From Flavobacteriales bacterium (GTDB lineage Bacteria; Bacteroidota; Bacteroidia; UBA10329), in NCBI GenBank assembly GCA_021741155.1, contig JAIOYP010000007.1, positions 1 through 64,000 of the forward strand: 64,000 nucleotides of DNA, in the 5' to 3' direction. Below, in pieces: positions 1 through 64,000 of this stretch. A model generated the notes under the pieces. That model was not told where the DNA came from and did not search any database. It saw only the letters and a program-made list of their open reading frames with translations. Numbering within the stretch: the stretch's first letter is position 1; the number at the start of each line of letters is the position of its first letter. The translations under genes were made by a program, and so were the position numbers.

Positions 1-206
1 GAGAATACTAGACTGGATTTGAGAACGAGGGAGTGCTAAATCCTGCTGAAAGAACCCGAAGTTGAAAATCAACAACAGGTGTCAGAAAAGCCCTGTAGTT
101 GCAGAGCTTCTTGTTCTAGGAGTCATCCTAATAAATACCGACCCCATCCATCAATTCTGCAATCACGCTGTATCTCAGTGCTGACAAGGGTTTCAGTAAA
201 ACTAAA
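1..206. other. window edge, no supported gene
   Basis: Short open frames on both strands here show no recognisable domain, no promoter-like TAnnTTTG element in a useful place, and are interrupted by stops. The stretch lies downstream of the tRNA-Ala terminator. I see nothing that can be called. Confidence 0.5.
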
Positions 207-243
207 AACCGGATACTCCCTGAAAAATTGGAAGTATCCGGTT
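207..243 (-). terminator. intrinsic terminator of tRNA-Ala
   Basis: A perfect 11-bp stem (AACCGGATACT at 207-217 with AGTATCCGGTT at 233-243) begins 4 nt beyond the tRNA 3' end. Read on the minus strand it is followed by TTTTTAGTTTTAC, a good U-tract. Confidence 0.8.
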
Positions 244-245
244 GG

Positions 246-325
<80 letters not shown>

Positions 326-329
326 GCGG

Positions 330-337
330 CAAATGTA
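330..337 (-). promoter_or_regulatory. -7 element TACATTTG of tRNA-Ala
   Basis: Minus-strand TACATTTG matches the Bacteroidota -7 consensus TAnnTTTG and ends 10 nt before the tRNA. No clear -33 TTTG is seen 19-20 nt further upstream, so only the -7 element is called. Confidence 0.5.
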
Positions 338-344
338 ATTCTTT

Positions 345-1379
345 TCAATTATTGAGTGTATCCAACTCCGATAGGATATTGGAAATAATGGTTCGCCTTT
401 TTTCGTGATGAGGAAGGGAGATTCCGCAGTCGATTCCGACCACTTTTTGACCGTTTCTGTAAACCGAATATTCAAGTGGCCGTTGCTGTACGATGCAATG
501 AACGTAAGCGTAGAAGTAATCTGCAAAATATTCCAAATCATTAACAGAACTATACATGGTTGGAAAAGGTGAATTGCGCAATGAACCAAAGCGTTTGATA
601 TACTCTTCCGTGCTCAAACGTTGGTCTCGGTAATAATGGAGGTCATCAAAATGTTCTTGGTTTTCGGGCGTCATTTCAACAGAAACCTTGGAAACTTGGA
701 ATACCCCTTCCAAAAGAGAATTCTGGCCAAGTTTTTCCCAACTGGAATCGAACTTCCGTGTCTGATTGGTCGTGATTCCAATACAATGAGCCACTTCGTG
801 AATCAGGAGTGTTTCCAATGTGAATTCAGGACGATTGTTTGAGTCACCCTCAATTCTGTGGTCAATTGTGTAACCAGCAGCAAGTTCAACTGCTGTTCGT
901 TCCCTGTCTGTAAACCAATCGTTAGGCAGGCTTTCCATTGCTTCGCGGTCGATGAGAATGATGAACGAAGAGTCATTCTTTTGCAACGCATAGGCTGAAG
1001 AACCAAGCTTACTGACCACGTAAACGTGTGAAACGTATTGCTCGCAATAATTTTTCAATCCTTGAGGCCATTGTTCGTATAGAAGAACAAAACGGTTCCA
1101 GATTTCCAGATTCGCTTCAGCTTTGACTGTCGGTGTTTTTCTATCACGCTTTAGATTGAAGTAGTTGAGAAGCAATTCATCATCACACGCAGAAAAACGG
1201 TTTCGGAAATGGACTTTTGAAGCACCGTTGGAATTGGTTTGCACGGCCCAATCAATTCGTGCTGACTCAACTTTTGCAACATGTCGTTTTCGCAACTCCG
1301 TACGGAGTGCACGAACTCCATGCAATCCCGTTGCGCCAAGGAAAATTCCCAGAAACAGATACAGCAACGACTTTTTCAT
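345..1379 (-). CDS. putative membrane-anchored zinc metallopeptidase-like protein
   Basis: A 344-residue protein. It opens with an uncleaved-signal-like or anchor helix (residues about 4-25) followed by a basic stretch, so the body is probably outside the inner membrane. Residues about 193-199 read HEVAHCI, an HExxH zinc-peptidase motif. A later DLEYFADYF (about 283) could supply the third ligand (Glu or Asp), as in gluzincin-type enzymes. I do not recognise the exact family or substrate. A -7-like TACTTTTA (1388-1395, minus strand) lies just upstream of the ATG, giving the short leader typical of this phylum. Peptidase activity is inferred from the motif only. Confidence 0.65.
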   Translation of the reverse strand: MKKSLLYLFLGIFLGATGLHGVRALRTELRKRHVAKVESARIDWAVQTNSNGASKVHFRNRFSACDDELLLNYFNLKRDRKTPTVKAEANLEIWNRFVLLYEQWPQGLKNYCEQYVSHVYVVSKLGSSAYALQKNDSSFIILIDREAMESLPNDWFTDRERTAVELAAGYTIDHRIEGDSNNRPEFTLETLLIHEVAHCIGITTNQTRKFDSSWEKLGQNSLLEGVFQVSKVSVEMTPENQEHFDDLHYYRDQRLSTEEYIKRFGSLRNSPFPTMYSSVNDLEYFADYFYAYVHCIVQQRPLEYSVYRNGQKVVGIDCGISLPHHEKRRTIISNILSELDTLNN

Positions 1380-1431
1380 GCTCAGCGTAAAAGTACGCTC
1401 ACCGATTCAACCATGTTTTTAGAAAAAAGAA

Positions 1432-1453
1432 AGGGCAGCCAATTGGCTGCCCT
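1432..1453 (-). terminator. intrinsic terminator of the T9SS gene
   Basis: A perfect 22-nt palindrome (AGGGCAGCCAA/TTGGCTGCCCT) lies 27 nt beyond the stop at 1481 and is followed on the minus strand by TTCTTTTTTC. It separates this transcript from the next gene. Confidence 0.8.
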
Positions 1454-1480
1454 CCCCGACCGAATAAGAATCGAAACCCA

Positions 1481-3946
1481 TTAATCGACTCTCATAAATT
1501 TTCGTGTTACACTAAAGTTTCCGTCAACGTCCTGAATGTTTAGGAAGTAATATCCGTCTTTCAATTGGCTTGCATTGACACTGACCGTATTATCACCACC
1601 TGCCACTGAAATGGTGTGTGTAGAAATCATTCGACCAGTAAGGTCGAGTATGGAGATGTCAACCATTACTTCGTTTTCAAGATTGAAACGGATGGAAGCA
1701 TCGTTTCCAACCGGATTTGGATAAACATCGCTGATAGCACCATCGAAATCAAATTCTTCAATTCCGGTTGAGATTAACGACTCTGAAGCCAAGATGTGAA
1801 CGTTATCTACCGAAGGCTCATTTTCTCCGATGGTCACAATAGCTGGAATCGTTTGCACACCAAGGGCTTCTACATAAACCTGATAGGTTCCGTAAGCCAA
1901 GTTGCTGAATCCGAATGATCCGTTTGCATCTGTGTAAGCGTAAGCAATGGCATCGCCAGAAAGGTTGAACAACATTACTTGGATTCCGCTCAACGGGTCT
2001 CCTAAGTCGGTTTTATTCGCTCCTTGAGTTACATCTCCACCAATGAAGCCCGGTCCGCCAGGGTTGTTGGCTGCAATCAACGTCACGTCTGTAGTCACTT
2101 GTGCATTTACCTGCCCGATGGTAACAGTTTGAGCAAATCCCCAGAAAGGTGAGTTTCCGTAGTACGTTGGAATGTGACCGTTGTAGTACTGGCTGCCAGA
2201 AGTGGCCGCTGCTTTGATTAAATAATCGCCACAAACCAATGGACCGAAGAAGAAGAAATTGCTTGAATCAATCGGCAAACTGTCGATGGCAGTAAGCGCG
2301 TTCGTCAACGAATCGAACAGAATCAAGTACACCATTCCTTCATCTAAAGGCTGGTTGTTGCTTCCTGCATAGATCTCCCCAGAAATGTATCCGTAGCAGT
2401 TGTTGCTACCAACAGTAATTGTTTGGCATTGCTGATCAGAACAGTTGTTTAACGAATCAACAATTGTAAGACAGATTGTGTGAACACCATTCGTAAATCC
2501 TGGAGAATAAGCCTCGTAACCATTGCCAACATATTGGTTGTCAATACTCCATTGGTAATAGAAGTTTGGATTCTGAACGTTTGCCGAAAACGTGTATCCG
2601 ATAGGAGTTGGACCTGAATTGCTGAACGAAGCATTACAGTTTCCGTTGTTGCTTCCTACATAAACGTCTACACAATACGTGTCTTGACAAGATGAATCCG
2701 CAGAAGTAATAGTCAAGCATACGTAATACGTTCCTGTACCATTGTAAAGATGAAGTGGGTTCTGGTCTGTAGAAAAAGTGTTGTCGCCAAAATCCCAGAA
2801 ATAGAACGCTCCGCCTTGAGATGCATCTGTGAACCAAACTCCGGGAAGTGGAGCTCCAAGCATTGAATCAGGCTCAGAAACAAAGTAAGCTTGGCAACCA
2901 GAAGAGTTTGCTATAGTTATACATTCAGTTGTTGTACAACCCGTGGCATCGGTCACTATCACACAATATACTCCTGATGAAGTGATATTTATGTGCTGAG
3001 TTGTTTGACTGTTTGGACTCCATAGATAAGTATAAGGAGCAGTTCCATTGCCAACGGCCTCTAATGAAACACTTGAACCGTTAGTGAGTGGGCCACTCGC
3101 TGTGATTGTTGCGCTGCAATTACTGTTAAAAGGAAGAAGCGTATCGCAAGCTGTTGCGGTACATCCATTTGCATCTGTAGCACTTACGCAATAAACTTCT
3201 CCATTCGGACTTGGATTCTGAACCGTGATTGAATTTGTTGTCGCGTTATTTGACCACACGTAAGAATCAAACCCACCAGATGCTGTGAGCGTATAGACCA
3301 ACCCAATCAAATTCGAATCAACGGTCGTGGTTATTTCAACAGAACATCCGCTCGGATTGCCGTTCAAATAAAGCGTGTCTGCATTGGTTGATACACAACC
3401 ATTGGCATCGGTTATGGTGAGGTAAACCCCAACTGTACCGCCATTAAACACGTGCGAAACGGTTTGAGTAGAATACGAAGTGCCATCCACCCACCAATCG
3501 TAGGCAAATGGTGCAGTTCCCGTGGCGTTTGCAACAAAAGTCCATGTTCCGTTTATGCTGTCGTTTGTGGATGTGAATGATGCACTGCAATTAGAGTTTC
3601 CTGCACAGAAAGTGAAGTCAACCGTTGCTAAGTCGATGGAGCCTTGCCCATTCATAACTGTTTCTTGCAAAAGAAGCCAGTTACACGAATCGTTGGTTTG
3701 AACCGTGTACGTAACATTTGGTCCGGTAACAGAGCCATTCAAAATCTCTAGGAAGTAAAAACCGTTGGCATCGGTTGTCGTACAAAGAGAATCGTTTTGC
3801 CAAAAGACGCAAACCTCATAGTTTGGAATTGCTTGGCCGCTCACATCCAGTATTGTGCCTGAAATGAACATGTTGTTTGGGTCTGGCTGTGCCAGCACGC
3901 CTGTGGCCATCAGGAGGAAAAGGCCGAGTGTTTTTAACGTTTTCAT
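1481..3946 (-). CDS. secreted PKD-repeat protein with T9SS type A sorting domain
   Basis: An 821-residue secreted protein. The start at 3946 is chosen because it gives a clean signal peptide (MKTLKTLGLFLLMATGVLA, then QPDPNN); the frame opens 30 codons earlier without one. After an N-terminal carboxypeptidase-regulatory-like domain (about 25-100) come several Cys-rich Ig/PKD-like repeats with NGTAPF..W and FWDFGD motifs, then two more CarboxypepD_reg-like segments. The last ~75 residues are a type IX sorting domain (DVYPNPVGNDASIRF ... GYYFLNI ... KFMRVD). The family is exported by signal peptide and then carried across the outer membrane by T9SS. An adhesin or surface role is inference. Confidence 0.9.
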   Translation of the reverse strand: MKTLKTLGLFLLMATGVLAQPDPNNMFISGTILDVSGQAIPNYEVCVFWQNDSLCTTTDANGFYFLEILNGSVTGPNVTYTVQTNDSCNWLLLQETVMNGQGSIDLATVDFTFCAGNSNCSASFTSTNDSINGTWTFVANATGTAPFAYDWWVDGTSYSTQTVSHVFNGGTVGVYLTITDANGCVSTNADTLYLNGNPSGCSVEITTTVDSNLIGLVYTLTASGGFDSYVWSNNATTNSITVQNPSPNGEVYCVSATDANGCTATACDTLLPFNSNCSATITASGPLTNGSSVSLEAVGNGTAPYTYLWSPNSQTTQHINITSSGVYCVIVTDATGCTTTECITIANSSGCQAYFVSEPDSMLGAPLPGVWFTDASQGGAFYFWDFGDNTFSTDQNPLHLYNGTGTYYVCLTITSADSSCQDTYCVDVYVGSNNGNCNASFSNSGPTPIGYTFSANVQNPNFYYQWSIDNQYVGNGYEAYSPGFTNGVHTICLTIVDSLNNCSDQQCQTITVGSNNCYGYISGEIYAGSNNQPLDEGMVYLILFDSLTNALTAIDSLPIDSSNFFFFGPLVCGDYLIKAAATSGSQYYNGHIPTYYGNSPFWGFAQTVTIGQVNAQVTTDVTLIAANNPGGPGFIGGDVTQGANKTDLGDPLSGIQVMLFNLSGDAIAYAYTDANGSFGFSNLAYGTYQVYVEALGVQTIPAIVTIGENEPSVDNVHILASESLISTGIEEFDFDGAISDVYPNPVGNDASIRFNLENEVMVDISILDLTGRMISTHTISVAGGDNTVSVNASQLKDGYYFLNIQDVDGNFSVTRKFMRVD

Positions 3947-4211
3947 GATGATTGTTTTTAGTTCTACGGTACAAATGTGCAGAGCGAAAGCGAAGGTAGG
4001 AATGTGATTGCGATTATTTCTTACGCAGCCAAACAAGAATTAATGTCTGAATAACTTTAATTTGAGTTCGGAAAGACTATTTATTTCTTACGTGAATGTA
4101 AGCCTGATGAGGCGAACCGCCCCCGATTTTTCATCGGGGGAACACCCAAATAATTAAGCGAATCGCGTAGTTAATGGCTGGTAGCCTATACCTTTGCTCC
4201 ACTATAAGACC
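3947..4211. promoter_or_regulatory. divergent intergenic region with trkA promoter and hairpin
   Basis: This gap separates the divergent T9SS gene and trkA. A strong hairpin (CCCCCGAT/ATCGGGGG, 4120-4140) lacks a T-run. The trkA -7 element TACCTTTG is at 4189-4196, 15 nt before the ATG. No other feature was found. Confidence 0.55.
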
Positions 4212-5549
4212 ATGAGAATAATAATTGCAGGAGCTGGAGATGTGGGATTTCATCTTGCTAAACTTCTTACACAGGAAAATCAGGACATTACGCTGATTGA
4301 TACGGACGCGGAAAAATTGAAGTACGCAGCCGAGCATTTTGACATTGCAACCATTCGTGGAAACTCAATTTCGTACACGATTTTGGATGAGGCGAATGTG
4401 AGCCGTGCCGATTTGGTGATTGCTGCCACAAACTCGGAGGAGACGAATATTTCGACCTGCATTATTGCCAAGCATTTGGGCGCCAAGCGAACGATTGCAC
4501 GTGTTAGAAACACGGAGTTTTTGCTGAAACGCGAGAAGTTAGACCTTGAGAAATTGGGGATTGATGAGATTATCAGCACAGAAACGTTGGCTGCCCGCGA
4601 GATTAAGCGATTGCTGAAAGATGTTGCTTTCACGGATTCATTTGAATTTGACCGTGGACTGTTGCATCTCCTTGGTATCTCAATTGAAGCTGCTAGTCCT
4701 TTGGCTGGGAAAACAGTGTCGGAATCTGCCTACCTGAACCCAGACAATAATTTCTTGACAGTTGCTATTCTGAGAAATAATCAGACCATTATTCCGCGTG
4801 GCGATGTGTCGTTTCATATTGGCGACCACGTCTATTTTATTGCGCAGCCAGACGCCATGAATCACATTCTTGAGCTTTCGGGAAAAGAACGGAAGCGCAT
4901 TAAGAATATCATGATTCTTGGTGGAAACGAGGTTGGTGTTCATACGGCTAAAAAATTGAGTCTCAAGTTCAATGTGAAGCTGATTGAAGCCGACAAAGAC
5001 CGTTGTTTTGAGTTGGCAGACGAACTTCGAGGAACTTTGATCATCCATGGAAATGGAAGTAATGTGGAGCTACTGGAAGAAGAAGGAATTGACCAAATGG
5101 ATGCTTTTATTGCGGTAACAGACAACTCCGAAACCAACATCATTTCGTGTCTGGTTGCCAAGAACCACAAGGTTCAGAAAACCATTGCGCTGGTTGAGAA
5201 TATGGACTATATCCACCTTTCGCAGAACATTGGTGTTGACACAATGATTAACAAGAAACTGATTGCGGCCAACTTCATTTTCCGTCACATTCGTAAAGGC
5301 GAAGTGCTTTCGTTAACCAGTTTGCATGGCGTTGATGCTGAAGTTGTAGAGTTTGAAGTGAGCGAAAAATCATCTGTTATGGGCAAGGTTTTGAAATCGA
5401 TAAACTTTCCGAAATCGGCCATCGTGGGTGGCGTTATCCGAAACGGGCGAAGCTTTACACCAAACGGTGATTTTATCTTCGAAGCTAAGGATCACGTGGT
5501 TGTGGTAGCGCGACCAGAATGCATCCACAAGATTGAAAGCTATTTCTAA
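4212..5549 (+). CDS. trkA: Trk system potassium uptake protein TrkA
   Basis: A 445-residue cytosolic gating subunit of the Trk/Ktr potassium uptake system. It has two RCK units: the first opens with the Rossmann motif GAGDVG (about 5-12) and the second with LGGNEVG (about 235), each followed by a TrkA_C-like half. The ATG at 4212 is chosen because an upstream TTG at 4194 lies inside the -7 promoter element TACCTTTG. trkH starts on the base right after the stop, so gate and channel are made together. Confidence 0.95.
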   Translation: MRIIIAGAGDVGFHLAKLLTQENQDITLIDTDAEKLKYAAEHFDIATIRGNSISYTILDEANVSRADLVIAATNSEETNISTCIIAKHLGAKRTIARVRNTEFLLKREKLDLEKLGIDEIISTETLAAREIKRLLKDVAFTDSFEFDRGLLHLLGISIEAASPLAGKTVSESAYLNPDNNFLTVAILRNNQTIIPRGDVSFHIGDHVYFIAQPDAMNHILELSGKERKRIKNIMILGGNEVGVHTAKKLSLKFNVKLIEADKDRCFELADELRGTLIIHGNGSNVELLEEEGIDQMDAFIAVTDNSETNIISCLVAKNHKVQKTIALVENMDYIHLSQNIGVDTMINKKLIAANFIFRHIRKGEVLSLTSLHGVDAEVVEFEVSEKSSVMGKVLKSINFPKSAIVGGVIRNGRSFTPNGDFIFEAKDHVVVVARPECIHKIESYF

Positions 5550-7004
5550 ATGGGTATCAATTACAGAATTGTAATTCACGTTCTCGGACTTCTATTGATG
5601 TTCAACGGGCTATTTATGGTCTTGTGCTTGCCTGCTTCTTTCTATTTCAACCTTGACGATATCGTTCCGATGGCATTTTCCATCGCAATTACCATCGGCA
5701 CAGGACTGGCCGCTTGGGTTATGTCTCGCTCTTCCGAAAAGCCAAACATTCGCAAACGCGAAGGTTTTCTGATTGTAAGTTTCGGTTGGTTGGTAATGTC
5801 ACTTTCGGGTACACTCCCCTACATTCTGAGCGGTTCGGTGGTCAGTTTTGCTGATGCCTTCTTCGAGACCGTTTCTGGTTATACAACAACTGGAGCTTCC
5901 ATTATTACCGATCTCACCATCATTCCAAAAGACATTCTCTTTTGGCGCAGCATGACCCAATGGATTGGCGGAATGGGAATTATTGTGCTTGCCGTGGCCA
6001 TTTTGCCCATATTAGGAATTGGAGGAATGCAGCTTTTCGGAGCCGAATCGCCTGGCCTCAAAACCGATAAACTTGCTCCAAAAATTCGAGATACAGCCAA
6101 ACGGCTATGGCTGGTTTACCTCGGGTTGACTGCGGCCGAAGTCATCGCTCTAAAATTTGCTGGAATGAGCTGGTTTGATGCCCTCAACCATGCTATGACC
6201 ACCATGGCAACCGGAGGATTCTCAACCTATAACACGAGTGCTGCTCAGTTTTCTCCAGCCATTCAGTACATCATCACGCTATTCATGTTTTTGGCAGGAA
6301 CCAGTTTCACGCTCACCTACTTTGGTCTGGTTGGGAACCTCAAAAAAGTGCTCGAAAACGAAGAATTCAGATACTATGCGGCCATTACAGTTTTTACTAC
6401 ACTTGCTGTTTCCATTGTTGTAGCAAGTGTGGTAGATGAGCCGTTTGAAAAGGCATTCCGCGACTCCCTCTTTCAAGTTGTTTCGGTTATTACAACCACA
6501 GGATTTGTCTCGGCAGATTACACCAGTTGGACCCCGTTCATCACCATGGTTTTCTTCATTCTGATGTTTTTTGGTGGTTCTGCAGGTTCAACAGCAGGTG
6601 GTGTCAAGATTGTACGTCACGTCATTTTAGTAAAAAACAGTATTCTCGAACTCAAACGGCAATTACACCCTTCGGCCATTATTCCTGTTCGACTTAATGG
6701 TCGTGCGGTCGATCCATCGATAACCTACAATGTGGTGGCTTTTATCATGACCTACATTATCATGTTCGCAGTTGGTTCGGTAATTATGACCATGTTCGGA
6801 ATAGATTTACTTACCGCAATGGGCTCGGTAGCAACCTCGCTCGGAAACATTGGCCCCGGCATAGGGCTTGTTGGTCCAGTAGACAACTTTGCTTGGCTTC
6901 CTTCAACTGCAAAATGGCTGCTTTCCATACTCATGCTCATTGGCCGATTAGAACTCTTCACAGTACTAATTCTGTTCACTCCGTATTTTTGGAGGAGGCA
7001 TTGA
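5550..7004 (+). CDS. trkH: Trk potassium transporter membrane subunit TrkH
   Basis: A 484-residue polytopic inner-membrane protein, the K+-conducting partner of TrkA. Hydrophobic helices run throughout. The filter-type loops TTTGAS (about 111), ATGGFS (about 219), TTTGF (about 314) and SLGNIGPG (about 430) match the four pseudo-repeats of the superfamily of K+ transporters, and GGSAGSTAGGVK (about 343-354) is the TrkH/KtrB signature. It abuts trkA with no gap and its TGA overlaps the next ATG (TGATG). Confidence 0.95.
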   Translation: MGINYRIVIHVLGLLLMFNGLFMVLCLPASFYFNLDDIVPMAFSIAITIGTGLAAWVMSRSSEKPNIRKREGFLIVSFGWLVMSLSGTLPYILSGSVVSFADAFFETVSGYTTTGASIITDLTIIPKDILFWRSMTQWIGGMGIIVLAVAILPILGIGGMQLFGAESPGLKTDKLAPKIRDTAKRLWLVYLGLTAAEVIALKFAGMSWFDALNHAMTTMATGGFSTYNTSAAQFSPAIQYIITLFMFLAGTSFTLTYFGLVGNLKKVLENEEFRYYAAITVFTTLAVSIVVASVVDEPFEKAFRDSLFQVVSVITTTGFVSADYTSWTPFITMVFFILMFFGGSAGSTAGGVKIVRHVILVKNSILELKRQLHPSAIIPVRLNGRAVDPSITYNVVAFIMTYIIMFAVGSVIMTMFGIDLLTAMGSVATSLGNIGPGIGLVGPVDNFAWLPSTAKWLLSILMLIGRLELFTVLILFTPYFWRRH

Positions 7005-7528
7005 TGATCTTCAGCACACAACTAAACAAAGACGACAACTCCGACCTGTATCATTGGTTCTTTTCAGTTCCAAATGAGGTTGCCGAATTCTTCATCGAAG
7101 GAAACGACCGAAGGGTAATCACCAAAGTCAATGGCGAAGTAAAATACCACTGCGCGGTTTTTGGCGATGGAATGGGCGGATATCGCATTTTGCTCAACCG
7201 CGAACGCTGCAAAAAGCTCGGCCTCGTCCGTGGAGAAACCATCAGTGTAGAACTCGAAAAAGACACTTCAGAATATGGAGTGCCAATGAGTGAAGAGCTT
7301 CGCGAGGTGCTTGATCAAAACCCAGAGTCGGACGAGCTGTTTCACAAACTGACCAAAGGCACACAGCGGACTTTGATTTACTGGAGCGATAACGTTAAAA
7401 GCTCAGAAATCAAGATTAGGCGAGCCATGGTGATGACCGACCACCTAGTGAATCAAGGTGGAAAACCTGATTTCAAGTTGCTGAATGTGGAGATGAAAGA
7501 AGCCAATCAAACAGCAAAACGCAGCTAA
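7004..7528 (+). CDS. DUF1905/YdeI-like (OmpD-associated) protein
   Basis: A 174-residue soluble protein. The start is the ATG that overlaps the trkH stop by one base; the frame extends upstream inside trkH but that part is a shadow. The N-terminal ~90 residues (AVFGDGMGGYRILLNRERCKK...GETISVELEKD) resemble DUF1905, a small barrel. The C-terminal half (EELREVLDQNPE...RTLIYWSDNVKSSEIKIRRA) is the YdeI/OmpD-associated helical region. The molecular role is not known. Coupling to trkH and the downstream channel puts it in the potassium block, but that may be coincidence. Confidence 0.75.
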   Translation: MIFSTQLNKDDNSDLYHWFFSVPNEVAEFFIEGNDRRVITKVNGEVKYHCAVFGDGMGGYRILLNRERCKKLGLVRGETISVELEKDTSEYGVPMSEELREVLDQNPESDELFHKLTKGTQRTLIYWSDNVKSSEIKIRRAMVMTDHLVNQGGKPDFKLLNVEMKEANQTAKRS

Positions 7529-7546
7529 GGCACTACCTTTATAGTC

Positions 7547-8449
7547 ATGGCGTCTACAAAGTTGCCCAACATTAGTCCTGCCCTGCATAAGCAGATTTTG
7601 GAAGAAGACCCTCGGGCATTTTCCAAATTTCCGCCTTCCATAAAACACATCCGGCTGATTCTTCACGAAGTGATTTTCGGTACCGATACAAGCTGGGGCA
7701 AACGGTTTGATGTGGTGTTACTTTGGGCCATCGTTATCAGCTTGGTTGCCATCATGCTCGAAAGCATTCCTGAATTTAGGCACCAGCATGGCAATTCACT
7801 CTTCGTTCTTGAGTGGGTGTTAACGGTCGTTTTTACACTTGAATACTTATTGCGCGTTTGGGTTTCGAATTCGTCACGTGGCTATGCATTCAGCTTTTTC
7901 GGCATCATCGACTTTTTGGCCGTCATTCCAACCTACATCAGCCTTTTTGTAGCTGGCACCCATTTTCTATTGGTAATTAGAGCGATTCGACTTCTTCGCG
8001 TTTTCAGAATTCTGAAGCTTGCGCGCTATATAAAAGGAGCGCAAGCCATTGGTGCTGGATTGAAAGCAAGCAAAGAGAAAATCTTCGTTTTCCTGACTGC
8101 CGTTATCACCTTAGCCGTTATCATGGGTACACTCATGTACATGATTGAAGGAGGCGAACATGGTTTTGATAGCATACCTCGAAGCATTTATTGGGCGATA
8201 GTCACCTTAACAACCGTTGGCTACGGGGACATTGCGCCTGAAACAATTCTCGGCCAGTTTGTGGCTGCGTTTGTCATGATTCTCGGTTATAGCATCATTG
8301 CCGTTCCCACCGGAATCGTAAGTGCCGAAATGAACAAGGCATCAAAGGATACTTCTGGTCGTTCATGCCAGCGCTGCGGAGAGACCGAGCACTTTGAAAA
8401 CGCACGTTTCTGCCATAAATGTGGAGAAAGAATCGTTCTAGATTCATGA
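7547..8449 (+). CDS. voltage-gated potassium channel with C-terminal zinc ribbon
   Basis: A 300-residue six-helix ion channel subunit. The S4-type helix about 144-158 carries regularly spaced arginines (VIRAIRLLRVFRILK) as a voltage sensor, and the pore loop has the K+ filter TVGYGD at about 222-227. After the last helix the tail carries four cysteines as two CxxC pairs (C274, C277, C289, C292), a zinc-ribbon-like knuckle that is not part of the usual channel. It follows trkA-trkH, so uptake and probable efflux routes for K+ sit side by side. Its stop overlaps the next start (ATGA). Confidence 0.92.
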   Translation: MASTKLPNISPALHKQILEEDPRAFSKFPPSIKHIRLILHEVIFGTDTSWGKRFDVVLLWAIVISLVAIMLESIPEFRHQHGNSLFVLEWVLTVVFTLEYLLRVWVSNSSRGYAFSFFGIIDFLAVIPTYISLFVAGTHFLLVIRAIRLLRVFRILKLARYIKGAQAIGAGLKASKEKIFVFLTAVITLAVIMGTLMYMIEGGEHGFDSIPRSIYWAIVTLTTVGYGDIAPETILGQFVAAFVMILGYSIIAVPTGIVSAEMNKASKDTSGRSCQRCGETEHFENARFCHKCGERIVLDS

Positions 8450-9039
8450 GTAAACTCGCGTTTTTCATTCTTCTTTTTTCTCTTTCACTATTCGCGAAAG
8501 CTCAAAAACCTGAGCCGCTTTTCATTGGCGACAAAGCCCCTAATTTTCTCGCTCTCGACCAATTTGAACAGCGGGTTTCATTGAAAGAACGTCTAGAAAA
8601 TGGTCCGGTGATTGTGGTTTTCTACCGTGGTCAGTGGTGTCCGCATTGCAATCGGCACATGAGCCAAATTCAAGATTCGTTGCAGATGATTTTGGATACT
8701 GGAGCTTCGGTAATTGCCATTACCCCTGAAAAAGGCGAAAAGATTGAAAAAACGATGCAGAAAAGCGGGGCCACTTTTAGCATTATTTACGATGAAAGCC
8801 ACCACATTATGGATAAGTATCACGTCACTTTCAAGCTTAGTGGTTGGAAGCGATTTATCTACGGAGCTGCGGGAATCAACATCAATAAAGCAAGTGGAAA
8901 TAAAGACAGTGCGCTGCCTGTTCCGGCCACTTACATCATTGCGCAGGACGGAATCATTTTCAGTTCACATTTCAACACGGATTACACAGAACGGATGTCG
9001 GTGAAGGAGATGTTGGAAGTGCTATCTGAAATGAGGTAG
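8446..9039 (+). CDS. secreted peroxiredoxin/thioredoxin-like (AhpC/TSA family) protein
   Basis: A 197-residue protein starting at the ATG that overlaps the channel stop by 4 nt; this start gives a signal peptide (MSKLAFFILLFSLSLFAKAQ). The thioredoxin fold follows, with FYRGQWCPHC (Cys about 65 and 68) as the redox centre. AhpC/TSA peroxiredoxins use the first Cys as peroxidatic residue; the CxxC pair also suits a thiol-disulfide oxidoreductase. It likely works in the periplasm. Peroxidase versus oxidoreductase cannot be decided from sequence alone. Confidence 0.85.
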   Translation: MSKLAFFILLFSLSLFAKAQKPEPLFIGDKAPNFLALDQFEQRVSLKERLENGPVIVVFYRGQWCPHCNRHMSQIQDSLQMILDTGASVIAITPEKGEKIEKTMQKSGATFSIIYDESHHIMDKYHVTFKLSGWKRFIYGAAGININKASGNKDSALPVPATYIIAQDGIIFSSHFNTDYTERMSVKEMLEVLSEMR

Positions 9040-9100
9040 ATAAAAACCAACAGAACCAATTTTTCGCGGTTCCGTAAACCTCAAGTTCGTTTAGCAAATT

Positions 9101-9898
9101 GTGTTTAACTTGCTTAGTTCAACTGTTTTGTATCGCCTTGTAATCGCCATATCGTTTTTTGTCCTGTTTTACGTAGGAAGATCCGTTGCACAGATTGCCT
9201 GTCCTGCCATGGCCATTACGCAGGTGAATGTGAACAAAAGCCAACGCTTGAGCGGTTTCAGTTCTGCCGTTCGGAACGGGCGAAAGAGTGCACGAATGGG
9301 CGATTTTTTCACTGCCAAAAAGAGCGGTGGTTCTGGCTTTTCGGGGAAAGATCCCTTCTCATTCAAAACCAAAAAAGCTGGTGCTCTAAAGGAGTATTCT
9401 GAGTTTAGTTCAAAGTCGAATAGAAGGAAACTGTTCCGCGATTATGACGAATTCGCTAGCAAAGGCCGAGGTCGCGGTAGCTTTTTCGATAAGGATGAAT
9501 TTGCTTCGCGAAGCAAGAAACCGGGGCGATTCAGAAGCTATGATGAGTTTGCAATGCGTAGCAAACGTAGCGGACAATTCCGCGATTTTGATGAATTCGC
9601 CTACAGCCGAAAAACCAGACGTGTGAACATTGATTCGCAATTTGCTGTGCGTTCAACCGAGAAGCGATTCAATAGAGGAAAGCATCAAAATGACGAGTTT
9701 AACTCAAAGAAAAAACGGGCCAAGCAAACGCGCAACGAATACACGCCATTTGCAAGTTCCTCAACGCCATTTGCGGGCGAAAAGCAGCATCGCGAACCTC
9801 AAATGGGACTTTGGGGCGGAACCGTGGGCAATCGCTCAGGAAAAGACTCGCGGCCCTCTACTCCATTACCAGAACCAGAGAAGAAAAAGGCAGACTAA
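9101..9898 (+). CDS. hypothetical basic protein with 16-residue tandem repeats
   Basis: A 265-residue protein of unknown function. The start is a GTG at 9101; no ATG fits before the N-terminal helix (about 10-30), which could be a signal or anchor. The rest is very basic and poor in hydrophobics. Residues about 95-175 are imperfect copies of a 16-residue unit, FRxYDEFAxRSKrxGx, with exact 48-bp phasing (units begin at 9433, 9481, 9529 and 9577), with decayed copies on either side. The ends are disordered-looking (SSSTPFAG, PLPEPEKKKAD). I recognise no family. A nucleic-acid or cell-wall polymer binding role would suit the charge, but that is a guess. Confidence 0.75.
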   Translation: MFNLLSSTVLYRLVIAISFFVLFYVGRSVAQIACPAMAITQVNVNKSQRLSGFSSAVRNGRKSARMGDFFTAKKSGGSGFSGKDPFSFKTKKAGALKEYSEFSSKSNRRKLFRDYDEFASKGRGRGSFFDKDEFASRSKKPGRFRSYDEFAMRSKRSGQFRDFDEFAYSRKTRRVNIDSQFAVRSTEKRFNRGKHQNDEFNSKKKRAKQTRNEYTPFASSSTPFAGEKQHREPQMGLWGGTVGNRSGKDSRPSTPLPEPEKKKAD

Positions 9899-9899
9899 C

Positions 9900-10976
9900 T
9901 CAGTCTTTCTTTTTGCGTGCCGTAGCCTTGGACTTCAATGGTTTCGATGTTGCCTTTGATGGTGCCTTTGGTGTTCGTATTGGTTTTGCGTTCGGTTTTG
10001 AGGAAGTCGGTTTAGCTGACTTTGGTCTATCCGATTTTGGACTATCCTGAATATTGTCTTCCTTTTTGTCCTTTCCAGCAACGATTTTCAGCATCGTAAT
10101 CTCCTTTTCTTTCAGATGACGCCATTTGCCGCGCGACAAATCCTTTTTAGTGAGATTGGCATAAAGAGAGCGGTCAAGCTTTGGAACCTCATATCCGAAA
10201 TGCTCAAACATGGCTCTAACAAACGTGTTGCGTCCAGAATGAAACTGGGCACCAAGCTGCGTTCCATCTTCCACTTCTTGAACGTAGTTGACGATGTCTG
10301 GCTTCACAGATTCCCCTTCAATTTTAATTCCATCCATCAACGTGAGGATGTCCGCTTCTTCCATCGGTTTGTTCAGGTAAACATGATAAATCTGCTTCAC
10401 CTTAGCTGCTGGCATTGTGAGCCTTTTGGCCAAATCGCCATCGTTGGTAAAAAGGAGAAGTCCAGTTGTGTCTCGCTCCAATCTTCCTACAGGGTAAATG
10501 CGCTCTTTGCAGGCTTTCTTCACCAAATCCATCACGGTTTTTCGGCCTTTTTCATCCGAAACGTTGCAAATAAATCCTTTCGGTTTGTTGAGAAGAACGT
10601 AGCGGATTTCCTCTCCTTGCAAAACCCTTCCTTCATACTCAACCTTATCGTCATACTGAACCCTTCGGCCCATTTCGCGGATAACCTTCCCGTTAACCTT
10701 GATTTTACCCGTTGCAATGAGTTCGTCAGCCTCGCGTCTGGAACAAACTCCCGCCTTCGCCACATATTGATTCAGTCTCGGAAGCGTATTTGAGCTTTCT
10801 GCCTCAACAGGCTTTTTCTTCCCTTTTCCGTAGCTCACACGCTTTTCTGGTTTTTCCTCTGTTCGCACAGGAGCCTCTTTCTTCCTAAAAGCCTCAAAGG
10901 GCCTTTTTGAAGACGCGCTTCCAGCACTAGCATCACGATTTTTTTTTCCGAACGGCTTTTTCCCTTGGTCTCTCAT
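9900..10976 (-). CDS. RsuA/RluB-type pseudouridine synthase with charged extensions
   Basis: A 358-residue enzyme that should isomerise uridine in rRNA. An S4 RNA-binding domain (about 68-115, RLNQYVAKAGVCSRREADELI) precedes the synthase domain (YVLLNKPKG, about 128). The conserved motif reads GRLERDTTGLL (about 164-174), where the family normally has GRLD with the catalytic Asp, so Glu replaces it. Lys/Ser/Pro-rich tails flank the core (residues 1-65 and about 310-358), which is common in Bacteroidota members. Its stop lies one base from the stop of the convergent repeat protein. YraN lies 17 nt upstream on the same strand. Confidence 0.88.
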   Translation of the reverse strand: MRDQGKKPFGKKNRDASAGSASSKRPFEAFRKKEAPVRTEEKPEKRVSYGKGKKKPVEAESSNTLPRLNQYVAKAGVCSRREADELIATGKIKVNGKVIREMGRRVQYDDKVEYEGRVLQGEEIRYVLLNKPKGFICNVSDEKGRKTVMDLVKKACKERIYPVGRLERDTTGLLLFTNDGDLAKRLTMPAAKVKQIYHVYLNKPMEEADILTLMDGIKIEGESVKPDIVNYVQEVEDGTQLGAQFHSGRNTFVRAMFEHFGYEVPKLDRSLYANLTKKDLSRGKWRHLKEKEITMLKIVAGKDKKEDNIQDSPKSDRPKSAKPTSSKPNAKPIRTPKAPSKATSKPLKSKATARKKKD

Positions 10977-10993
10977 TGCGCGGCAAAGATAGG

Positions 10994-11356
10994 TCAGGCC
11001 ATGGGAAAGAATGCGTCTTCCATGTGGTCGAGGTTGGTTTTGCTACCAAAGACCACTATTGAAATGATGTCGAACCGAGCCTCCAAGTCAATCTTAAACT
11101 TTTCGAGGTAGGCGTTCGCTGCTTGAATCGTACGTTTTTGCTTCGCCCTTGAAACCGATTGGCTTGGGTCTCCAAACGAATCTGTTGAGCGGGTTTTGAC
11201 CTCCACAAAAACCATCGTATCGCCAATTCTAGCCACAATATCTAGCTCATTTTTGCCGAAACGCCAGTTCTCGGCCAGAATGGAATAGCCCTTTTTTCGG
11301 AGCAGCGCAATCGCGAGGTTTTCGCCAGTATTACCAAGTTCGTTGTGATCGGCCAT
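10994..11356 (-). CDS. YraN family (UPF0102) endonuclease-like protein
   Basis: A 120-residue protein of the YraN/UPF0102 family. The restriction-endonuclease-like signature is visible: GENLAIALLRKKGYSILAENWR at the start, then ELDIVARIGDTMVFVEVKTRS (about 38-58), giving the D...ExK triad. Members are small predicted nucleases of uncertain role. It lies upstream of the pseudouridine synthase gene on the same strand and may share its transcript. Confidence 0.9.
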   Translation of the reverse strand: MADHNELGNTGENLAIALLRKKGYSILAENWRFGKNELDIVARIGDTMVFVEVKTRSTDSFGDPSQSVSRAKQKRTIQAANAYLEKFKIDLEARFDIISIVVFGSKTNLDHMEDAFFPMA

Positions 11357-11409
11357 GAAATGATGATTGTATTAATTCAGTCAGAATTGAAATGCAAACA
11401 CACCCCCAA

Positions 11410-11425
11410 CCCCTCTCAAGAGGGG
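11410..11425. repeat. GC-rich intergenic palindrome (CCCCTCT-ca-AGAGGGG)
   Basis: Part of CACCCCCAACCCCTCTC..., a sequence type often scattered between genes in Bacteroidota. It sits between the carbamoyltransferase stop and yraN. A hairpin could form but no T-run follows. Confidence 0.5.
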
Positions 11426-11456
11426 AGTTACGGATTCTTTGCATTTAAAGATGAAA

Positions 11457-13271
11457 TTACTGATCCTTTTTGAGCGCAATGAAGGAACCGATAGCTAACA
11501 CGTCCATTTCGGTGTTCAGAAAACCGTTGATGGCATCTTCTGGAGAACAAACGATTGGTTCGTTATTCACGTTAAAGCTGGTGTTGATGGTCAAGCCATG
11601 ACCCGTTTTTAGCTTCATTTTGGATAGAAGTAGATGCATCAACGGGTTCGTTTCCTTGCTTACAGTTTGAATACGACCTGACATATCAACATGCGCCACA
11701 GAAGCAAACTCAGAACGCACAGTATCCAACTTTTCTAACCAAGGCAAAGCCGAGTAGTTTTCGGGCAAAGGATTATGCCATTCCTCCTTCCATTTGTGTA
11801 CTTGAAGCATATAAGGCGATGGCAGCTTCACATCGAAATACCGCTGCAAATCTTCTTCCAATAAAATTGGGGCGAATGGTCGGAAACTCTCTCGGAACTT
11901 GATTTTGAGGTTTACCTTTTTCTGCATTTCAGGATTGCGGGCATCGGCAATAATGCTGCGGCAACCCAAAGCCCGTGGACCGAATTCCATTCGTCCTTGA
12001 AACCAACCGATGACGTTTGCCGAAATGATAAGCTCACTCACTTTTTCGGTCAACTCTTCTTCTGACTCAACTTTCGAGAATTTGATGCCTTTATTGTTCA
12101 GCACAGCTTCAATTTCTGTATCAGAATATGCCGAACCAAGCAACGAACCAGACATCGAATCTGGTCGAATGGCTGTCCGTTCTTTTCCTTCAAAAATGTG
12201 ATAAGCAGCCAAAGCCGCACCAATCGCTCCGCCAGCATCTCCGGCTGCAGGCTGAATGTAAACTTCATCAAAAATTCCACTGTCGATGAGTTTTCCATTG
12301 GCTACGCTATTCAGCGCCACGCCACCAGCCAAGCAAATATTTTTGCAACCCGTTTTCTCCTTGGCGGTCTTCGCCATTTTGAGAAAAATGTCTTCCGTTA
12401 CCTGCTGAATGGCCAACGCCATATCGCAATGTTCACTCAGCATTTCGTCTTCGGCTTCACGCTTTTTCAGACCAAACAGCTTTTTCCATTTGTAATCCTT
12501 AGCCATTCTGAGACCAGTAGCATAATTAAAATACTGCTGATCAAGCCAAATAGAACCATCATCATAAACCGAAACCAGATTTTCGGTGATGAGTTTTCTG
12601 TAGTTGGATGTTCGTTCTCCTTCGGGATTTCCGTAGGGGGCCAATCCCATCAGTTTGTACTCTCCTTTATTCACTTCAAAACCCAAATAATAGGTGAATG
12701 CTGAGTAAAGCAATCCCACCGAATGCGGGAAATTCATGGTGGCAAACATCTCAATGTCCTTTCCTGAACCTTTGCCAATGCTGGCCGTGCTCCATTCGCC
12801 CACGCCATCAATGGTTAGGATGGCCGCGTCTTCAAACGGAGAAGGATAAAATGCCGAAGCCGCATGAGAAAGATGGTGGTCTGGAAATCGGATTGGAATC
12901 TTTTTCGCCTCTTTGGAGTCGGAAATTTCCTTCAGGCCATTTCTGATTTCGCGTTTGTGGAACAGCTTTTCGCGAAGCCAGACGGGAACGGCTTTATGAA
13001 AGGAAATGAATCCACTTGGTGCAAATGCATAATATGTTTCGAGCAATCGCTCAAATTTGAGCAATGGCTTATCGTAAAACGCAATGGAATCAACGTCTTC
13101 TAGTCTGATTTTTGCAAAATCCAAGCAAAACTGAACTGCATTTACTGGGAACGAAGCATCTTGCTTTTTCCGAGTAAAGCGTTCTTCTTGCGCAGCGGCA
13201 ACAATTTTTCCATCAACGATAAGCGCAGCTGCAGAATCGTGGTAAAAGGCCGAGATGCCGAGGATTCTCAT
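11457..13271 (-). CDS. carbamoyltransferase, NodU/CmcH family
   Basis: A 604-residue O-carbamoyltransferase. The N-terminal Kae1-like domain begins MRILGISAFYHDSAAALI and holds the metal/ATP motif HHLSHA (about 131-136) and TIDGVGEW. The C-terminal domain has GRMEFGPRALGCRSI and RESFRPFAPILLEED (about 440-490), the carbamoyltrans_C signature. The family uses carbamoyl phosphate and ATP to carbamoylate a hydroxyl on a sugar, antibiotic or Nod factor. The acceptor here is unknown. Its ATG overlaps the stop of the upstream ATPase/DUF4143 gene by 4 nt (13268-13271), so the two are translated from one message, an odd pairing. Confidence 0.92.
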   Translation of the reverse strand: MRILGISAFYHDSAAALIVDGKIVAAAQEERFTRKKQDASFPVNAVQFCLDFAKIRLEDVDSIAFYDKPLLKFERLLETYYAFAPSGFISFHKAVPVWLREKLFHKREIRNGLKEISDSKEAKKIPIRFPDHHLSHAASAFYPSPFEDAAILTIDGVGEWSTASIGKGSGKDIEMFATMNFPHSVGLLYSAFTYYLGFEVNKGEYKLMGLAPYGNPEGERTSNYRKLITENLVSVYDDGSIWLDQQYFNYATGLRMAKDYKWKKLFGLKKREAEDEMLSEHCDMALAIQQVTEDIFLKMAKTAKEKTGCKNICLAGGVALNSVANGKLIDSGIFDEVYIQPAAGDAGGAIGAALAAYHIFEGKERTAIRPDSMSGSLLGSAYSDTEIEAVLNNKGIKFSKVESEEELTEKVSELIISANVIGWFQGRMEFGPRALGCRSIIADARNPEMQKKVNLKIKFRESFRPFAPILLEEDLQRYFDVKLPSPYMLQVHKWKEEWHNPLPENYSALPWLEKLDTVRSEFASVAHVDMSGRIQTVSKETNPLMHLLLSKMKLKTGHGLTINTSFNVNNEPIVCSPEDAINGFLNTEMDVLAIGSFIALKKDQ

Positions 13272-14398
13272 GGTTTTGCAGGAATGAGAAAATCGGTGAA
13301 ATTCTTCCGATGAATGAATTCAAAAGATGGATTATATCCTTCCATGAATGAAGCTGGAACGCGAGGGTTTTTCTTCGGATTCCATTTGAATTCAAATGCG
13401 CTGAACTGTCCGTCAGATTCTTCGATATAATCAATCTCCTGCTGACGGGTCGTTCGCCAAAAATACCGATGTGCATACATCTTATGATTACCGAGCCGTT
13501 TCAAGCGTTCGCTGATTAGGAAATTCTCCCAAAGCGCACCCAAATCCTGACGCAAATGAATGGGATTGAAGTTGTCAATAACCGCATTCCTTATCCCGTT
13601 ATCGTAGAAATATACCTTCCGATTGTGCTTGATTTCATTTCTTACATTCCTATTCAACGAAGGCAATGTAAAAACCACAAAGGTCTTTTCGAGCAGGTCG
13701 ATATAGTTGGAAACCGTGTTTTTGTCGATGCCAATGAGTTGTGAAAGTTCGTTGAGACTCACTTCTGAGCCGCATTGCAGCGCGAGTGCCTGCACCAATT
13801 TTTGCAGTACAGTTGGCTTGCGAATGCCTGACAGAGCCAGAATATCCTTATAGAGATAACTCGAACTGAGTTCTTTCAGGATGGTTACTTCGTTTCCAAT
13901 ATTGTTGAGCACATCGGGATACATACCGTAGACCAATCGGGATTCCAGCTGCTGTTGAACGGTGAGAAAATCGTTGTGATTCTGCCATTCCTCCCACGAA
14001 ATGGGAAACATGTTGAATTCCCATTTCCTACCCGTGAGTGGTTCATTGATGGAATCGCCCAATTCCAACGCAGACGAACCGCTTACCAGAAGTTGCACAT
14101 CAGGAAAACGGTCGATAATCATTTTCATGGTCAAACCGCCATTGATAATGCGCTGCGCCTCATCAATGAACACCACTTTGTATTCCCCAATCAGTTGGCG
14201 CAGCTGCTCAAAACTCACATTGGTCAACTGCTCGCGTGTTTGTGGGTCGTCTCCGTCAAAGTGAAGATATTCTCCCAGCGAATTGGCCAATTTTTTCAGA
14301 ACAGTGGTCTTGCCCGTCTGCCGTGGGCCAATAATGATAATCGCTTTCCCTTTGAATGCGCGTTCTTTTAAGAATGAAAAGAGGGTTCTTTCTACCAT
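13268..14398 (-). CDS. ATP-binding protein with DUF4143 (AAA + nuclease-like C-terminus)
   Basis: A 376-residue protein of the AAA_14/DUF4143 family. Walker A is GPRQTGKTT (24-32) and Walker B is VVFIDEAQ (about 75-82). A winged-helix-like middle follows (NELSQLIGIDKNTVSNYIDLLEKT). The C-terminus has YFWRTTRQQEIDYIEE...AFEFKW, an E-x-D...E-x-K arrangement like PD-(D/E)xK nucleases. The cellular role of the family is unsettled. The upstream region holds a phased array of GGTGA/TCACC palindromes overlapping the promoter, and the carbamoyltransferase follows with a 4-nt overlap. A second, distantly similar DUF4143 gene lies at 34.5 kb with different operator sequences. Confidence 0.9.
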   Translation of the reverse strand: MVERTLFSFLKERAFKGKAIIIIGPRQTGKTTVLKKLANSLGEYLHFDGDDPQTREQLTNVSFEQLRQLIGEYKVVFIDEAQRIINGGLTMKMIIDRFPDVQLLVSGSSALELGDSINEPLTGRKWEFNMFPISWEEWQNHNDFLTVQQQLESRLVYGMYPDVLNNIGNEVTILKELSSSYLYKDILALSGIRKPTVLQKLVQALALQCGSEVSLNELSQLIGIDKNTVSNYIDLLEKTFVVFTLPSLNRNVRNEIKHNRKVYFYDNGIRNAVIDNFNPIHLRQDLGALWENFLISERLKRLGNHKMYAHRYFWRTTRQQEIDYIEESDGQFSAFEFKWNPKKNPRVPASFMEGYNPSFEFIHRKNFTDFLIPAKP

Positions 14399-14400
14399 TC

Positions 14401-14508
14401 GGTGTACTTCAATTCACCAAAAATAAAGATAATCGGTGAATGTACTCACCAAAATATATGTATTATTGGTGAATATATTCACCGATTATTATGTAAAATT
14501 GGTGAATA
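14401..14508 (-). promoter_or_regulatory. phased operator array and promoter of the DUF4143-carbamoyltransferase operon
   Basis: Four related sites start at 14401, 14435, 14468 and 14501, that is 33-34 bp apart (three helical turns). Site 14468-14483 is a perfect palindrome, GGTGAATATATTCACC. Site 14435-14450 is GGTGAATGTACTCACC. Site 14401-14418 is an 18-bp variant ending AATTCACC, and 14501-14508 is a half site, GGTGAATA. On the minus strand a -7-like TATTTTTG (14418-14425) touches the 14401 site, about 20 nt before the ATG. The layout suggests cooperative binding by a repressor, possibly the ATPase itself. Confidence 0.75.
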
Positions 14509-14513
14509 CAGAA

Positions 14514-16004
<1,491 letters not shown>

Positions 16005-17009
16005 TTATTTGAGTTTTACAGTAAGTAATACTGGTTGGTGATCTGAAAATTTAAAATCGAGGTTTATCACATTAATTTCCTGCAATTCAATATTTGGACT
16101 ACACAGGAAAAAGTCGATGACTTGCGTTTCGGTTTCGCCTTTGACGTAAGCCGCTTTCAGGTCGCGATTGGTTGGGAATGACGTGTCGAAAAACCAGTTC
16201 CATCCATCGAGGTAATCGTTAGGAACTTGCCTATCGCCAGTTCCCGGAGCATGCTGATTCCAATCTCCACCAACAATTACGTAGTTGCCTTTTTCTTCTT
16301 CGGCCTTGAGGAAATCCTTCATAAAATCCATCTCCGCTTTCTTGAGTGAACCATCATCGTAAGCCGAATTGTGCGTGTTAATTACTACCAATTCTACATC
16401 GTTGTATGGCATTCGATTCACCAAAAAACATCGATCCAAAAAGTAAATACTGTTTGGCCATGCAAAGCTCGAAGGAAACTGATAGCGCTTGGCATCTGTT
16501 ACCGTAAACCGATTGTAAGTGGCCAATCCGCCCATCACTTTTCCCATTGGATCTAGAAATGGAATCGGAACAAAATTGACGTTGTAATTGAGCGTGAAAG
16601 AACTGTTGTGCTCTGGCAGAATCTGCCCGATACTATGGTATTCGTTCAGCTTCCAGCTGCGTTTTGAAAGCGTATCCACTTCCTGAAGAAGGATGATGTC
16701 GGCTTCATCATAATACTTCAACGTGTTCATTACTCCATTCAAATTCTTCTGAACGATGCTTTGCTCCATTCGAACGGTAGAACCTCCATCGTAAAAGAAG
16801 TCGCTCTCTTCGCCCAAGCCACAATAACCCACATTCCAATTAAGCAATGTGATTACACTATCAGGTCGCTGGGCGTTGACTGCATCAATTGCAATTGCCT
16901 CTTCTTTTGGTGGCTTGAAATCGGTGAGAGTACCGTAAACCAAGTTGCCTCCTACCCACAAAAGCGGGATAAGAATGAGAACCAGAACGAGTTTTAGAAC
17001 TTTTTTCAT
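16005..17009 (-). CDS. endonuclease/exonuclease/phosphatase family protein
   Basis: A 334-residue protein. The start at 17009 gives an N-terminal membrane helix or signal (MKKVLKLVLVLILIPLLWVGG). The EEP fold is shown by NWNVGYCGLG (Asn), ILLQEVD (catalytic Glu), NTHNSAYDDG, VGGDWNQH (Asp/Asn) and the C-terminal SDHQP (His). The family ranges from DNases to phosphodiesterases and sphingomyelinase-like lipid phosphatases. The membrane anchor, and neighbours glpK and a lipase, make a lipid or organophosphate substrate outside the cytosol more likely than DNA; this is inference. Confidence 0.88.
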   Translation of the reverse strand: MKKVLKLVLVLILIPLLWVGGNLVYGTLTDFKPPKEEAIAIDAVNAQRPDSVITLLNWNVGYCGLGEESDFFYDGGSTVRMEQSIVQKNLNGVMNTLKYYDEADIILLQEVDTLSKRSWKLNEYHSIGQILPEHNSSFTLNYNVNFVPIPFLDPMGKVMGGLATYNRFTVTDAKRYQFPSSFAWPNSIYFLDRCFLVNRMPYNDVELVVINTHNSAYDDGSLKKAEMDFMKDFLKAEEEKGNYVIVGGDWNQHAPGTGDRQVPNDYLDGWNWFFDTSFPTNRDLKAAYVKGETETQVIDFFLCSPNIELQEINVINLDFKFSDHQPVLLTVKLK

Positions 17010-17082
17010 GACGATGCGTTCGACCAAAGATAGAAGAATCAACCGCGTTGGTTAATCATATATTTGGAATCAAATCAGGGAA

Positions 17083-17913
17083 ATGAAGCACAACGAATAC
17101 ACATGGAAATCGAAAACTGGAATTTCGGTTTATGGTCAATCTTGGTTAGTAGAAACCCCGAAAGCAGTGGTTGGAATCATCCATGGAATGGGAGAGCACT
17201 CTTCACGTTACAATTATTTGGTGGATGCACTAACTGCCGCGAACATTTCTGTTGTATCGTACGACCAAATTGGTCACGGTAAAACTGGCGGGAAACGCGG
17301 TCACGTTTCTAGTTACGACATGTTGCTTGGTTGTGTGGGAGAATTGACATCCAAAATGGTTGAGCTCGTTCCTGCAAAGCCAACGTTTCTGTTCGGGCAC
17401 AGCATGGGTGGAAACGTACTTCTCAATTACCTCATCAAGCGGAATCCGAAAATAAGTGGAGCCATTGTTTCCGCTCCTTGGTTAAAATTGGCATTTGATC
17501 CGCCAGCAATTCAGGTGAAATTGGCTAAGCTGGTTAGCGGCTTTCTTCCAGGCTTGGTTCAGTCAAGTAATTTGGATGTAAAAGCTATTTCTAAAGACCC
17601 AAAAGAAGTGCAGCGCTACGTTGATGACAAATTAGTGCACGATAAAATTAGTACAGGCTTTTTTGTTGGTGTATACAACCAAGGTTTCTGGGCTTTGGAA
17701 CATGCTTCTGAACTCAAAACGCCTGTTCTACTTTACCATGGAACGGCCGATGCACTTACCTCACACGATGCCTCAAAGCAATTTGCTTCGAAAGCAACTG
17801 GGGATATGACCTTTAAATCGTTGGAGGGCGGCTATCACGAATCTCATAACGAACCAGAACGGGAAGAGCTTTTTAAAGCGATTCTGAACTGGATTTCAGC
17901 TCACTCCAAGTAA
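17083..17913 (+). CDS. alpha/beta hydrolase, monoacylglycerol-lipase-like
   Basis: A 276-residue cytosolic serine hydrolase. Motifs are the oxyanion region IIHGMGEHSSRY (about 32-43), SYDQIGHGKTGG, the nucleophile elbow GHSMGGNV (about 106-113), LYHGTADALT (Asp) and GGYHESHNE (His). The HGMGEHS and GHSMGG pattern is typical of monoglyceride lipases (Hydrolase_4). A -7-like TATATTTG at 17059-17066 precedes the ATG. It is divergent from the EEP-glpK pair, suggesting a small glycerolipid set. Confidence 0.9.
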   Translation: MKHNEYTWKSKTGISVYGQSWLVETPKAVVGIIHGMGEHSSRYNYLVDALTAANISVVSYDQIGHGKTGGKRGHVSSYDMLLGCVGELTSKMVELVPAKPTFLFGHSMGGNVLLNYLIKRNPKISGAIVSAPWLKLAFDPPAIQVKLAKLVSGFLPGLVQSSNLDVKAISKDPKEVQRYVDDKLVHDKISTGFFVGVYNQGFWALEHASELKTPVLLYHGTADALTSHDASKQFASKATGDMTFKSLEGGYHESHNEPEREELFKAILNWISAHSK

Positions 17914-17917
17914 CCTT

Positions 17918-20065
17918 TTACTCCTTTACGTTTTCCGGATTCACCTCGTTTCGAGCGTTCTGTAACTCCGTTTTGTAGAGCGCATCTGTGATGATTGCTT
18001 CGCCTTTGTAGTAGAACACATCGCCCCAACTGTGAGCAACCTTCTTGTAGGTGGTTTTTACATTATAGATGTCAGCCACGGAAGTGGTAATCACGTCTCC
18101 GCCTTTTTGATCCGTGGTAATTGTCAACGTATTCTCCTTGCGTTGTTCACGGACACGAGCAATTTCTGCCTGCTTGGAAGCTTCTTTTGCAGCGGCAATT
18201 GCATCAATTCGTGCTTTTTCTTGCCTTACTGCTTCTTCTTGCTCACGTAATCGTTCAACCCGTGCTTCTTCTTTTGCTATAGCGATGGAATCCACTCTTG
18301 CTTGTTCGGCAACTACTTCCAATCGCTTGACCTCGGCCACAGAATCTAAAGCCGCTTTCTTTTTAGCCTCTTCCGCCAAACGCGCTGCTTCATCTGCCAA
18401 TCGTTGTGCTTCTTTTACGGATGCAATTGAATCAGTTACCGCTTGTTTACGCTGTCTTTCCAGCTCTTTTGCAAGTTCAACGGCTACTCGTGCCGCTTCC
18501 TTGGCGGCATCAATAGAATCTTTCTCTGCTTGACGCTTGGCGGCATCCAACGCTGCAAGACGCTCTTGCTCGATACGTTCTGTTTCCTTAACAACTGCTA
18601 AAGAATCTGCTTCAGACTTCTTTCTAGCGTCTTCCAATTGTTTGGCGAGTTCCGCTGCTTTTCGCTCAGCTTCTTTTACCGCAGCCAACGAATCCGCTTC
18701 GGCTTGTTTCTTGGCATCTTCTAATTGCTTAGCAAGTTCTGCGGCTTTACGTTCCGCATCTTTTATCACAGCTAACGAATCTGCTTCGGCCTTCTTTCTA
18801 GCGTCTTCCAATTGTTTGGCTAGTTCTGCAGCTTTACGTTCAGCATCCTTCGTTAATGCCAGAGAATCTGCTGCTGCCTGTTTCTTTACAGCTTCCAACT
18901 GCTTGGCAAGTTCTGCAGCTTTGCGTTCGGCATCTTTCAATCCTGCCAATGAGTCTGCCTCAGCTTGCTTTCTAGCATCTTCCAATTTTTTGGCCGCTTC
19001 TGCCGCCAAACGCTCTGCTTCCTTAGCTGCAGCAGCTGAATCCTTTTCTGCAAGCTTTTTCAGTCGTTCGGCTTCCTTTTCTTGTTGAAGAGAGAGTTTA
19101 TCTGCATCACGCGCAGCGAGAATTGAATCCTGTTTAGCTTGTTCTGCCAATTCTCTGAGGCGTTTTGCTTCAGCGATGGAGTCTTTTTTGGCTTTTTCAG
19201 CTGCCGCTAGCGCATCAGCCGCTGATAGTTGTGCATTCTTAATAGAATCAGTTTTTGCCGCTTCCACTGCAGCTAATCTCTTTCGTTCGCGCTCAGCAGC
19301 TGCAAGATCATCCAACTTTTTGGCTTCACTGCTCAATTCTTGTTCGCGTTGCTGTGCGAGTTTGGCTTTCATTTTTGCCAAGTGGGCTTCCACAGCGGCA
19401 AGCGAGTCTATGCGTGATTTTTCCTTAGCAGCCTTCAACTCTTCCTGTCTCAACGCCCAATTGGCGATGGAATCGGATATGAAAAGTTCGCGTGCCCGAG
19501 CAATCGAATCCAATCTTGCATTTTCGCGAGCAACCACCAACGCCTTTTGACGAGCGGCTTCTCTGATTTTTGCAGCTTCAGCAGCTGCTGCCATTTCCTC
19601 TTCAATACGACTGATATCACGCGTTACAGTTACGAACGCACCTGCCCCTTCGTTGAACATTACTCCACCAGCAGTTTCTTCCCGAACAGGATTGCCTTTG
19701 TGATCCTGACGCATGCGCTGAAGATCTAACGTTACCGATTGAGCGTACTCTCCTTTAGCTCCTGATGGAACTTTTGTGACCACAGTGATGGTTTTTGTGG
19801 CATAGCCTTTTTCAGAAACGCTCACCACATACTCAGTATTAAGGTCAAGCGATGTCACGAACTTCCCAACATTATTGGCATAGGAATACTTCAATCCACC
19901 ATCAAGCCTAAAAATCTTGATTTCGGCTTCGCCCAACGGCTGTCCTTCCTTAGTCACATTACCATTAAGCACAAGTTTTCCTTCTTGCGAATGAGCCGCA
20001 AAACCGAACAGAACTAGAGATAATATGAGGATTTGTCTTACCAACGAACCGGAAGTGAGCGACAA
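17918..20065 (-). CDS. secreted coiled-coil protein with 29-residue repeats
   Basis: A 715-residue protein. The start is TTG at 20065 (or TTG at 20044); no ATG is available before the signal peptide (LVRQILILSLVLFGFAAHSQ). A CarboxypepD_reg-like domain (about 27-97) comes first. Then a very long Ala/Lys/Glu/Asp-rich coiled coil follows. Residues about 346-578 are eight 29-residue units of the form xAERKAAELAKQLEDARKQAEADSLAxVK (87 bp each), the inner ones nearly identical. A short globular tail (YNVKTTYKKVAHSWGDVFYYKGE) ends it. The N-terminal domain and coiled coil suggest an envelope structural protein. Similar DS(I/L)A-rich proteins are common in Bacteroidota, but no function is assigned. 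Confidence 0.85.
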   Translation of the reverse strand: MSLTSGSLVRQILILSLVLFGFAAHSQEGKLVLNGNVTKEGQPLGEAEIKIFRLDGGLKYSYANNVGKFVTSLDLNTEYVVSVSEKGYATKTITVVTKVPSGAKGEYAQSVTLDLQRMRQDHKGNPVREETAGGVMFNEGAGAFVTVTRDISRIEEEMAAAAEAAKIREAARQKALVVARENARLDSIARARELFISDSIANWALRQEELKAAKEKSRIDSLAAVEAHLAKMKAKLAQQREQELSSEAKKLDDLAAAERERKRLAAVEAAKTDSIKNAQLSAADALAAAEKAKKDSIAEAKRLRELAEQAKQDSILAARDADKLSLQQEKEAERLKKLAEKDSAAAAKEAERLAAEAAKKLEDARKQAEADSLAGLKDAERKAAELAKQLEAVKKQAAADSLALTKDAERKAAELAKQLEDARKKAEADSLAVIKDAERKAAELAKQLEDAKKQAEADSLAAVKEAERKAAELAKQLEDARKKSEADSLAVVKETERIEQERLAALDAAKRQAEKDSIDAAKEAARVAVELAKELERQRKQAVTDSIASVKEAQRLADEAARLAEEAKKKAALDSVAEVKRLEVVAEQARVDSIAIAKEEARVERLREQEEAVRQEKARIDAIAAAKEASKQAEIARVREQRKENTLTITTDQKGGDVITTSVADIYNVKTTYKKVAHSWGDVFYYKGEAIITDALYKTELQNARNEVNPENVKE

Positions 20066-20290
20066 ACGCGCTAATTGGTTAAATGTTATCTATCAAAAAT
20101 GAGGCTTGCAAAAGTAATAAAATGGATTCCCGAACTAAGCCAAGCACAAACCTCAAAGGCGTCCGTTGGTCGATTGGTCGGGAAATAGGTCAAATTCGTC
20201 TAAAAGTGGAAACTTCCAAGGACTGAAAACTGTAATACTATCACCAAACGGAAATTTTATTACCAGAACGACAACTTTAAGAATCAAGCC

Positions 20291-20644
20291 ATGAGAACGG
20301 ACACAAATAGCGGAAACGGAAAGGAAAGGATTCTGATAAAGGCCAATTATCAACTTGTACCTGTCAATCTGGATGAGATACTCTTCATCAAAGCCCTTAG
20401 TGATTATGTGATTATTAAGACAACGACTGGAAAATACATCACTCTTTCGACAATGAAAGACATGGTTGATTCATTGCCAGATAACGTTTTCGTTCGATCA
20501 CACCGATCATTCATTGTAAATATGGACAAGGTTTCGGCCGTAAAAGGAAGTACGATCGAGATTCGCGATAGCGAAATGAGATTCAGTGTGCCTATTGGCC
20601 GAGCATATAAAAAAGATTTTAAGGCTTCTTTGAACGCTGCGTAA
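20291..20644 (+). CDS. LytTR-type DNA-binding regulator, stand-alone domain
   Basis: A 117-residue protein made almost only of a LytTR domain: ILIKANYQLVPVNLDEILFIKALSDYVIIKTTTGKYI, then TMKDMVDSLP and FVRSHRSFIVNMDKV. This is the C-terminal DNA-binding part of AlgR/AgrA/LytR regulators, here without a receiver domain or membrane sensor. No histidine kinase is nearby. A strong terminator follows at 20671. Confidence 0.92.
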   Translation: MRTDTNSGNGKERILIKANYQLVPVNLDEILFIKALSDYVIIKTTTGKYITLSTMKDMVDSLPDNVFVRSHRSFIVNMDKVSAVKGSTIEIRDSEMRFSVPIGRAYKKDFKASLNAA

Positions 20645-20670
20645 GTAGTTTCATGGGTTGTAGGTTGAAA

Positions 20671-20696
20671 AGCAGGCTGGGGAGCCTGCTTTTTTT
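20671..20696 (+). terminator. intrinsic terminator after the LytTR gene
   Basis: Perfect stem AGCAGGCT/AGCCTGCT with a GGGG loop, followed by seven T residues. Confidence 0.92.
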
Positions 20697-20843
20697 ATGT
20701 CCCAATTTTTCCATCAGAAGAAATTTGCATTCCTAAAAAACGTTAGATCGGTGCTGTCCTGAGAACAGTAATCTACTTTTATGCGTTCCCATTTCGAAAA
20801 CATGGGTATAATTACTGCCCGAAATTATTCTCAACTTAAATAC

Positions 20844-22442
20844 ATGAGCGTTCTCAATAAAATTAGTGCAGCATTGATGTTTACAATGCTGATTTCCCTT
20901 TACGCCTTTTCACAGGACTCATCTCTAAAGGGTTGGCACATGAAAGATCCTTCGGAAGGAATTTATGGCGTTGGTGTAGATAAAGCCTATGAGCTTTTGA
21001 AAGACCGAAAACCGACCAAAGTGGTTGTTGCCATCTTGGATTCTGGGGTTGATACAGATCATGAAGACCTGAAGGACAACATTTGGGTGAACAAAGGAGA
21101 GATTGCCGGAAACGGCATTGACGATGATAAGAACGGTTATGTTGATGATGTGAATGGATGGAATTTCCTTGGAAACTCAAAAGGAGAGAATTTGAATGAA
21201 GCAAACTTGGAAATCACTCGGATTTACCGAAAGTTGGCTCCTAAATTTCAGGAAATTGAATCAAAAAAGGCTGTAGCAAAAGCTGATCAAGCTAATTACG
21301 ACCTCTTTAAAAAAGCCGAGACTGAAATTCTAGAAGAACTGAAAACAACAGCAGCCGAATTTGAACAGATAAATGGCTTTTTGGTGGTTTACAAAATGTC
21401 TGACAGTGCTGCAACTGCCAAATTTGGAGAAGGATATACCTTGGAAAATCTACAAAGTTGGGAAGGAGATGATATTCAGCTTTCTAAGCAGATTCTGTCT
21501 GGTTTGGTTCAAGATCCGAATTTCAGCAAGGACGCACTGGAAAAATATCACAACTACCTCCGCGAAAAACTAGAGTTTCATTATAACCCAAACTTTGTGG
21601 ATCGGTCTTTTATTGGTGACGATGCCGACAATATGGAAGACCGTTTTTACGGAAATAATGACGTTTCTGCACCTCACGATGACCACGGAACACACGTAGC
21701 TGGAATTGTTGGTGCGGTTAGCGGAAACAGTATCGGTATGGACGGTATTTGTCAGAATGTAGAGTTAATGATTCTTCGAACCGTTCCGAACGGAGATGAA
21801 TTTGATAAAGACATTGCCAACGCCATTCGTTACGCTGCAGATAACGGTGCCAGCATCATTAATATGAGCTTTGGAAAATCTTATTCGCCACATTTTGAGG
21901 ATGTTCAAAAGGCAATCAAACACGCAGAAGACAAAGGCGTTCTAATGATTCATGCGGCTGGAAACGATGCCGAAAACTTAGATAAAGCGGCCAATTTTCC
22001 AGACCCGAATTACGCGTTTCAAAAAGAGGCCTGTGCTACTTGGTTGACCATTGGCGCATCTGCTTCAACGGGCGATGAGCATTTAGTTGGTGTATTCTCG
22101 AACTATGGAAAAAAATCGGTTGATCTTTTCTCTCCCGGAGTTCAGATTTATTCTACCAAACCAGATAACACGTATGAATTTGAGGACGGAACGAGCATGG
22201 CCGCTCCAGTTGTGAGTGGTGTTGCTGCTTTGATTAAGTCTTATTTCCATGAGATTACTGCATCAGAATTGAAGCAGTTACTACTAGAATCAAGCAACAA
22301 ATACCCAAAACTTTCGGTGCTTATGCCTGACCCACAATACAAGCAAAGCAAGACAGCCTCGTTTAAAAAATTGTCCGTCAATGGCGGTGTGGTCAACGCA
22401 TATAATGCTGCAAAACTTGCATTAATAAAATTTCCGAAATAA
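20844..22442 (+). CDS. secreted subtilisin-like serine peptidase (S8)
   Basis: A 532-residue protease. The ATG at 20844 is chosen because it begins a signal peptide (MSVLNKISAALMFTMLISLYAFSQ). The catalytic triad is visible: Asp in AILDSGVDTDHED, His in DDHGTHVAGIVGAVSG and Ser in FEDGTSMAAPVVSG. Between Asp and His there is a long helical, Lys/Glu-rich insertion (about 180 residues) absent from classical subtilisins, and no propeptide domain is evident. It likely acts in the periplasm or outside; no T9SS tail is present. Confidence 0.93.
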   Translation: MSVLNKISAALMFTMLISLYAFSQDSSLKGWHMKDPSEGIYGVGVDKAYELLKDRKPTKVVVAILDSGVDTDHEDLKDNIWVNKGEIAGNGIDDDKNGYVDDVNGWNFLGNSKGENLNEANLEITRIYRKLAPKFQEIESKKAVAKADQANYDLFKKAETEILEELKTTAAEFEQINGFLVVYKMSDSAATAKFGEGYTLENLQSWEGDDIQLSKQILSGLVQDPNFSKDALEKYHNYLREKLEFHYNPNFVDRSFIGDDADNMEDRFYGNNDVSAPHDDHGTHVAGIVGAVSGNSIGMDGICQNVELMILRTVPNGDEFDKDIANAIRYAADNGASIINMSFGKSYSPHFEDVQKAIKHAEDKGVLMIHAAGNDAENLDKAANFPDPNYAFQKEACATWLTIGASASTGDEHLVGVFSNYGKKSVDLFSPGVQIYSTKPDNTYEFEDGTSMAAPVVSGVAALIKSYFHEITASELKQLLLESSNKYPKLSVLMPDPQYKQSKTASFKKLSVNGGVVNAYNAAKLALIKFPK

Positions 22443-22491
22443 GAAACAGATTACTTTTTCATTACATTGGTATAACCAAATCCAAAAACCA

Positions 22492-22881
22492 ATGAAAAAG
22501 TTTCTCGCTGTCATTATCGGAGTTTCCCTATCATTTTCAATAATTGCCATCGGAGCCGTCTTGGTGGTACGTTCATTCGGCACTCCCGGCCCCGTACCTG
22601 ATTTAGACGCAGTGCGTGCCATGGTGGGAAGTCTATCCGTAGTTGGACTCATCATGATGATTCTGAGCCACGCCATCGGGTCTCTGATTGGTGGCTTAGC
22701 CGTTGGATTCATCTTAAAAGAAGATACCATGAACGTTGGCCTGACACTTGGGGCCGTTCTGACCATTCTTGGGCTGGTTAACATGATTGTTTTTACTTCC
22801 TATCCAGAATGGTTTTATTTAGATTTTATCGTGTTCATTCCGTGCTCCATGGCGGGCGCCACCTACACATCCAAACTATAA
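22492..22881 (+). CDS. small four-helix membrane protein, unknown function
   Basis: A 129-residue protein with four hydrophobic segments (about 5-27, 45-73, 81-100 and 106-125) joined by short loops. No catalytic motif is seen. The next gene starts 5 nt after its stop, so the two are probably co-transcribed. Confidence 0.7.
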   Translation: MKKFLAVIIGVSLSFSIIAIGAVLVVRSFGTPGPVPDLDAVRAMVGSLSVVGLIMMILSHAIGSLIGGLAVGFILKEDTMNVGLTLGAVLTILGLVNMIVFTSYPEWFYLDFIVFIPCSMAGATYTSKL

Positions 22882-22886
22882 CCTGA

Positions 22887-23963
22887 TTGAGAGAGACAGA
22901 GAACCTGATTGTCGGGCTGGGAATTGCGGGGATAAATCTTTGTCATCAATTGGAAAAACAAGGGAAAACATTCCTTGTGATTGACAATTGTCCTGATAAT
23001 TCTGCTTCACTTGTTGCAGGCGGGCTGTTCAATCCAATAGGATTGAAGCGAAAGATTAAAAGCTGGATGGTTGATGAGCTTTTTGAGGTGATGGTTCCGA
23101 ACTATAAGGAGCTGGAAGAAAAGCTGCATACCCGACTACTGCACGAGCTTCCTATTTTAAAACCTATAAGTTCAAAAGAAGAGCTGCCCGAATGGCAATC
23201 GGCCATTGACGAAAATAGAATTTCGCCTTACGTTGATACGCTTATTTCCGAGCCTCCAACGGGTCTGTTCCAATCGAACGTTGTGGGCTCGGCAACTATA
23301 CATCATGGCGGATTTGTGAACATGCGATCTGCCATTTTCGAGTATCGACAGTATGTAAAAGAAAAGGGATGGCTGATTCAAGATTCCTTTGATTATTTCG
23401 CAATTGAAGAATCATCGAAGGGTATTTCATATAAAGGAATTTCTGCGGATAGAATCATCTTTTGCGAAGGACGTTTTATTTCAACGAATCCTTTTTTTAG
23501 TTGGGTGCCGCTGAAACCAACAAAAGGGCAGATGCTGACCGTGAAGGTCAGTCCACACTTGTCCTCTGAAATGATTTACAATCAGCAATTCTACATGTTT
23601 CCAACCACCGAGAATAACGTTTTCAGGCTAGGAGCAACGTATGATTGGAATGATCTGAATGAAGAACCAACAGAAGCGGCTAAGGAGGACCTTATTTCTA
23701 AAGTGAAAAAAGCCCTGAATGTTGAAATGGAGGTGCTGGAACATCAAGCGGCCATTCGTCCAAATGTGCATGATAGGAGACCCGTTCTAGGTTCACATCC
23801 TGAAAATCCCAACCTTATTCTATTTAACGGAATGGGTTCAAAAGGAGTGATGCTGGCGCCTTATTTCGCAAAGGAATTGATGAGCCACATTTATGAGAAA
23901 ACACCTTTGAATCCAGAGGTGGACATCAATAGGTTCGTAAAGAAGTTTTACGAGAAGGCCTGA
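22887..23963 (+). CDS. FAD-dependent oxidoreductase, D-amino-acid-oxidase (DAO) family
   Basis: A 358-residue flavoenzyme. The dinucleotide motif IVGLGIAGINLCHQLEKQG stands almost at the N-terminus and is preceded by an in-frame stop, so a TTG start at 22887 is the only reasonable choice. Later motifs include VAGGLFNPIG, LKPTKGQML and, near the end, RPVLGSHPENPNLILFNGMGSKGVMLAP, typical of the DAO/glycine-oxidase fold. The substrate is not predictable. Its last 16 nt overlap the 3' end of lipB, read convergently. Confidence 0.88.
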   Translation: MRETENLIVGLGIAGINLCHQLEKQGKTFLVIDNCPDNSASLVAGGLFNPIGLKRKIKSWMVDELFEVMVPNYKELEEKLHTRLLHELPILKPISSKEELPEWQSAIDENRISPYVDTLISEPPTGLFQSNVVGSATIHHGGFVNMRSAIFEYRQYVKEKGWLIQDSFDYFAIEESSKGISYKGISADRIIFCEGRFISTNPFFSWVPLKPTKGQMLTVKVSPHLSSEMIYNQQFYMFPTTENNVFRLGATYDWNDLNEEPTEAAKEDLISKVKKALNVEMEVLEHQAAIRPNVHDRRPVLGSHPENPNLILFNGMGSKGVMLAPYFAKELMSHIYEKTPLNPEVDINRFVKKFYEKA

Positions 23964-24670
23964 ATTCCAAGCTCTTTCTGAATCTCGGATTTCAGCTTCA
24001 ATTTCACCTCTTCTTCGTCAATTCGTTTTCCTAATTCTGCTTGCATTGAAGTCACAGCCTTGTCGTCAATTCCGCAGGGAATGATGTGCTTGTAATATTC
24101 AAGATTGGTATTCACATTGAGCGCAAAACCGTGCATCGTTACCCAGCGGCTAGTGTGCATTCCGAAGGCACAGATTTTGCGCGCCTTTTCGGGGTTTTCC
24201 CAATCTATCCAAACGCCCGTAAAGCCTTTGGGACCACGGCCAGCTAGTATTCCGTATGAGGCCAACGTGGAAATAATCGCGTCCTCAAGTTTGTCTATAA
24301 ACTTATGGATGTCGTGAAAGAAGAAATCAAGATCAAAAATCGGATATCCAACTATTTGGCCCGGGCCGTGATAGGTAATATCGCCTCCACGGTTGATGTG
24401 GTAAAACTCCGCTCCATGAAATTTGAGTTCGCTCTCCGTTAGCAAGAGGTTTTCCTCGTGTCCGCTTTTTCCAAGCGTATAAACATGAGGGTGAGAGCAG
24501 AAGATTAATCGACTTTCGGTAGGGGTTTTGTGCGCAGGGGTTTGATGCATCAAACCCTTACTCTGCTTCTTCCTATCCACCATTTCGTGGAACTGAGATA
24601 GCTGGTAATCCCAACATTCCTTGTATGGAACTAGGCCTTTATCTTCGAAATAAACTTTGTGGGATTTCAT
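23948..24670 (-). CDS. lipB: octanoyltransferase LipB
   Basis: A 240-residue enzyme that moves octanoate from acyl carrier protein onto lipoyl domains. Signature motifs are HPHVYTLGKSG, NRGGDITYHGPGQIVGYPI, the catalytic-region KICAFGMHTSRWVTMHGFALN and IIPCGI. Length matches the family. It ends inside the 3' end of the convergent FAD enzyme gene. Confidence 0.96.
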   Translation of the reverse strand: MKSHKVYFEDKGLVPYKECWDYQLSQFHEMVDRKKQSKGLMHQTPAHKTPTESRLIFCSHPHVYTLGKSGHEENLLLTESELKFHGAEFYHINRGGDITYHGPGQIVGYPIFDLDFFFHDIHKFIDKLEDAIISTLASYGILAGRGPKGFTGVWIDWENPEKARKICAFGMHTSRWVTMHGFALNVNTNLEYYKHIIPCGIDDKAVTSMQAELGKRIDEEEVKLKLKSEIQKELGIQAFS

Positions 24671-24737
24671 TTAACTGCAAAGACTATTTAACCACAGAGA
24701 ACACAAAGGAAAGCACTGAGTTCACAGAATACGCATG

Positions 24738-24762
24738 TCCCCCCTTTGGGGGATTTAGGGGG
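24738..24762. repeat. GC-rich intergenic repeat (CCCCC-TTT-GGGGG + ATTTAGGGGG)
   Basis: The CCCCCTTTGGGGGATTTAGGGGG sequence type is a dispersed intergenic element seen in many Bacteroidota. Here it ends at the stop of the isomerase gene at 24755 and forms part of its last codons. Confidence 0.55.
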
Positions 24763-25744
24763 CTAGTTTCGCCAGTGCTGCTTTCAGATGGTCGATGACT
24801 TTTACTTCGGTAATGTCAACCCCTTTTTTCTCTCCTAGGAAGAACGAAATCCAATCGCCAATATGAATAAGATAAAGTGCGCGTTGTAAATCGCTTTCTC
24901 CTTTTGACCACACTTCTACAGCTGTATTGGTGTATTCTGCAAACGTCCCCTTGTTGATGTCCATCCTTGTTTGGATGTTCTTGAAATCCGATTCATTTCT
25001 GAAAAGTACCACCGCCAGATTATCGTCCTTCGTTCTCCAACCAACCAATTCGTTGTGGTTCATCTCAGGAATAACGTGATGCCAGCAAAGCATTTTGGCG
25101 TTTTCGTTTACCTGCTGACGGAAACGTGTAGCAACGCCACCAAAACCATCTGCGGCATAAATCACTGGAATCTTTCCAAAGAGCTTTTCCGTCACTTCAG
25201 ATGCTTCTTTTTGGATTGCCTTTTCATTTTCGTCTAAAAGCTTGATGGACGCCTCCAGCTCCTTTTCAAACCTCTTAGAAATTACACCATGCGCGTGAAG
25301 CGCATAAAGAACTTCGGGAAACGAAAGGCCAAAACTCGCACGAGGTGGTTGACCCCCAGGAATTTCGATGAAATCCCAATGATGTTTTTCGGCCAATTCC
25401 TTCAGTTTTCCTCCACTTGAAATGACAACAATCTTGGCTCCTTTTTCGTGAGCCAGTTCTGCCGCACTCACCGTTTCTTCTGTGTTTCCAGAATAAGAAC
25501 ACGCCAAGAAAAGCGTCTCATCATCCACAAAACTTGGAATGAAATAACCGTTGTTGGTCACAATTGGAGTTATTGCTTCTGAAGCAACTACCTCAGCAGC
25601 AATGGTACCTCCAATTCCTGAACCACCTAGGCCAGAAATAAGCACATTCGATATTTTTCGTCTCTTCTCTGATGAAGAATATGAATTGCCAATAACGATT
25701 GCGTGTGCAATCTGATTGGTGAAATCCTTGATAAGTTCTTTCAT
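24755..25744 (-). CDS. bifunctional phosphoglucose/phosphomannose isomerase
   Basis: A 329-residue SIS-domain isomerase that interconverts glucose-6-P or mannose-6-P with fructose-6-P. The first SIS domain has VLISGLGGSGIGG (about 34-46) and LFLACSYSGNTEETVSA. The second half has the PGI/PMI_C features (HHVIPEMNHNELVGW, about 220). It lies 2 nt from the stop of the upstream CocE-type hydrolase gene on the same strand. Confidence 0.93.
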   Translation of the reverse strand: MKELIKDFTNQIAHAIVIGNSYSSSEKRRKISNVLISGLGGSGIGGTIAAEVVASEAITPIVTNNGYFIPSFVDDETLFLACSYSGNTEETVSAAELAHEKGAKIVVISSGGKLKELAEKHHWDFIEIPGGQPPRASFGLSFPEVLYALHAHGVISKRFEKELEASIKLLDENEKAIQKEASEVTEKLFGKIPVIYAADGFGGVATRFRQQVNENAKMLCWHHVIPEMNHNELVGWRTKDDNLAVVLFRNESDFKNIQTRMDINKGTFAEYTNTAVEVWSKGESDLQRALYLIHIGDWISFFLGEKKGVDITEVKVIDHLKAALAKLAP

Positions 25745-25746
25745 AA

Positions 25747-27693
25747 TTAATTGATGTCTTTTACTGCAATAGGCAGCCGCACAAAGCTACCGTTTTCGCC
25801 TCCTGTTAAAATGTTAATGCTCTCTGGTCGGATATCCTCTGCTGGAATATCGAAATGGTCTTTATCGGCCACGCCAACCGCTAGTCTAATTTTATTCCCT
25901 GCCATGATTGTGTAGCTGGTCGGAATCATGTTGATGACGGTTTGTTTGAATTCGTTCGGCTGCAATTCAACCATGTCTTTCTCCTTAAAAGAATGCTGCG
26001 GAAAACAGCACGAATAATCACCGTTCTCGCATAATTTAGAGTGGCTAATGTCCAACATTCCTTCTGTAATGTAGCGGCTTGTGCCATCTGGTAAAACCTC
26101 TTCTAGGTATACGAATAGATGCCCTTTTCCTGTGCAGGTGCTTACATTTAAGTGAATTTCTGGGTGACCCGTTATTTCCATATCCTTTTCCAGAACTGGC
26201 CCATCAAAAACCTGCATTAGCATGTCTTGACCGCCTCTTGGTCCATAGTAAGTGTCCTCGTATTTGTAAAGAACCGTCAATGAATTCCATCGGGTACCAC
26301 CGCCTTTTTCACCGTAGCCGGTTGTGGTGTTGTAATCGCAATTGTATTTCACGATTTCTTCTTTGGCTGGCTTTTCGCTCTTCAGAAATTCAGGAGCGAA
26401 GTACATTTCTGTGGATTGAACTTCTTTTGGTGGCCACGTATCAGATGCTTTCCAAGCCTGTTCGCCCATGGTGAAATAGTTGACTGTTGACTCCTTATCC
26501 AATCCCGTGTCAATCCCTTTTACATATTGATCGAGGAAACGGAGAATCTCTAATTTGATATTCAGCTCCTTTTCCTTCGTTCCTGTGAAATTGGTGAAAT
26601 ACTGCCCTGGACCATGATCCCAAGGGCCAACCAACACTCGTTTGGTGTTTGATGTGTTCCAAAATCCTTTGAAAACAGAGTTGGAAAGCGCGCCATCAAA
26701 CCATCCGCCAATGCGGAAAATAGGAACGCTACTTTCTTGAATGTCTAGCCTACGGGCGTGAATGCTGCAATCATCGGCTGTTAGTTCTGCACCGTAACCA
26801 CGGTCTGGTTCATCTCGCGCTTCGATGCGATAAAGCCCTTCGAAAATATCGTAGTTCCCTTTGTGCTGCGCCATCGCTTCTTGCAATTGCACTCCCTTCT
26901 TGTCTCCATCCACTGGACTTGGCCATTTTACAAACGTCTTCACCTTTTTTCCGAGCGGAGCGAGATCATTTTGATCCAACGAATTAGTGGTCAACCTCCA
27001 CTCTTTCACAAATGGCGTTTGCCGTATTCCGCCAGGGAAAACAATATCGGTATACAAATCCCAAATGTTGCTTCGCGGCACGCACGCTTTCAACGATGGA
27101 TGTTTGGTAATCAACGCCAATTCGGCAGTCGTTCCTGTGTACGAAATTCCTGTTGTGGCTGTTTTTCCATCCGACCAAGGCTCGGACACTAACCAATCGA
27201 GGGTTTCGCCCATGTCTTTCACTTCTTGGGGAGAGAATTCCATATCGCGATGGCCGTATGAGGCTCCCGTTCCGCGCAAATCAACAATCACAACGGCATA
27301 ACCATGTGAGTTGAAAAATTTCACTTCGTCCTCTGCCACACTTCCAAAAGCCGGGTCTTTCAATCCTCTCCAAAATGCTTTCAACTGAAATGTTCGAACG
27401 TAGCGGACGAAATAAACCACGGTTGGCACCTTCTTTCCTTCTTCCAACTTTTTCGGAAGAAAAACATCCACGGCCAGCTTTACGCCATCGCTCATCGAAA
27501 TGTATTTCGAAGAATAATCGAAGGCTGCCTTGTACTGAGGCTCTGGATTGTAATGCGAATTGCCAAGGGTTTTGGTGCCTTCCTTGCCACCGCCCGCGTG
27601 GACGGGAGAAAACAGAAAAAGGGAAAAAAGAAAAAGGAGAAAACGTGCTGGTTTTAGGGCGCTGAGGACTGAGGGGCTGGTGCTTTTTTTCAT
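25747..27693 (-). CDS. CocE/NonD family hydrolase (X-Pro dipeptidyl-peptidase-like)
   Basis: A 648-residue secreted serine hydrolase with a signal peptide ending near SPVHAGG. The alpha/beta-hydrolase domain has VVIVDLRGTGASYG, the nucleophile motif TGISYTGTTAEL (G-x-S-Y-x-G, about 172-183), IGGWFDGALS and GPWDHGPG (His). The C-terminal jelly-roll domain (about 430-645) matches the PepX_C/CocE type. The family cleaves acyl esters, amides or Xaa-Pro peptides; the substrate here is open. It is co-directional with the isomerase gene just downstream. Confidence 0.92.
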   Translation of the reverse strand: MKKSTSPSVLSALKPARFLLFLFSLFLFSPVHAGGGKEGTKTLGNSHYNPEPQYKAAFDYSSKYISMSDGVKLAVDVFLPKKLEEGKKVPTVVYFVRYVRTFQLKAFWRGLKDPAFGSVAEDEVKFFNSHGYAVVIVDLRGTGASYGHRDMEFSPQEVKDMGETLDWLVSEPWSDGKTATTGISYTGTTAELALITKHPSLKACVPRSNIWDLYTDIVFPGGIRQTPFVKEWRLTTNSLDQNDLAPLGKKVKTFVKWPSPVDGDKKGVQLQEAMAQHKGNYDIFEGLYRIEARDEPDRGYGAELTADDCSIHARRLDIQESSVPIFRIGGWFDGALSNSVFKGFWNTSNTKRVLVGPWDHGPGQYFTNFTGTKEKELNIKLEILRFLDQYVKGIDTGLDKESTVNYFTMGEQAWKASDTWPPKEVQSTEMYFAPEFLKSEKPAKEEIVKYNCDYNTTTGYGEKGGGTRWNSLTVLYKYEDTYYGPRGGQDMLMQVFDGPVLEKDMEITGHPEIHLNVSTCTGKGHLFVYLEEVLPDGTSRYITEGMLDISHSKLCENGDYSCCFPQHSFKEKDMVELQPNEFKQTVINMIPTSYTIMAGNKIRLAVGVADKDHFDIPAEDIRPESINILTGGENGSFVRLPIAVKDIN

Positions 27694-27753
27694 GGGAGCG
27701 CGAATATACTGCCTATCCGTGTTTCTGTGGGCGGCTGCCTTGGCGCGGCCTGT

Positions 27754-27761
27754 TATCTTTG
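27754..27761 (+). promoter_or_regulatory. -7 element TATCTTTG of lysS
   Basis: An exact match to TAnnTTTG, 15 nt before the lysS ATG. It contains the TTG that would otherwise be taken as an upstream start, so it decides the start codon. Confidence 0.75.
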
Positions 27762-27776
27762 CGCAAAATTTTAGGC

Positions 27777-29489
27777 ATGCAAGAACTCAGCGAACAGGAA
27801 GTTGTCAGAAGAGAGGCGCTTCAGAAACTTATAGACCTTGGAATTGACCCGTATCCTGCGGCATTATTCCCAGTGAATATTCTGGCTAAGGATGTGAAGG
27901 AACAATTTACGGAAGGCAAGGAGATGAAGGATGTGGTTCTTGCTGGGCGAATGATGAGTTCTCGCGTGATGGGAAAAGCATCGTTTGCTGAGCTGCAAGA
28001 TGCAAGCGGACGAATTCAGATCTATATCGCCAGAGATGAGATTTGTCCGGGTGAGGATAAGACCTTGTACAACGAGGTTTTTAAAAAGCTGTTGGATCGT
28101 GGCGATTTTATCGGAATCAAAGGCTACGTTTTTAAAACGCAGGTGGGAGAAACGTCTATTCACGTTCAAGAATTGACCTTGCTTAGCAAATCGTTAAAGC
28201 CGCTACCGGTGGTAAAAACCGATGCAGAAGGTGTGGTGCATGATGCCGTGAGCGATGCGGAATTCCGTTACCGTCAGCGGTACGTGGACCTGGTTGTGAA
28301 CCCTGGAACAAAAGAGGTTTTTAAGAAGCGGACGAAGCTTTACAGCGTGTTCAGAGATTACTTCAACGAGCACGAAATTTTAGAGGTGGAAACCCCAATT
28401 CTACAGGCTATTCCTGGAGGAGCAGCTGCGCGCCCGTTTATGACGCATCATAATGCGTTGGATATTCCGCTTTACATGCGCGTTGCGAACGAATTGTACC
28501 TAAAACGTTTGATTGTTGGGGGTTTTGATGGGGTGTATGAGTTTGCCAAAGACTTCAGAAATGAAGGCATGGACCGCACGCACAATCCAGAGTTTACGGT
28601 GATGGAAATCTATGTGGCTTACAAGGATTACAACTGGATGATGGATTTTACCGAGAAGCTCTTGGAAAAAGCCTGCATCGCCCTAAACGGAACGACTGAA
28701 ATTGAATACGGACAGCACAAGGTGAGCTTCAAAGCGCCATTTCCGCGTGTGCCGATGTTGGATGCCATTAAGGAACATACAGGTGTAGATATTACCGGAA
28801 TGGGCGTTGATGAACTGCGCAAAGTTTGCAAGGACCTTGGCGTTCCTACGGAGGATAGCATGGGAAAAGGCAAGCTGATTGATGAGCTTTTTGGCGAGAA
28901 GTGCGAAGGCAATTACATCCAGCCAACTTTTATTACAGACTATCCGGTGGAGATGTCTCCCCTTACCAAAAAGCACCGAAGCAAGGAAGGTTTGGTAGAG
29001 CGTTTTGAGTTGATGATTTGCGGAAAGGAGATTGCCAACGCTTATTCTGAGCTGAACGACCCGCTAGAACAACGCGAGCGTTTTGAAGAGCAAATGCAAC
29101 TGGCCGATAATGGGGATGACGAGGCAATGATGATCGATCAAGACTTCCTACGTGCCTTAGAATACGGCATGCCGCCAACCTCAGGAATGGGAATTGGAAT
29201 GGACCGTTTGGCGATGATGCTTACCAATCAACATTCTATTCAAGATATTCTCTTCTTCCCACAAATGCGACCAGAAAAGAAGGCGGAGAAAAAGGTGGAA
29301 TTGAACGAAACGGAGAAGCTCATTTTCGGCATCCTATCCAAGAACTCACCAATGGATTTGAACGACCTAAAGGAACGTTCTGGCCTCAGCGGCAAGCAAT
29401 GGGATAAGGGAATTAAGGGCTTGGCATCTCACGGATTGACCAAGGTGACGAAGACGGATGCGGGTTTGATGGTGGAAGCAAACAACTAA
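27777..29489 (+). CDS. lysS: lysyl-tRNA synthetase, class II, with C-terminal extension
   Basis: A 570-residue enzyme charging tRNA-Lys. The N-terminal OB-fold (about 55-150), class II motif 2 (FRNEGMDRTHNPEFT) and motif 3 (GMGIGMDRLAM) are intact. Beyond motif 3 there is an extra ~60-residue C-terminal domain (LIFGILSKNSPMDLNDL ... SHGLTKVTKTDAGLMVEANN) that looks like a winged helix and is absent from the E. coli-type enzyme. The last ~100 bp of this gene (29397-29496) have diverged copies at four more places up to 35.8 kb. The MBOAT gene starts 14 nt after the stop. Confidence 0.97.
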   Translation: MQELSEQEVVRREALQKLIDLGIDPYPAALFPVNILAKDVKEQFTEGKEMKDVVLAGRMMSSRVMGKASFAELQDASGRIQIYIARDEICPGEDKTLYNEVFKKLLDRGDFIGIKGYVFKTQVGETSIHVQELTLLSKSLKPLPVVKTDAEGVVHDAVSDAEFRYRQRYVDLVVNPGTKEVFKKRTKLYSVFRDYFNEHEILEVETPILQAIPGGAAARPFMTHHNALDIPLYMRVANELYLKRLIVGGFDGVYEFAKDFRNEGMDRTHNPEFTVMEIYVAYKDYNWMMDFTEKLLEKACIALNGTTEIEYGQHKVSFKAPFPRVPMLDAIKEHTGVDITGMGVDELRKVCKDLGVPTEDSMGKGKLIDELFGEKCEGNYIQPTFITDYPVEMSPLTKKHRSKEGLVERFELMICGKEIANAYSELNDPLEQRERFEEQMQLADNGDDEAMMIDQDFLRALEYGMPPTSGMGIGMDRLAMMLTNQHSIQDILFFPQMRPEKKAEKKVELNETEKLIFGILSKNSPMDLNDLKERSGLSGKQWDKGIKGLASHGLTKVTKTDAGLMVEANN

Positions 29490-29496
29490 CTCAACC
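29397..29496 (+). repeat. lysS 3'-end repeat, resident copy (A)
   Basis: From CAATGGGATAAGG to CTCAACC, covering the last 30 codons of lysS, the stop and 7 nt beyond. This is the parental sequence of the four copies at 31929, 32116, 34350 and 35659. Confidence 0.8.
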
Positions 29497-29503
29497 CATG
29501 TAG

Positions 29504-30913
29504 ATGCTATTCAATTCCATAGAGTTTGCGCTTTTTTTGCCCACTGTCCTGTTGTTGTACTGGGTAATTCCCAGTCGAAGTAACAATTTCAGAAATGTCC
29601 TTTTACTTGGCGCCAGCTATCTGTTTTACGGTTGGTGGGACTGGCGATTTCTTGGTCTTATTGCCTTCAGCTCTTTTGTTGATTTTATTATTGGACAACG
29701 ATTGAGTTTGACCAGCAACACAAGAAGTCGTAAGCTGTTTTTGACAATTAGTGTTGTGGTCAATCTGGGTCTTCTGGGTTTCTTCAAGTATTTCAATTTT
29801 TTCCTTGAGAGTTTAAAGGACGCATTCACCTTATTTGGTAAAGAGTTGAACTCTGAGCACCTAGCAATAGTGCTACCGGTCGGCATCAGCTTTTATACGT
29901 TCCAAACGCTCAGTTACACGATTGATGTGTACAAACGCAAAATTGTTGCGGAGAACGATATTATCAAATTTTTCACTTTCGTAAGTTTCTTTCCTCAACT
30001 TGTGGCAGGTCCGATCGAGCGAGCCTCGCACCTTTTGCCTCAGTTCCAAGCCGGGAAAACATTCTCATATCAGTTCATTTCCGAAGGATTTAAGCAAATT
30101 GTTTGGGGCTTCTTTTTGAAATTGGTAATTGCAGATAGGGCTGCCATTTATGTTGACTCTGTGTACAATAATGTATATCAACACGAGGGACTGACCTTCA
30201 TTTTCGCAACAGTATTATTTGCATTTCAAATTTACGGAGACTTTGCTGGATATTCGCTCATAGCAATTGGAACAGCTAAAATGTTCGGATTCGACCTAAT
30301 GACCAATTTCAGTCGTCCGTATCTCTCTTTTTCTGTAAAAGAATTCTGGACACGGTGGCATATTTCTCTTTCAACGTGGTTTAGAGACTACTTGTACATT
30401 CCATTAGGCGGGAATAGAGTTCCTCGGCCCAGAATGCTTCTGAATCTATTTGTAACATTCGTAATAAGCGGATTATGGCATGGTGCCAATTGGACCTTTG
30501 TAATTTGGGGAGCATTGAACGGAGCTTATCTGGTTTTAGAGATTTTGTTGGGTATTAAGGCCAGCCGAAACCCCTTTAGGATTCTTTTAACCTTCGGGTT
30601 AATTAATTTTTCATGGATATTCTTTAGGGCAGCAAATCTGCAAGAAGCAGGTCACATCGTCAGTACCATCTTCACTCATCCAGGAAGTCTCTTTTTTTCT
30701 TCCGAAAGCGATGTAACAGCGCCAATATACGCTATTCTTTCAATCGGCCTGCTCTTGTTGATTGAATTAAAAAGGGAGTTTTTGGGAAACCGTTTTTCAA
30801 TTACAAATCACCGCAATCAATGGGTGAGGATGGCGGCCTTTGCGTGCATCATCTTCCTCATTCTCTATCTGGGTGTTTTTGACAAAGGACAATTCATTTA
30901 CTTTCAGTTTTAA
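29504..30913 (+). CDS. MBOAT family O-acyltransferase (AlgI-like)
   Basis: A 469-residue polytopic membrane protein. Signature stretches are PSRSNNFRNVLLLGASYLFYGWWDWRFL near the start, LPVGISFYTFQTLSYTIDVY, FFPQLVAGPIERA, FWTRWHISLSTWFRDYLYIPLGG (about 282-304) and SGLWHGANWTFV with the catalytic His (about 328). AlgI/PatA proteins pass acyl groups across the membrane to a polysaccharide or peptidoglycan acceptor. The next gene encodes an SGNH-type partner, as in alginate acetylation systems. It starts 14 nt after lysS. Confidence 0.94.
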   Translation: MLFNSIEFALFLPTVLLLYWVIPSRSNNFRNVLLLGASYLFYGWWDWRFLGLIAFSSFVDFIIGQRLSLTSNTRSRKLFLTISVVVNLGLLGFFKYFNFFLESLKDAFTLFGKELNSEHLAIVLPVGISFYTFQTLSYTIDVYKRKIVAENDIIKFFTFVSFFPQLVAGPIERASHLLPQFQAGKTFSYQFISEGFKQIVWGFFLKLVIADRAAIYVDSVYNNVYQHEGLTFIFATVLFAFQIYGDFAGYSLIAIGTAKMFGFDLMTNFSRPYLSFSVKEFWTRWHISLSTWFRDYLYIPLGGNRVPRPRMLLNLFVTFVISGLWHGANWTFVIWGALNGAYLVLEILLGIKASRNPFRILLTFGLINFSWIFFRAANLQEAGHIVSTIFTHPGSLFFSSESDVTAPIYAILSIGLLLLIELKREFLGNRFSITNHRNQWVRMAAFACIIFLILYLGVFDKGQFIYFQF

Positions 30914-30916
30914 CCA

Positions 30917-31882
30917 ATGAAAAATTCAGAATTGAACTTGCTTGGGCTGAATGCTTTGAAGTTTATTGCTGTGTTATTGGTGGTAGACTTCGGTTTGGGA
31001 ACCATTGCAGAAAGGCTCTACTTTTCTCAAACAACTGGCAAGCAAGCAAGAATCATCGCTTCCTTAAATTTCAACGACTCTGAACTGTTAGTCTTGGGCA
31101 GCTCGCATGCAAATCGTCATTACGTGCCCGAGGTTTTTGAGAACCTCCTTGGTTTTAAAAGCTATAACGCTGGTGTTCAGGGACAAAGACTTCTTTTTAC
31201 CTCCACCTTGCAAAAGATGATATTGGATCGGTCTAAACCAAAAATTATCATCGTAAATATTGACAATAATTGGATGCAAGAGTCTCAAGAAGCATACGAT
31301 AGACTTTCAGATTTTCATCCTTTTTATTGGGAGTACCGCAAAATACTGTTACCGGTGCTAAATCTTAAGTCCACTTTTGTTGACCTGCGAATGAGCAGTA
31401 AAGCCTATAGAATGAACTCAACACTGGTTCACATGGCATTTTATTTTGTGAAACCTCAAGAAGCGCACAACGGATATCTTCCATCGTACAAAAAAATGGC
31501 TCTATCTACAGAGGTAGACAGTGATGGGCTGTCTTCTAATACTGAAAAGCCTGCTATAGACACCAATTTTGTGACTGCTTTCGATGAAATTATTGAAACT
31601 TCTTCTTTTAACGAAGTGAAATTGGTTTTTGTGGTTTCCCCAACATTCCATGTGCCTGACAAAACCGAGTCTGAATCGATGCAAATAATGGTGGATCGAA
31701 TTAAGGAAAAGAACCTTCCTTTTTACGACTTCAGAGGCGATTCTGCGTTTATGGGCAAGCCAAACCTGTTTTTTGACCCAGCCCACCTAAACCACGAAGG
31801 TGCTGTCCTGTTTAGTGGGTTGGTTGCCGCTGAATTAGAACATCTTGGCCTTTCTGCGAAAGCTCAAGCAGGCGCAGAATAA
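30917..31882 (+). CDS. SGNH/AlgX-like partner of the MBOAT acyltransferase
   Basis: A 321-residue protein with an N-terminal anchor helix (about 12-30). It contains VLGSSHANRHYVPE (about 57-70), with the Ser of an SGNH block, and FFDPAHLNHEGAVLF (about 284-298) with an Asp-x-x-His pair. Such proteins act outside the membrane as the acetyl-transfer partner of MBOAT proteins. It follows the MBOAT gene by 3 nt. Its stop codon falls in a stretch (31877-31925) that matches the 3' end of the hydrolase gene at 36.9 kb, so the extreme C-terminus may have been reshaped by recombination. Confidence 0.85.
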   Translation: MKNSELNLLGLNALKFIAVLLVVDFGLGTIAERLYFSQTTGKQARIIASLNFNDSELLVLGSSHANRHYVPEVFENLLGFKSYNAGVQGQRLLFTSTLQKMILDRSKPKIIIVNIDNNWMQESQEAYDRLSDFHPFYWEYRKILLPVLNLKSTFVDLRMSSKAYRMNSTLVHMAFYFVKPQEAHNGYLPSYKKMALSTEVDSDGLSSNTEKPAIDTNFVTAFDEIIETSSFNEVKLVFVVSPTFHVPDKTESESMQIMVDRIKEKNLPFYDFRGDSAFMGKPNLFFDPAHLNHEGAVLFSGLVAAELEHLGLSAKAQAGAE

Positions 31883-31925
31883 ACCCATTCGGCTCATCCA
31901 TAAAAACCTGTTGGTCGTTTCACAA
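31877..31925. pseudogene. 3'-end fragment of the lipoprotein hydrolase gene
   Basis: These 49 nt align without gaps to 36908-36956, inside the 3' end of the hydrolase gene at 36888-37919, with about nine mismatches and in the same orientation. Read on the minus strand the fragment gives NDQQVFMDEPNGFI against DDQEVFMEGVIGFI in the intact gene. The homology stops abruptly on the right. Confidence 0.7.
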
Positions 31926-31928
31926 TTA

Positions 31929-32003
31929 GACAAAGGCATTACTCACGAATCGGCCAAGGAGACGAAGACGGATGCTGGGTTGACGGTGGAGGCGGTAGGC
32001 TGA
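31929..32003 (+). repeat. lysS 3'-end copy B1
   Basis: Reads in frame as DKGITHESAKETKTDAGLTVEAVG-stop, against DKGIKGLASHGLTKVTKTDAGLMVEANN in lysS: an in-frame internal shortening with a preserved stop. The bases after the stop (TTGGTATT) resemble those after copy C (AGGTATT). Confidence 0.75.
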
Positions 32004-32009
32004 TTGGTA

Positions 32010-32047
32010 TTATACAAATCACCCAATCGATTCCCTGATTTGTATAA
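32010..32047. promoter_or_regulatory. orphan copy of the DUF4143 operator
   Basis: TTATACAAAT-N18-ATTTGTATAA, the same arms and the same 18-nt spacing as the operator in front of the intact DUF4143 gene at 34447-34488. Here it is followed only by a gene remnant. Confidence 0.8.
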
Positions 32048-32070
32048 AACAAGGAATACTCCACAGAAAC

Positions 32071-32246
32071 CGGCTTTGAAGTGCTGAACTGGAAGACGTT
32101 TCTTACGCGGTAAACCAATAGGATAAGGGCATCAAGAACTAGTCTCTCACGGATTGACCAAAGTGACCAAGACAGATGCTGGGTTGATGGTGGAGACGGT
32201 TTAATAGTAACTCAACCACTGCTCGGCTATCTAATTTCCAACCTTG
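32071..32246. repeat. 176-bp direct repeat, left copy (DUF4143 3' end + lysS tail B2 + lipoprotein 3' end)
   Basis: Matches 35614-35789 with a constant offset of 3543 bp, no gaps and only about three mismatches. It contains the last 43 nt of the DUF4143 gene (including its TAA), lysS-tail copy B2 (32116-32217) and 20 nt of the 3' end of the lipoprotein gene. The rest of the DUF4143 gene is missing, so this is a deletion relic. From 32247 to 32435 there is only AT-rich spacer with the next promoter. Confidence 0.9.
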
Positions 32247-32370
32247 ACGGATATATCATATCTGATTCGTTTTTTGGAAGCTCGTCAAACCAAAAACCTC
32301 ATTCATCCAGTTAAATAGCCTTTTTTGGCTAATTTCCTGTTGACCAAGATGCGCGAATGTGACACATTGA

Positions 32371-32378
32371 TATATTTG
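32371..32378 (+). promoter_or_regulatory. -7 element TATATTTG of the SpoIIE-type gene
   Basis: Exact TAnnTTTG match, 57 nt before the ATG; no clear -33 at the ideal distance. Confidence 0.5.
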
Positions 32379-32435
32379 CATTGCTGTGCAGGTTTGTAAG
32401 CGTTTCTCTTTTTTACTTCTACCATCCAAACCATC

Positions 32436-34331
32436 ATGTCAAAGAAACCCTTACTCCCTAAGTCTAAAGCAGGAAGAATCCTGCTTCTCATTTACGCCCT
32501 ACTGGGTTTGGTATTGGCTACCATGATTACAATTACGTTGGTTTGGTCGGCTAGTGTGATAACGAAATACGAGAACAATTCAGATACCATAGACAAGAGC
32601 TTCCTGACTATTGGTGAGCTCAAAAAAAGCATTTCGCATCGCGAAGTTGCCCTCTTACGACACCTCTGTGCAACCGATAGCCTATCGAAGATTGCAGAAG
32701 AAAACATAATAAATGCAGAACGTGCGGAGAACACAAAACGGCTCGATTATCTCCGATCATTACTCTCCGATTCTTTGGGCTACGCCCTTTATGACACGTT
32801 AGAAATGTATCGTGCAGAAAACATGTTGGCACGCGAAAAGCTACTTGCAATTAGCTGGGCACATGATGCCGAAAAAGCCATCCATTATCATAATGAAATT
32901 CAGCAAAAGACATATGAAAACCTGCAAAATTCCGTTTCATCATTGTCTGATCATATAGTGCGGGACAGAAAAGCAAAAGCCACTGCATTACAGTCTAATG
33001 CCTTTGCGCTTAGCTATACGGTTGTTGCGCTGGCTCTTGTAGTTATAGCGTTGTTAATTGCGTTGGGGTTTGCCATCAAATTCACAAACATGCACGCAGA
33101 CCGCATGGTTCATCGCAGTGATCTTTACCGCAAGGCCATCAATCAATCTATGATTGTAACGGTAACCGATTCTAAAGGAAGAATTACGGATTCTAACGAA
33201 CAGATGCTCAAACTCATGGGTTATTCGAAAGAGGAAGTCGTTGGCAAAAACCCAAGGATGTTTAAATCAGGTCATCATGACAAAGAATTCTACAAAAACC
33301 TTTGGACTACGGTTTTGGCGGGAAATGTTTGGAAGGGAGAAATGCTTAACCGCGTAAAAAACGGTGGCATTGTTTGGTTAGACACTACCATTATTCCGTT
33401 TAGGGATGAGATGGGTAAGATTGAAGAGATGTTTGTGCTTAGACAAGACATCTCGGCCAGAAAAATGGCTGAGGATGAGCTCATTCTTACAAACCGCGAC
33501 TTGGAAAAACGGGTGGAAGAACGCACAGCAGACCTTTTGATAACCAGTCAGAAATTGGATGCTATTCATCAAGACCTTGTTTCGAGCGTGAACTACGCCA
33601 AGCGTATTCAAGATGCCGTGTTAGATTCGTCTTTAGAAGTTACGGAGGTGTTCCCCAATTCTTTTGTGTTCGCTAAGAGCCATTCGGTATTAAGCGGAGA
33701 TTTTGTGTGGTGCGCAACGATTGGAGATTTGCAGATTATTGCAGCGGTAGATTGCACGGGGCATGGCATACCAGGGGCGTTGATGTCTGTGTTGGGAAAG
33801 GAGATTTTAGACCTCGTTATTTTAGAATCAGAACTAGCTAGTGCTGGAGAGATGCTTTTGGAGATGGACGAACAACTCATCAACCGGCTACAAATAAAAT
33901 CTAGAGACCTTATCATTAACGATGGTATGGACGTGGCGCTATGCATCGTAGATCAAAAAAATGGCACCTTCCAGTATGCTGGCGCTTATCGGCCTTTAAT
34001 TACGGTAGACAATGCGGGCATCTCTACCTACTACAAAGGATCTTCGTTTTCAATCGGTGGCGGTTCATCTAGACACGATAAAACATTCGAAACCATCACC
34101 ATTCCTATTACCCCAGACCTGATGTTCTACATTGGTTCAGATGGTTTTCAGGATCAATTTGGCGGGACTGAGGATAAAAAATTCGGAAAAGCACGGCTCA
34201 CCGCACTCTTATCGTCCATCTCTTCACTCCCAATAAAGCAACAACAGGCAGGGGCTAAAGAAGCGTTTATCAATTGGCAGGGCAAAGCAACCCAAACCGA
34301 TGATGTGTTGCTGGTTGGTATAAGGCTTTAG
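32436..34331 (+). CDS. membrane sensor with PAS and SpoIIE-type PP2C phosphatase domains
   Basis: A 631-residue protein. Helix 1 (about 12-35) and helix 2 (about 188-213) bracket a ~150-residue extracytoplasmic helical sensor region. A PAS domain with its PAC segment follows (about 224-340, TDSNEQMLKLMGYSKEEVVGKNPRMFK), then a coiled coil (DLEKRVEERTADL), then a SpoIIE/PP2C-like domain (about 400-630, SGDFVWCATIGDLQIIAAVDCTGHGIPGALMS, with metal-binding Asp residues). Such proteins dephosphorylate anti-sigma-factor antagonists or act in two-component-like circuits. No anti-sigma gene is adjacent. It lies between lysS-tail copies B2 and C. Confidence 0.92.
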   Translation: MSKKPLLPKSKAGRILLLIYALLGLVLATMITITLVWSASVITKYENNSDTIDKSFLTIGELKKSISHREVALLRHLCATDSLSKIAEENIINAERAENTKRLDYLRSLLSDSLGYALYDTLEMYRAENMLAREKLLAISWAHDAEKAIHYHNEIQQKTYENLQNSVSSLSDHIVRDRKAKATALQSNAFALSYTVVALALVVIALLIALGFAIKFTNMHADRMVHRSDLYRKAINQSMIVTVTDSKGRITDSNEQMLKLMGYSKEEVVGKNPRMFKSGHHDKEFYKNLWTTVLAGNVWKGEMLNRVKNGGIVWLDTTIIPFRDEMGKIEEMFVLRQDISARKMAEDELILTNRDLEKRVEERTADLLITSQKLDAIHQDLVSSVNYAKRIQDAVLDSSLEVTEVFPNSFVFAKSHSVLSGDFVWCATIGDLQIIAAVDCTGHGIPGALMSVLGKEILDLVILESELASAGEMLLEMDEQLINRLQIKSRDLIINDGMDVALCIVDQKNGTFQYAGAYRPLITVDNAGISTYYKGSSFSIGGGSSRHDKTFETITIPITPDLMFYIGSDGFQDQFGGTEDKKFGKARLTALLSSISSLPIKQQQAGAKEAFINWQGKATQTDDVLLVGIRL

Positions 34332-34349
34332 TTTACGCGGTCAGTACCC

Positions 34350-34396
34350 AGATGACGAAGACGGATGCGGGGTTGTCGGTTAAAACAGTGGGCTGA
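34350..34396 (+). repeat. lysS 3'-end copy C
   Basis: Reads MTKTDAGLSVKTVG-stop against VTKTDAGLMVEANN in lysS, 18 nt after the SpoIIE-type stop. It is preceded by TTTACGCGGT, which resembles the end of the DUF4143 gene (TCTTACGCGGT). Confidence 0.65.
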
Positions 34397-34446
34397 TAGG
34401 TATTCCCTCCTCGCATCTGGTTCAGATTATTTCGAATTTCAGCTAG

Positions 34447-34488
34447 TTTTATACAAATCATACACTCAACCGCTATATTTGTATAAAA
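34447..34488 (+). promoter_or_regulatory. operator/promoter of the second DUF4143 gene
   Basis: Inverted repeat TTTTATACAAAT (34447-34458) and ATTTGTATAAAA (34477-34488), 18 nt apart. The right arm overlaps the -7 element TATATTTG (34474-34481), 18 nt before the ATG, as expected for a repressor site. Confidence 0.75.
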
Positions 34489-34498
34489 TTTAGTTGGC

Positions 34499-35656
34499 AT
34501 GAACCACATAGCACGGGAAATAAGAACGGTTCTTCTTGACTACGCGCAACAGTTTCGGGCAGTTATGGTAGTCGGCCCAAGGCAGTCTGGAAAGACCACG
34601 CTGGTCAAGATTACATTCCCTAAAAAACCGTACGTCTCGTTAGAAAATCCCGATGAACGTGCGCTAGCAAATGAAGATCCACGGGCGTTTCTGGCACGAT
34701 TCCCCAAAGGGGCTATTCTTGATGAGGTTCAACGTGTTCCAAGCCTATTGAACTATTTGCAAGAGATTCTGGACCATAGCAAAGAGGATGGATTGTACAT
34801 TATTACTGGCAGCAACAATATTCTGCTTCAGGATAACGTGAGCCAAACCTTGGCAGGGCGTGTGGGCGTGCTTGATCTGATGCCGCTCAGTTACCGCGAA
34901 ATAGTACAGCAAAAGAGCAATCTTACTTTGGAAGAACACATTTTCAACGGCAGCTACCCAGAGATTTATGATCGAAACCGAAGCCCAAGCATCTGGTATC
35001 CCTCCTACATCCGAACGTATGTGGAGCGCGATGTTCGTCAGGTGCAGAACATTGAGAATACCGCGCTGTTCACCAAGTTTCTTCGCCTTTGTGCGGGTCG
35101 GGTCGGTCAGCAAGTAAATATGTCTGCTCTAAGCAACGAATGCGGTATTGATGTGAGAACTGTGCAGTCTTGGCTCTCTGTATTGGAAAGTACCTACGTG
35201 ATAAAACGACTGTCTCCGTTCCATCGCAACTTTAATAAGCGAATTACCAAGTCGCCAAAACTCTATTTTATTGATTCTGGACTGGTCTGCTCACTGCTTG
35301 GAATAAGAACAACCGATGAGCTCACGGTCTCCCACTTTAAGGGTGCGTTGGTTGAGAATTTCATCATCATGGAATTGGTGAAGAATGGTTTGAATAAAGG
35401 ATTGCACCAATCGCTTTATTATTGGCGAGAGAACAACGGTGTGGAGGTGGATGTGATTCTTGATTCGGGTACAACCTTCGTCCCTATCGAAATAAAATCG
35501 GCACAGACCTTTTCGAAGGATTTCCTCACTAACCTCAAAAAGTTTAAATCCTATTCCGATGTTCTGAAAGGAACTCTGCTTTATGATGGCGAAATGGAAT
35601 TCAAAACAGAAGACGGCTTCGAAGTGCTGAACTGGAAGACGTTTCTTACGCGGTAA
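34499..35656 (+). CDS. ATP-binding protein with DUF4143 (second copy)
   Basis: A 385-residue AAA_14/DUF4143 protein, related to but clearly diverged from the one at 13.3 kb. Walker A is GPRQSGKTT (26-34), Walker B is GAILDEVQRV, and a winged-helix-like segment (NMSALSNECGIDVRTVQSWLSVLEST) follows. The C-terminus has YYWRENNGVEVDVILD...VPIEIKS, with the E-x-D...E-x-K pattern of PD-(D/E)xK nucleases. The gene is bracketed by lysS-tail copies C and D and preceded by its own palindromic operator. A gutted copy lies at 32.0-32.2 kb. Confidence 0.92.
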   Translation: MNHIAREIRTVLLDYAQQFRAVMVVGPRQSGKTTLVKITFPKKPYVSLENPDERALANEDPRAFLARFPKGAILDEVQRVPSLLNYLQEILDHSKEDGLYIITGSNNILLQDNVSQTLAGRVGVLDLMPLSYREIVQQKSNLTLEEHIFNGSYPEIYDRNRSPSIWYPSYIRTYVERDVRQVQNIENTALFTKFLRLCAGRVGQQVNMSALSNECGIDVRTVQSWLSVLESTYVIKRLSPFHRNFNKRITKSPKLYFIDSGLVCSLLGIRTTDELTVSHFKGALVENFIIMELVKNGLNKGLHQSLYYWRENNGVEVDVILDSGTTFVPIEIKSAQTFSKDFLTNLKKFKSYSDVLKGTLLYDGEMEFKTEDGFEVLNWKTFLTR

Positions 35657-35789
35657 ACCAATAGGATAAGGGCATCAAGAACTAGTCTCTCACGGATTGA
35701 CCAAAGTGACCAAGACAGATGCTGGGTTGATGGTGGAGAAAGTTTAATAGTAACTCAACCACTGCTCGGCTATCTAATTTCCAACCTTG
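35614..35789. repeat. 176-bp direct repeat, right copy (contains lysS tail D)
   Basis: Partner of 32071-32246. It spans the last 43 nt of the intact DUF4143 gene, lysS-tail copy D (35659-35760, reading LTKVTKTDAGLMVEKV-stop in frame) and the final 20 nt of the convergent lipoprotein gene. Confidence 0.9.
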
Positions 35790-36678
35790 CCACCACTCGC
35801 TCCCAATACCTTGGGGCATAGACGAACACATCGTCAGAGGTGTAGGAAAGACCATCACTACCAGCATACACCTGTATCAGATTATCGGGGGTAAAACTAA
35901 TGGTTGAGAACATTTCAATGGTTTCTCCTCCGTTTGGCATGGTCACAATGATGGGTGAATAGCGGTGGCTTCGGATGAATGGACGATTGCAAATCGGCCC
36001 GGCAAAAGGGCACCCTGAAACATCAGGAAGCCCCTGTGGGTTATGGATGTAGGTCGAATCCGTTCCACCAAACACAATTCCTGATGGCCTCAGGTTCTCT
36101 GGATACAACATGTCTAAGAGACGAATCTCGTTGCACTTTAGCAAGAGCCTGTTTGTTCCTGCATCGTATGTCACGGCATCGCTCGCCAGATTCTGTAAGA
36201 ACACGTTCTGGTATCCTATGGGCAATTCCACTTCCTGATAGTAATAGTATGGCATGAACATGAAGTAGTTCATGGTCACTTCATCCTGCTCGTAAACACC
36301 ATCTCGCAGGTCGTTGCCGTATAAGATGGGCTCGGCCGTTACCTCCTGATTGTTCGAAAAATCGACATCCAGATAAATCTGGTAATTAGGGTCGTTGTCG
36401 TGTCCATCGATGTAGGAGATCATGTGCGTGGACGAATTGGACCCCGCACTCTCGAGGTTGTCCTGATAGGCCAAAATGTTGAGTTTGGATTTGAACATGT
36501 AGGGTGTGAGGGTGGTGACTAAGGGTCCGAACTGGGTGTAGACCGAATCCTCAGAGGTTTTGCCCGAACCTTCGTCAATGGTCGCATTGGTGAATTTGAG
36601 ACGGTGCTGGATAATCCCCGATTTCTTGCAAGAGCTGAGCCCTAAAAGAATAAATAGAAAAATGCCGAAGTATTTCAT
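35770..36678 (-). CDS. lipoprotein, unknown function
   Basis: A 302-residue protein. The start at 36678 gives a lipoprotein signal (MKYFGIFLFILLGLSSCKKS, lipobox LSSC). The body is Tyr/Asn/Asp-rich with predicted beta strands (YIDGHDNDPNYQIYLDVDFSN, FMPYYYYQEVELPIGYQN) and no motif I recognise. It is likely periplasmic or surface-exposed. Its last 20 nt are within the right copy of the 176-bp repeat and are duplicated at 32227-32246. Confidence 0.75.
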   Translation of the reverse strand: MKYFGIFLFILLGLSSCKKSGIIQHRLKFTNATIDEGSGKTSEDSVYTQFGPLVTTLTPYMFKSKLNILAYQDNLESAGSNSSTHMISYIDGHDNDPNYQIYLDVDFSNNQEVTAEPILYGNDLRDGVYEQDEVTMNYFMFMPYYYYQEVELPIGYQNVFLQNLASDAVTYDAGTNRLLLKCNEIRLLDMLYPENLRPSGIVFGGTDSTYIHNPQGLPDVSGCPFAGPICNRPFIRSHRYSPIIVTMPNGGETIEMFSTISFTPDNLIQVYAGSDGLSYTSDDVFVYAPRYWERVVARLEIR

Positions 36679-36887
36679 GGGTAAGGTTAGTTGACAAAAC
36701 AAACTTCAACATACTCATCTTCAACATCACTGAGCTTGATCAGAGAAAAAGCTGTTCCTTACCAAGCGAATCTTGTACGCGTCACTCCCTGTTTATAATG
36801 ATCTATTGAATGTCGCCACTCAATTAGAGTGGCAAACGGTTCGAAAAGAGTTGGGTCAGCGGTGACTGAGACGCAAGCATTGCGTCT
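36679..36887. repeat. intergenic region with GAGACGCAA palindrome
   Basis: Mostly featureless. A perfect hairpin GAGACGCAA-GCA-TTGCGTCTC (36868-36888) ends at the hydrolase stop. The GAGACGCAA...TTGCGTCTC type recurs between genes in Bacteroidota genomes. No T-run follows, so a REP-like element is more likely than a terminator. Confidence 0.6.
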
Positions 36888-37919
36888 CTACCGTTCAAAC
36901 GTTCGATGAATAAACCCAATCACCCCTTCCATAAAAACCTCTTGGTCGTCCCACAAGGCCATGTGGCTGCCGTTGGGGCAATGCAATGATTCTCCATTCT
37001 GAACGAGGGTAGCCATCTCCTTCATTTCATCCGGATTCATGCTATCGTATTTCGCACCTACCATGAGGGTTGGTGTGGCAATTTCGTGTAGTCTATCCCA
37101 CACGCTCCAATCCTTTAGAATACCACCTGGCACAAACTCGCTTGGCCCTTGCATGTAGCTGTAAACGGGCCCGTTAAAGTGGCTAAAGCTTCGTGCCACT
37201 GGTTCTGGGAAAGGGTAAATTTTGCAGATGTGTTTGGCGTAGAATTCCTTCTCCACCAACTCCAAATAAATCGGATTTCCGTAGTCTTCGGCATCTTCAT
37301 ACATCTTTAGCGTGTCCACCAAACTTGGCCGTAATTGCTCTCTCAATTTGTTGTTGTAAGCCGCGTATTTATGAAAATCGGCTGTCATGTTGCAGATGAT
37401 TAAGCCTTTCAAATTCTGCTGATACTTGAGCGCGTATTCCAGCGCTAGAATGCCTCCCCAGCTTTGTCCGAGAAGCACGAAATTGTCCTTATTCAACCCC
37501 AAAGCAACACGCACTTGCTCCACCTCTTCTACAAAACGCTCAATGGTGTAAAGGCTCATGTCTTCGGGCTGATCGGAGTAATACGAACCCAACTGATCGT
37601 ACTCATAAAACTCAATATTCGCCTGCGGAAAAAAGCTCTGGAAGCTCTCTAAATACTCGTGCGTTCCTGCTGGACCGCCATGCAGTATCAGCACCTTCAT
37701 AGGGCTGTTTCCGTAGCGCTTTGTCCAAACCTTGTAGCCTTCTACAAGGTCAATCATTTGCACGCCTCCGGCTTGATAAGTGCCAGGGGTTTTGAAATTG
37801 TTGTAGTCGCAGTTTGTGACTGGTTCCGCTGTTTCGACCGGTGCTTGCGAGCATCCGAAAAACGTGAAAAGGAGAAAAAGAAAAACGGTTGGCCGTAGGA
37901 TGGCAGAAGTGTAATGCAT
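36888..37919 (-). CDS. lipoprotein alpha/beta hydrolase, proline-iminopeptidase family
   Basis: A 343-residue protein with a lipoprotein signal (FLLFTFFGCSQAPVE; Cys about 23). The hydrolase fold shows ILHGGPAGTHEYL (the HGGPG-type motif of this family), YDQLGSYYSDQP, the nucleophile GQSWGGILALEYA, an Asp in VGAKYDSMNP and a His in CPNGSHMALWDD. Prolyl iminopeptidases remove N-terminal proline. A lipid-anchored form would act in the periplasm or at the surface. A diverged 49-nt fragment of its 3' end lies at 31877-31925. Confidence 0.9.
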   Translation of the reverse strand: MHYTSAILRPTVFLFLLFTFFGCSQAPVETAEPVTNCDYNNFKTPGTYQAGGVQMIDLVEGYKVWTKRYGNSPMKVLILHGGPAGTHEYLESFQSFFPQANIEFYEYDQLGSYYSDQPEDMSLYTIERFVEEVEQVRVALGLNKDNFVLLGQSWGGILALEYALKYQQNLKGLIICNMTADFHKYAAYNNKLREQLRPSLVDTLKMYEDAEDYGNPIYLELVEKEFYAKHICKIYPFPEPVARSFSHFNGPVYSYMQGPSEFVPGGILKDWSVWDRLHEIATPTLMVGAKYDSMNPDEMKEMATLVQNGESLHCPNGSHMALWDDQEVFMEGVIGFIHRTFER

Positions 37920-37935
37920 GGGGCAGAATTTTCCC

Positions 37936-38304
37936 CTAAGATACGCGCTTCGCTATTTCTGAAACCGAAATGGAATTGTGCGAGGCATCATACACCACAA
38001 CTCCGTCTTTCAAAACAATTGCTTGGGGCGATTCGTGATGAACGCCCAATTGCGAGGCAATGGCGTTTGAGATGTTGCGAAAAGCGATAAGGTCTAAATA
38101 CCACGGCTCTAGGTTTTCCAAGTTCCATTCTCGCTCCAATCGACTTTTAGCCATGGAACTGATGGAGCAGCGCGTGCTGTGCTTGAAAATGAGTTGCGGT
38201 TTTTCGTGAGAGAGTTCCACAATTTCCGCAATCTGCCTTTCAGAGTTCATCGTTTTCCACGGAACACTCGAACCTCCACCACTAAACATGTCTTTCCAAC
38301 CCAA
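37936..38304 (-). CDS. ytxJ: bacilliredoxin BrxC/YtxJ family protein
   Basis: A 122-residue thioredoxin-fold protein (MGWKDMFSGGG..., then IFKHSTRCSISSMAKSRLE with a single active-site Cys). YtxJ/BrxC proteins are monothiol redoxins that remove bacillithiol from proteins. A BrxA/B-type protein is encoded 2 kb away at 40245, which supports use of bacillithiol by this organism. Confidence 0.88.
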   Translation of the reverse strand: MGWKDMFSGGGSSVPWKTMNSERQIAEIVELSHEKPQLIFKHSTRCSISSMAKSRLEREWNLENLEPWYLDLIAFRNISNAIASQLGVHHESPQAIVLKDGVVVYDASHNSISVSEIAKRVS

Positions 38305-38393
38305 AGCTGATACGAATTACGAATTTGAACGAATATACGAATGCGGTTCATAGAGTTCTGCGCATCTAGCCGATTACAACACGGCTATATAAA

Positions 38394-39503
38394 TCACTTT
38401 TCTCCCCTTTTGGGAGATGCCGAAGGCAGAGGGGCTTTTTTGCAGACCATCAATGAATGATAGTACCCAACCGTTTCCACGATTTTCTCTACTTCCAAAC
38501 CAGCTTCCTCCACGTATTGTGCCATGCGCTTGCTGTCGTACATCTTGCTGTTTCCGTTAGCCATTGAAGTAAAGTACAGCGATGTGCCGTGCAAGCAATA
38601 AGCGGCAGTCATGCTTTCCTGTAAATCCCAAAAAGTTTCGAGGATGAAAACTCGTCCATCATCGTTCAACGCATCTTTTGCATGACTCAGAATGTGCTTG
38701 ATTTGTTCGGGCGAGAAGCAATCCAAAAACTGGCTCATCCAAACCGCATCTTGGTTTTTTGGGAGTTGATAATCCGCATCCAACACGTTTTGTTCGTGGG
38801 TGGAGATTCGCTCTTGCAAACCAACAGACCGAATGAGCTCATTGGCCAGCCCGCATTGACCGGGAAGGTCAACAATTGTCATGTGCACATCGGAATCATT
38901 TTGCACGCACTGAAAAGACCATTTGCCTGTGTTTCCACCAATATCCAACATAGATTTTGGTTTGAAATGGAACACCTCTTTCCTAGCCTGAGGAAAAGCC
39001 TGATCGGAATAATGATGGTCAAACGTGAACCAGCTTTCTTTAGATCGACCAGGAAGTTTGGATAGTCCGTGATAAATGGTCGGCCAATCGCCCAATTCTT
39101 TCAAACCTGCTGGTTTTTCTTCTTTGATGGCTTCTTCAAGGTGAAAAGTGCCCTGATAGCACACGTCCTGAACGAAATCGGTGTTTGCAACCGTCTGTTT
39201 GTCCATCAACCAAAACGAACCTGTCTTGCCAATCTTGTACGTGTACGGCTCCATCAGTTTGACCAAATCCAAACTCAATCCCGCTTCTAAAAGCGTTTCC
39301 ACACCATATTCAGAAATACCAGTTTCCTTACTCAATTCTTCCGATGTAGCACCTTTTCTTCCTGCATTTGCTAAGGCTTGCAGAATGCCTGTTCTGTTAA
39401 GCGAAACTGCCGCCTGAAACATCATGGGATAGAATGAAAGTCGCTCTGCCGCCTCTTTTGCTTCGGTTAATGAAATGTTGTCTTCTTGAAATGCTTTATA
39501 CAT
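38394..39503 (-). CDS. SAM-dependent O-methyltransferase-like protein
   Basis: A 369-residue class I methyltransferase of the small-molecule O-methyltransferase type. The start at 39503 is chosen as the ATG nearest the conserved N-terminal helices. A winged-helix dimerisation region (about 45-85, KGATSEELSKETGISEYGVETLLE) precedes the SAM site MLDIGGNTGKWSF (about 185) and VDLPGQ. It is not a DNA methylase. The last ~12 residues (PLPSASPKRGEK) are encoded by a dispersed GC-rich repeat (38397-38434), which seems to have replaced the original end of the gene. Confidence 0.85.
   Translation of the reverse strand: MYKAFQEDNISLTEAKEAAERLSFYPMMFQAAVSLNRTGILQALANAGRKGATSEELSKETGISEYGVETLLEAGLSLDLVKLMEPYTYKIGKTGSFWLMDKQTVANTDFVQDVCYQGTFHLEEAIKEEKPAGLKELGDWPTIYHGLSKLPGRSKESWFTFDHHYSDQAFPQARKEVFHFKPKSMLDIGGNTGKWSFQCVQNDSDVHMTIVDLPGQCGLANELIRSVGLQERISTHEQNVLDADYQLPKNQDAVWMSQFLDCFSPEQIKHILSHAKDALNDDGRVFILETFWDLQESMTAAYCLHGTSLYFTSMANGNSKMYDSKRMAQYVEEAGLEVEKIVETVGYYHSLMVCKKAPLPSASPKRGEK
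38397..38434. repeat. dispersed GC-rich repeat forming the C-terminus of the methyltransferase
   Basis: CTTTTCTCCCCTTTTGGGAG followed by ATGCCGAAGGCAGAGGGGC, a sequence type found between genes in many Bacteroidota. Here it is read through as coding sequence. Confidence 0.6.
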
Positions 39504-39517
39504 GTTTTTAACTAATA

Positions 39518-39550
39518 AGACCTTCAAGGTTTTGAAAACCTTGAAGGTCT
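39518..39550. repeat. 33-nt palindrome (family copy 1)
   Basis: AGACCTTCAAGGTTTT-G-AAAACCTTGAAGGTCT, 16-bp perfect arms around one base, between two co-directional genes. Relatives at 48432 and 52459 have the same length and centre. Confidence 0.85.
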
Positions 39551-39557
39551 GGTTTAT

Positions 39558-40145
39558 CTATCCTTCTATCCACTGCGTAAAATACTCCTGTGGTTTTCTT
39601 CTTGTTTTTCGCGGCCAATCTTCTTTCGGATAGCCGAGGTAAAGAAATCCAAGGAATTTGTCTTTTTCGCCCAAAGTCATAAAATCTTTTGTTTCGGGCC
39701 AATACGTAATGCCACCGCTCATCCAAAATGCGCCAATACCATGCGCAGCTGCAACAAGCATCATGTTCTGAACCGCCATCGAAACCGAGGCAATTTCTTC
39801 CTCAATTGGATCACGTTCTGCTTCATCTCTTTTCATACAGATGCCAATGATAGCGGTTGTCATCAAAGGTCGATCACGCAATTTGTCGTATTTCTCCTGA
39901 TTGAAATCATCTGCCATTTTCTGCATATACAGTTCGGATTGAAAATCAGACAGTTTTTTCAGACCATCACCCATAAAAACCTTGAAGTGCCAAGGCTGCG
40001 TGTAGCGGTGCGTAGGTGCCCACTTGGCGGCATCCAACAATTCCATCACAATTTCCTTGTGCACTTTCCGTGTAGAAAAGTGTTCTGGAATGATGGTTCT
40101 CCTATCTTCAATTACTGCCCTTATCTCACTTATGTTGTAGCGCAT
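39558..40145 (-). CDS. nitroreductase family protein
   Basis: A 195-residue FMN-dependent oxidoreductase. The N-terminal RRTIIPEHFSTRKVHKEIVMELLDAAKWAPTHRYTQPWHF holds the FMN-binding pattern, then SMAVQNMMLVAAAHGIGAFWMSG and GFLYLGYPKEDWP. Substrates in the family range from nitro compounds to quinones. Its promoter (minus-strand TAACTTTG, 40168-40175) faces that of the bacilliredoxin gene. Confidence 0.92.
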   Translation of the reverse strand: MRYNISEIRAVIEDRRTIIPEHFSTRKVHKEIVMELLDAAKWAPTHRYTQPWHFKVFMGDGLKKLSDFQSELYMQKMADDFNQEKYDKLRDRPLMTTAIIGICMKRDEAERDPIEEEIASVSMAVQNMMLVAAAHGIGAFWMSGGITYWPETKDFMTLGEKDKFLGFLYLGYPKEDWPRKTRRKPQEYFTQWIEG

Positions 40146-40167
40146 TTTAACTCAATTTGACCGTGAA

Positions 40168-40207
40168 CAAAGTTATCTGGAATGAGTTTAGATAAACGGT
40201 AACTTTG
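40168..40207. promoter_or_regulatory. divergent promoter pair, both with TAACTTTG
   Basis: TAACTTTG on the minus strand at 40168-40175 drives the nitroreductase gene, and TAACTTTG on the plus strand at 40200-40207 drives the bacilliredoxin gene. Both fit TAnnTTTG. The facing arrangement allows shared redox control, but no operator is evident. Confidence 0.65.
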
Positions 40208-40244
40208 CCTCAAACTTTGAACATTTAACTTAGAACTTTTCAAT

Positions 40245-40655
40245 ATGTATCCACCAGAAATAGTAATGCCAATGAAGCATGACATCACTTCAGCCGGAGT
40301 GAAGGAATTGCTGACACCAGAAGATGTTGATGCTGCCATCACAGCCAAAGGAACTGCCTTGGTTTTTATCAATTCAGTTTGCGGTTGCGCGGCTGGAAAT
40401 GCGCGTCCATCCATTAAAATGGCTTTGAAACACAGCAAGTTGCCTACAAGAATGACCACTGTTTTTGCTGGTTTTGATGTTGCGGCCGTTGCTCAAGCGC
40501 GAAAATACATGGCGCCTTATCCACCATCAAGCCCAAGTATTGCGCTTTTTAAAGACGGAAACCTGGTTCACTTTATCGAGCGTCATCATATTGAAGGCCG
40601 TACGCCAGAAATGATTGTTGAAAATCTGACAGGAGCTTTTGACGAGTTTTGTTAA
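40245..40655 (+). CDS. bacilliredoxin BrxA/BrxB family (YphP/YqiW)
   Basis: A 136-residue thioredoxin-like protein with the CGC active site in INSVCGCAAGNARPSIKMAL (about 44-48), diagnostic of BrxA/BrxB. These dithiol redoxins remove bacillithiol from mixed disulfides. Length and the ending (EMIVENLTGAFDEFC) fit the family. Confidence 0.95.
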   Translation: MYPPEIVMPMKHDITSAGVKELLTPEDVDAAITAKGTALVFINSVCGCAAGNARPSIKMALKHSKLPTRMTTVFAGFDVAAVAQARKYMAPYPPSSPSIALFKDGNLVHFIERHHIEGRTPEMIVENLTGAFDEFC

Positions 40656-40689
40656 TTCAGTGAATTAGAGTTTTCATTACCTTTCATGT

Positions 40690-40926
40690 ATGCCAACTGT
40701 ACTTCGTTTAAACGGATTTCGCTTCTTTTTTTACAGTAATGAAGGCAACGAACCCATGCATATTCACGTTGAAAAAGGCGATGCGGTTGGCAAAGTGTGG
40801 CTTGAACCAACGTTAGAGCGGGAATATTTTTACGGCTTCACCGTTAAGGAACAAAAACAGATTCTTGAAATTGCAACTGCAAATTTGAGCCTATTTAAAA
40901 ATACGTGGAATGAAAGATTCAACTGA
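40690..40926 (+). CDS. DUF4160 protein
   Basis: A 78-residue protein, MPTVLRLNGFRFFFYSNEGNEPMHIHVEKG..., matching DUF4160 by its GFRFFFYSNE and MHIHV motifs. A -7-like TACCTTTC stands at 40678-40685, directly before the start. It overlaps the next gene by 17 nt. The pair with DUF2442 is common in bacteria and resembles a toxin-antitoxin layout, but activity is not shown. Confidence 0.85.
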   Translation: MPTVLRLNGFRFFFYSNEGNEPMHIHVEKGDAVGKVWLEPTLEREYFYGFTVKEQKQILEIATANLSLFKNTWNERFN

Positions 40927-41242
40927 TTTTAGATCGTCCGATTCATTCGAGCGCCTTATCCTTGAAGGAAAGCTGCGAATCAAAGACGTTCACGTGAACA
41001 AGGAAACAGACCGTTTGGTAGTAATCCTTTCGAGTGGCAGCGTGATTGCCACTTCGCTTTCTGACCATGCTGGGCTAAGAAACGGATCGGAAAAAGCATT
41101 GAACAATTGGCGGCTGATTGGATCTGGTATCGGAATACAATGGGAAGAGTTGGATGAAGACCTTTCACTAAAAGGCTTAGTAACTCAAGTTGTTCTGCGA
41201 CAGCTTGGCGCTTCGGGCAACGAGTTGAAGGTTGCGGTTTAA
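40910..41242 (+). CDS. DUF2442 protein
   Basis: A 110-residue protein. The core, RIKDVHVNKETDRLVVILSSGSVIATSLSDHAGL...NWRLIGSGIGIQWEELDEDLSLKGL, is the DUF2442 pattern. It starts inside the DUF4160 gene in another frame, so the two are translationally coupled. A terminator follows. Function is unknown. Confidence 0.85.
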   Translation: MKDSTDFRSSDSFERLILEGKLRIKDVHVNKETDRLVVILSSGSVIATSLSDHAGLRNGSEKALNNWRLIGSGIGIQWEELDEDLSLKGLVTQVVLRQLGASGNELKVAV

Positions 41243-41290
41243 CGTTTTACTAGGTATTTGCCGTTAAATTTTTTAGCTAATCGGGAAATG

Positions 41291-41326
41291 AAAAAGCCGC
41301 TTCAATTCTGATTGGAGCGGCTTTTT
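41291..41326. terminator. bidirectional intrinsic terminator
   Basis: AAAAAGCCGCTTCAAT-tctg-ATTGGAGCGGCTTTTTT: a 16-bp stem with one G-T pair and a T-run downstream on the plus strand (and an A-run upstream). It ends the DUF4160-DUF2442 message. Confidence 0.9.
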
Positions 41327-41350
41327 TATTCCGTTTAGTTCCTTTGTCTT

Positions 41351-42082
41351 ATGCTACGCGTTTTGTTTCTGTTGATATTCCTCTGCCAAAACTGCTTTGG
41401 GCAGGGGAAAGACTATCCCAATTTTTCAAAGATTAAGGCGAGGTTTGATGTTTGTTTTTCGACAGAAATCACTGTGTACGATGCCCTAAGAAGCGTTCAA
41501 TTTAAATATGTCTATAATCAATTTGCTGCCCCAGAATATGATGGGAGAATCGGGCTGGACATACAGATAGTTAAGAACGTCTCACTTGGTCCAATGATTG
41601 GTTTGAACTATTCAGCTAGGCGAAATGGCGAGTCAGAGGGAAACGTGATGACCACACATGGCGATGAGCGGGTTTCTTATTTCATCCGTTCAAAGTCGCT
41701 TGGTTTCAACACTGGTCTTCAAGCCAAATGGCTTTGTCTTAAAGAAGGTAAGAACAACCTGATATTGTCACTTTCAACCTATTACAGTCATCTGGTAAAC
41801 CAAGAAAATTGGGTCAGTCGTGATGTTCGCGGTTATCCAACTATTGATGGACGAGTCAAGAGTGTGTTGCAAGGACAACTCGCATTAAGATACGCATATG
41901 CTCTGGGGCGTGGTATCAACATAGAACCCTTAATCGGCCTGTCTTTTAACGCTCCGCTTGTGCAAATTGCACCTCAGGGAGTTAAGGTCTTCCCATTGTC
42001 TCCCAGCATCGGGTTAGCTTTCACCTTTGGGAAGTCTCCGGCTACTCCGAACCCGGATTCTTCAAAACCTTCGGAACCTTGA
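41351..42082 (+). CDS. secreted, probable outer-membrane beta-barrel protein
   Basis: A 243-residue protein with a signal peptide (MLRVLFLLIFLCQNCFGQG). Alternating strands (GRIGLDIQIVKNVSLGPMIGLNYSAR, LGFNTGLQAKWLCL, GINIEPLIGLSFNAPL, LSPSIGLAFTF) suit a small beta barrel ending at the aromatic residue around 230. The last ~13 residues (PATPNPDSSKPSEP) are read from DNA antisense to the end of gatC and look like a read-through tail. No specific family is recognised. Confidence 0.75.
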   Translation: MLRVLFLLIFLCQNCFGQGKDYPNFSKIKARFDVCFSTEITVYDALRSVQFKYVYNQFAAPEYDGRIGLDIQIVKNVSLGPMIGLNYSARRNGESEGNVMTTHGDERVSYFIRSKSLGFNTGLQAKWLCLKEGKNNLILSLSTYYSHLVNQENWVSRDVRGYPTIDGRVKSVLQGQLALRYAYALGRGINIEPLIGLSFNAPLVQIAPQGVKVFPLSPSIGLAFTFGKSPATPNPDSSKPSEP

Positions 42083-42344
42083 AGTAGTCTGAATCTGCCT
42101 TTGGTGCGTTCTTCAAAGCTTGTTTCTGCGTGATGGTTTTTTTCTTCTCATCATTCCGCATCACGTTCATTTCCTCCGACATATAAATGAGCGGCTCCAC
42201 GCCTTCTGTGTCGAGTTCGTTCAGCTTTTCCATGAACGAAAGAATTTTGTTCAGGTCTTTTTTGATGCGTTCTTTTTCCTCGCCTTCAAAGCTCAATCGC
42301 GCCAAGTGCGCCAATTCATCAACCGTTTTATCCGTTATATCCAT
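42042..42344 (-). CDS. gatC: Asp/Glu-tRNA amidotransferase subunit C
   Basis: A 100-residue GatC: KTVDELAHLARLSFEGEEKERIKKDLNKILSFMEKLNELDTEGVEPL, followed by a DYFKVPKVL tail. With GatA and GatB (not in view) it amidates misacylated Asp-tRNA(Asn) or Glu-tRNA(Gln). It overlaps the upstream acyltransferase gene by 17 nt and the convergent membrane-protein gene by 41 nt. Confidence 0.96.
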   Translation of the reverse strand: MDITDKTVDELAHLARLSFEGEEKERIKKDLNKILSFMEKLNELDTEGVEPLIYMSEEMNVMRNDEKKKTITQKQALKNAPKADSDYFKVPKVLKNPGSE

Positions 42345-43077
42345 GTCGTTTTAATTCTTGTCTGATCACATCCTGCGCAGCGTCTCTTAGTTCAGCGACA
42401 TCACTTGCGGTCATCCCTTTTGAGGGAATTGGCTTGTGAATTTTGATGAATGTTTTGCCTGGTCTGCCGCCTTCCCAAACATGTGGTTTGGCTGGCAAGA
42501 TGTTCCATCCGTTGACAAAAGTAACGGGAACAACGGGAACTTGCGCCTCAATAGCAATTTTGAAGGGTGAGTTCTTAAACGGAAGCATCTCTGGCGGATT
42601 ATCGGGAATAATCGCTTCGGGATAAACACCGATTGTGATTCCCTTTTTCAAATCATCCGCTGCGCGTTGATACGAGTTGTACGAAGCACGGAGATTCGTT
42701 CTGTCAATCAGGATATTCATCTTGTGAAAGAAGATGTTGAAAAACCACCATTTGCCCAATTGCACTTTTCCCATGTAATGGAAATAAATGGGGAAAGCGA
42801 TGTACGATTGGACTATATCTACGAACGAAACGTGATTGGGGACGATGATGTATGGGCCATCCGAAAGTGGTTCTTCAATCTCAACCGTGGTTCGAACTCC
42901 CGTGATAAAACAAATCATCCGAGCCCAAATCCGCTTGAGAAACATGGCTTTTTTGAAGTGTTGTTCGCGATGCACGAAGTAGAGAAAGAACGGAAAAAGT
43001 GGCATCAATGTGATGAAACACGATGCGAAAAACCATCCTCTCCAGAGTATTTTCAGCGGCCAAACTAGCTTTGACAT
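42328..43077 (-). CDS. 1-acyl-sn-glycerol-3-phosphate acyltransferase (PlsC-like)
   Basis: A 249-residue membrane-associated acyltransferase. Helices at about 8-35 precede the catalytic NHVSFVD (H-x4-D, about 83-88). VYPEAI stands where family members have PEGT(R), and VPVVPVTFVNGW follows. It should acylate lysophosphatidate in phospholipid synthesis. It overlaps gatC by 17 nt. Confidence 0.9.
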   Translation of the reverse strand: MSKLVWPLKILWRGWFFASCFITLMPLFPFFLYFVHREQHFKKAMFLKRIWARMICFITGVRTTVEIEEPLSDGPYIIVPNHVSFVDIVQSYIAFPIYFHYMGKVQLGKWWFFNIFFHKMNILIDRTNLRASYNSYQRAADDLKKGITIGVYPEAIIPDNPPEMLPFKNSPFKIAIEAQVPVVPVTFVNGWNILPAKPHVWEGGRPGKTFIKIHKPIPSKGMTASDVAELRDAAQDVIRQELKRHGYNG

Positions 43078-43125
43078 GCAACAAATTTAACAGGATGTTT
43101 CGGCCAAGTCCGAAATCAGAATTTC

Positions 43126-43133
43126 TACTTTTG
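43126..43133 (+). promoter_or_regulatory. -7 element TACTTTTG of trpS
   Basis: Exact TAnnTTTG match 26 nt before the trpS ATG. Confidence 0.6.
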
Positions 43134-43159
43134 GCATTCTGTCTGATAAAGACGAAAAT

Positions 43160-44131
43160 ATGGCAAGAATACTTACAGGCATACAAAGTTCGGGGCGACA
43201 ACACTTGGGAAATATTCTTGGTGCCATTCGGCCAGCAATTGAACTGAGCAGCGACCCAAAAAACGAGGCTTATCTGTTCATTGCCGATATGCATTCGTTG
43301 ACCACCATCAAAGATGCGGCAACGAGAAAAGAGAACGTTTTGGCTACGGCTGCGGCTTGGTTGGCTTGTGGATTGGACACTGAAAAAGTGGTTTTCTACC
43401 GGCAATCAGACATTCCGCAAGTGGCGGAAATGACGTGGTATTTGAGCTGCTTTACGCCATTTCCGATGTTGGCAAACGCACATTCGTTCAAAGATAAATC
43501 TGAGAATTTGTCGGATGTGAATGCTGGGCTGTTTATCTATCCCGTGCTGATGGCCTGCGACATATTGATGTATGACGCGAATGTTGTTCCTGTTGGGAAA
43601 GACCAAAAGCAGCATGTAGAAATGACGCGTGACATGGCAAGTGCCGTAAATTATCAGATGAAACAGGAGCTTTTTGTGATTCCTGAATCGAAAATTAGTG
43701 AAGAAATAATGACTATTCCGGGAACGGATGGTCGTAAAATGAGCAAATCTTACGGAAACATCATCGACATCTTTCTTCCAGAAAAGCAATTGCGCAAGCA
43801 GGTGATGGGAATTGTGACGGACAGCACGCCACTAGAAGACCCGAAAAATCCTGATACATGCAATGCTTTTGCGCTTTATTCACTTCTCGCTTCGGAAAGC
43901 CAGATTGTAGAAATGCGCCAGAATTATTTGGGAGGAAATTATGGCTACGGTCATGCTAAGCAAGCTCTTTTCGAACTCATTTTGGAAGAGTTCAAGGACG
44001 AAAGAATCCGTTTTGATGCATTGATGCAGAACCCTGAAAACATCGAAAAGCTATTGCTGGAAGGAGCCGAAAAGGCCAAGCCCGTTGCGAATCAGGTTTT
44101 AGCCCGATTCAAAGAGGCCATAGGATACTGA
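43160..44131 (+). CDS. trpS: tryptophanyl-tRNA synthetase
   Basis: A 323-residue class I synthetase. The HIGH-type motif is SSGRQHLGN (about 9-17) and the KMSKS motif is RKMSKSYGN (about 192-200). PVGKDQKQHVEMTRD is also typical of TrpS. Length matches the family. Its 3' end overlaps the convergent membrane-protein gene by 23 nt. Confidence 0.97.
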   Translation: MARILTGIQSSGRQHLGNILGAIRPAIELSSDPKNEAYLFIADMHSLTTIKDAATRKENVLATAAAWLACGLDTEKVVFYRQSDIPQVAEMTWYLSCFTPFPMLANAHSFKDKSENLSDVNAGLFIYPVLMACDILMYDANVVPVGKDQKQHVEMTRDMASAVNYQMKQELFVIPESKISEEIMTIPGTDGRKMSKSYGNIIDIFLPEKQLRKQVMGIVTDSTPLEDPKNPDTCNAFALYSLLASESQIVEMRQNYLGGNYGYGHAKQALFELILEEFKDERIRFDALMQNPENIEKLLLEGAEKAKPVANQVLARFKEAIGY

Positions 44132-45080
44132 CAAATGGCGCTGCAATCAGCGAAAGCAGTAGGAAATCGGCCAGCCACCAACGTTTCATTTTTTCAAGCG
44201 TTCGAGAAATAAGAACACTTAGCGGAAACGCTATCAGAATAATTCCGTTTTGCCAGCTCAGCCCAAGCAGCAAGACAATTAGGACGCCTCCTACAATCCA
44301 TGCACCATTGGTTAGCATGATGTTTCGCTCAGTGACCGTTCCAATTGTGAGGCTACCAAATAAGCCCGACAAGCCAATCAGCGCAATTGGAATTAAGGTT
44401 AGGTGACCTGCATTCACTCTATCAAGCCCCGTACTTCCCGACCAAGCAGACTGTATTACTCCTAAAAAGGCCAAAAACGGAGACTCGTTCCAAACGGCAA
44501 ACATCATGATGAAAATGGCCGTCATCACAATTCCTAAACTCAAAACGGCCCATTCTCTCCAATTTCCTGACCTTAGAATAAGCAACGAGAATCCTATTGG
44601 AACCAAGAAGAAAACCGTTCGTCCTGCAAACAGACTTGCAACGCCAATCAACAATCCAATATGAAATATCTCCGAAAGAACCGACTCTCGTTTGTAGGTT
44701 GAAAGCAACAACAGGAACGTTCCGATAACAATTAATGTCGTAACAAGAATGTCTGGGCGGGCAAGTGCGGCTTTTGGTTGTATCATTATCAAAGACACAA
44801 ATGCCACCATTACAACATTACTATTACCCAATACTTGTTTTGCTTCGCGCAAGCGCAATCGAGATAAAATTGCCGCTATCGCGATGATAATCATGCATAA
44901 ATACGGTATAAAAGCCGCGTTCGGTTGAAGCCATGCAAATGCCCAATGCGCGTAAAGCATATCCGTATTGAAGCTGTTTTCGGCCAAGAAAAAGTACGGT
45001 AAAACAAGCATGAGCCCGCCCAGCAAATAGCTAAGCACGAATGCTACAATCGTATTTGACTTGAGAATGGCTGTTAGCAT
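44109..45080 (-). CDS. polytopic membrane protein, DUF6427-like
   Basis: A 323-residue protein with about ten hydrophobic helices and no catalytic motif. The start at 45080 (MLTAILKSNTIVAFVLSYLLGG) is preferred: the frame opens at 45134, but those extra codons run from the edge of a dispersed repeat. In Flavobacteriia a DUF6427 protein commonly lies near purD and a DUF6341 protein, as here, and the N-terminus fits that family. Function is unknown. Confidence 0.7.
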   Translation of the reverse strand: MLTAILKSNTIVAFVLSYLLGGLMLVLPYFFLAENSFNTDMLYAHWAFAWLQPNAAFIPYLCMIIIAIAAILSRLRLREAKQVLGNSNVVMVAFVSLIMIQPKAALARPDILVTTLIVIGTFLLLLSTYKRESVLSEIFHIGLLIGVASLFAGRTVFFLVPIGFSLLILRSGNWREWAVLSLGIVMTAIFIMMFAVWNESPFLAFLGVIQSAWSGSTGLDRVNAGHLTLIPIALIGLSGLFGSLTIGTVTERNIMLTNGAWIVGGVLIVLLLGLSWQNGIILIAFPLSVLISRTLEKMKRWWLADFLLLSLIAAPFVSILWPL

Positions 45081-45120
45081 CTTAACTGATGTTATCCAAG
45101 GGTATTTTGGGTTCAAAAAA

Positions 45121-45176
45121 GGGACGAAGGACAAGGGGCAAGGGACGTTTGCCGCTCGTCCCTTGTCTCTCGCCCC
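45121..45176. repeat. GGGACAAGGG-type intergenic repeat with hairpin
   Basis: Purine-rich GGGACGAAGGACAAGGGGCA is followed by CAAGGGACG-N9-CGTCCCTTG (stem 45139-45147 with 45157-45165). It is a low-complexity intergenic element lying just upstream of the membrane-protein gene. Confidence 0.6.
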
Positions 45177-45269
45177 AAAACAAGGATGTGCTTCTATTTC
45201 TCGTTACTATCGTCATTTATCTGTAAAAGGTTGGGCTTAACGTAATCCTAATCGATTTCAAATATTGGA

Positions 45270-45277
45270 TATATTTG
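45270..45277 (+). promoter_or_regulatory. -7 element TATATTTG
   Basis: Exact TAnnTTTG match, 20 nt before the ATG at 45298. It lies inside the longer reading frame and so excludes a start at 45265. Confidence 0.65.
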
Positions 45278-45297
45278 CGGCAACAAATCAAAACGCT

Positions 45298-45480
45298 ATG
45301 AACTTACAGCAAATTCTTGCACCAATTGAAGACCTTTTTCTTTGGACATTTGGCCTTTTGGAGGCTGGTGAAAACATGGTCAATTATCTCTTGATAATCA
45401 CCATTGCTCTTGCGTTGGTTTATTGGACTTTCAAATTGGCTGGTTTCCAAAAGGACGAGGTGCTAAACCGCAAATCTTAA
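45298..45480 (+). CDS. small membrane protein, DUF6341-like
   Basis: A 60-residue protein, MNLQQILAPIEDLFLWTFGLLEAGE, then one helix (NYLLIITIALALVYWTFKLAGF) and a short charged tail. It resembles DUF6341 proteins that accompany purD and DUF6427 in Flavobacteriia. Its stop overlaps that of the convergent purD by 3-4 nt. Confidence 0.72.
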   Translation: MNLQQILAPIEDLFLWTFGLLEAGENMVNYLLIITIALALVYWTFKLAGFQKDEVLNRKS

Positions 45481-46748
45481 AGGTCGAAACCGATATCTGA
45501 TCTAAAGTATTTGCCTTCGTAGTTCACTACATGCGCATTGGCGTATGATTGTTCCAACGCTTCATTCATACTTTCTCCAAAGGATGTAATTGCCAACACG
45601 CGGCCACCATCTGTAAGCACGTTTCCTCCGCTGTCTTTTGTTCCTGCATGGAACACCACGCTGTCTTTTACTTTGTCCAAACCTGCAATCTGGCGGCCTT
45701 TCTCGTAATTGCCTGGATAACCGTCTGAAACCAACATTACGGTGCAAGTTGTGCGCGGATCAACTGTCAGTTGAACCTTATCTAACGTTTGATCAGCAAC
45801 TGCTTCAAACAAATCAACCAAATCCGTTTGTATTCTTGGAATGACAACTTCCGTTTCTGGATCGCCCATCCGAACGTTGTATTCAATTACGAATGGTTCT
45901 CCGCCCACATTCATCAATCCGATAAAGACAAAACCACGGTAGTCGATGCCATCTTTTGCCAACCCGTTGATGGTCGGTTTCACGATACGTTCCTCCACCT
46001 TATTCATGAACTCTTGATCGGCAAAAGGAACGGGAGAAATGGCACCCATTCCGCCTGTATTGAGTCCTGTATCGCCTTCGCCAATTCGTTTGTAATCCTT
46101 GGCAGAAGGAAGAATCTTGTAGTTTTTTCCATCCGTAAGCACGAAAACCGAAAGCTCTATTCCACGAAGGAATTCTTCGATAACCACTTTATCAGATGCC
46201 GAGCCAAATTTGTGCTCCACCAACATGGATGTGAGTTCAATCCGTGCTTCCACCAATTCATCACAGATTAACACGCCTTTTCCGCCAGCAAGTCCATCAG
46301 CCTTCAACACATAAGGAGAATCAAGCGTTTCCAAAAACTTGAAGCCTTCTTCGAGTGAATCCGTTGTGAACGAACCGTAACCTGCCGTTGGTATGTTATG
46401 ACGAACCATGAATTCCTTCGAGAACTCTTTGCTTCCTTCAAGCATGGCTCCCAATTTTGAAGGGCCGATGACCGGAATGTATTTCAGAAAGGGTTCGCTT
46501 TGGAAATAGTCTACAATCCCGGCTACCAATGGTGCTTCTGGGCCAACAATTACCATGTGAATTCCATTGCCACGCACAAAATCACGTACCGCAGGAAAAT
46601 CGAGCGGATTCAAATCTACATTGGTTCCAACGGTCTTGGTTCCAGCATTTCCTGGGGCAATGTAAAGCTTAGACAATCGGCTGCTTTGGCACAGTTTCCA
46701 AGCCATGGCATGTTCTCTTCCTCCCGATCCAATCAATAATATGTTCAT
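45477..46748 (-). CDS. purD: phosphoribosylamine-glycine ligase
   Basis: A 423-residue ATP-grasp enzyme of purine synthesis that joins phosphoribosylamine and glycine. It begins MNILLIGSGGREHAMAWK, the usual start (an ATG four codons upstream is possible). VLKADGLAGGKGVLIC (ATP site), GEGDTGLNTGGMGAISP and EYNVRMGDPETEVVIPR are signature motifs. Confidence 0.97.
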   Translation of the reverse strand: MNILLIGSGGREHAMAWKLCQSSRLSKLYIAPGNAGTKTVGTNVDLNPLDFPAVRDFVRGNGIHMVIVGPEAPLVAGIVDYFQSEPFLKYIPVIGPSKLGAMLEGSKEFSKEFMVRHNIPTAGYGSFTTDSLEEGFKFLETLDSPYVLKADGLAGGKGVLICDELVEARIELTSMLVEHKFGSASDKVVIEEFLRGIELSVFVLTDGKNYKILPSAKDYKRIGEGDTGLNTGGMGAISPVPFADQEFMNKVEERIVKPTINGLAKDGIDYRGFVFIGLMNVGGEPFVIEYNVRMGDPETEVVIPRIQTDLVDLFEAVADQTLDKVQLTVDPRTTCTVMLVSDGYPGNYEKGRQIAGLDKVKDSVVFHAGTKDSGGNVLTDGGRVLAITSFGESMNEALEQSYANAHVVNYEGKYFRSDIGFDL

Positions 46749-46836
46749 TCCTTGTGTCATATTTGGTGAATCAAAGGTCTCATTTTCATTCGGAAATCAT
46801 ATCGTTAAAAGCCTTAGTCAAAGCCCTCTGTTTTTC

Positions 46837-46844
46837 TACTTTTG
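46837..46844 (+). promoter_or_regulatory. -7 element TACTTTTG of the enoyl-CoA hydratase gene
   Basis: Exact TAnnTTTG match 21 nt before the ATG at 46866. Confidence 0.65.
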
Positions 46845-46865
46845 AGGCTCAATAAAGAAGCAAAC

Positions 46866-47645
46866 ATGTCCTACGAAAACATCCTAACCTCTCTCGACAA
46901 CGGAATCTTTACCATCACCATCAACCGCCCAGATAAGCTGAATGCCTTGAGCAAAGGCGTGTTTAACGACCTTGATGTTGCGGTGAAAGAAGTTTATGCG
47001 AATAAGGAGATTACGGGTGCAATCATCACCGGAAGTGGCGACAAGGCGTTTGTGGCTGGTGCCGATATTTCTGAGTTTGGAGGATTGACCAAGGAAGAAG
47101 GAAAGCGACTTGCTTCGCGAGGACAAGACGTTTTCAACGCCATAGAGCATTCGCCAAAGCCATTTATTGCGGCTGTTAACGGGTTTTCCTTAGGTGGAGG
47201 TTGCGAGTTGGCCATGGCCTGCCACATGCGTGTGGCGAGCGAATCAGCTCGTTTCGGACAACCAGAAGTGAATTTAGGCTTGATTCCAGGATACGGAGGA
47301 ACACAGCGATTGATTCAACTAATTGGCAAAGGAAAAGCACTTGAATTATTAATGACTGCCGATATGATTAAAGCAGACGAAGCGTTGCGTTTGGGTCTTG
47401 CCAATCATGTTGTTCCTGCGGAAGAGTTGCTTGCTAAATCAACCGAGATTTTGCTCAAAATTGCTTCAAAAGCCCCTCTTGCAATTGCAAAAGTGATTGA
47501 ATGCGGAAACGCTTTCTTCACCGATGGTGTGAATGGCTTGCAATTCGAGATTGACAAGTTTGGCGAATGCTGCGAAACGGAAGATTTTGTTGAGGGTGGT
47601 TCTGCCTTCGTTGAAAAACGTAAAGCAGCGTTTAAAGGCCGCTAA
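46866..47645 (+). CDS. enoyl-CoA hydratase/isomerase (crotonase family)
   Basis: A 259-residue crotonase-fold enzyme. The ATG at 46866 is used because in-frame starts upstream fall inside the promoter element. AFVAGADISEF (oxyanion hole, about 60-70), GGGCELAMACHMRVASESARFGQPEV with a catalytic-type Glu, and GLIPGYGGTQRL with the second Glu-region are visible. Members hydrate trans-2-enoyl-CoA in fatty acid or butyrate metabolism; chain-length preference is unknown. Confidence 0.94.
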   Translation: MSYENILTSLDNGIFTITINRPDKLNALSKGVFNDLDVAVKEVYANKEITGAIITGSGDKAFVAGADISEFGGLTKEEGKRLASRGQDVFNAIEHSPKPFIAAVNGFSLGGGCELAMACHMRVASESARFGQPEVNLGLIPGYGGTQRLIQLIGKGKALELLMTADMIKADEALRLGLANHVVPAEELLAKSTEILLKIASKAPLAIAKVIECGNAFFTDGVNGLQFEIDKFGECCETEDFVEGGSAFVEKRKAAFKGR

Positions 47646-47756
47646 TTAGCGGGTAAAATAGACGACAATATTCAGAATCACCAAAATGATTGCCAACGCA
47701 ATCATGATGCTGTTCCTGATTTGTTCTCTTCTTTTATTCTTGTGCCAGCTATCCAC
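47646..47756 (-). CDS. possible small single-helix membrane protein
   Basis: A 36-codon frame starting at GTG: VDSWHKNKRREQIRNSI followed by a hydrophobic helix MIALAIILVILNIVVYFTR. The positive-inside basic segment and clean helix look like a real small membrane protein. It lies 25 nt after the deacetylase stop on the same strand, as a last operon gene, and abuts the enoyl-CoA hydratase stop. The GTG start and short length keep confidence low. Confidence 0.4.
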   Translation of the reverse strand: MDSWHKNKRREQIRNSIMIALAIILVILNIVVYFTR

Positions 47757-47780
47757 GTCCTTAACTTGCCGCTAAACTAA

Positions 47781-48413
47781 TCAATATTGGGGTTCGTTCG
47801 GGACCTCAAAAACCCCAAAATCATATCCTTTTTGCTTCAAAGAGGTAATGATTTCATTCATCGAACCAAAAAGGTTGTTCATCGCCTTTTTACTGTCGTG
47901 CATCGTAATAATGCTTCCATTCCTCACGTTATCCAACACGTTAGAAACTACCTTTTGCGGGCTAATTGTAGTATCAAAGTCTCCAGAAATCACATCCCAA
48001 AACACGATTTTCTCTGTTTGAGATAAGACGTTGTATTGCGAAAGCGTCAACTTCCCGTAGGGCGGTCTGAAAAGAGAGGACTGTGTAATCGCTTTTCCGG
48101 CCATCGCATCGGCAACATACTTGCTGGTTGACGATGTCCAACCATTGAGGTGATTCATCCCGTGATTGCCAATGGCGTGTCCCTTTTCCTTCAGTTGTTT
48201 GATTAACTCAGGATATTCCTCGGCATTCTTGCCAAGCACAAAAAACGTGGCTTTGATACCGTGTGAATCGAGAATCTCCATCACCAAAGGGGTTGCTTCG
48301 GGATGCGGTCCATCATCAAAAGTCAAATAGACCTTTTTCTCGTCTGGATTTCCTCTGAAAATGGCTTTTTTAAATAGCCATTGGTAAACCTTTGGTGGAC
48401 GAATTAGATACAT
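47781..48413 (-). CDS. polysaccharide deacetylase family (NodB domain) protein
   Basis: A 210-residue protein. The start at 48413 is preferred since codons further upstream come from a 33-nt palindromic repeat. YLTFDDGPHPEATP (metal-binding Asp pair), GNHGMNH (the two His of the site) and FRPPYGKLT are NodB-domain motifs. Members deacetylate N-acetylglucosamine in chitin, peptidoglycan or other polysaccharides. The N-terminus has no clear cleavable signal. Confidence 0.9.
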   Translation of the reverse strand: MYLIRPPKVYQWLFKKAIFRGNPDEKKVYLTFDDGPHPEATPLVMEILDSHGIKATFFVLGKNAEEYPELIKQLKEKGHAIGNHGMNHLNGWTSSTSKYVADAMAGKAITQSSLFRPPYGKLTLSQYNVLSQTEKIVFWDVISGDFDTTISPQKVVSNVLDNVRNGSIITMHDSKKAMNNLFGSMNEIITSLKQKGYDFGVFEVPNEPQY

Positions 48414-48431
48414 GGAAGTCCATTTTACTAT

Positions 48432-48464
48432 AGACCTAACAGGTTTTGAAAACCTGTTAGGTCT
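48432..48464. repeat. 33-nt palindrome (family copy 2)
   Basis: AGACCTAACAGGTTTT-G-AAAACCTGTTAGGTCT, perfect arms of 16 bp, between the DUF2723 gene and the deacetylase gene. Confidence 0.85.
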
Positions 48465-48473
48465 TCCCAATCA

Positions 48474-51400
48474 CTACTTCGTTGAAAGTGGCGATTGCAT
48501 GTATTTCGATTCAATCTCATCAAATCGTGCTTCAATCGTTGCCAAAACTTCATCTTGCTTGTGCATACGCGCAAGAATCAATAGTTTCTGAAGGACTGAC
48601 ATCGCAATCTCAGGCTCGTTGCCCAAACGCGACACTTGCGTTCTATCTAAACGGGTGTAATACTCAATTTCCTGAGCGTAAACATCCATCAACTGAAGTG
48701 CAATTACGTTTCCTTTTTCAAATTCCTCCACTTTGTAGTAGCCTTCCACAATTCCGGCTGCTGAGAAATTAAGCGGAATAGATTCATGTGGAATGGCCTC
48801 CATACAGCGGTCGAGGGTTTTAACTGCCTCTTCCTTCTTTCCCTCTGCAATCAGGCTGTTTGCCAAACGAGCATACATACTGCGGTAATTCAAGCTCATA
48901 CGTTCGGTTTCCGTTCCGTGATAAACCTGTGGCAAGTGCATGTTTCCCCATTGGAATTTGTTGACCATGTTTTCATACATCGCCACGTTATTCACTTCTC
49001 CTGTTTGTCCGTCTTTCGTTGTTTGTTCAATTGGAACTAGGCGATATGCCAATCCTTCGATTTGGAAATATTTCTCCAACCCTAGGTAGTTGTCGCCACC
49101 AACGGTAACAGCAAAATAAATTGGGCGTTCCCAGTTTGTATTGGCAATAAGGTCAAGCACCATCAAGTGGTTTCTGGTAATGGAAGATCCCTTGATTGTC
49201 CAAGCCATTTCCTTCACAATGCGATCTGCTTGATCTGGTCTTACCGTTCCTGTGCTCATCACTTTAGCAGAGTCGACAGTAATTTTTAGGTTTCCTGTTG
49301 GCATGTAATTGAAATCGCCAACACGGGTTTGAAGCATGTATTGTTTGTCGTCTTTCGCCACAAAAGCAAGCACTTCCTTCAGCTCCACATTCCCCGTGAT
49401 TTTACGGTCATAAATAGGAATCTGAAGTCGTTTTTCTCCCAAAAGATCTTCTTCACTGAATGTGAAAGGTATTGGAGCCGCATCATAAGCCGCCCGTCTA
49501 CACTGATCGATATACCAATTGGTATTGAAGAGACTGAGGTTCACCACGCGAACATCTGTTCTCACGCCTTCCACTTCTTGTGCGTACCACAATGGGAACG
49601 TATCGTTATCACCATTGGTGAACAGAATCGCGTTTGGAGCGCAGCTTTCGAGGTAGTTGACAGCAATATCGCGAGCTGCGTAACGGTCAGAACGGTCGTG
49701 GTCATCCCAACCATCTTTTGCCATCACGGCAGGCACAGAAAGAGAAAGCACCGTTGCAACACCAGCCGCCACCACTTTCGGGGCTTTGTCCTTTAGTGCA
49801 TCATATATAGCAGCAACGCCAAGGCCAATCCACATGGCAAAGGCATAGAATGAGCCGACATAGGCGTAATCTCGCTCTCGCGGCTGAATTGGATATTGAT
49901 TCAGGTAGAATACAATGGCCAAACCAGTCATCAAGAACATCAAACCAACCAACCATGCACTTTCTTTATCACGATAGTATTGGAAAACGAAGCCAATCAA
50001 TCCGAGGATTAGCGGCAACATATAAAACTTGTTGTGTGCCTTATTGGCTGTCATAGAAAGAGGAAGATCGTCCTGTGGCCCTAATCTCGCTTCATCAATG
50101 AAAGAAATACCAGAAATCCAGTTTCCCTTGTTGATTTCTCCATGTCCTTGAACATCATTTTGACGACCTGCAAAATTCCACATGAAGTAACGCAGATACA
50201 TGTGTCCAATCTGATACTTGAAAAGAAATGCCATGTTCTCGCCAAATGTTGGCTTGAACTGGCCACCTTTTGCACCCGACCAACTTTTGTATTCTTCGAT
50301 GTGGTGCTCTTGATTGCTGTACATCCTTGGCAGAAGTCCACTCAATTTAGAGTCGTACTCTGCAATTGATTTGCGGCCAGAAACCTCATACGAATGCTCT
50401 GCCTGATAGTAGACCTTATCACCATCCTTTTTGCCTGTGTATTCTGCATTAAAAAATGGGCCGTAGAACAATGGACGATCTCCATATTGCTCACGATTCA
50501 GGTATGATTGAAGAGCAAAAACGTTGTCCGGATTACTCTCATCCATCGGAGGATTTGCCATCGAACGCACTACTGTAAGTGTGTAGGCCGAGTAGCCAAC
50601 TAGCAACATCATCAAACTGAGAATGACCGTATTTGCGGTCACCATCTTTTGCTTCTTTGTGTAGTATAGTCCGAAAGCGATGGCTACGGCCAACGAAACG
50701 AGATAGAACAAAAGGCCTGAGTTAAACGGCATTTTCATCGTGTTCACGAACAAAAGTTCGAACCATGAAGCCACTTTCACCACGTAAGGAATGATGCCAT
50801 ACTGCACAAATCCCAAGATGACAATTGACAACACTCCAGCAGTCAAAAATCCAGTTGTTGTTGGTTTGAAACGTTTGAAATAATACACGAATGTGATTGC
50901 TGGAATAGCCAACAAGTTCAAAAGGTGAACGCCAATTGACATACCGAAAAGCAACGCGATAAGTACAATGTAGCGGTCTGCGTGCGGTTCATCAGCCACG
51001 CTTTCCCATTTTAGGATAACCCAGAACACCATGGCGGTAAACATGGAAGAAAGCGCGTAAACCTCGCCCTCAACAGCCGAAAACCAGAACGAATCGGAGA
51101 AAGTGAACGCCAATGCACCAACAACTCCACTTCCCATAACGGCAAGAATTTTTCCGAAATCGCTCTCATCGCCATCTTTTCCAATCACCAATTTCTTGGC
51201 AAAGTGGGTGATAGACCAGAACAGGAAAAGGATTGTGAACGCACTTGCCAAGGCCGACATAATGTTCACCCATTTCGCAACTTGCGTCACATCATCGCCT
51301 GCAAAAAGAGCAAAGAACCGAGCCAAAAGTTGAAACATCGGAGCTCCGGGCTCGTGACCAACCATCAATTTATAGGAGGCCGAGATGTACTCTCCGCAGT

Positions 51401-51503
51401 CCCACCAGCTTGCTGTAGGTTCAATCGTTGACACATAAACGAACGATGCCATGAAAAACACCAGCCATCCCGTTATGTTATTTACTAATCTATACTTGCT
51501 CAT
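48474..51503 (-). CDS. DUF2723 (TMEM260-type) membrane protein, probable glycosyltransferase
   Basis: A 1009-residue protein. The N-terminal ~600 residues are a polytopic membrane domain with the DUF2723 signature near the start (YVSTIEPTASWWDCGEYI, about 23-40, and GHEPGAPMFQLLARFF). A large soluble C-terminal part with tetratricopeptide-like helices follows (NSLIAEGKKEEAVKTLDRCME). The human relative TMEM260 is a protein O-mannosyltransferase, and the acidic residues in WWDCGEY fit a GT-C enzyme. A lipid-linked sugar donor and protein acceptor are inferred. A polysaccharide deacetylase gene follows. Confidence 0.9.
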   Translation of the reverse strand: MSKYRLVNNITGWLVFFMASFVYVSTIEPTASWWDCGEYISASYKLMVGHEPGAPMFQLLARFFALFAGDDVTQVAKWVNIMSALASAFTILFLFWSITHFAKKLVIGKDGDESDFGKILAVMGSGVVGALAFTFSDSFWFSAVEGEVYALSSMFTAMVFWVILKWESVADEPHADRYIVLIALLFGMSIGVHLLNLLAIPAITFVYYFKRFKPTTTGFLTAGVLSIVILGFVQYGIIPYVVKVASWFELLFVNTMKMPFNSGLLFYLVSLAVAIAFGLYYTKKQKMVTANTVILSLMMLLVGYSAYTLTVVRSMANPPMDESNPDNVFALQSYLNREQYGDRPLFYGPFFNAEYTGKKDGDKVYYQAEHSYEVSGRKSIAEYDSKLSGLLPRMYSNQEHHIEEYKSWSGAKGGQFKPTFGENMAFLFKYQIGHMYLRYFMWNFAGRQNDVQGHGEINKGNWISGISFIDEARLGPQDDLPLSMTANKAHNKFYMLPLILGLIGFVFQYYRDKESAWLVGLMFLMTGLAIVFYLNQYPIQPRERDYAYVGSFYAFAMWIGLGVAAIYDALKDKAPKVVAAGVATVLSLSVPAVMAKDGWDDHDRSDRYAARDIAVNYLESCAPNAILFTNGDNDTFPLWYAQEVEGVRTDVRVVNLSLFNTNWYIDQCRRAAYDAAPIPFTFSEEDLLGEKRLQIPIYDRKITGNVELKEVLAFVAKDDKQYMLQTRVGDFNYMPTGNLKITVDSAKVMSTGTVRPDQADRIVKEMAWTIKGSSITRNHLMVLDLIANTNWERPIYFAVTVGGDNYLGLEKYFQIEGLAYRLVPIEQTTKDGQTGEVNNVAMYENMVNKFQWGNMHLPQVYHGTETERMSLNYRSMYARLANSLIAEGKKEEAVKTLDRCMEAIPHESIPLNFSAAGIVEGYYKVEEFEKGNVIALQLMDVYAQEIEYYTRLDRTQVSRLGNEPEIAMSVLQKLLILARMHKQDEVLATIEARFDEIESKYMQSPLSTK

Positions 51504-51577
51504 TGAAGCTGTTTTTTTAGCGATGCCGAATTTAGGAATATTACCTACAAGAGACTTAGAACAGATTGTAAAAGTTG

Positions 51578-51608
51578 TTTGTGCCGATGTTAAACTTTCT
51601 TATTTTTG
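51578..51608 (+). promoter_or_regulatory. complete Bacteroidota promoter of tRNA-Gln
   Basis: TTTG (51578-51581), 19 nt spacer, TATTTTTG (51601-51608): the full -33/-7 consensus, ending 10 nt before the tRNA. Confidence 0.88.
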
Positions 51609-51618
51609 CCGCCCGAAT

Positions 51619-51691
51619 TGACCCATGGTGTAACTGGCAACACGTCTGGTTTTGGTCCAGAAGAGTCTAGGTTCGAGCCCTAGTGGGTCAA
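51619..51691 (+). tRNA. tRNA-Gln (anticodon TTG)
   Basis: Cloverleaf: acceptor TGACCCA/TGGGTCA, anticodon stem TCTGG/CCAGA around loop TTTTGGT (anticodon TTG), T arm CTAGG-TTCGAGC-CCTAG. The discriminator base is A and CCA is not encoded. Confidence 0.95.
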
Positions 51692-51703
51692 CTTGAATAA
51701 AGA

Positions 51704-51730
51704 AGCACTTCCGATGGAGGTGCTTTTTTT
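51704..51730 (+). terminator. intrinsic terminator of tRNA-Gln
   Basis: AGCACTTCC-GAT-GGAGGTGCT with one T-G pair, followed by a run of seven T residues. Confidence 0.88.
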
Positions 51731-51767
51731 GTGTTGAACGCATGCGTACTGACTACTTTTACAATCC

Positions 51768-51895
51768 ATGAAAAACATCCGCAACTTCTGCATCATTGCC
51801 CACATCAATCACGGTAAGAGCACGTTGACTGCGAGACACAGTCTCAGGTTTTGGATGACATAGCTCTGAGGCACGAGCACAGCATCGCCATTTAG
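51768..51895 (+). pseudogene. lepA: broken 5' fragment of lepA (elongation factor 4)
   Basis: The ATG at 51768 reads [25 protein letters not shown], the N-terminus of LepA (normally ...IAHIDHGKSTLADRLL), with Asp changed to Asn in the G1-region. In another frame, from 51839, it continues [18 protein letters not shown]-stop, matching the later LepA segment (QVLDDMDLERERGITI). So about 20 codons are deleted and the frame is shifted. A -7-like TACTTTTA lies at 51754-51761. No GTPase is possible from this piece; an intact lepA should lie elsewhere. From 51896 to 52065 I see nothing further. Confidence 0.85.
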
Positions 51896-52065
51896 AACTA
51901 CTCCATATATGCGTGGTTTTCTGGTAGTCTTCGCCTTCGCTGTTCAAACTTTTCGGCCTTCGCATCTCCACAAATTTTCCCTGCTGAGGGGGTGGAAAAT
52001 TGAATGTGTTCGGTTCGGAATCGAATAGGTTTGACCAAATTGTGTTGGGCTAGGTCGAACAAATC

Positions 52066-52446
52066 CTACGGCAACTCTCTCCCCGAATAAAAATGTCTTA
52101 TCACCACCTTTTGCAATTCGCGTTTTAGGATGAGGTCGGTGAGTTGACCTATGGCATTATCAACCTCTTCTTTTCCGAAAAGAATTTGCTTCACTTTATT
52201 CTCATTCAAATCGATACTATAGATGAGATTCCAAAACGTTTCGGCCTGGTTTTCTAGCATGTATTCTATGACGGGAGCAAGTTGGTCTGAAAGTTCTCTG
52301 TAAGCCGTTTCGCCTTCGCCAGAGAAATTCACATCAAAACCATGCAAACGGAAATCCTTATTGATTTGTGCAACTACTTCTTGAAGCAGGGTTACGCTTC
52401 GTTCGTAGCGGTCAAAGTCTGGTTTGGAAAGGGGAAGGTTGTCCAT
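52066..52446 (-). CDS. hypothetical protein, 126 residues
   Basis: A soluble, acidic, mostly helical protein (DFDRYERSVTLLQEVVAQINKDF...VIEYMLENQAETFWNLIYSIDLNENKVKQILFGKEEVDNAIGQLTDLILKRELQKV). I recognise no domain. It is co-directional with the polyprenyl synthase gene, from which a palindromic repeat separates it. Confidence 0.7.
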   Translation of the reverse strand: MDNLPLSKPDFDRYERSVTLLQEVVAQINKDFRLHGFDVNFSGEGETAYRELSDQLAPVIEYMLENQAETFWNLIYSIDLNENKVKQILFGKEEVDNAIGQLTDLILKRELQKVVIRHFYSGRELP

Positions 52447-52458
52447 GTACTCTACGCC

Positions 52459-52491
52459 AAACCTAACAGGTTTTAAAAACCTGTTAGGTTT
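52459..52491. repeat. 33-nt palindrome (family copy 3)
   Basis: AAACCTAACAGGTTTT-A-AAAACCTGTTAGGTTT, perfect arms of 16 bp, in the gap between the polyprenyl synthase and hypothetical genes. Confidence 0.85.
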
Positions 52492-52497
52492 CGTTGG

Positions 52498-53466
52498 TTA
52501 CGATTCGCGATGCATGAGGTTTTCTGAGAAAGCCCGAAGGATTCCAATCCATTCCTTATCGCCTTGCAGCTGATTCAAACTCGAAATTCCCTTGTTGTAA
52601 TAATCCCACATCTGTTCTTCGGCCAACGTTCGTATTCCGAGTCGATTGTAGATTTCCGTTACGGCTTTTACTTTTTCAGATTCTGAATTACTCGCCAGCC
52701 ACTTTTTCAGGGATTCGGCCTCTTCTCCTTTGGCCAATTCCATTGCTTTTAGAAGAAGAAAAGTCTTTTTGCTTGCTATGATATCGCCACCTTTCTGCTT
52801 GCCAACTTTATGGCTTTCTCCATACACATCAAGAATATCGTCTTGCAGCTGAAAGGCGATTCCGGTGTTTAGTCCAAATTGATACAGAAGGTCGGCTTGC
52901 TCAGAATCTGTCTTTGCAATGATGGCTCCAACTTGTAATCCGCCACCTAGAACTACGGCTGTTTTTAGCCGAATCATGTTCAAGTAATCGGCAATTGAAA
53001 CATCTTCTGCCGTTTCAAAATCCATATCCAGCTGCTGACCCTCACAAACCTCAAGTGCTGTTTTGTTAAAAACCTCCAATATCTGTGGCAGAACCGAAGG
53101 GTCTGTTTTGCAAAGCTCTTGATAGGCGAGAATCATCATGGCATCGCCTGAAAGAATTGCGATGTTGCTGTTCCACTTGCTATGAACCGCTGGCTTGCCT
53201 CTTCTGATTGGCGCATTGTCCATAATATCATCGTGCAGCAGGGTAAAATTGTGAAAAACTTCAATTCCTATTGCTGGATGCACCGCCTGAGAAATATCCT
53301 CGCTAAAAACCTTGCACCCCATTAACACCAGCAGCGGGCGCATTCGTTTTCCGCCATTGGAAAGTGTGTACGAAATAGGGTCGTATAGCAGGCTAGGCTG
53401 GTTGGGCAGTTCCAACGTTTCCATAGCCAAATTTACTTGGTCTTGAAGACCTTGAAGGTGCTTCAT
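52498..53466 (-). CDS. polyprenyl (isoprenoid) diphosphate synthase
   Basis: A 322-residue trans-prenyltransferase. GGKRMRPLLVL, the first aspartate-rich motif LLHDDIMDNAPIRRGKP (about 77-93) and the second, QLQDDILDVYG (about 205-215), are intact. It condenses IPP with an allylic diphosphate; product length (C15-C20 or longer) cannot be read safely. Its start abuts the stop of the SDR gene (53467), the last of four tightly packed genes. Confidence 0.95.
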   Translation of the reverse strand: MKHLQGLQDQVNLAMETLELPNQPSLLYDPISYTLSNGGKRMRPLLVLMGCKVFSEDISQAVHPAIGIEVFHNFTLLHDDIMDNAPIRRGKPAVHSKWNSNIAILSGDAMMILAYQELCKTDPSVLPQILEVFNKTALEVCEGQQLDMDFETAEDVSIADYLNMIRLKTAVVLGGGLQVGAIIAKTDSEQADLLYQFGLNTGIAFQLQDDILDVYGESHKVGKQKGGDIIASKKTFLLLKAMELAKGEEAESLKKWLASNSESEKVKAVTEIYNRLGIRTLAEEQMWDYYNKGISSLNQLQGDKEWIGILRAFSENLMHRES

Positions 53467-54432
53467 TTACTCAATCAGCGATATGAACTGACCTTGCTGA
53501 ATAACCATTTCTAGACCTTCTTCAAGTGTGGTTACATCGCGCTTAAGCAGCGTTTTCATTTTGCTTGTATCGGGCAATCTTCGGGTCATATCTCCTTCTT
53601 CCAAGGCAGGGAGATGAATGATGTTTGAACTTGAACCTGTGACTTTGATGATAATCTTGGCCAACTCAAGTACAGAAAGCTCATTTCCGCCACCAATGTT
53701 CACCACATCATTTACATAAAGGTCATTTTTGAAAGCTGCATAACACGCATCAATATTATCTTGAATAAAGCAGAATGTTCGTGTTTGAGAACCATCACCA
53801 TAAATGGTAATGTCTTGATTTTGAAGCGCCATCGATAGAAATCGTGATATCACGAATTCTCTACTTTGCTTTGGTCCATAGGTGTTGAAGAATCGAAAAA
53901 TCGTGTACTCCAATCCAAATTCGCGATGGAATGATTTGAGATATGCTTCGCCCACATTTTTCACAATCGCATAAGGCAATCGCGAATTGAGTGGGGTGGT
54001 TTCTTCGTTCTGCGGAAACTCAACAGGCTCGCCATAAACTTCGGATGAGCTCGAATAAAATACTCGTCTCACCCCTGTATTCTTGCTAAGCTGCAAAAGG
54101 TTGTTGATGCCTGTAATGTCATTCAAAACCATTACAGGATTCTGCAATGTGCGTTTTACGCCTACAACAGCTGCGTAGTGAAAAACGTAATCGAAAGAGT
54201 AGGCATAAAAAACACTCGAAATATCCTTGTAGTCATTTACATCGCATTTGATGAAACGCAGGTTTCCGTGCTCGGCCTCTGGAATTTTCTTATGTGATCC
54301 TGTAAGCAGACTATCAACCACAACCACATAGTTTTCTGGGTCGGCAATCAGCTTTGACACCATGCCACTTCCCACAAATCCCGCTCCTCCTGTAACGAGA
54401 ATTTTATTCTTAATATGTGCTGGATATCTCAT
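53467..54432 (-). CDS. NAD-dependent nucleotide-sugar epimerase/dehydratase (SDR)
   Basis: A 321-residue extended SDR. ILVTGGAGFVGSGM (about 11-24) binds NAD, the catalytic pair is YAIVK (Tyr about 155), and SSSSEVYGEP and FRFFNTYGPKQ are typical of UDP-sugar epimerases and dehydratases. It lies directly downstream of rfbA. The exact sugar is open; UDP-glucose 4-epimerase-like or UDP-glucuronate decarboxylase-like are the nearest types. Confidence 0.9.
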   Translation of the reverse strand: MRYPAHIKNKILVTGGAGFVGSGMVSKLIADPENYVVVVDSLLTGSHKKIPEAEHGNLRFIKCDVNDYKDISSVFYAYSFDYVFHYAAVVGVKRTLQNPVMVLNDITGINNLLQLSKNTGVRRVFYSSSSEVYGEPVEFPQNEETTPLNSRLPYAIVKNVGEAYLKSFHREFGLEYTIFRFFNTYGPKQSREFVISRFLSMALQNQDITIYGDGSQTRTFCFIQDNIDACYAAFKNDLYVNDVVNIGGGNELSVLELAKIIIKVTGSSSNIIHLPALEEGDMTRRLPDTSKMKTLLKRDVTTLEEGLEMVIQQGQFISLIE

Positions 54433-55293
54433 CTATTTCAGCAGTTTCATAAGGTATTCTCCGTAACCGCTTTTTACCAGTGGTTCGGCAATTTTTCGCA
54501 ATTGGTCGGCATTGATAAATTTCTGTCGATAAGCAATCTCTTCAATACAGCCAATGGCCAAACCTTGTCTTTCTTCAATGGTCTGAACATACTGCCCAGC
54601 TTGCATAAGAGATGCGAATGTTCCAGTATCTAACCAAGCTGTTCCCCTGCCTAGCAGACCAACTTTCAGTTTTCCTTCTTTCAGGTAATACTTGTTGATG
54701 TCTGTAATCTCGTATTCGCCTCGTGCACTTGGCTCTAGGTTTTTTGCCACTTCAACCACCGAATTATCGTAGAAATACAATCCTGGCACCGCATAATTTG
54801 ATTTAGGCTGAACTGGTTTTTCTTCAATAGAAACCGCGTTGAATTCCGCATCAAATTCCACCACGCCATATCGTTCTGGATCGCTTACGTGATAGGCGTA
54901 CACTACACCACCTTCTGGGTCGTTGTTCGATTTGAGCAATTGCTCCAGCCCGTGGCCGTAAAAGATATTATCGCCCAATACCAAGGCCACTTTATCATCG
55001 CCAATAAACTCTTCGCCAAGTACAAATGCTTGTGCGAGTCCGTTTGGAATTTCCTGAACTTTGTAGCTGAATTTGCACCCAATTTGTTCTCCAGTTCCGA
55101 ACAAACGCTCAAAGTGCGGCAAATCGTGCGGTGTACTGATGATGAGTATCTCTCGGATTCCGGCCAGCATTAGAACGCTTAGCGGATAATAGACCATGGG
55201 TTTGTTGTAAACTGGCATCAGTTGCTTGCTTACTGCAAGGGTCAACGGGTGCAATCTGGTGCCAGATCCACCAGCCAAAATGATTCCTTTCAT
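54433..55293 (-). CDS. rfbA: glucose-1-phosphate thymidylyltransferase
   Basis: A 286-residue nucleotidyltransferase that makes dTDP-glucose. [42 protein letters not shown] is the RfbA signature, with KYGVVEF-type [30 protein letters not shown] and [11 protein letters not shown]. The rest of the rhamnose pathway (rfbBCD) is not in view. It overlaps the MMPL gene stop by 4 nt. Confidence 0.96.
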
Positions 55294-57680
55294 ATAGAGG
55301 GATTTTTAACGCTCAATTCGAGTTTCTTGTCTTCAGATTCGGGAGAATCTTCTTCTACATTTTTCCTGTATTTGTCTGTCATAGACCGCTCTAATGTAAG
55401 TAATAGAGATGGTAGCAGAATCAAATTGGAGAACATTGCCACTAACAGCGTAATTGAAACAAGCATTCCCAAGGCTTTGGTTCCGCCAAAGGTGCTCATG
55501 TTGAAAATGGAGAAGCCAAAAAACAGCACAATGGAAGTGTAAGCCATGCTCAACCCGACCTCGTGCAGTGCAAGAATTACGCTGCGCTTGATGTTTCCAT
55601 TGTTGACCTTCAGTTCTTGACGGTATTTGGCTAGAAAGTGGATGGTATCGTCTACCGATATGCCGAATGCAATACTGAAAACAAGGATGGTTGATGGCTT
55701 GATGGTGATTCCTAAATAACCCATCAGAGCCCCAGTCACAATAAGTGGGATAATGTTTGGGATGAGCGACACCACCACCATGCGCCAAGATTGAAACATG
55801 AATGCCATCAGCATGGCTATAAGTACCACCGCCATGCTTAAACTCACAAACAGATTCTTGACCAAATAATCCGTTCCACGAAGGTAAACCACTGAGGTTC
55901 CAGTCATCAGCGTTTTGTATTTGTCTGGTGCAAATATGCTGTCAATCTTTGGTTGAATCTCGGTTAGTAGCCGGTCCATTTCGTCTGTGCCCACATCCTT
56001 CATCTGAAAGCTGACACGGGTTATCTGTTTCGCACTGTCAATGAAATTGTTGAGTAGCTCGCTTCCTTTTTCTTTTCCGCCAGCATTGTTGGCATAAGAG
56101 AGAATAAACCCACGTTCGCTACCGTTTGGAAGGCTGTACTTAGAAGACATCCCTCCGTAGTATGATTGTTTTAGGGATTTGATTACTTCGACCATACTTA
56201 CGGCTCTCGAAAACTCTGGATAGGCAGAGATGGCATCTTGCAATTTGTCAATTCGCTTGAGTGTAGCAGACGAAAGTGCTTTATCTGGCTTTAGCGCATC
56301 AATCTGAACTTCGAATGGCATTATGCCATTAAAATTCTTTTCAAAGAAGGCAAGGTCGGCAAGCACGGGGCTATCTTCAGGAAAATCATCCACAATACTT
56401 CCGTTGGATGTGATAAGCGTTATGCCGTAAATCCCAACGATAACCAAGGTTGCGAAGAACAGATAGACCCGCGTTCGGTAGGAAAGAACAATTTCTACCA
56501 CCTTAGACACAAAGGCTTTGGAATAATCGCGGTCAAGATGTTTCAAGTGCCGTGCTTTGGGTGCTTTTAAAAAGCTGAAAACGATGGGCACCAGTAGCAG
56601 TGATAGCACGAAGATGAACATGATGGAAGTGGATGCCACTACTCCGAATTCGCGCATAATAGAGCTTTCGACCATCGTAAATGTGGCAAAACCAGCAGCT
56701 GTGGTGGCGTTGGTCAGCAGGGTGGCTTGGCCCACATTTCTTACCACGCGCTGCAGCCCTTTAATCTTGTTTCCATGTGAGCGGTATTCCGTATGGAATT
56801 TATTCAGCAGAAAGATGCAGTTGGCCACTCCAATCACGATAATCAACGGAGGTACCAAACCCGTCAATATGGAAAGCTGAAAGTCGAACACCGAAACAAG
56901 ACCGATGGACCAAATCGTTCCAATTGCCACAACAAGCACTGCCACCATCACCACCTTGAACGAGCGGAAGAAAATATACATGATTAACGTGGTAACCAAC
57001 AGCGCGTAAAGAATGAAAAGAGCCATTTCATCCTTTACCACCTTTGCAAGAATGCTGCGGATATAAGGCATGCCCGAATAGCGCAGATTTGAACCTAGGC
57101 GCTCTTCATATTTCTTTCCTGTTTTAATGATGCGGTCGGTTAAATCAATCCGCTTCTTGCTGTCAAGTACCTTGGCATTCATGGTAATTGCCATCACAGA
57201 TACATGCGATTCCTCATTCCACATCAGCTTGTCGTAAAACTTCAGTTTTACAATCTCTTCTTTGATGGAGTCTAATTCGGCTTGCGTAGCAGGTTTGTCT
57301 TCGCTTATTAACTTAAAATCAAAGCGTTTTAGACTGTCATTTCTAACCAAATGATAGCATCTAGCGGCCGATATCACTTGTTCAACACCATCTAACTGGC
57401 GCATTTCTTCGCCCAAATCGAACCACGCATCATACACATCTTTCCTAAAAAGATGCTCGTTCTCAATGCCAATCACTAGCACATCTCCATCCTCTCCAAA
57501 CTTCTGTTTAAATGCTCTGTAATTGATAAGTGTACTGTCTGTACCAGGCAGTAGCGCGGCAAAATCGTAGCGAATCTTCACCGAAGTGGCCTTGTAGCCC
57601 ATAAAGACAGTAACCAAACCGATAATCACCAAGATGACTATACGGTTTCTAAGAATGATACGAGCAACGGTTTGCCACAT
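55290..57680 (-). CDS. RND/MMPL-family exporter
   Basis: A 796-residue inner-membrane protein with 12 predicted helices in two sets of six (first helix about 10-30, then about 215-380 and 400-420, then about 615-775) and two large periplasmic loops. [30 protein letters not shown] and, in the second half, [15 protein letters not shown] (charged residues of the proton path) fit the MMPL/SSD-type RND group. These proteins often move lipids or hopanoids. It is first in a 4-gene operon with rfbA, the SDR and the prenyl synthase. Confidence 0.92.
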
Positions 57681-57839
57681 GGCTTCTACTGTAAACAGCT
57701 GTTTGCTTGGTTTTTTGAACGGGCTGCGAAGCTATGAAAATCACGTAGCGTAACCAATGAGAGCCGTGTCGTGGTCAAGACTGAACTGAGCATAGTCATC
57801 TATGGCGGTAATGTCATTTCTGTACATTCGCCTCCCAAC

Positions 57840-58889
57840 ATGAGACACGTAGCCGAAATTCCTTTTACCGATCCCGTTTACGTTCCGAAGGAGAGTTCTT
57901 CCTTCACGCAATTCATGATGAAGTTCATCCGTGATGAACGTGATATCGTGTTCATCCAGCTTATTATTAAAATCCTCCTTGTCATCGTTCCGATGGCGGC
58001 ATTCTTGTACTTCTCAGGAATGTTTAGTTGGTGGTTTGCGCCAGTCTATTTAGGAATCAATTGGGCATTCTTCACTCCTCCGTATATTTTGATGTTGCAT
58101 TGCACCAGCCATAGGCCGCTTTTTAAGCGCGAGTATGACTGGATGAACAAGATTATCCCTTGGTTTCTAGGACCGTTCTTTGGAGAAACACCCGAAACCT
58201 ATTTCGGACATCACATGGGCATGCATCACCCAGAGAATAACCTGCGCGAAGACCTCAGCAGCACCATCGAATATCAGCGCGATAGCTTTGGCGATTTCAT
58301 GAAGTACTTCCTCCGCTTTTTTACCTTGGGAATGATTGATCTGACGAATTATTTCACCCGCAAAAAGCGTTTCAAGTTACGTAGGAACACCGTTTTGGGC
58401 GAGTTGAGTTGGTACACGTTTGTGATTGCCATGAGCTTTGTGAGTTGGCAGGCAACATTGGTGGTTTTCATCATTCCTTTCGTATTCACCCGTTTTATGA
58501 TGATGGCTGGCAACTGGGGACAACACGCCTTTGTGGATGCCGATGCCCCTGCCAATTGCTACCGAAACAGCCTCACCTGCATCGAAGTGGCGTACAATAA
58601 GCAATGTTTTAATGATGGCTACCACATCATTCATCACATCAAACCTGCCATGCATTACACGGATATGGCCAAGGAATTCCGCGAGAACCTTGATTTATAT
58701 GTAAAGGAAAGAGCCATCGTTTTTGAGGGCATCGACTTCTTTATGGTGTGGTTTTTTGCCATGACGCACAATTACAAGGCATTGGCCAAGCGATTTGTGC
58801 GCTTAGATGATTCTTTCAAAACGGAAGAAGAAGTGATTGCGTTTCTGAAAACGCGCTTGGCAAGGTTGCCGGAGGAGAAGTTGGTGTAA
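57840..58889 (+). CDS. membrane fatty acid desaturase
   Basis: A 349-residue di-iron membrane enzyme. The ATG at 57840 is preferred over an upstream GTG, and a -7-like TACATTCG lies at 57823-57830. Three His boxes are seen: HCTSH, GHHMGMHH and HIIHH. Two helical hairpins surround them. It should insert a double bond in an acyl chain of membrane lipid; regiospecificity is unknown. Confidence 0.9.
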   Translation: MRHVAEIPFTDPVYVPKESSSFTQFMMKFIRDERDIVFIQLIIKILLVIVPMAAFLYFSGMFSWWFAPVYLGINWAFFTPPYILMLHCTSHRPLFKREYDWMNKIIPWFLGPFFGETPETYFGHHMGMHHPENNLREDLSSTIEYQRDSFGDFMKYFLRFFTLGMIDLTNYFTRKKRFKLRRNTVLGELSWYTFVIAMSFVSWQATLVVFIIPFVFTRFMMMAGNWGQHAFVDADAPANCYRNSLTCIEVAYNKQCFNDGYHIIHHIKPAMHYTDMAKEFRENLDLYVKERAIVFEGIDFFMVWFFAMTHNYKALAKRFVRLDDSFKTEEEVIAFLKTRLARLPEEKLV

Positions 58890-58906
58890 ATCACCCAATC
58901 AGGGTA

Positions 58907-58937
58907 TTGCCGCCCGCCTTCCGCTCCAATACATTTG
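58907..58937 (+). promoter_or_regulatory. promoter of the small Cys/Lys-rich gene
   Basis: TTG (58907-58909), 20 nt spacer, TACATTTG (58930-58937), 4 nt before the ATG at 58942; nearly full -33/-7 consensus with an almost leaderless start. Confidence 0.75.
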
Positions 58938-58941
58938 AAGC

Positions 58942-59097
58942 ATGCAAAGCACTCCGCAGCCGATTCAAGAAGTTCAAGAGCCAGGGTTCTTGAAATTTCC
59001 GAGCATCGAATTCAAGAAGAAAAAGAAGAAGTGTTGCGAGAAGTACAAGCGCAAAGGCAAGTGCTGTGGTTCGTGTCCGCTGAAGGGTTGCGCCTAA
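58942..59097 (+). CDS. 51-residue Cys/Lys-rich small protein
   Basis: MQSTPQPIQEVQEPGFLKF leads into a lysine run (FKKKKKKCCEKYKRKGK) and a cysteine block ending CCGSCPLKGCA. Six cysteines are packed as CC, CC, C and C in the last 22 residues, a likely metal-binding or disulfide knuckle. A good promoter stands directly in front, and the frame is closed by TAA. Similar CCxKYKxKGKxCxxCP tails are found in small Bacteroidota proteins of unknown role. It is too short for routine gene calling. Confidence 0.72.
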   Translation: MQSTPQPIQEVQEPGFLKFPSIEFKKKKKKCCEKYKRKGKCCGSCPLKGCA

Positions 59098-59127
59098 TCT
59101 CCACTGAGTTTTCCCATCTTTGAAGCC

Positions 59128-60036
59128 ATGAGAGTTCTTCTCGGCTTCGTTTTTCTACTCATTCAAACCCACACCATCATGGCGCAGATTAGCATTGTAA
59201 ACAAAGAAGTAAACGGCCTCACTTTTAAATGCCGCGTGGCTGGAAACCCGACTGATGAACCTGTTATTCTGCTTCACGGTTGGCCCGAAACCTCGCACAT
59301 GTGGATTGGCCTAATGGAGAAACTTTCTGCCGAAGGCTACTATTGCATTGCTCCGGATCAGCGGGGATTTAGCCCACAAGCGCGGCCTGAGAGTGTGAAG
59401 GATTACGACATCCGCTTGTTGGCGGGAGATATTATTGGACTGGCAGATGCGTTTGGCATCGGAAACTTCCAGCTGATTGGGCACGATTGGGGTTCTGCTA
59501 TTGGTTGGGCAGTGGTGGCGCTTCATCCCGCTAGGGTAAAAAGTTGGACTGCTATGAGCGTTCCGCACATCAAGGCATTTAGCGATGCCATTCGGTTTGA
59601 TAAGAAGCAGCAGAAGATGAGTCAATACATGGCGTTTTTCCAATGGCGCGGCATTCCCGAATGGTTTCTATTGAAGAAGGATAGATTGAATCTTCGTAAA
59701 ACATGGAAGAAAAGTTCGCCAGCAGAATTGCAAGATTACTTAGATGTAATGGGAAATAAACCTGCCCTAAAAGCCACGTTGGGTTATTATCGCGCCAACT
59801 ATAAAACCTTGAAAAAAGGCGAAGGTGTTGATGCCTTTGGCGATGTAAAAACACCCACGCTCATGCTTTGGGGAAACAAGGACATCGCCATTGGGCCCGT
59901 TGGCATTGACGGCACGGCTCAGTACATGAAAGGCCCTTACGAGCGCATTGATTTAGCGGCAGGACATTGGCTTATGCAAGAAGCGTTTGAAGCATGTGCT
60001 AAGCCAATCTCTGCCCATCTTGCTAAGTACAGATAG
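59128..60036 (+). CDS. secreted alpha/beta hydrolase, epoxide-hydrolase-like
   Basis: A 302-residue protein with a signal peptide (MRVLLGFVFLLIQTHTIMAQ). HGWPETSHMW and DQRGFSPQARP surround the oxyanion region, GHDWGSAIGW gives an Asp nucleophile (not Ser), LWGNKDIAIG supplies the acid and AAGHWLMQEA the His. HGWPE plus GHDWG is the epoxide hydrolase/haloalkane dehalogenase signature. The next gene overlaps its stop by one base. Confidence 0.9.
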   Translation: MRVLLGFVFLLIQTHTIMAQISIVNKEVNGLTFKCRVAGNPTDEPVILLHGWPETSHMWIGLMEKLSAEGYYCIAPDQRGFSPQARPESVKDYDIRLLAGDIIGLADAFGIGNFQLIGHDWGSAIGWAVVALHPARVKSWTAMSVPHIKAFSDAIRFDKKQQKMSQYMAFFQWRGIPEWFLLKKDRLNLRKTWKKSSPAELQDYLDVMGNKPALKATLGYYRANYKTLKKGEGVDAFGDVKTPTLMLWGNKDIAIGPVGIDGTAQYMKGPYERIDLAAGHWLMQEAFEACAKPISAHLAKYR

Positions 60037-60629
60037 TGCCGTTAATCCAAGACATATCAGTAGGAAAGAACCGTTTGGGGCTGTGGAAGATTGATGGCTC
60101 AGAAATTCGGTTCGAGTCGGAGTTCCCCAACGAGGCCGCGCAGTTGTCTGTGCGCCACCCTCGTACGCAGTTGCAACGCTATGCATCGCGGTTGCTGTTG
60201 GCAGAAATGCTGGGCCAAATGCCCGAAGTTTTGAAGGACGAGCACGGCAAACCGCTTTTACCAAACCACCCGTTTGATGTTTCTATTTCGCACACCGAGG
60301 GCTTTGCCGCCATTCTTTTGGGAACAGGAAAGTTGGGGGTAGATGTGCAGCATTACAAACCAAATGTGCTTAAAGTGCGCGACCGTTTTCTGGACGAAAA
60401 CGAACAGCTATTGGCACAAGACATCGAAACCACCACGCTTTTTTGGGCGGCCAAAGAGGCCATTTACAAGTACAACGCCTTGCCAGGATTGGATTTCAGA
60501 CAGCCCATTACCATCCATTCCATCCAACCAGAAATACTGCCGAGCAGTTTCGTGTATAATGAATTACAAACCAACCTCAGCTTAGGTTGGAAAAAGCTAG
60601 ATGATGCCATGCTGGTTTGGACCATCTAA
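60036..60629 (+). CDS. 4'-phosphopantetheinyl transferase superfamily protein
   Basis: A 197-residue PPTase that loads the phosphopantetheine arm of CoA onto carrier proteins. It starts with GTG in TAGTG, overlapping the upstream stop. DVSISHTEGFAAI, LGVDVQHY (Mg-binding Asp) and LFWAAKEAIYK are the family signature. It could serve a fatty-acid or secondary-metabolite carrier protein. Confidence 0.93.
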   Translation: MPLIQDISVGKNRLGLWKIDGSEIRFESEFPNEAAQLSVRHPRTQLQRYASRLLLAEMLGQMPEVLKDEHGKPLLPNHPFDVSISHTEGFAAILLGTGKLGVDVQHYKPNVLKVRDRFLDENEQLLAQDIETTTLFWAAKEAIYKYNALPGLDFRQPITIHSIQPEILPSSFVYNELQTNLSLGWKKLDDAMLVWTI

Positions 60630-61123
60630 AGCCATAGACAGCCTAATTTCTTTGTCAGAGAGATTAACCAATCGTTGGTGTCTCAATCGCCTCAGTTCAA
60701 TCTCTGTATCAATCTCGAAGGAACCTATATTTCAACCTGCATAGCCTTGGGCGTTGATAAGCCAATTGAAAATCGCTCTGTTGTTTCCGTATTTCCAAAT
60801 CCGAGCAACGGAAGTTTTCAAGTTGCAATGGGCTACTTTGAAGGTGAAAAAACCCAAGTAAACGTTTTTGATGTTGAGGGGCGAGTGGTTTTGCAACGGA
60901 CGTTTTGAAAATACCCCGCACGATTTCCAATTTTCTGGGCTTCCCCAAGGATATTATCTACTGCGGATAGATGGCGGAAAGAGAGCAAAATCACTTCCTG
61001 TTTGTGTACTATATCATTGAAAAATGATTGACACAGTTCGTTGAACAGATTTGATATCTGTATATGAAAGCGGATCATGCTGTACATTTATCTAATTTTA
61101 TACCATAAACCCTGTTATAGACC
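60630..61123. pseudogene. frameshifted C-terminal remnant of a T9SS-secreted protein
   Basis: From about 60684 the frame reads SQSPQFNLCINLEG...IENRSVVSVFPNPSNGSFQVAMGYF...VNVFDVEGRVVLQRTF and meets TGA at 60906. The +1 frame continues ENTPHDFQFSGLPQGYYLLRIDGG...VCVLYH to a TGA at 61018-61020. Together this is a T9SS sorting domain (YPNP-type start and GYYLLRI core) broken by one extra T in TTTT. No secretion signal or passenger domain precedes it (60630-60683 is featureless). It lies just before an intact T9SS protein gene. Confidence 0.75.
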
Positions 61124-62941
61124 ATGAAATTTAAGAGCATATTCACCATCATACTTATACTGATAGTAGGTTTAAACAGATTAGTAGCTCAATCTTTTCC
61201 CGCTGGATGTGATGCATTTTTGGATGTCACGACTCTATGGAATGAAATGAATGATACGGCTATCACCTGCGTTGGAACTTTGGTTACGCTCGAGGATATT
61301 TCGGCACTTGACGGGACACAATCCACCAGAGATTGGGTTTACGGGGATGGGACTGATTCGTTGGGCGCACTACTATCTACGCAAACGTCACATTTTTATA
61401 ATGGAGAAGGAATCTACACGGCCACACTCACGGTAGGTTCTGATGTGTGTCCAGACATTACCGTTTCTAAAACAATCAGGGTTATTGGAAACCCAGAGTA
61501 CACCGTTGTGATAGACACCATTGATTGTTTTGGAAACTGCAACGGTTCCCTTACCATTGACATTCTATCGATGAATTCCTCTTGGTACACTGTGGAGTGG
61601 GACGGTGGCCTTGCTGGAATGGTCGCAGGTGGCGTTGCAATCACAGGAAACACCATCAGTGAATTATGCGCGGGGAATCATGCTGCCGTTATAACCGATG
61701 GTTTTGGTTGTACCACTTTGCCAACTATCGATATCAATCTTCCCGAACCCGACCAATTACTGATAAATATTAATCAGGGCTATGACTTAGGGCTTTGTCC
61801 CGCAATGGGAGTTACCGATGTTTCTTTATTTATCACAGGTGGTGAAGGCGTTTATCAGATTTCATGGGAGGCTTCCGATTTTATTGCGATGAATAATGGT
61901 TTGACACAATTCACTCCCACATCCGAGAGTTTGGACATGACGTATTCGATTGTTGTTGAGGACGGAAACGGATGTCAGGCCAGCGATTCCATTCTCATCA
62001 GTTCATTACCAAGTACACTGAGCGGTTCGGTTGCTGTGGGTAGCAATCCCTGCATGAACTGTGAGGTGATTCAATATCAGTATAGCTCGGCTATCGAATC
62101 ATGGTATCCTGTAAGCACAACAACCACCGATAATTTCGGCAATTATGATTTCGGGGTCATTGCCAACTTTTTGCCATTCACCATCCTTGCCAATCCGGAT
62201 GCGGCCAGTTACCCAATGGCTGTTCCCACATTTTATCCTGAGGGACATTTATGGAACACGGCAACGGTATTTTCTGATGTTTGTGGGCAAGCGCTCACCA
62301 CCAATATCGATATTCCTGAGCCGATGAATTTTAATGGCTCCAACATTTTTGATGGTACCGTTTACTACAGCCAGTCTTGGAAAACCGAAACAGATGAAGA
62401 CCCCATTCCGTTGATTGATGTTGTAGTTGAGAAAACGCCTCCCGGCCATGCCCAAGGAAGGCAGACTACAAACAACAATGGCGGGTACACCTTTGTCCTT
62501 GTGCCAAGCAGCGATACGACCTATACAATCTTCGTGAGTATTCCCGGAATTCCAGTGAACTCCACCTATGAAATAATGGCAGATCAGGGCAATCAGACAT
62601 TCTATAATCTTGATTTCTGTTTGGCACCAGACTCATCCGCCATCAACACATGTAGTTTGGATATCACCGTTATCGACAACGAAATCGAATCAAGCGAGAA
62701 GACCTTTACCATGTATCCGAACCCGAACAATGGACGGTTTGCCATTGAAACAGGAAAGTTTTCCAGTACAGAATCTGAACTTCGAATTGTTGATACCATT
62801 GGTCGAATTGTCTTCAGAAAACGATATGCCGAAACGCCTTCTACCATCAACATGGTAAATATGGCCGAAGGATATTACTTGGTTCAGCTAATTAATGATT
62901 ACGAATTCGATTCATCGCCCATAAACGTGATGCGCTTCTAA
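61124..62941 (+). CDS. secreted PKD-like protein with T9SS type A sorting domain
   Basis: A 605-residue protein. The signal peptide is MKFKSIFTIILILIVGLNRLVAQS. A PKD-like domain (about 30-125, RDWVYGDGTDSLG...HFYNGEGIYTATLTV), a SprB-like or Ig-like repeat region, and CarboxypepD_reg-like segments (about 300-500) precede the sorting domain (FTMYPNPNNGRFAIETG...GYYLVQLI...INVMRF). A -7-like TACATTTA lies at 61083-61090. A surface protein is likely; no enzyme motif is seen. Confidence 0.9.
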   Translation: MKFKSIFTIILILIVGLNRLVAQSFPAGCDAFLDVTTLWNEMNDTAITCVGTLVTLEDISALDGTQSTRDWVYGDGTDSLGALLSTQTSHFYNGEGIYTATLTVGSDVCPDITVSKTIRVIGNPEYTVVIDTIDCFGNCNGSLTIDILSMNSSWYTVEWDGGLAGMVAGGVAITGNTISELCAGNHAAVITDGFGCTTLPTIDINLPEPDQLLININQGYDLGLCPAMGVTDVSLFITGGEGVYQISWEASDFIAMNNGLTQFTPTSESLDMTYSIVVEDGNGCQASDSILISSLPSTLSGSVAVGSNPCMNCEVIQYQYSSAIESWYPVSTTTTDNFGNYDFGVIANFLPFTILANPDAASYPMAVPTFYPEGHLWNTATVFSDVCGQALTTNIDIPEPMNFNGSNIFDGTVYYSQSWKTETDEDPIPLIDVVVEKTPPGHAQGRQTTNNNGGYTFVLVPSSDTTYTIFVSIPGIPVNSTYEIMADQGNQTFYNLDFCLAPDSSAINTCSLDITVIDNEIESSEKTFTMYPNPNNGRFAIETGKFSSTESELRIVDTIGRIVFRKRYAETPSTINMVNMAEGYYLVQLINDYEFDSSPINVMRF

Positions 62942-62985
62942 TAGAACTCGCTATGTAATTCCAACGGGTTCTTACATTTACCCGA

Positions 62986-63564
62986 ATGGGAACAATCATT
63001 TCAAAAATCATTTTCTTTTTCAGTGGCTGGACAATGGATAAAGACATTCCGGCCGATGTTCAACGCTGCGTTATCATTGCGGCTCCGCATACGAGCAACT
63101 GGGATTTGGTTCATGCCCGGTCAGCGTTTTACCTGATGGGAATTCCACTTCGATTTACCATCAAAAAAGAGTGGTTTCGACCTCCGTTCGGATGGCTTAC
63201 TAAAGCAATGGGCGGATTGGCAATTGACAGAACGCCCAAAGAACCTGGTGCAGAACGCAAAAGCATGACGGAGGCCATGAGTGATCTTTTTAAAGAACAT
63301 CAAACCTTGGCAATGATGGTTACTCCCGAAGGAACACGCTCGCTAAGAACCGAATGGAAAATGGGGTTTTACCATGTGGCAGTTGGTGCGGGAGTTCCCA
63401 TAGCGTTAGGCTATTTGGATTACAAGCGGAAACATGCTGGCGTTGGCCCAATCATTCACCCAAGTGGAGATATGGAAGCTGATTTGCGCAAGATTATGGC
63501 ATTTTACAAAGACATCGCACCAAAACATCCTGAGAAGTTCTCGTTGGATTTGAGGTATTCCTAA
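62986..63564 (+). CDS. acyltransferase of the 1-acylglycerol-3-phosphate family
   Basis: A 192-residue short acyltransferase. APHTSNWD gives the H-x4-D motif (about 34-41), FTIKKEWFRPPFGWLTKAMGGLAIDRT the second block, and VTPEGTRS the PEGT motif. It lacks the long N-terminal helices of PlsC, and similar short proteins occur widely in Bacteroidota. A -7-like TACATTTA (62968-62975) precedes the ATG. Confidence 0.88.
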   Translation: MGTIISKIIFFFSGWTMDKDIPADVQRCVIIAAPHTSNWDLVHARSAFYLMGIPLRFTIKKEWFRPPFGWLTKAMGGLAIDRTPKEPGAERKSMTEAMSDLFKEHQTLAMMVTPEGTRSLRTEWKMGFYHVAVGAGVPIALGYLDYKRKHAGVGPIIHPSGDMEADLRKIMAFYKDIAPKHPEKFSLDLRYS

Positions 63565-63566
63565 GA

Positions 63567-64000
63567 TTAGGAAACCGCTTTCATTCTGCGTGCCACAAGA
63601 ATGGCGATAAGGGAGGCCGTGATTGCCAAATAACCAACCAGGTCGTAGTCTTGATAGGTGCCTGAAGTTGTTTTCACTACAATTATTCCTGCAACATAAC
63701 TGGCAACACCAGCCCCAAGTTGCTGAATGGCGGAATTTACGCTCATAAAACCACCACGTCTTTCGGGTCTTACTGAAGAAGTAATCATGGTCATGGCTGG
63801 AATAATACGACCTGAAATAAGGATGAACATGATGCTGGTGATGACCAATACAGCGTAAAGATTCATTTGTGGTAGATGGGTAATTACCCAAAGTGGAACG
63901 AGCGATAGCAGAGTCACAACCGTGAAGAACTTGAGCTGTCCGTACTTATCTGCCCATTTGCCAAATAGCGGAGCGGAAAAAAGTGTGCAGAACCCACCAA
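63567..64000 (-). CDS. MFS transporter, partial (C-terminal part; 5' end beyond window)
   Basis: The frame runs to the window edge without a start. The last ~144 residues show GKWADKYG (the MFS loop 2-3/8-9 motif) and four to five helices, ending ILVARRMKAVS. Substrate unknown. Confidence 0.88.
   Translation of the reverse strand, partial: GGFCTLFSAPLFGKWADKYGQLKFFTVVTLLSLVPLWVITHLPQMNLYAVLVITSIMFILISGRIIPAMTMITSSVRPERRGGFMSVNSAIQQLGAGVASYVAGIIVVKTTSGTYQDYDLVGYLAITASLIAILVARRMKAVS

Follow-up and report, generated by a model that had tools for sequence, protein, structure and literature searches.

Minimal mobile elements of Neisseria are strain-specific genes situated between the same two conserved genes and carrying no mobility genes; their flanks are normally exchanged cleanly, and displaced gene tails are not one of their defining features. 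Insertion with long target duplication is recognized by a cassette, often a restriction-modification system, which is absent from a relative and is bordered by long direct repeats of the target, variable in length (Nobusato et al. 2000, as described in PMC1643837 and PMC3031569). Single-crossover integration of a re-circularised linear fragment in E. coli produced duplications of the lacZ end of 109-950 bp (PMC3240628). The typical products of homology-facilitated illegitimate recombination have deletions and 3-10 bp of microhomology (PMC3240628).

The window, that is, the whole stretch of DNA analysed (64,000 nucleotides; contig JAIOYP010000007.1 of assembly GCA_021741155.1, Flavobacteriales bacterium, here genome G000), contains a 370-bp gap at 31877-32246 composed of the 3′ ends of neighbouring genes. 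We consider it probable that this gap is a scar field in a hotspot of insertion, bounded by lysS and a hydrolase gene convergent with it, where fragments of related DNA recombined in repeatedly and deletions followed. All of the evidence comes from metagenome-assembled genomes, used as assemblies without reads.

The mosaic gap and its surroundings

The features between 27759 and 37919 are as follows.

27759-29489, + strand: lysS, intact (Pfam tRNA-synt_2, E 3e-90), with the duplicated target at its 3′ end (29394-29489)
29504-31882, + strand: cassette 1, an MBOAT O-acyltransferase (29504-30913; Pfam MBOAT, E 6e-26) and a paired downstream protein (30917-31882; no Pfam match)
31877-31925, - strand: copy of the hydrolase 3′ end, displaced, 84% identical to 36908-36956
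31935-32003, + strand: lysS tail copy B1, TGA stop at 32001-32003
32007-32049, no strand: palindrome, a copy of the one upstream of the DUF4143 gene, arms TTATACAAATCA / ATTTGTATAAAA
32063-32113, + strand: last 51 nt of a DUF4143 gene, 94% to 35606-35656
32113-32204, + strand: lysS tail copy B2, TAA stop at 32202-32204, decay mutations in common with C2
32227-32246, - strand: last 20 nt of the lipoprotein gene, 100% to 35770-35789
32436-34331, + strand: cassette 2, PAS-SpoIIE phosphatase (Pfam PAS, E 2e-15; SpoIIE, E 2e-12)
34354-34396, + strand: lysS tail copy C1, TGA stop at 34394-34396, 82% to B1 and 90% over 30 nt to lysS
34446-34488, no strand: palindrome, with the DUF4143 start codon 10 bp downstream
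34499-35656, + strand: cassette 3, AAA_14/DUF4143 ATPase (Pfam DUF4143, E 2e-52; PADLOC PDC-S01, E 8e-105), a candidate defence family in PADLOC
35656-35747, + strand: lysS tail copy C2, TAA stop at 35745-35747
35770-36702, - strand: lipoprotein gene, convergent with lysS (G003 counterpart 64% identity over 308 aa)
36888-37919, - strand: alpha/beta hydrolase gene, right flank of the hotspot (Pfam Abhydrolase_1, E 9e-20)

The gap was compared with its surroundings by repeat search, by local alignment with shuffled controls and by a whole-genome search. An earlier note on this DNA had listed six pieces here, and all six were recovered at nearly the same coordinates. The hydrolase piece is a 49-nt ungapped match (31877-31925 to 36908-36956; 41/49, E 2e-8, blastn) with an alignment score of 58, the maximum in 200 dinucleotide shuffles being 31. 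Both lysS tails that the note had named are 83% identical to the native lysS end (B1, 31935-31993 to 29423-29479, E 4e-10; B2, 32113-32194 to 29394-29476, E 1e-17). What it had called the DUF4143 operator is the palindrome at 32007-32049, matching 34446-34488 over 43 nt, and the DUF4143 tail is also present, at a length of 51 rather than 43 nt. The 20-nt lipoprotein tail would be weak by itself; it counts as the end of a block, 32063-32246, which matches 35606-35789 over 184 bp (97.3% identical, E 2e-85) and contains the DUF4143 tail, B2 and the lipoprotein tail. Scores of the gap pieces ranged from 57 to 343 against shuffle maxima of 28-31, and neither the hydrolase nor the lipoprotein fragment was at chance level. 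The alignments bear out the note's view that the pieces are scars of neighbouring genes, which it placed intact 4-5 kb away, and in the whole-genome search the gap had matches only within the 29-37 kb neighbourhood. From the end of the mosaic to the SpoIIE gene there are 189 bp (32247-32435) that matched nothing in the sequences compared here, and no Rfam families were found in 29400-37000.

The two palindromes have identical 12-nt arms and a diverged spacer, which suggests selection on the arms. The idea that they belong to a genome-wide repeat was rejected, as there are only two perfect instances in the genome. Across Bacteroidia, a strong inverted repeat is found within 160 nt upstream of 11 of 24 AAA_14/DUF4143 genes, compared with 1 of 60 control genes (Fisher P 1e-6); these repeats often lie 20 nt or less from the start codon and differ in sequence each time (examples are 34446-34488 in the window, L222, L223, L226, L227, L233, L247 and others). 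They look like paralogue-specific autoregulation, possibly as putative operators each recognized by its own paralogue.

According to the earlier note the gap and the 34.3-37 kb region were once copies of one segment. On this reading a segment (lysS tail, palindrome, DUF4143, lysS tail, lipoprotein, hydrolase) would have undergone one ancient tandem duplication, and part of its left copy would later have been deleted. The 97% identity of the right-hand 184 bp, its decay mutations in common with 35606-35789, and a piece order that partly follows 34354-35789 are what such a duplication would give, and the claim fits this block only. The left half is not equally recent: B1 is only 82% identical to C1 and the palindrome spacers differ; the gap as a whole is not one copy of the 34.3-37 kb segment. 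The hydrolase tail, moreover, lies to the left of B1, yet the intact hydrolase gene is rightmost, and a single duplication leaves unexplained both the presence of lysS tails before and after cassettes and the ten other loci described below. We regard it as unlikely.

Sister genomes and the history of the lysS tails

Seven of the eight sister genomes have a lysS orthologue, complete or in pieces. In G001 and G005, from the same genus, lysS and the hydrolase gene are convergent and adjacent, 14-20 bp apart. Between them G003 has the lipoprotein gene alone (the same gene as 35770-36702 in the window), G004 a Por-sorted beta-propeller protein, and G007 a truncated lipoprotein gene plus two genes; G008 has two genes, one of 385 aa and one for a Kinase-PolyVal protein, and between these two its own displaced hydrolase tail (36 nt, 83%). 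There are six different states in seven genomes, that is, variable genes between conserved flanks, as in minimal mobile elements. A junction that is empty in some sisters and holds differing cargo in others marks lysS and the hydrolase gene as the borders of an insertion hotspot. The earlier note had proposed looking for intermediate states in sister loci; empty sites and varied cargo were seen there.

Cassette 1 is missing from this site in all sisters; its downstream protein (30917-31882), considered as a clue to the donor, has no close relative in the eight, and the search turned up no donor in which this cassette follows this gene. Distant hydrolase homologues (L065-L067) had no lysS match nearby and were left out of the comparison. 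The arrangement C2-lipoprotein-hydrolase, as in G003, is probably the older one, and the MBOAT gene and its partner, SpoIIE and DUF4143 are probably later arrivals in this lineage.

In all there are four displaced lysS tails (B1, B2, C1 and C2) and one displaced hydrolase tail, C1 and C2 flanking the intact DUF4143 gene. The displaced lysS tails represent different alleles. B2 and C2 depart from the native gene at six codons of the conserved core, upstream of the variable end, and every one of these changes is synonymous; B1 has residues in common with G008, G001 and G003, and its VG-stop ending is like that of G003 and G005. Divergence among the tails is about that between the genes of sister species. 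Since its differences from native lysS are mostly synonymous, C2 is probably the original lysS tail of this lineage. B1, C1 and the hydrolase tail also bear non-synonymous changes, from which it follows that some decay occurred in place. B2 and C2 have one TAG and one frameshift within the lysS tail in common, which indicates that the 184-bp block was copied after decay had begun; it was copied from, or together with, 35606-35789, through a local duplication or else as an import whose source was a close relative.

Displaced gene ends elsewhere in the genome

G000 (1.22 Mb, 968 genes) was compared with itself, using matches of at least 40 nt. Copies of gene 3′ ends lie downstream on the same strand for 12 genes and upstream for one, with no inverted case in the 1.22 Mb. 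The 12 are lysS, the hydrolase gene and ten genes outside the window, whose tails are always on the same strand and downstream, past a cassette of 0.6-5 kb. In the same comparison there are three copies of 5′ ends, all upstream. These form a mirror image of the displaced tails, a 5′-end copy upstream on the same strand (contigs C7, 8398-10609; C8, 9502-11337; C13, 17639-19470). An automated match on C15 was dropped as an in-gene tandem repeat, and C22 contains a very long ORF of diverged internal repeats at the contig end (115690-132882). In G008 (556 kb) a 3′ end is copied downstream in five cases, including some local repeats; G004 (235 kb) and the unrelated complete genome G047 (400 kb) have none, and the contrast between G000 and G047 is nominal only (Fisher P 0.04).

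The tails vary in length from 44 to 171 nt and the target genes are unrelated, including a helicase, a PepX-like peptidase and what would be, from its sequence, an ABC-F-like protein. Among the cargo are a PIN protein and its small partner, a second MBOAT/SGNH pair, an SLFN_AlbA_2 protein, a PAS-SpoIIE protein and DUF4143 with a Por-sorted protein. A further locus has NTP_transf_2 cargo (PADLOC PDC-S09), where the 43-nt repeat merely overlaps the gene end. The second MBOAT/SGNH pair (C10, 9524-13122, L146) is diverged, related to cassette 1 and likewise located in a tail-flanked insertion, and the pair may therefore be recurrent cargo. In G008 the order is gatC, cytosine methylase (MTase), Eco47II-like endonuclease (REase), gatC tail; this MTase/REase pair is one cassette of the restriction-modification kind, and most others are not. 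Empty sites are seen in relatives: in G004 and G002 the helicase gene adjoins a phosphodiesterase gene, and gatC is followed by a ytxJ-like gene, the MTase and REase being inserted only in G008.

Mismatches between intact and displaced tails were counted at 11 loci, with lysS and the hydrolase gene left out. A decaying duplicate would scatter its changes over codon positions. The counts at positions 1, 2 and 3 are 11, 10 and 68, with third positions accounting for 68 of the 89 (P 1e-16 against uniform decay; P 1e-4 against a duplication-then-decay mixture with an assumed 57% third positions). This excess implies that each tail had evolved within a working gene, in a lineage of its own, before they met. 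Whole-gene tandem duplication of core genes, with the extra copy decaying to a tail, would also yield same-strand copies nearby, but it is scarcely credible given that only 3′ tails remain downstream (12 of the 13 same-strand cases) with cargo in between, that the mismatches are mostly synonymous, unlike those of a decaying copy, and that the sisters retain single full-length copies.

An integrase supplied in trans might instead insert elements site-specifically into gene 3′ ends, each bringing a replacement tail, in the manner of islands in the ends of tRNA and housekeeping genes. An intact gene with an imported tail, the original tail at the far end and synonymous differences between the two would fit such a process. 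It is disfavoured by the cargo ORFs examined, none of which has a match to a recombinase family in Pfam, and by the want of a fixed core: the lysS tails begin at differing points (-95, about -60 and -50 relative to the stop codon), and no word longer than 5 nt is shared by all five. The targets, furthermore, are unrelated and the cassettes as small as 0.6 kb, and we judge the integrase model very unlikely.

Proposed cassette import and the known systems

The reading that we prefer is repeated recombination at gene ends. Foreign cassettes of one to three genes would have been pasted behind lysS time after time, each displacing the older tail, which would explain why the gap is made of the tail ends of neighbours. 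The donor fragment would comprise the 3′ part of a core gene and the gene or genes after it in the donor, and would recombine homologously into the recipient's copy of that core gene. The latter would stay complete, now a hybrid that ends in the donor's tail, with the cassette behind it and the older tail pushed beyond the cassette, giving a long and variable target duplication. Several such rounds at lysS would have left the displaced lysS and hydrolase tails. Later deletions would have removed most of one DUF4143 cassette, of which the body is missing between the palindrome at 32007-32049 and the tail at 32063, and the gap's lipoprotein copy would have lost all but 20 nt.

The basis of this proposal was observed directly, namely the tail identities, the sister states including empty sites, the ten further genes and the coding-type divergence; we infer the import route and the order of events. 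The fragment may have entered by a single crossover of an end-joined circle or, during DNA uptake, by homology on one side and an illegitimate join on the other. At the junctions viewed no microhomology was obvious by eye. ComEC is encoded in eight of the nine genomes, which makes DNA uptake plausible and proves nothing; natural transformation is only suggested as the route.

The arrival of a cassette without an integrase can be recognized inexpensively from a displaced gene tail, which reveals the target, the side of insertion and, through synonymous divergence, evidence that one tail originated in another lineage. Here such tails point to defence candidates (DUF4143/PDC-S01, a PDC-S09-like nucleotidyltransferase and SLFN_AlbA_2) and, in a sister, to a restriction-modification pair; if tail scars were surveyed systematically, the movement of small defence cassettes without a visible mobile element might be traced. 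We raise only tentatively, as rather unlikely, the broader notion of an unrecognised cassette economy in the genus: genes for defence, toxin-antitoxin-like functions and the cell surface would pass from species to species with core-gene 3′ ends as homology anchors, and stacked tails would record the arrivals.

A literature search for a described class of 3′-tail-flanked cassettes, the key 2010 survey being outside its coverage, returned only the restriction-modification work on target duplication. The loci resemble Neisseria minimal mobile elements in having variable genes between conserved flanks (lysS and the hydrolase gene) and no mobility genes, and differ from them in the displaced gene tails. 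They would share with homology-facilitated illegitimate recombination one homologous and one illegitimate end and the gain of foreign DNA beside a homologous anchor, but the outcome here is duplication and not deletion coupled with insertion. Single-crossover integration of a circle predicts an intact hybrid gene, an insert and a truncated gene-end duplicate of variable length (PMC3240628); that case concerned a laboratory plasmid in E. coli, whereas here the exchange would be between species. The nearest named pattern is insertion with long target duplication, whose anatomy recurs here in cassettes flanked by long same-strand target repeats (44-171 nt) and in empty sites in relatives (lysS in G001 and G005; helicase and gatC in G004 and G002); one cassette, at gatC in G008, is an MTase/REase pair. 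What sets the present case apart is that the repeats are two diverged alleles and not copies of one resident target, that they are gene 3′ tails, that the cargo is broad and that events are stacked at lysS. We take the phenomenon to be a known process in variant form, one that is exceptionally frequent and stacked in this genome.

Follow-up and report, generated by a model that had tools for sequence, protein, structure and literature searches.

Dead gene tails behind lysS in a Flavobacteriales genome suggest repeated one-sided recombination with related bacteria

The 3′ end of the lysine--tRNA ligase gene (lysS) in this Flavobacteriales genome has probably received DNA from related bacteria repeatedly, through homology at one end and non-homologous joining at the other, and a near-identical direct repeat downstream of lysS is best read as a scar of this recombination. 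The repeat lies in a window of 64 kb, the whole stretch of DNA that we analyzed. Each repeat unit is a fossil junction of a DUF4143 gene 3′ end, a dead lysS 3′ tail, and the 3′ end of a convergent lipoprotein-like gene. Between lysS and the lipoprotein gene, we found four dead lysS tails (t1–t4) and one dead hydrolase tail (Table 1). Three observations carry this reading, all of them demonstrated: the relics themselves, the insert-free arrangement in congeners, and the allele-like divergence of the tails.

Table 1 Features of the window from lysS to the hydrolase gene.
Feature	Position	Strand	Evidence or remark
lysS (lysine--tRNA ligase), live host gene	27759..29489	+	NCBIfam lysS_bact 598 bits, residues 10-507 of 576
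Inserted MBOAT acyltransferase gene	29504..30913	+	Pfam MBOAT; missing here in congeners
Inserted gene beside the MBOAT gene	30917..31882	+	No Pfam match
Dead 3′-end copy of the hydrolase gene 36888-37919	31864..31925	-	77% over 62 bp to 36895-36956; BLAST 84% over 49 bp
Dead lysS tail t1	31923..31996	+	41/44 identical to G008 lysS tail, 44/52 to own lysS
Palindrome of the DUF4143-upstream kind, no gene behind	32007..32050	.	Gene body probably deleted
C-terminus remnant of a second DUF4143 allele	32053..32112	+	
Repeat copy 1	32071..32246	+	3/176 mismatches to 35614-35789
Dead lysS tail t2, within repeat copy 1	32113..32203	+	83% over 83 bp to lysS
Dead lysS/lipoprotein junction, last 20 bp of lipoprotein gene	32204..32246	-	Ends at a probable non-homologous joint
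Inserted PAS-SpoIIE phosphatase gene	32436..34331	+	Pfam PAS_9, SpoIIE; best congener match 41% identical
Dead lysS tail t3	34346..34392	+	34/42 to lysS; score 26, against a maximum of 12 over 886 random pieces
Palindrome preceding the intact DUF4143 gene	34446..34488	.	
AAA_14-DUF4143 gene	34499..35656	+	Pfam; PADLOC PDC-S01 349 bits
Repeat copy 2	35614..35789	+	3/176 mismatches to copy 1
Dead lysS tail t4, ancestral lysS end, adjoins lipoprotein gene	35656..35746	+	
Lipoprotein-like gene, ancestral convergent neighbor of lysS	35770..36702	-	G003, G007 arrangement; no match in Pfam or NCBIfam
Proline iminopeptidase-family hydrolase, second convergent neighbor	36888..37919	-	NCBIfam TIGR01250 323 bits

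A preliminary description of this DNA had reported the repeat as an ungapped match at a constant offset of 3543 bp with about three differences, and we recovered exactly this, with mismatches at 32077, 32197, and 32198. Self-comparison of the window, the check it had called for, returned the repeat as the top non-self match, and no further copy of the 176-bp unit occurs elsewhere in the genome. The BLAST match is longer (184 bp, 97.3%, 32063-32246 and 35606-35789, E 2.5e-84); stretching the alignment to 194 bp yields nine mismatches, seven of them in the leftmost 25 bp, where the DUF4143 allele of copy 1 is a different one. As had been described, the unit joins a DUF4143 3′ end, a lysS 3′-tail copy, and the end of the lipoprotein gene, of which it holds the final 20 bp. 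The genes had also been called unrelated, which does not hold for lysS and the lipoprotein gene: their ends are not newly joined strangers, since the two genes are ancestral neighbors in the congeners G003 and G007.

The same description proposed a recent duplication or ongoing gene conversion. The event does appear recent, as 119 consecutive bases (32078-32196), mostly non-coding relic DNA, are identical, but the data do not support a simple duplication. To the left of the repeat, the two sites are also homologous, each with a dead lysS tail and a DUF4143-type palindrome, at only 79% and 74% (families D2 and D5), and before 32077 the DUF4143 C-termini belong to different alleles. At its right edge, copy 1 holds only 20 bp of lipoprotein gene before unrelated DNA takes over. 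Together, the diverged left flanks, the different alleles, and the abrupt right edge indicate a tract along which two related loci recombined, not a copy made in place; plain tandem duplication was rejected given homologous flanks that diverge by 21-26%. Gene conversion may have acted on the tract, and RecA excision of the 3.5 kb between the copies is possible in principle. Absent from the preliminary description were the dead lysS tails outside the repeat unit (t1 and t3), the dead hydrolase tail, and the promoter-type palindrome at 32007, which would have belonged to a deleted second DUF4143 gene.

Comparison with congeners revealed the arrangement without inserts. In G003 and G007, lysS lies directly against the lipoprotein gene; in G001 and G005 the hydrolase gene follows it directly, and in G004 and G008 other genes separate it from these neighbors. 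The inserted window genes have no orthologue at the lysS locus in eight congeners. The hydrolase gene of the window is the source type of the relic at 31864, and G008 carries a hydrolase-tail relic of its own.

The relic tails run up to or near the stop codon and have lost their 5′ side at varying points, the lysS relics starting ~50-100 bp ahead of it; the last ~100 bp of the live lysS (t0) fall in a C-terminal extension past the family core. The far joints are abrupt and lie at varied points. As possible microhomology, the hydrolase relic and t1 share CAA (31923-31925), and GCGG occurs close to the t2/t4 joint. Between live and relic tails, differences at codon positions 1/2/3 number 44/29/136 of 562/562/563, a total that leaves out t2 (a near copy of t4) and the second relic of G016, and whose rows are not independent: t1, t3, and t4 share one live tail, and G016 and G228 go back to a single insertion. 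With another four pairs (17/14/37), the sum is 61/43/173. This third-position excess argues that most tails diverged as two working alleles before they were joined. Some relics show no such excess (t1, 1/4/3; t3, 5/1/2; G228, 2/1/1; C56, 7/9/12; C33b, 0/2/1); these are short or decayed.

Similar scars occur elsewhere. On contig C48 of the same genome, a 165-bp relic of a helicase-gene tail (3/1/16) lies past an insert with a PKD protein and a DUF4143 gene; in G004 and G002 the equivalent host gene stands directly against its neighbor, and ~500 bp without a match in G004 separate the relic from the native neighbor. In another genus, asnS shows the same tail-relic pattern, with inserts holding type I restriction-modification (R-M), PIN, and DUF4143 genes. 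Several asnS relics start at 1339-1344 and others at 987, 1094, 1367, and 1373. The asnS genes of two species, G203 and G227, share 72-100% identity per 60-bp window in the 5′ half and almost 100% over the last ~690 bp to the stop codon, after which the DNA is unrelated; at asnS, one side of the insert thus runs uninterrupted into a homologous donor allele of the gene beside it. Phylogenetic placing of relic and live asnS tails was mostly uninformative for short relics, and the G228 row, which was mismapped, was discarded.

From these patterns we infer the joining step, the donors, and an order of events. Incoming DNA with another allele of a flanking gene would pair and recombine with lysS on the left, or with the lipoprotein or hydrolase gene on the right, and its far end, lacking homology, would be joined non-homologously inside the recipient's own 3′ tail of the host gene. 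The host gene would stay intact because the donor brings a working end, and the displaced old end would remain past the insert as a non-coding relic. Read from right to left, the stack would begin with t4, the old lysS end, with DUF4143 in front, followed by t3 with SpoIIE in front, then by a second DUF4143 locus with t1 and t2, and finally by the MBOAT pair with the hydrolase relic. The 97% repeat would mark the most recent joint, formed when a locus of the order lysS tail, DUF4143 allele, lysS tail, lipoprotein gene recombined with a related SpoIIE-carrying locus, leaving the shared junction of DUF4143 end, lysS tail, and lipoprotein gene in two copies.

The AAA_14-DUF4143 gene of the window is, by its match to a PADLOC model (PDLC04790, 349 bits, E 8e-105), the candidate defense gene PDC-S01. 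This type has been ranked in print as the fourth most common prokaryotic defense type, and most such candidates are described as still awaiting validation (PMC12988326). Its product combines an ATPase with a PD-(D/E)XK-type nuclease domain. With its own palindrome, the gene could in principle be a selfish self-mover that duplicates a long stretch of its target, which we consider unlikely. Of 113 DUF4143 loci, 110 were kept (three on short contigs were dropped), and for the repeat count we also dropped 14 of the 110 without 1 kb on both sides. One separate set of contigs was selected for the presence of DUF4143 genes. Direct repeats flank 17 of the remaining 96 loci, compared with 5 of 126 shifted controls (Fisher p 0.001). 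A palindrome lies upstream in 59 of 106 loci, and on both sides in five. In the genome itself, four of the eight DUF4143-type genes (one of the four below the Pfam cut-off) sit within repeat-bracketed inserts, and on contig C21 a 39-bp exact repeat that brackets DUF4143 is single-copy in G004. However, the repeats in five of the 17 flanked loci are the palindrome itself and in one (L205) a promoter hairpin, and only four (L196, L186, L140, and L088) clearly duplicate an upstream gene end. Moreover, the two tails usually differ as alleles and not as a fresh copy, and the window inserts also hold cargo other than DUF4143. Since inserts that have R-M, PIN, or other genes but no DUF4143 end in the same kind of scar, we set this gene aside as the sole cause. 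A hand count of bracketed genes (3 of 7 DUF4143 versus 9 of 331 others, by Fisher's test) was post hoc, came to 7 instead of 9 other genes (≥100 aa) on recounting, and is not relied upon. Among solved structures, the only matches were Walker-A matches to RecA. The palindrome upstream of the intact gene is likely an operator; that the protein is a mobile nuclease, which would bind the start-codon palindrome, promote insertion of palindrome and gene at host gene ends, and aid other cargo, seems a somewhat more doubtful proposition still.

Very unlikely, in our estimate, is that a trans-acting tyrosine or serine recombinase inserts elements at an attachment site at the lysS or asnS 3′ end, which would make the relics attR. 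The restored host gene, the displaced tail past the insert, and the cluster of asnS relic starts at 1339-1344 would fit such an enzyme. Yet relic starts otherwise vary at both genes, and the hydrolase and lipoprotein genes have left tails as relics from the opposite side. No integrase, transposase, or recombinase was found among the window insert genes (Pfam) or the other insert genes scanned; with no fixed start of the relics either, an integrase island at a gene 3′ end was set aside. Highly improbable is an origin without foreign DNA, in which a segment was duplicated locally and later reshaped by deletions and gene conversion: the copies are near-identical and close together, but t1 is nearer to the lysS of G008 than to the lysS beside it, and the diverged flanks, the third-position excess, and the inserted genes without orthologues at this locus in congeners all speak against it. 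An artefact of the draft assembly (69 contigs) is scarcely credible, as the copies differ, the four flanks are all distinct and unique, the repeat is short, and the same architecture recurs independently in other genomes.

For the question of how small sets of accessory and defense genes enter chromosomes without an integrase, relic gene tails offer a direct, countable scar of one-sided recombination, which can order events and reveal cargo that arrived together. The codon-position comparison, applicable to any genome, distinguishes a working allele of foreign origin from a copy of the target. The link to PDC-S01, a very common candidate, provides a route to how it spreads, and the conserved DUF4143 palindrome makes a simple binding experiment feasible. 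One-sided recombination, as proposed for lysS, is a mechanism known in kind, while the layered record and the PDC-S01 link appear to be new.

The closest known process is homology-facilitated illegitimate recombination, invoked for the type VI secretion (T6SS) effector-immunity arrays of Vibrio cholerae, where, as in the events proposed here, homology is described as anchoring one end and a non-homologous joint as forming the other, and successive events as pushing back and retaining older 3′ ends as a remnant array (PMC5361080). In those arrays, an effector gene serves as host, and immunity genes or effector 3′ ends make up the remnants (PMC5361080), whereas lysS is a housekeeping gene whose own dead tails form the remnants, with unrelated cargo and with relics from both convergent neighbors. 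Insertion with long target duplication, proposed for restriction-modification genes (Nobusato et al. 2000, as described in PMC1643837 and PMC3031569), similarly places accessory genes, often restriction-modification genes, between long, variable direct repeats of the target; these two descriptions do not name DUF4143/PDC-S01 as cargo. Of its hallmarks, a repeat on both sides that is single-copy in an insert-free relative was found on C21 relative to G004 and at the lysS/lipoprotein junction relative to G003 and G007. The other, that both copies stem from the same target copy, does not apply to most tails, which diverged at third positions; the identical repeat on C21 would fit it. The repeats here lie mostly at gene ends and mostly differ as alleles, and this divergence speaks against a target copied during insertion. 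Finally, in integrase-poor transfer hotspots, homologous recombination at flanking core genes is described as feeding variable content (PMC5635113). Those hotspots likewise hold variable content between conserved core genes, mostly without an integrase, and their flanking genes recombine more, but through double crossovers that leave no relic (PMC5635113), whereas the one-sided events proposed here leave a readable scar.

The preliminary description had reported a 176-bp direct repeat in the window (32071-32246 and 35614-35789), and this is real: the copies match at an offset of 3543 bp, ungapped, with 3/176 mismatches (97.3% identity over 184 bp by BLAST), up to 32246/35789, 20 bp into the lipoprotein gene. 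Its reading as a duplication holds in part. Recency is supported by 119 bp without any difference (32078-32196), whereas a plain duplication is not: left of 32078, 7 of 25 bases differ because the DUF4143 C-terminus is of a different allele in each copy. We infer that the repeat is homology common to two DUF4143-bearing loci and, judged by identity, the least decayed scar of the window. As proposed, RecA recombination between the copies could remove the intervening 3.5 kb.

Four dead (non-coding) lysS 3′ tails, t1 to t4, lie between lysS and the lipoprotein gene. Aligned to the live tail, the end of the working gene, they score 36, 53, 26, and 53, respectively, compared with 12 to 14 for the best of roughly 890 window pieces each in a random control. 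From left to right, lysS is followed by an MBOAT gene and its partner, a hydrolase relic, t1, a palindrome, a DUF4143 remnant, t2, and a lipoprotein end; then come the SpoIIE gene, t3, a palindrome, the intact DUF4143 gene, t4, and the lipoprotein and hydrolase genes. The two palindromes are alike, and since the left one directly precedes a C-terminal remnant, a second DUF4143 gene appears to have lost its body. Tail t3 may have arisen by deletion from the junction between a DUF4143 end and a lysS tail. Just past the SpoIIE stop codon, TTACGCGGT (34333-34341) recurs at the DUF4143 gene end. Elsewhere in the window are tandem repeats (18574-19051; spacing ~87 bp and multiples, 69-77% alike) and three near-perfect 33-bp palindromes (39518-39550, 48432-48464, and 52459-52491), the last two matching one another.

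Genes, relics, and palindromes around the lysS locus
Feature	Position	Annotation
lysS	27759-29489	NCBIfam lysS_bact
Dead copy of hydrolase 3′ end (gene at 36888-37919)	31864-31925	
Dead lysS tail t1	31923-31996	
Palindrome, DUF4143-type	32007-32050	directly before DUF4143 C-terminal remnant
Dead lysS tail t2	32113-32203	
Dead lysS tail t3	34346-34392	
Palindrome	34446-34488	before intact DUF4143 gene
Dead lysS tail t4	35656-35746	

The lysS 3′ neighborhood was readable in six of eight other genomes of the genus. There, lysS adjoins the lipoprotein gene (G003 and G007) or the hydrolase gene (G001 and G005), and the lysS-tail/lipoprotein part of the repeat is therefore an ancestral junction; lysS and the hydrolase gene are separated by other, unrelated genes in G004 and G008. 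The inserted genes have no orthologue at the lysS site in congeners, and the whole interval yielded only tail matches there and weak paralogue matches elsewhere (SpoIIE protein: best congener match 41% identical). A separate dead hydrolase tail in G008 (84% over 45 bp) shows that this genome is not alone in the process. A short stretch at 38398-38441 also occurs at other places in G004 and G008 (87-97% alike) and probably represents a terminator hairpin or a dispersed repeat.

We scanned 417,295 bases of this genome (338 ORFs ≥100 aa), on contigs picked for carrying DUF4143 genes, for non-coding copies of gene 3′ ends on the same strand within 15 kb. Contig C25 had such copies of lysS, hydrolase, and DUF4143 ends, and C33, C48, C56, and C9 at one gene each. 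The C48 insert encodes a PKD-domain protein and also carries a DUF4143 gene, with a helicase gene relic beyond it; in G004 and G002, this helicase gene directly adjoins its convergent neighbor. The scan found no relic around a second C48 DUF4143 gene. The C56 insert encodes an AAA_14 protein whose DUF4143 match falls below threshold. On C21, two identical 39-bp copies of a sequence that occurs once in G004 flank a DUF4143 gene; as the neighboring genes are divergent there, this repeat is not a gene tail. Overall, four of the genome's eight DUF4143-type genes (one of the eight below cut-off) are bracketed by repeats or relics, and those of C33, C9, and C25:13379 have palindromes only.

A similar arrangement was found in another genus. 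One of the 33 homologues first examined (L088, genome G016) lies behind asnS (NCBIfam asnS), with a dead asnS tail beyond. We searched 45 genomes of that genus and read 13 asnS neighborhoods, chosen partly for extra tail matches; eight contain dead asnS tails (G227, G200, G203, G211, G208, G016, G231, and G228), four had no relic (G158, G187, G128, and G218), and in one (G235) the contig stops too soon. The inserts include a type I restriction-modification locus (G200), a PIN-domain gene (G203), and DUF4143 (G016 and G228). Between two species, G203 (L251) and G227 (L249), the 5′ half of asnS is 72-100% identical per 60-bp window (mostly 85-98%), and the genes are identical from ~884 to 1483 and nearly so on to the stop codon (~690 bp), past which the DNA is unrelated and the inserts are not the same. 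This tract fits what recombination anchored in the 3′ half of the host gene would predict, with no implication that one event delivered either insert.

If a target is copied at insertion, the tails are identical at first, and later changes in the dead copy fall evenly over codon positions. Differences between live and relic tails instead numbered 44/29/136 at positions 1/2/3 (61/43/173 with four more pairs); as the pairs are not all independent, the chi-square is descriptive only. Long relics were clearest (G227 7/3/22, G208 10/7/61, L196 4/1/10, and C48 3/1/16), and t1 (1/4/3), t3 (5/1/2), G228 (2/1/1), C56 (7/9/12), and relic pair C33b (0/2/1) ran contrary. The third-position excess argues that most divergence arose in separate lineages, when both tails were working gene ends.

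The window's AAA_14-DUF4143 gene matches the PADLOC candidate defense PDC-S01, described as a fusion of an ATPase with a PD-(D/E)XK member and as the fourth most common defense across prokaryotes, most such candidates still awaiting validation (PMC12988326). Among 110 DUF4143 loci, we tested the 96 with 1 kb on either side for direct flank repeats of at least 37 bits, which occurred in 17/96 compared with 5/126 shifted placements at the same loci (Fisher p 0.001). Five of the 17 are the palindrome itself (L077, L079, L145, L156, and L191), one a promoter hairpin (L205), three an upstream gene 3′ end stopping at the stop codon (L196, L186, and L140), and one the asnS case (L088); the remaining seven cannot be clearly assigned to gene ends. 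Among the shifted controls, the two strongest, L138 (upstream of the DUF4143 gene; 207 bp at 89%) and L167 (downstream; 131 bp at 92%), may be further relics. The palindrome precedes the DUF4143 start in 59/106 loci (centered a median of ~37 bp ahead of the start codon), compared with 8/106 downstream and 3/99 control stretches; five loci have it after the gene as well. Genes bearing it span many phyla (including loci L137-L216), and it is likely an autoregulatory operator or element end. Literature searched by family name, with most subscription journals outside its scope, named DUF4143 in only one paper and yielded neither PF13635 nor the palindrome.

Insertion with long target duplication, as outlined in PMC1643837 and PMC3031569, resembles the pattern seen here and would fit the C21 39-bp repeat, but it leaves identical target copies, whereas most pairs here differ. 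We favor entry that would be one-sided by homology, with the far end joined non-homologously, namely homology-facilitated illegitimate recombination (reported in PMC3240628). In such a history, t4 would be the original lysS end; DUF4143 would have arrived with the lysS of t3, followed by SpoIIE and a second DUF4143 locus and, later still, by the MBOAT pair ahead of the relic hydrolase end. Such a mechanism is known in kind; what appears new is the layered record of gene tails, the evidence from codon positions that alleles are foreign, and the link to PDC-S01. Transfer hotspots are described as mostly lacking integrases, with higher recombination in flanking core genes (PMC5635113). Of published natural cases, the V. 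cholerae T6SS array comes closest; there, as reported in PMC5361080, incoming effector modules shift older 3′ ends further back.
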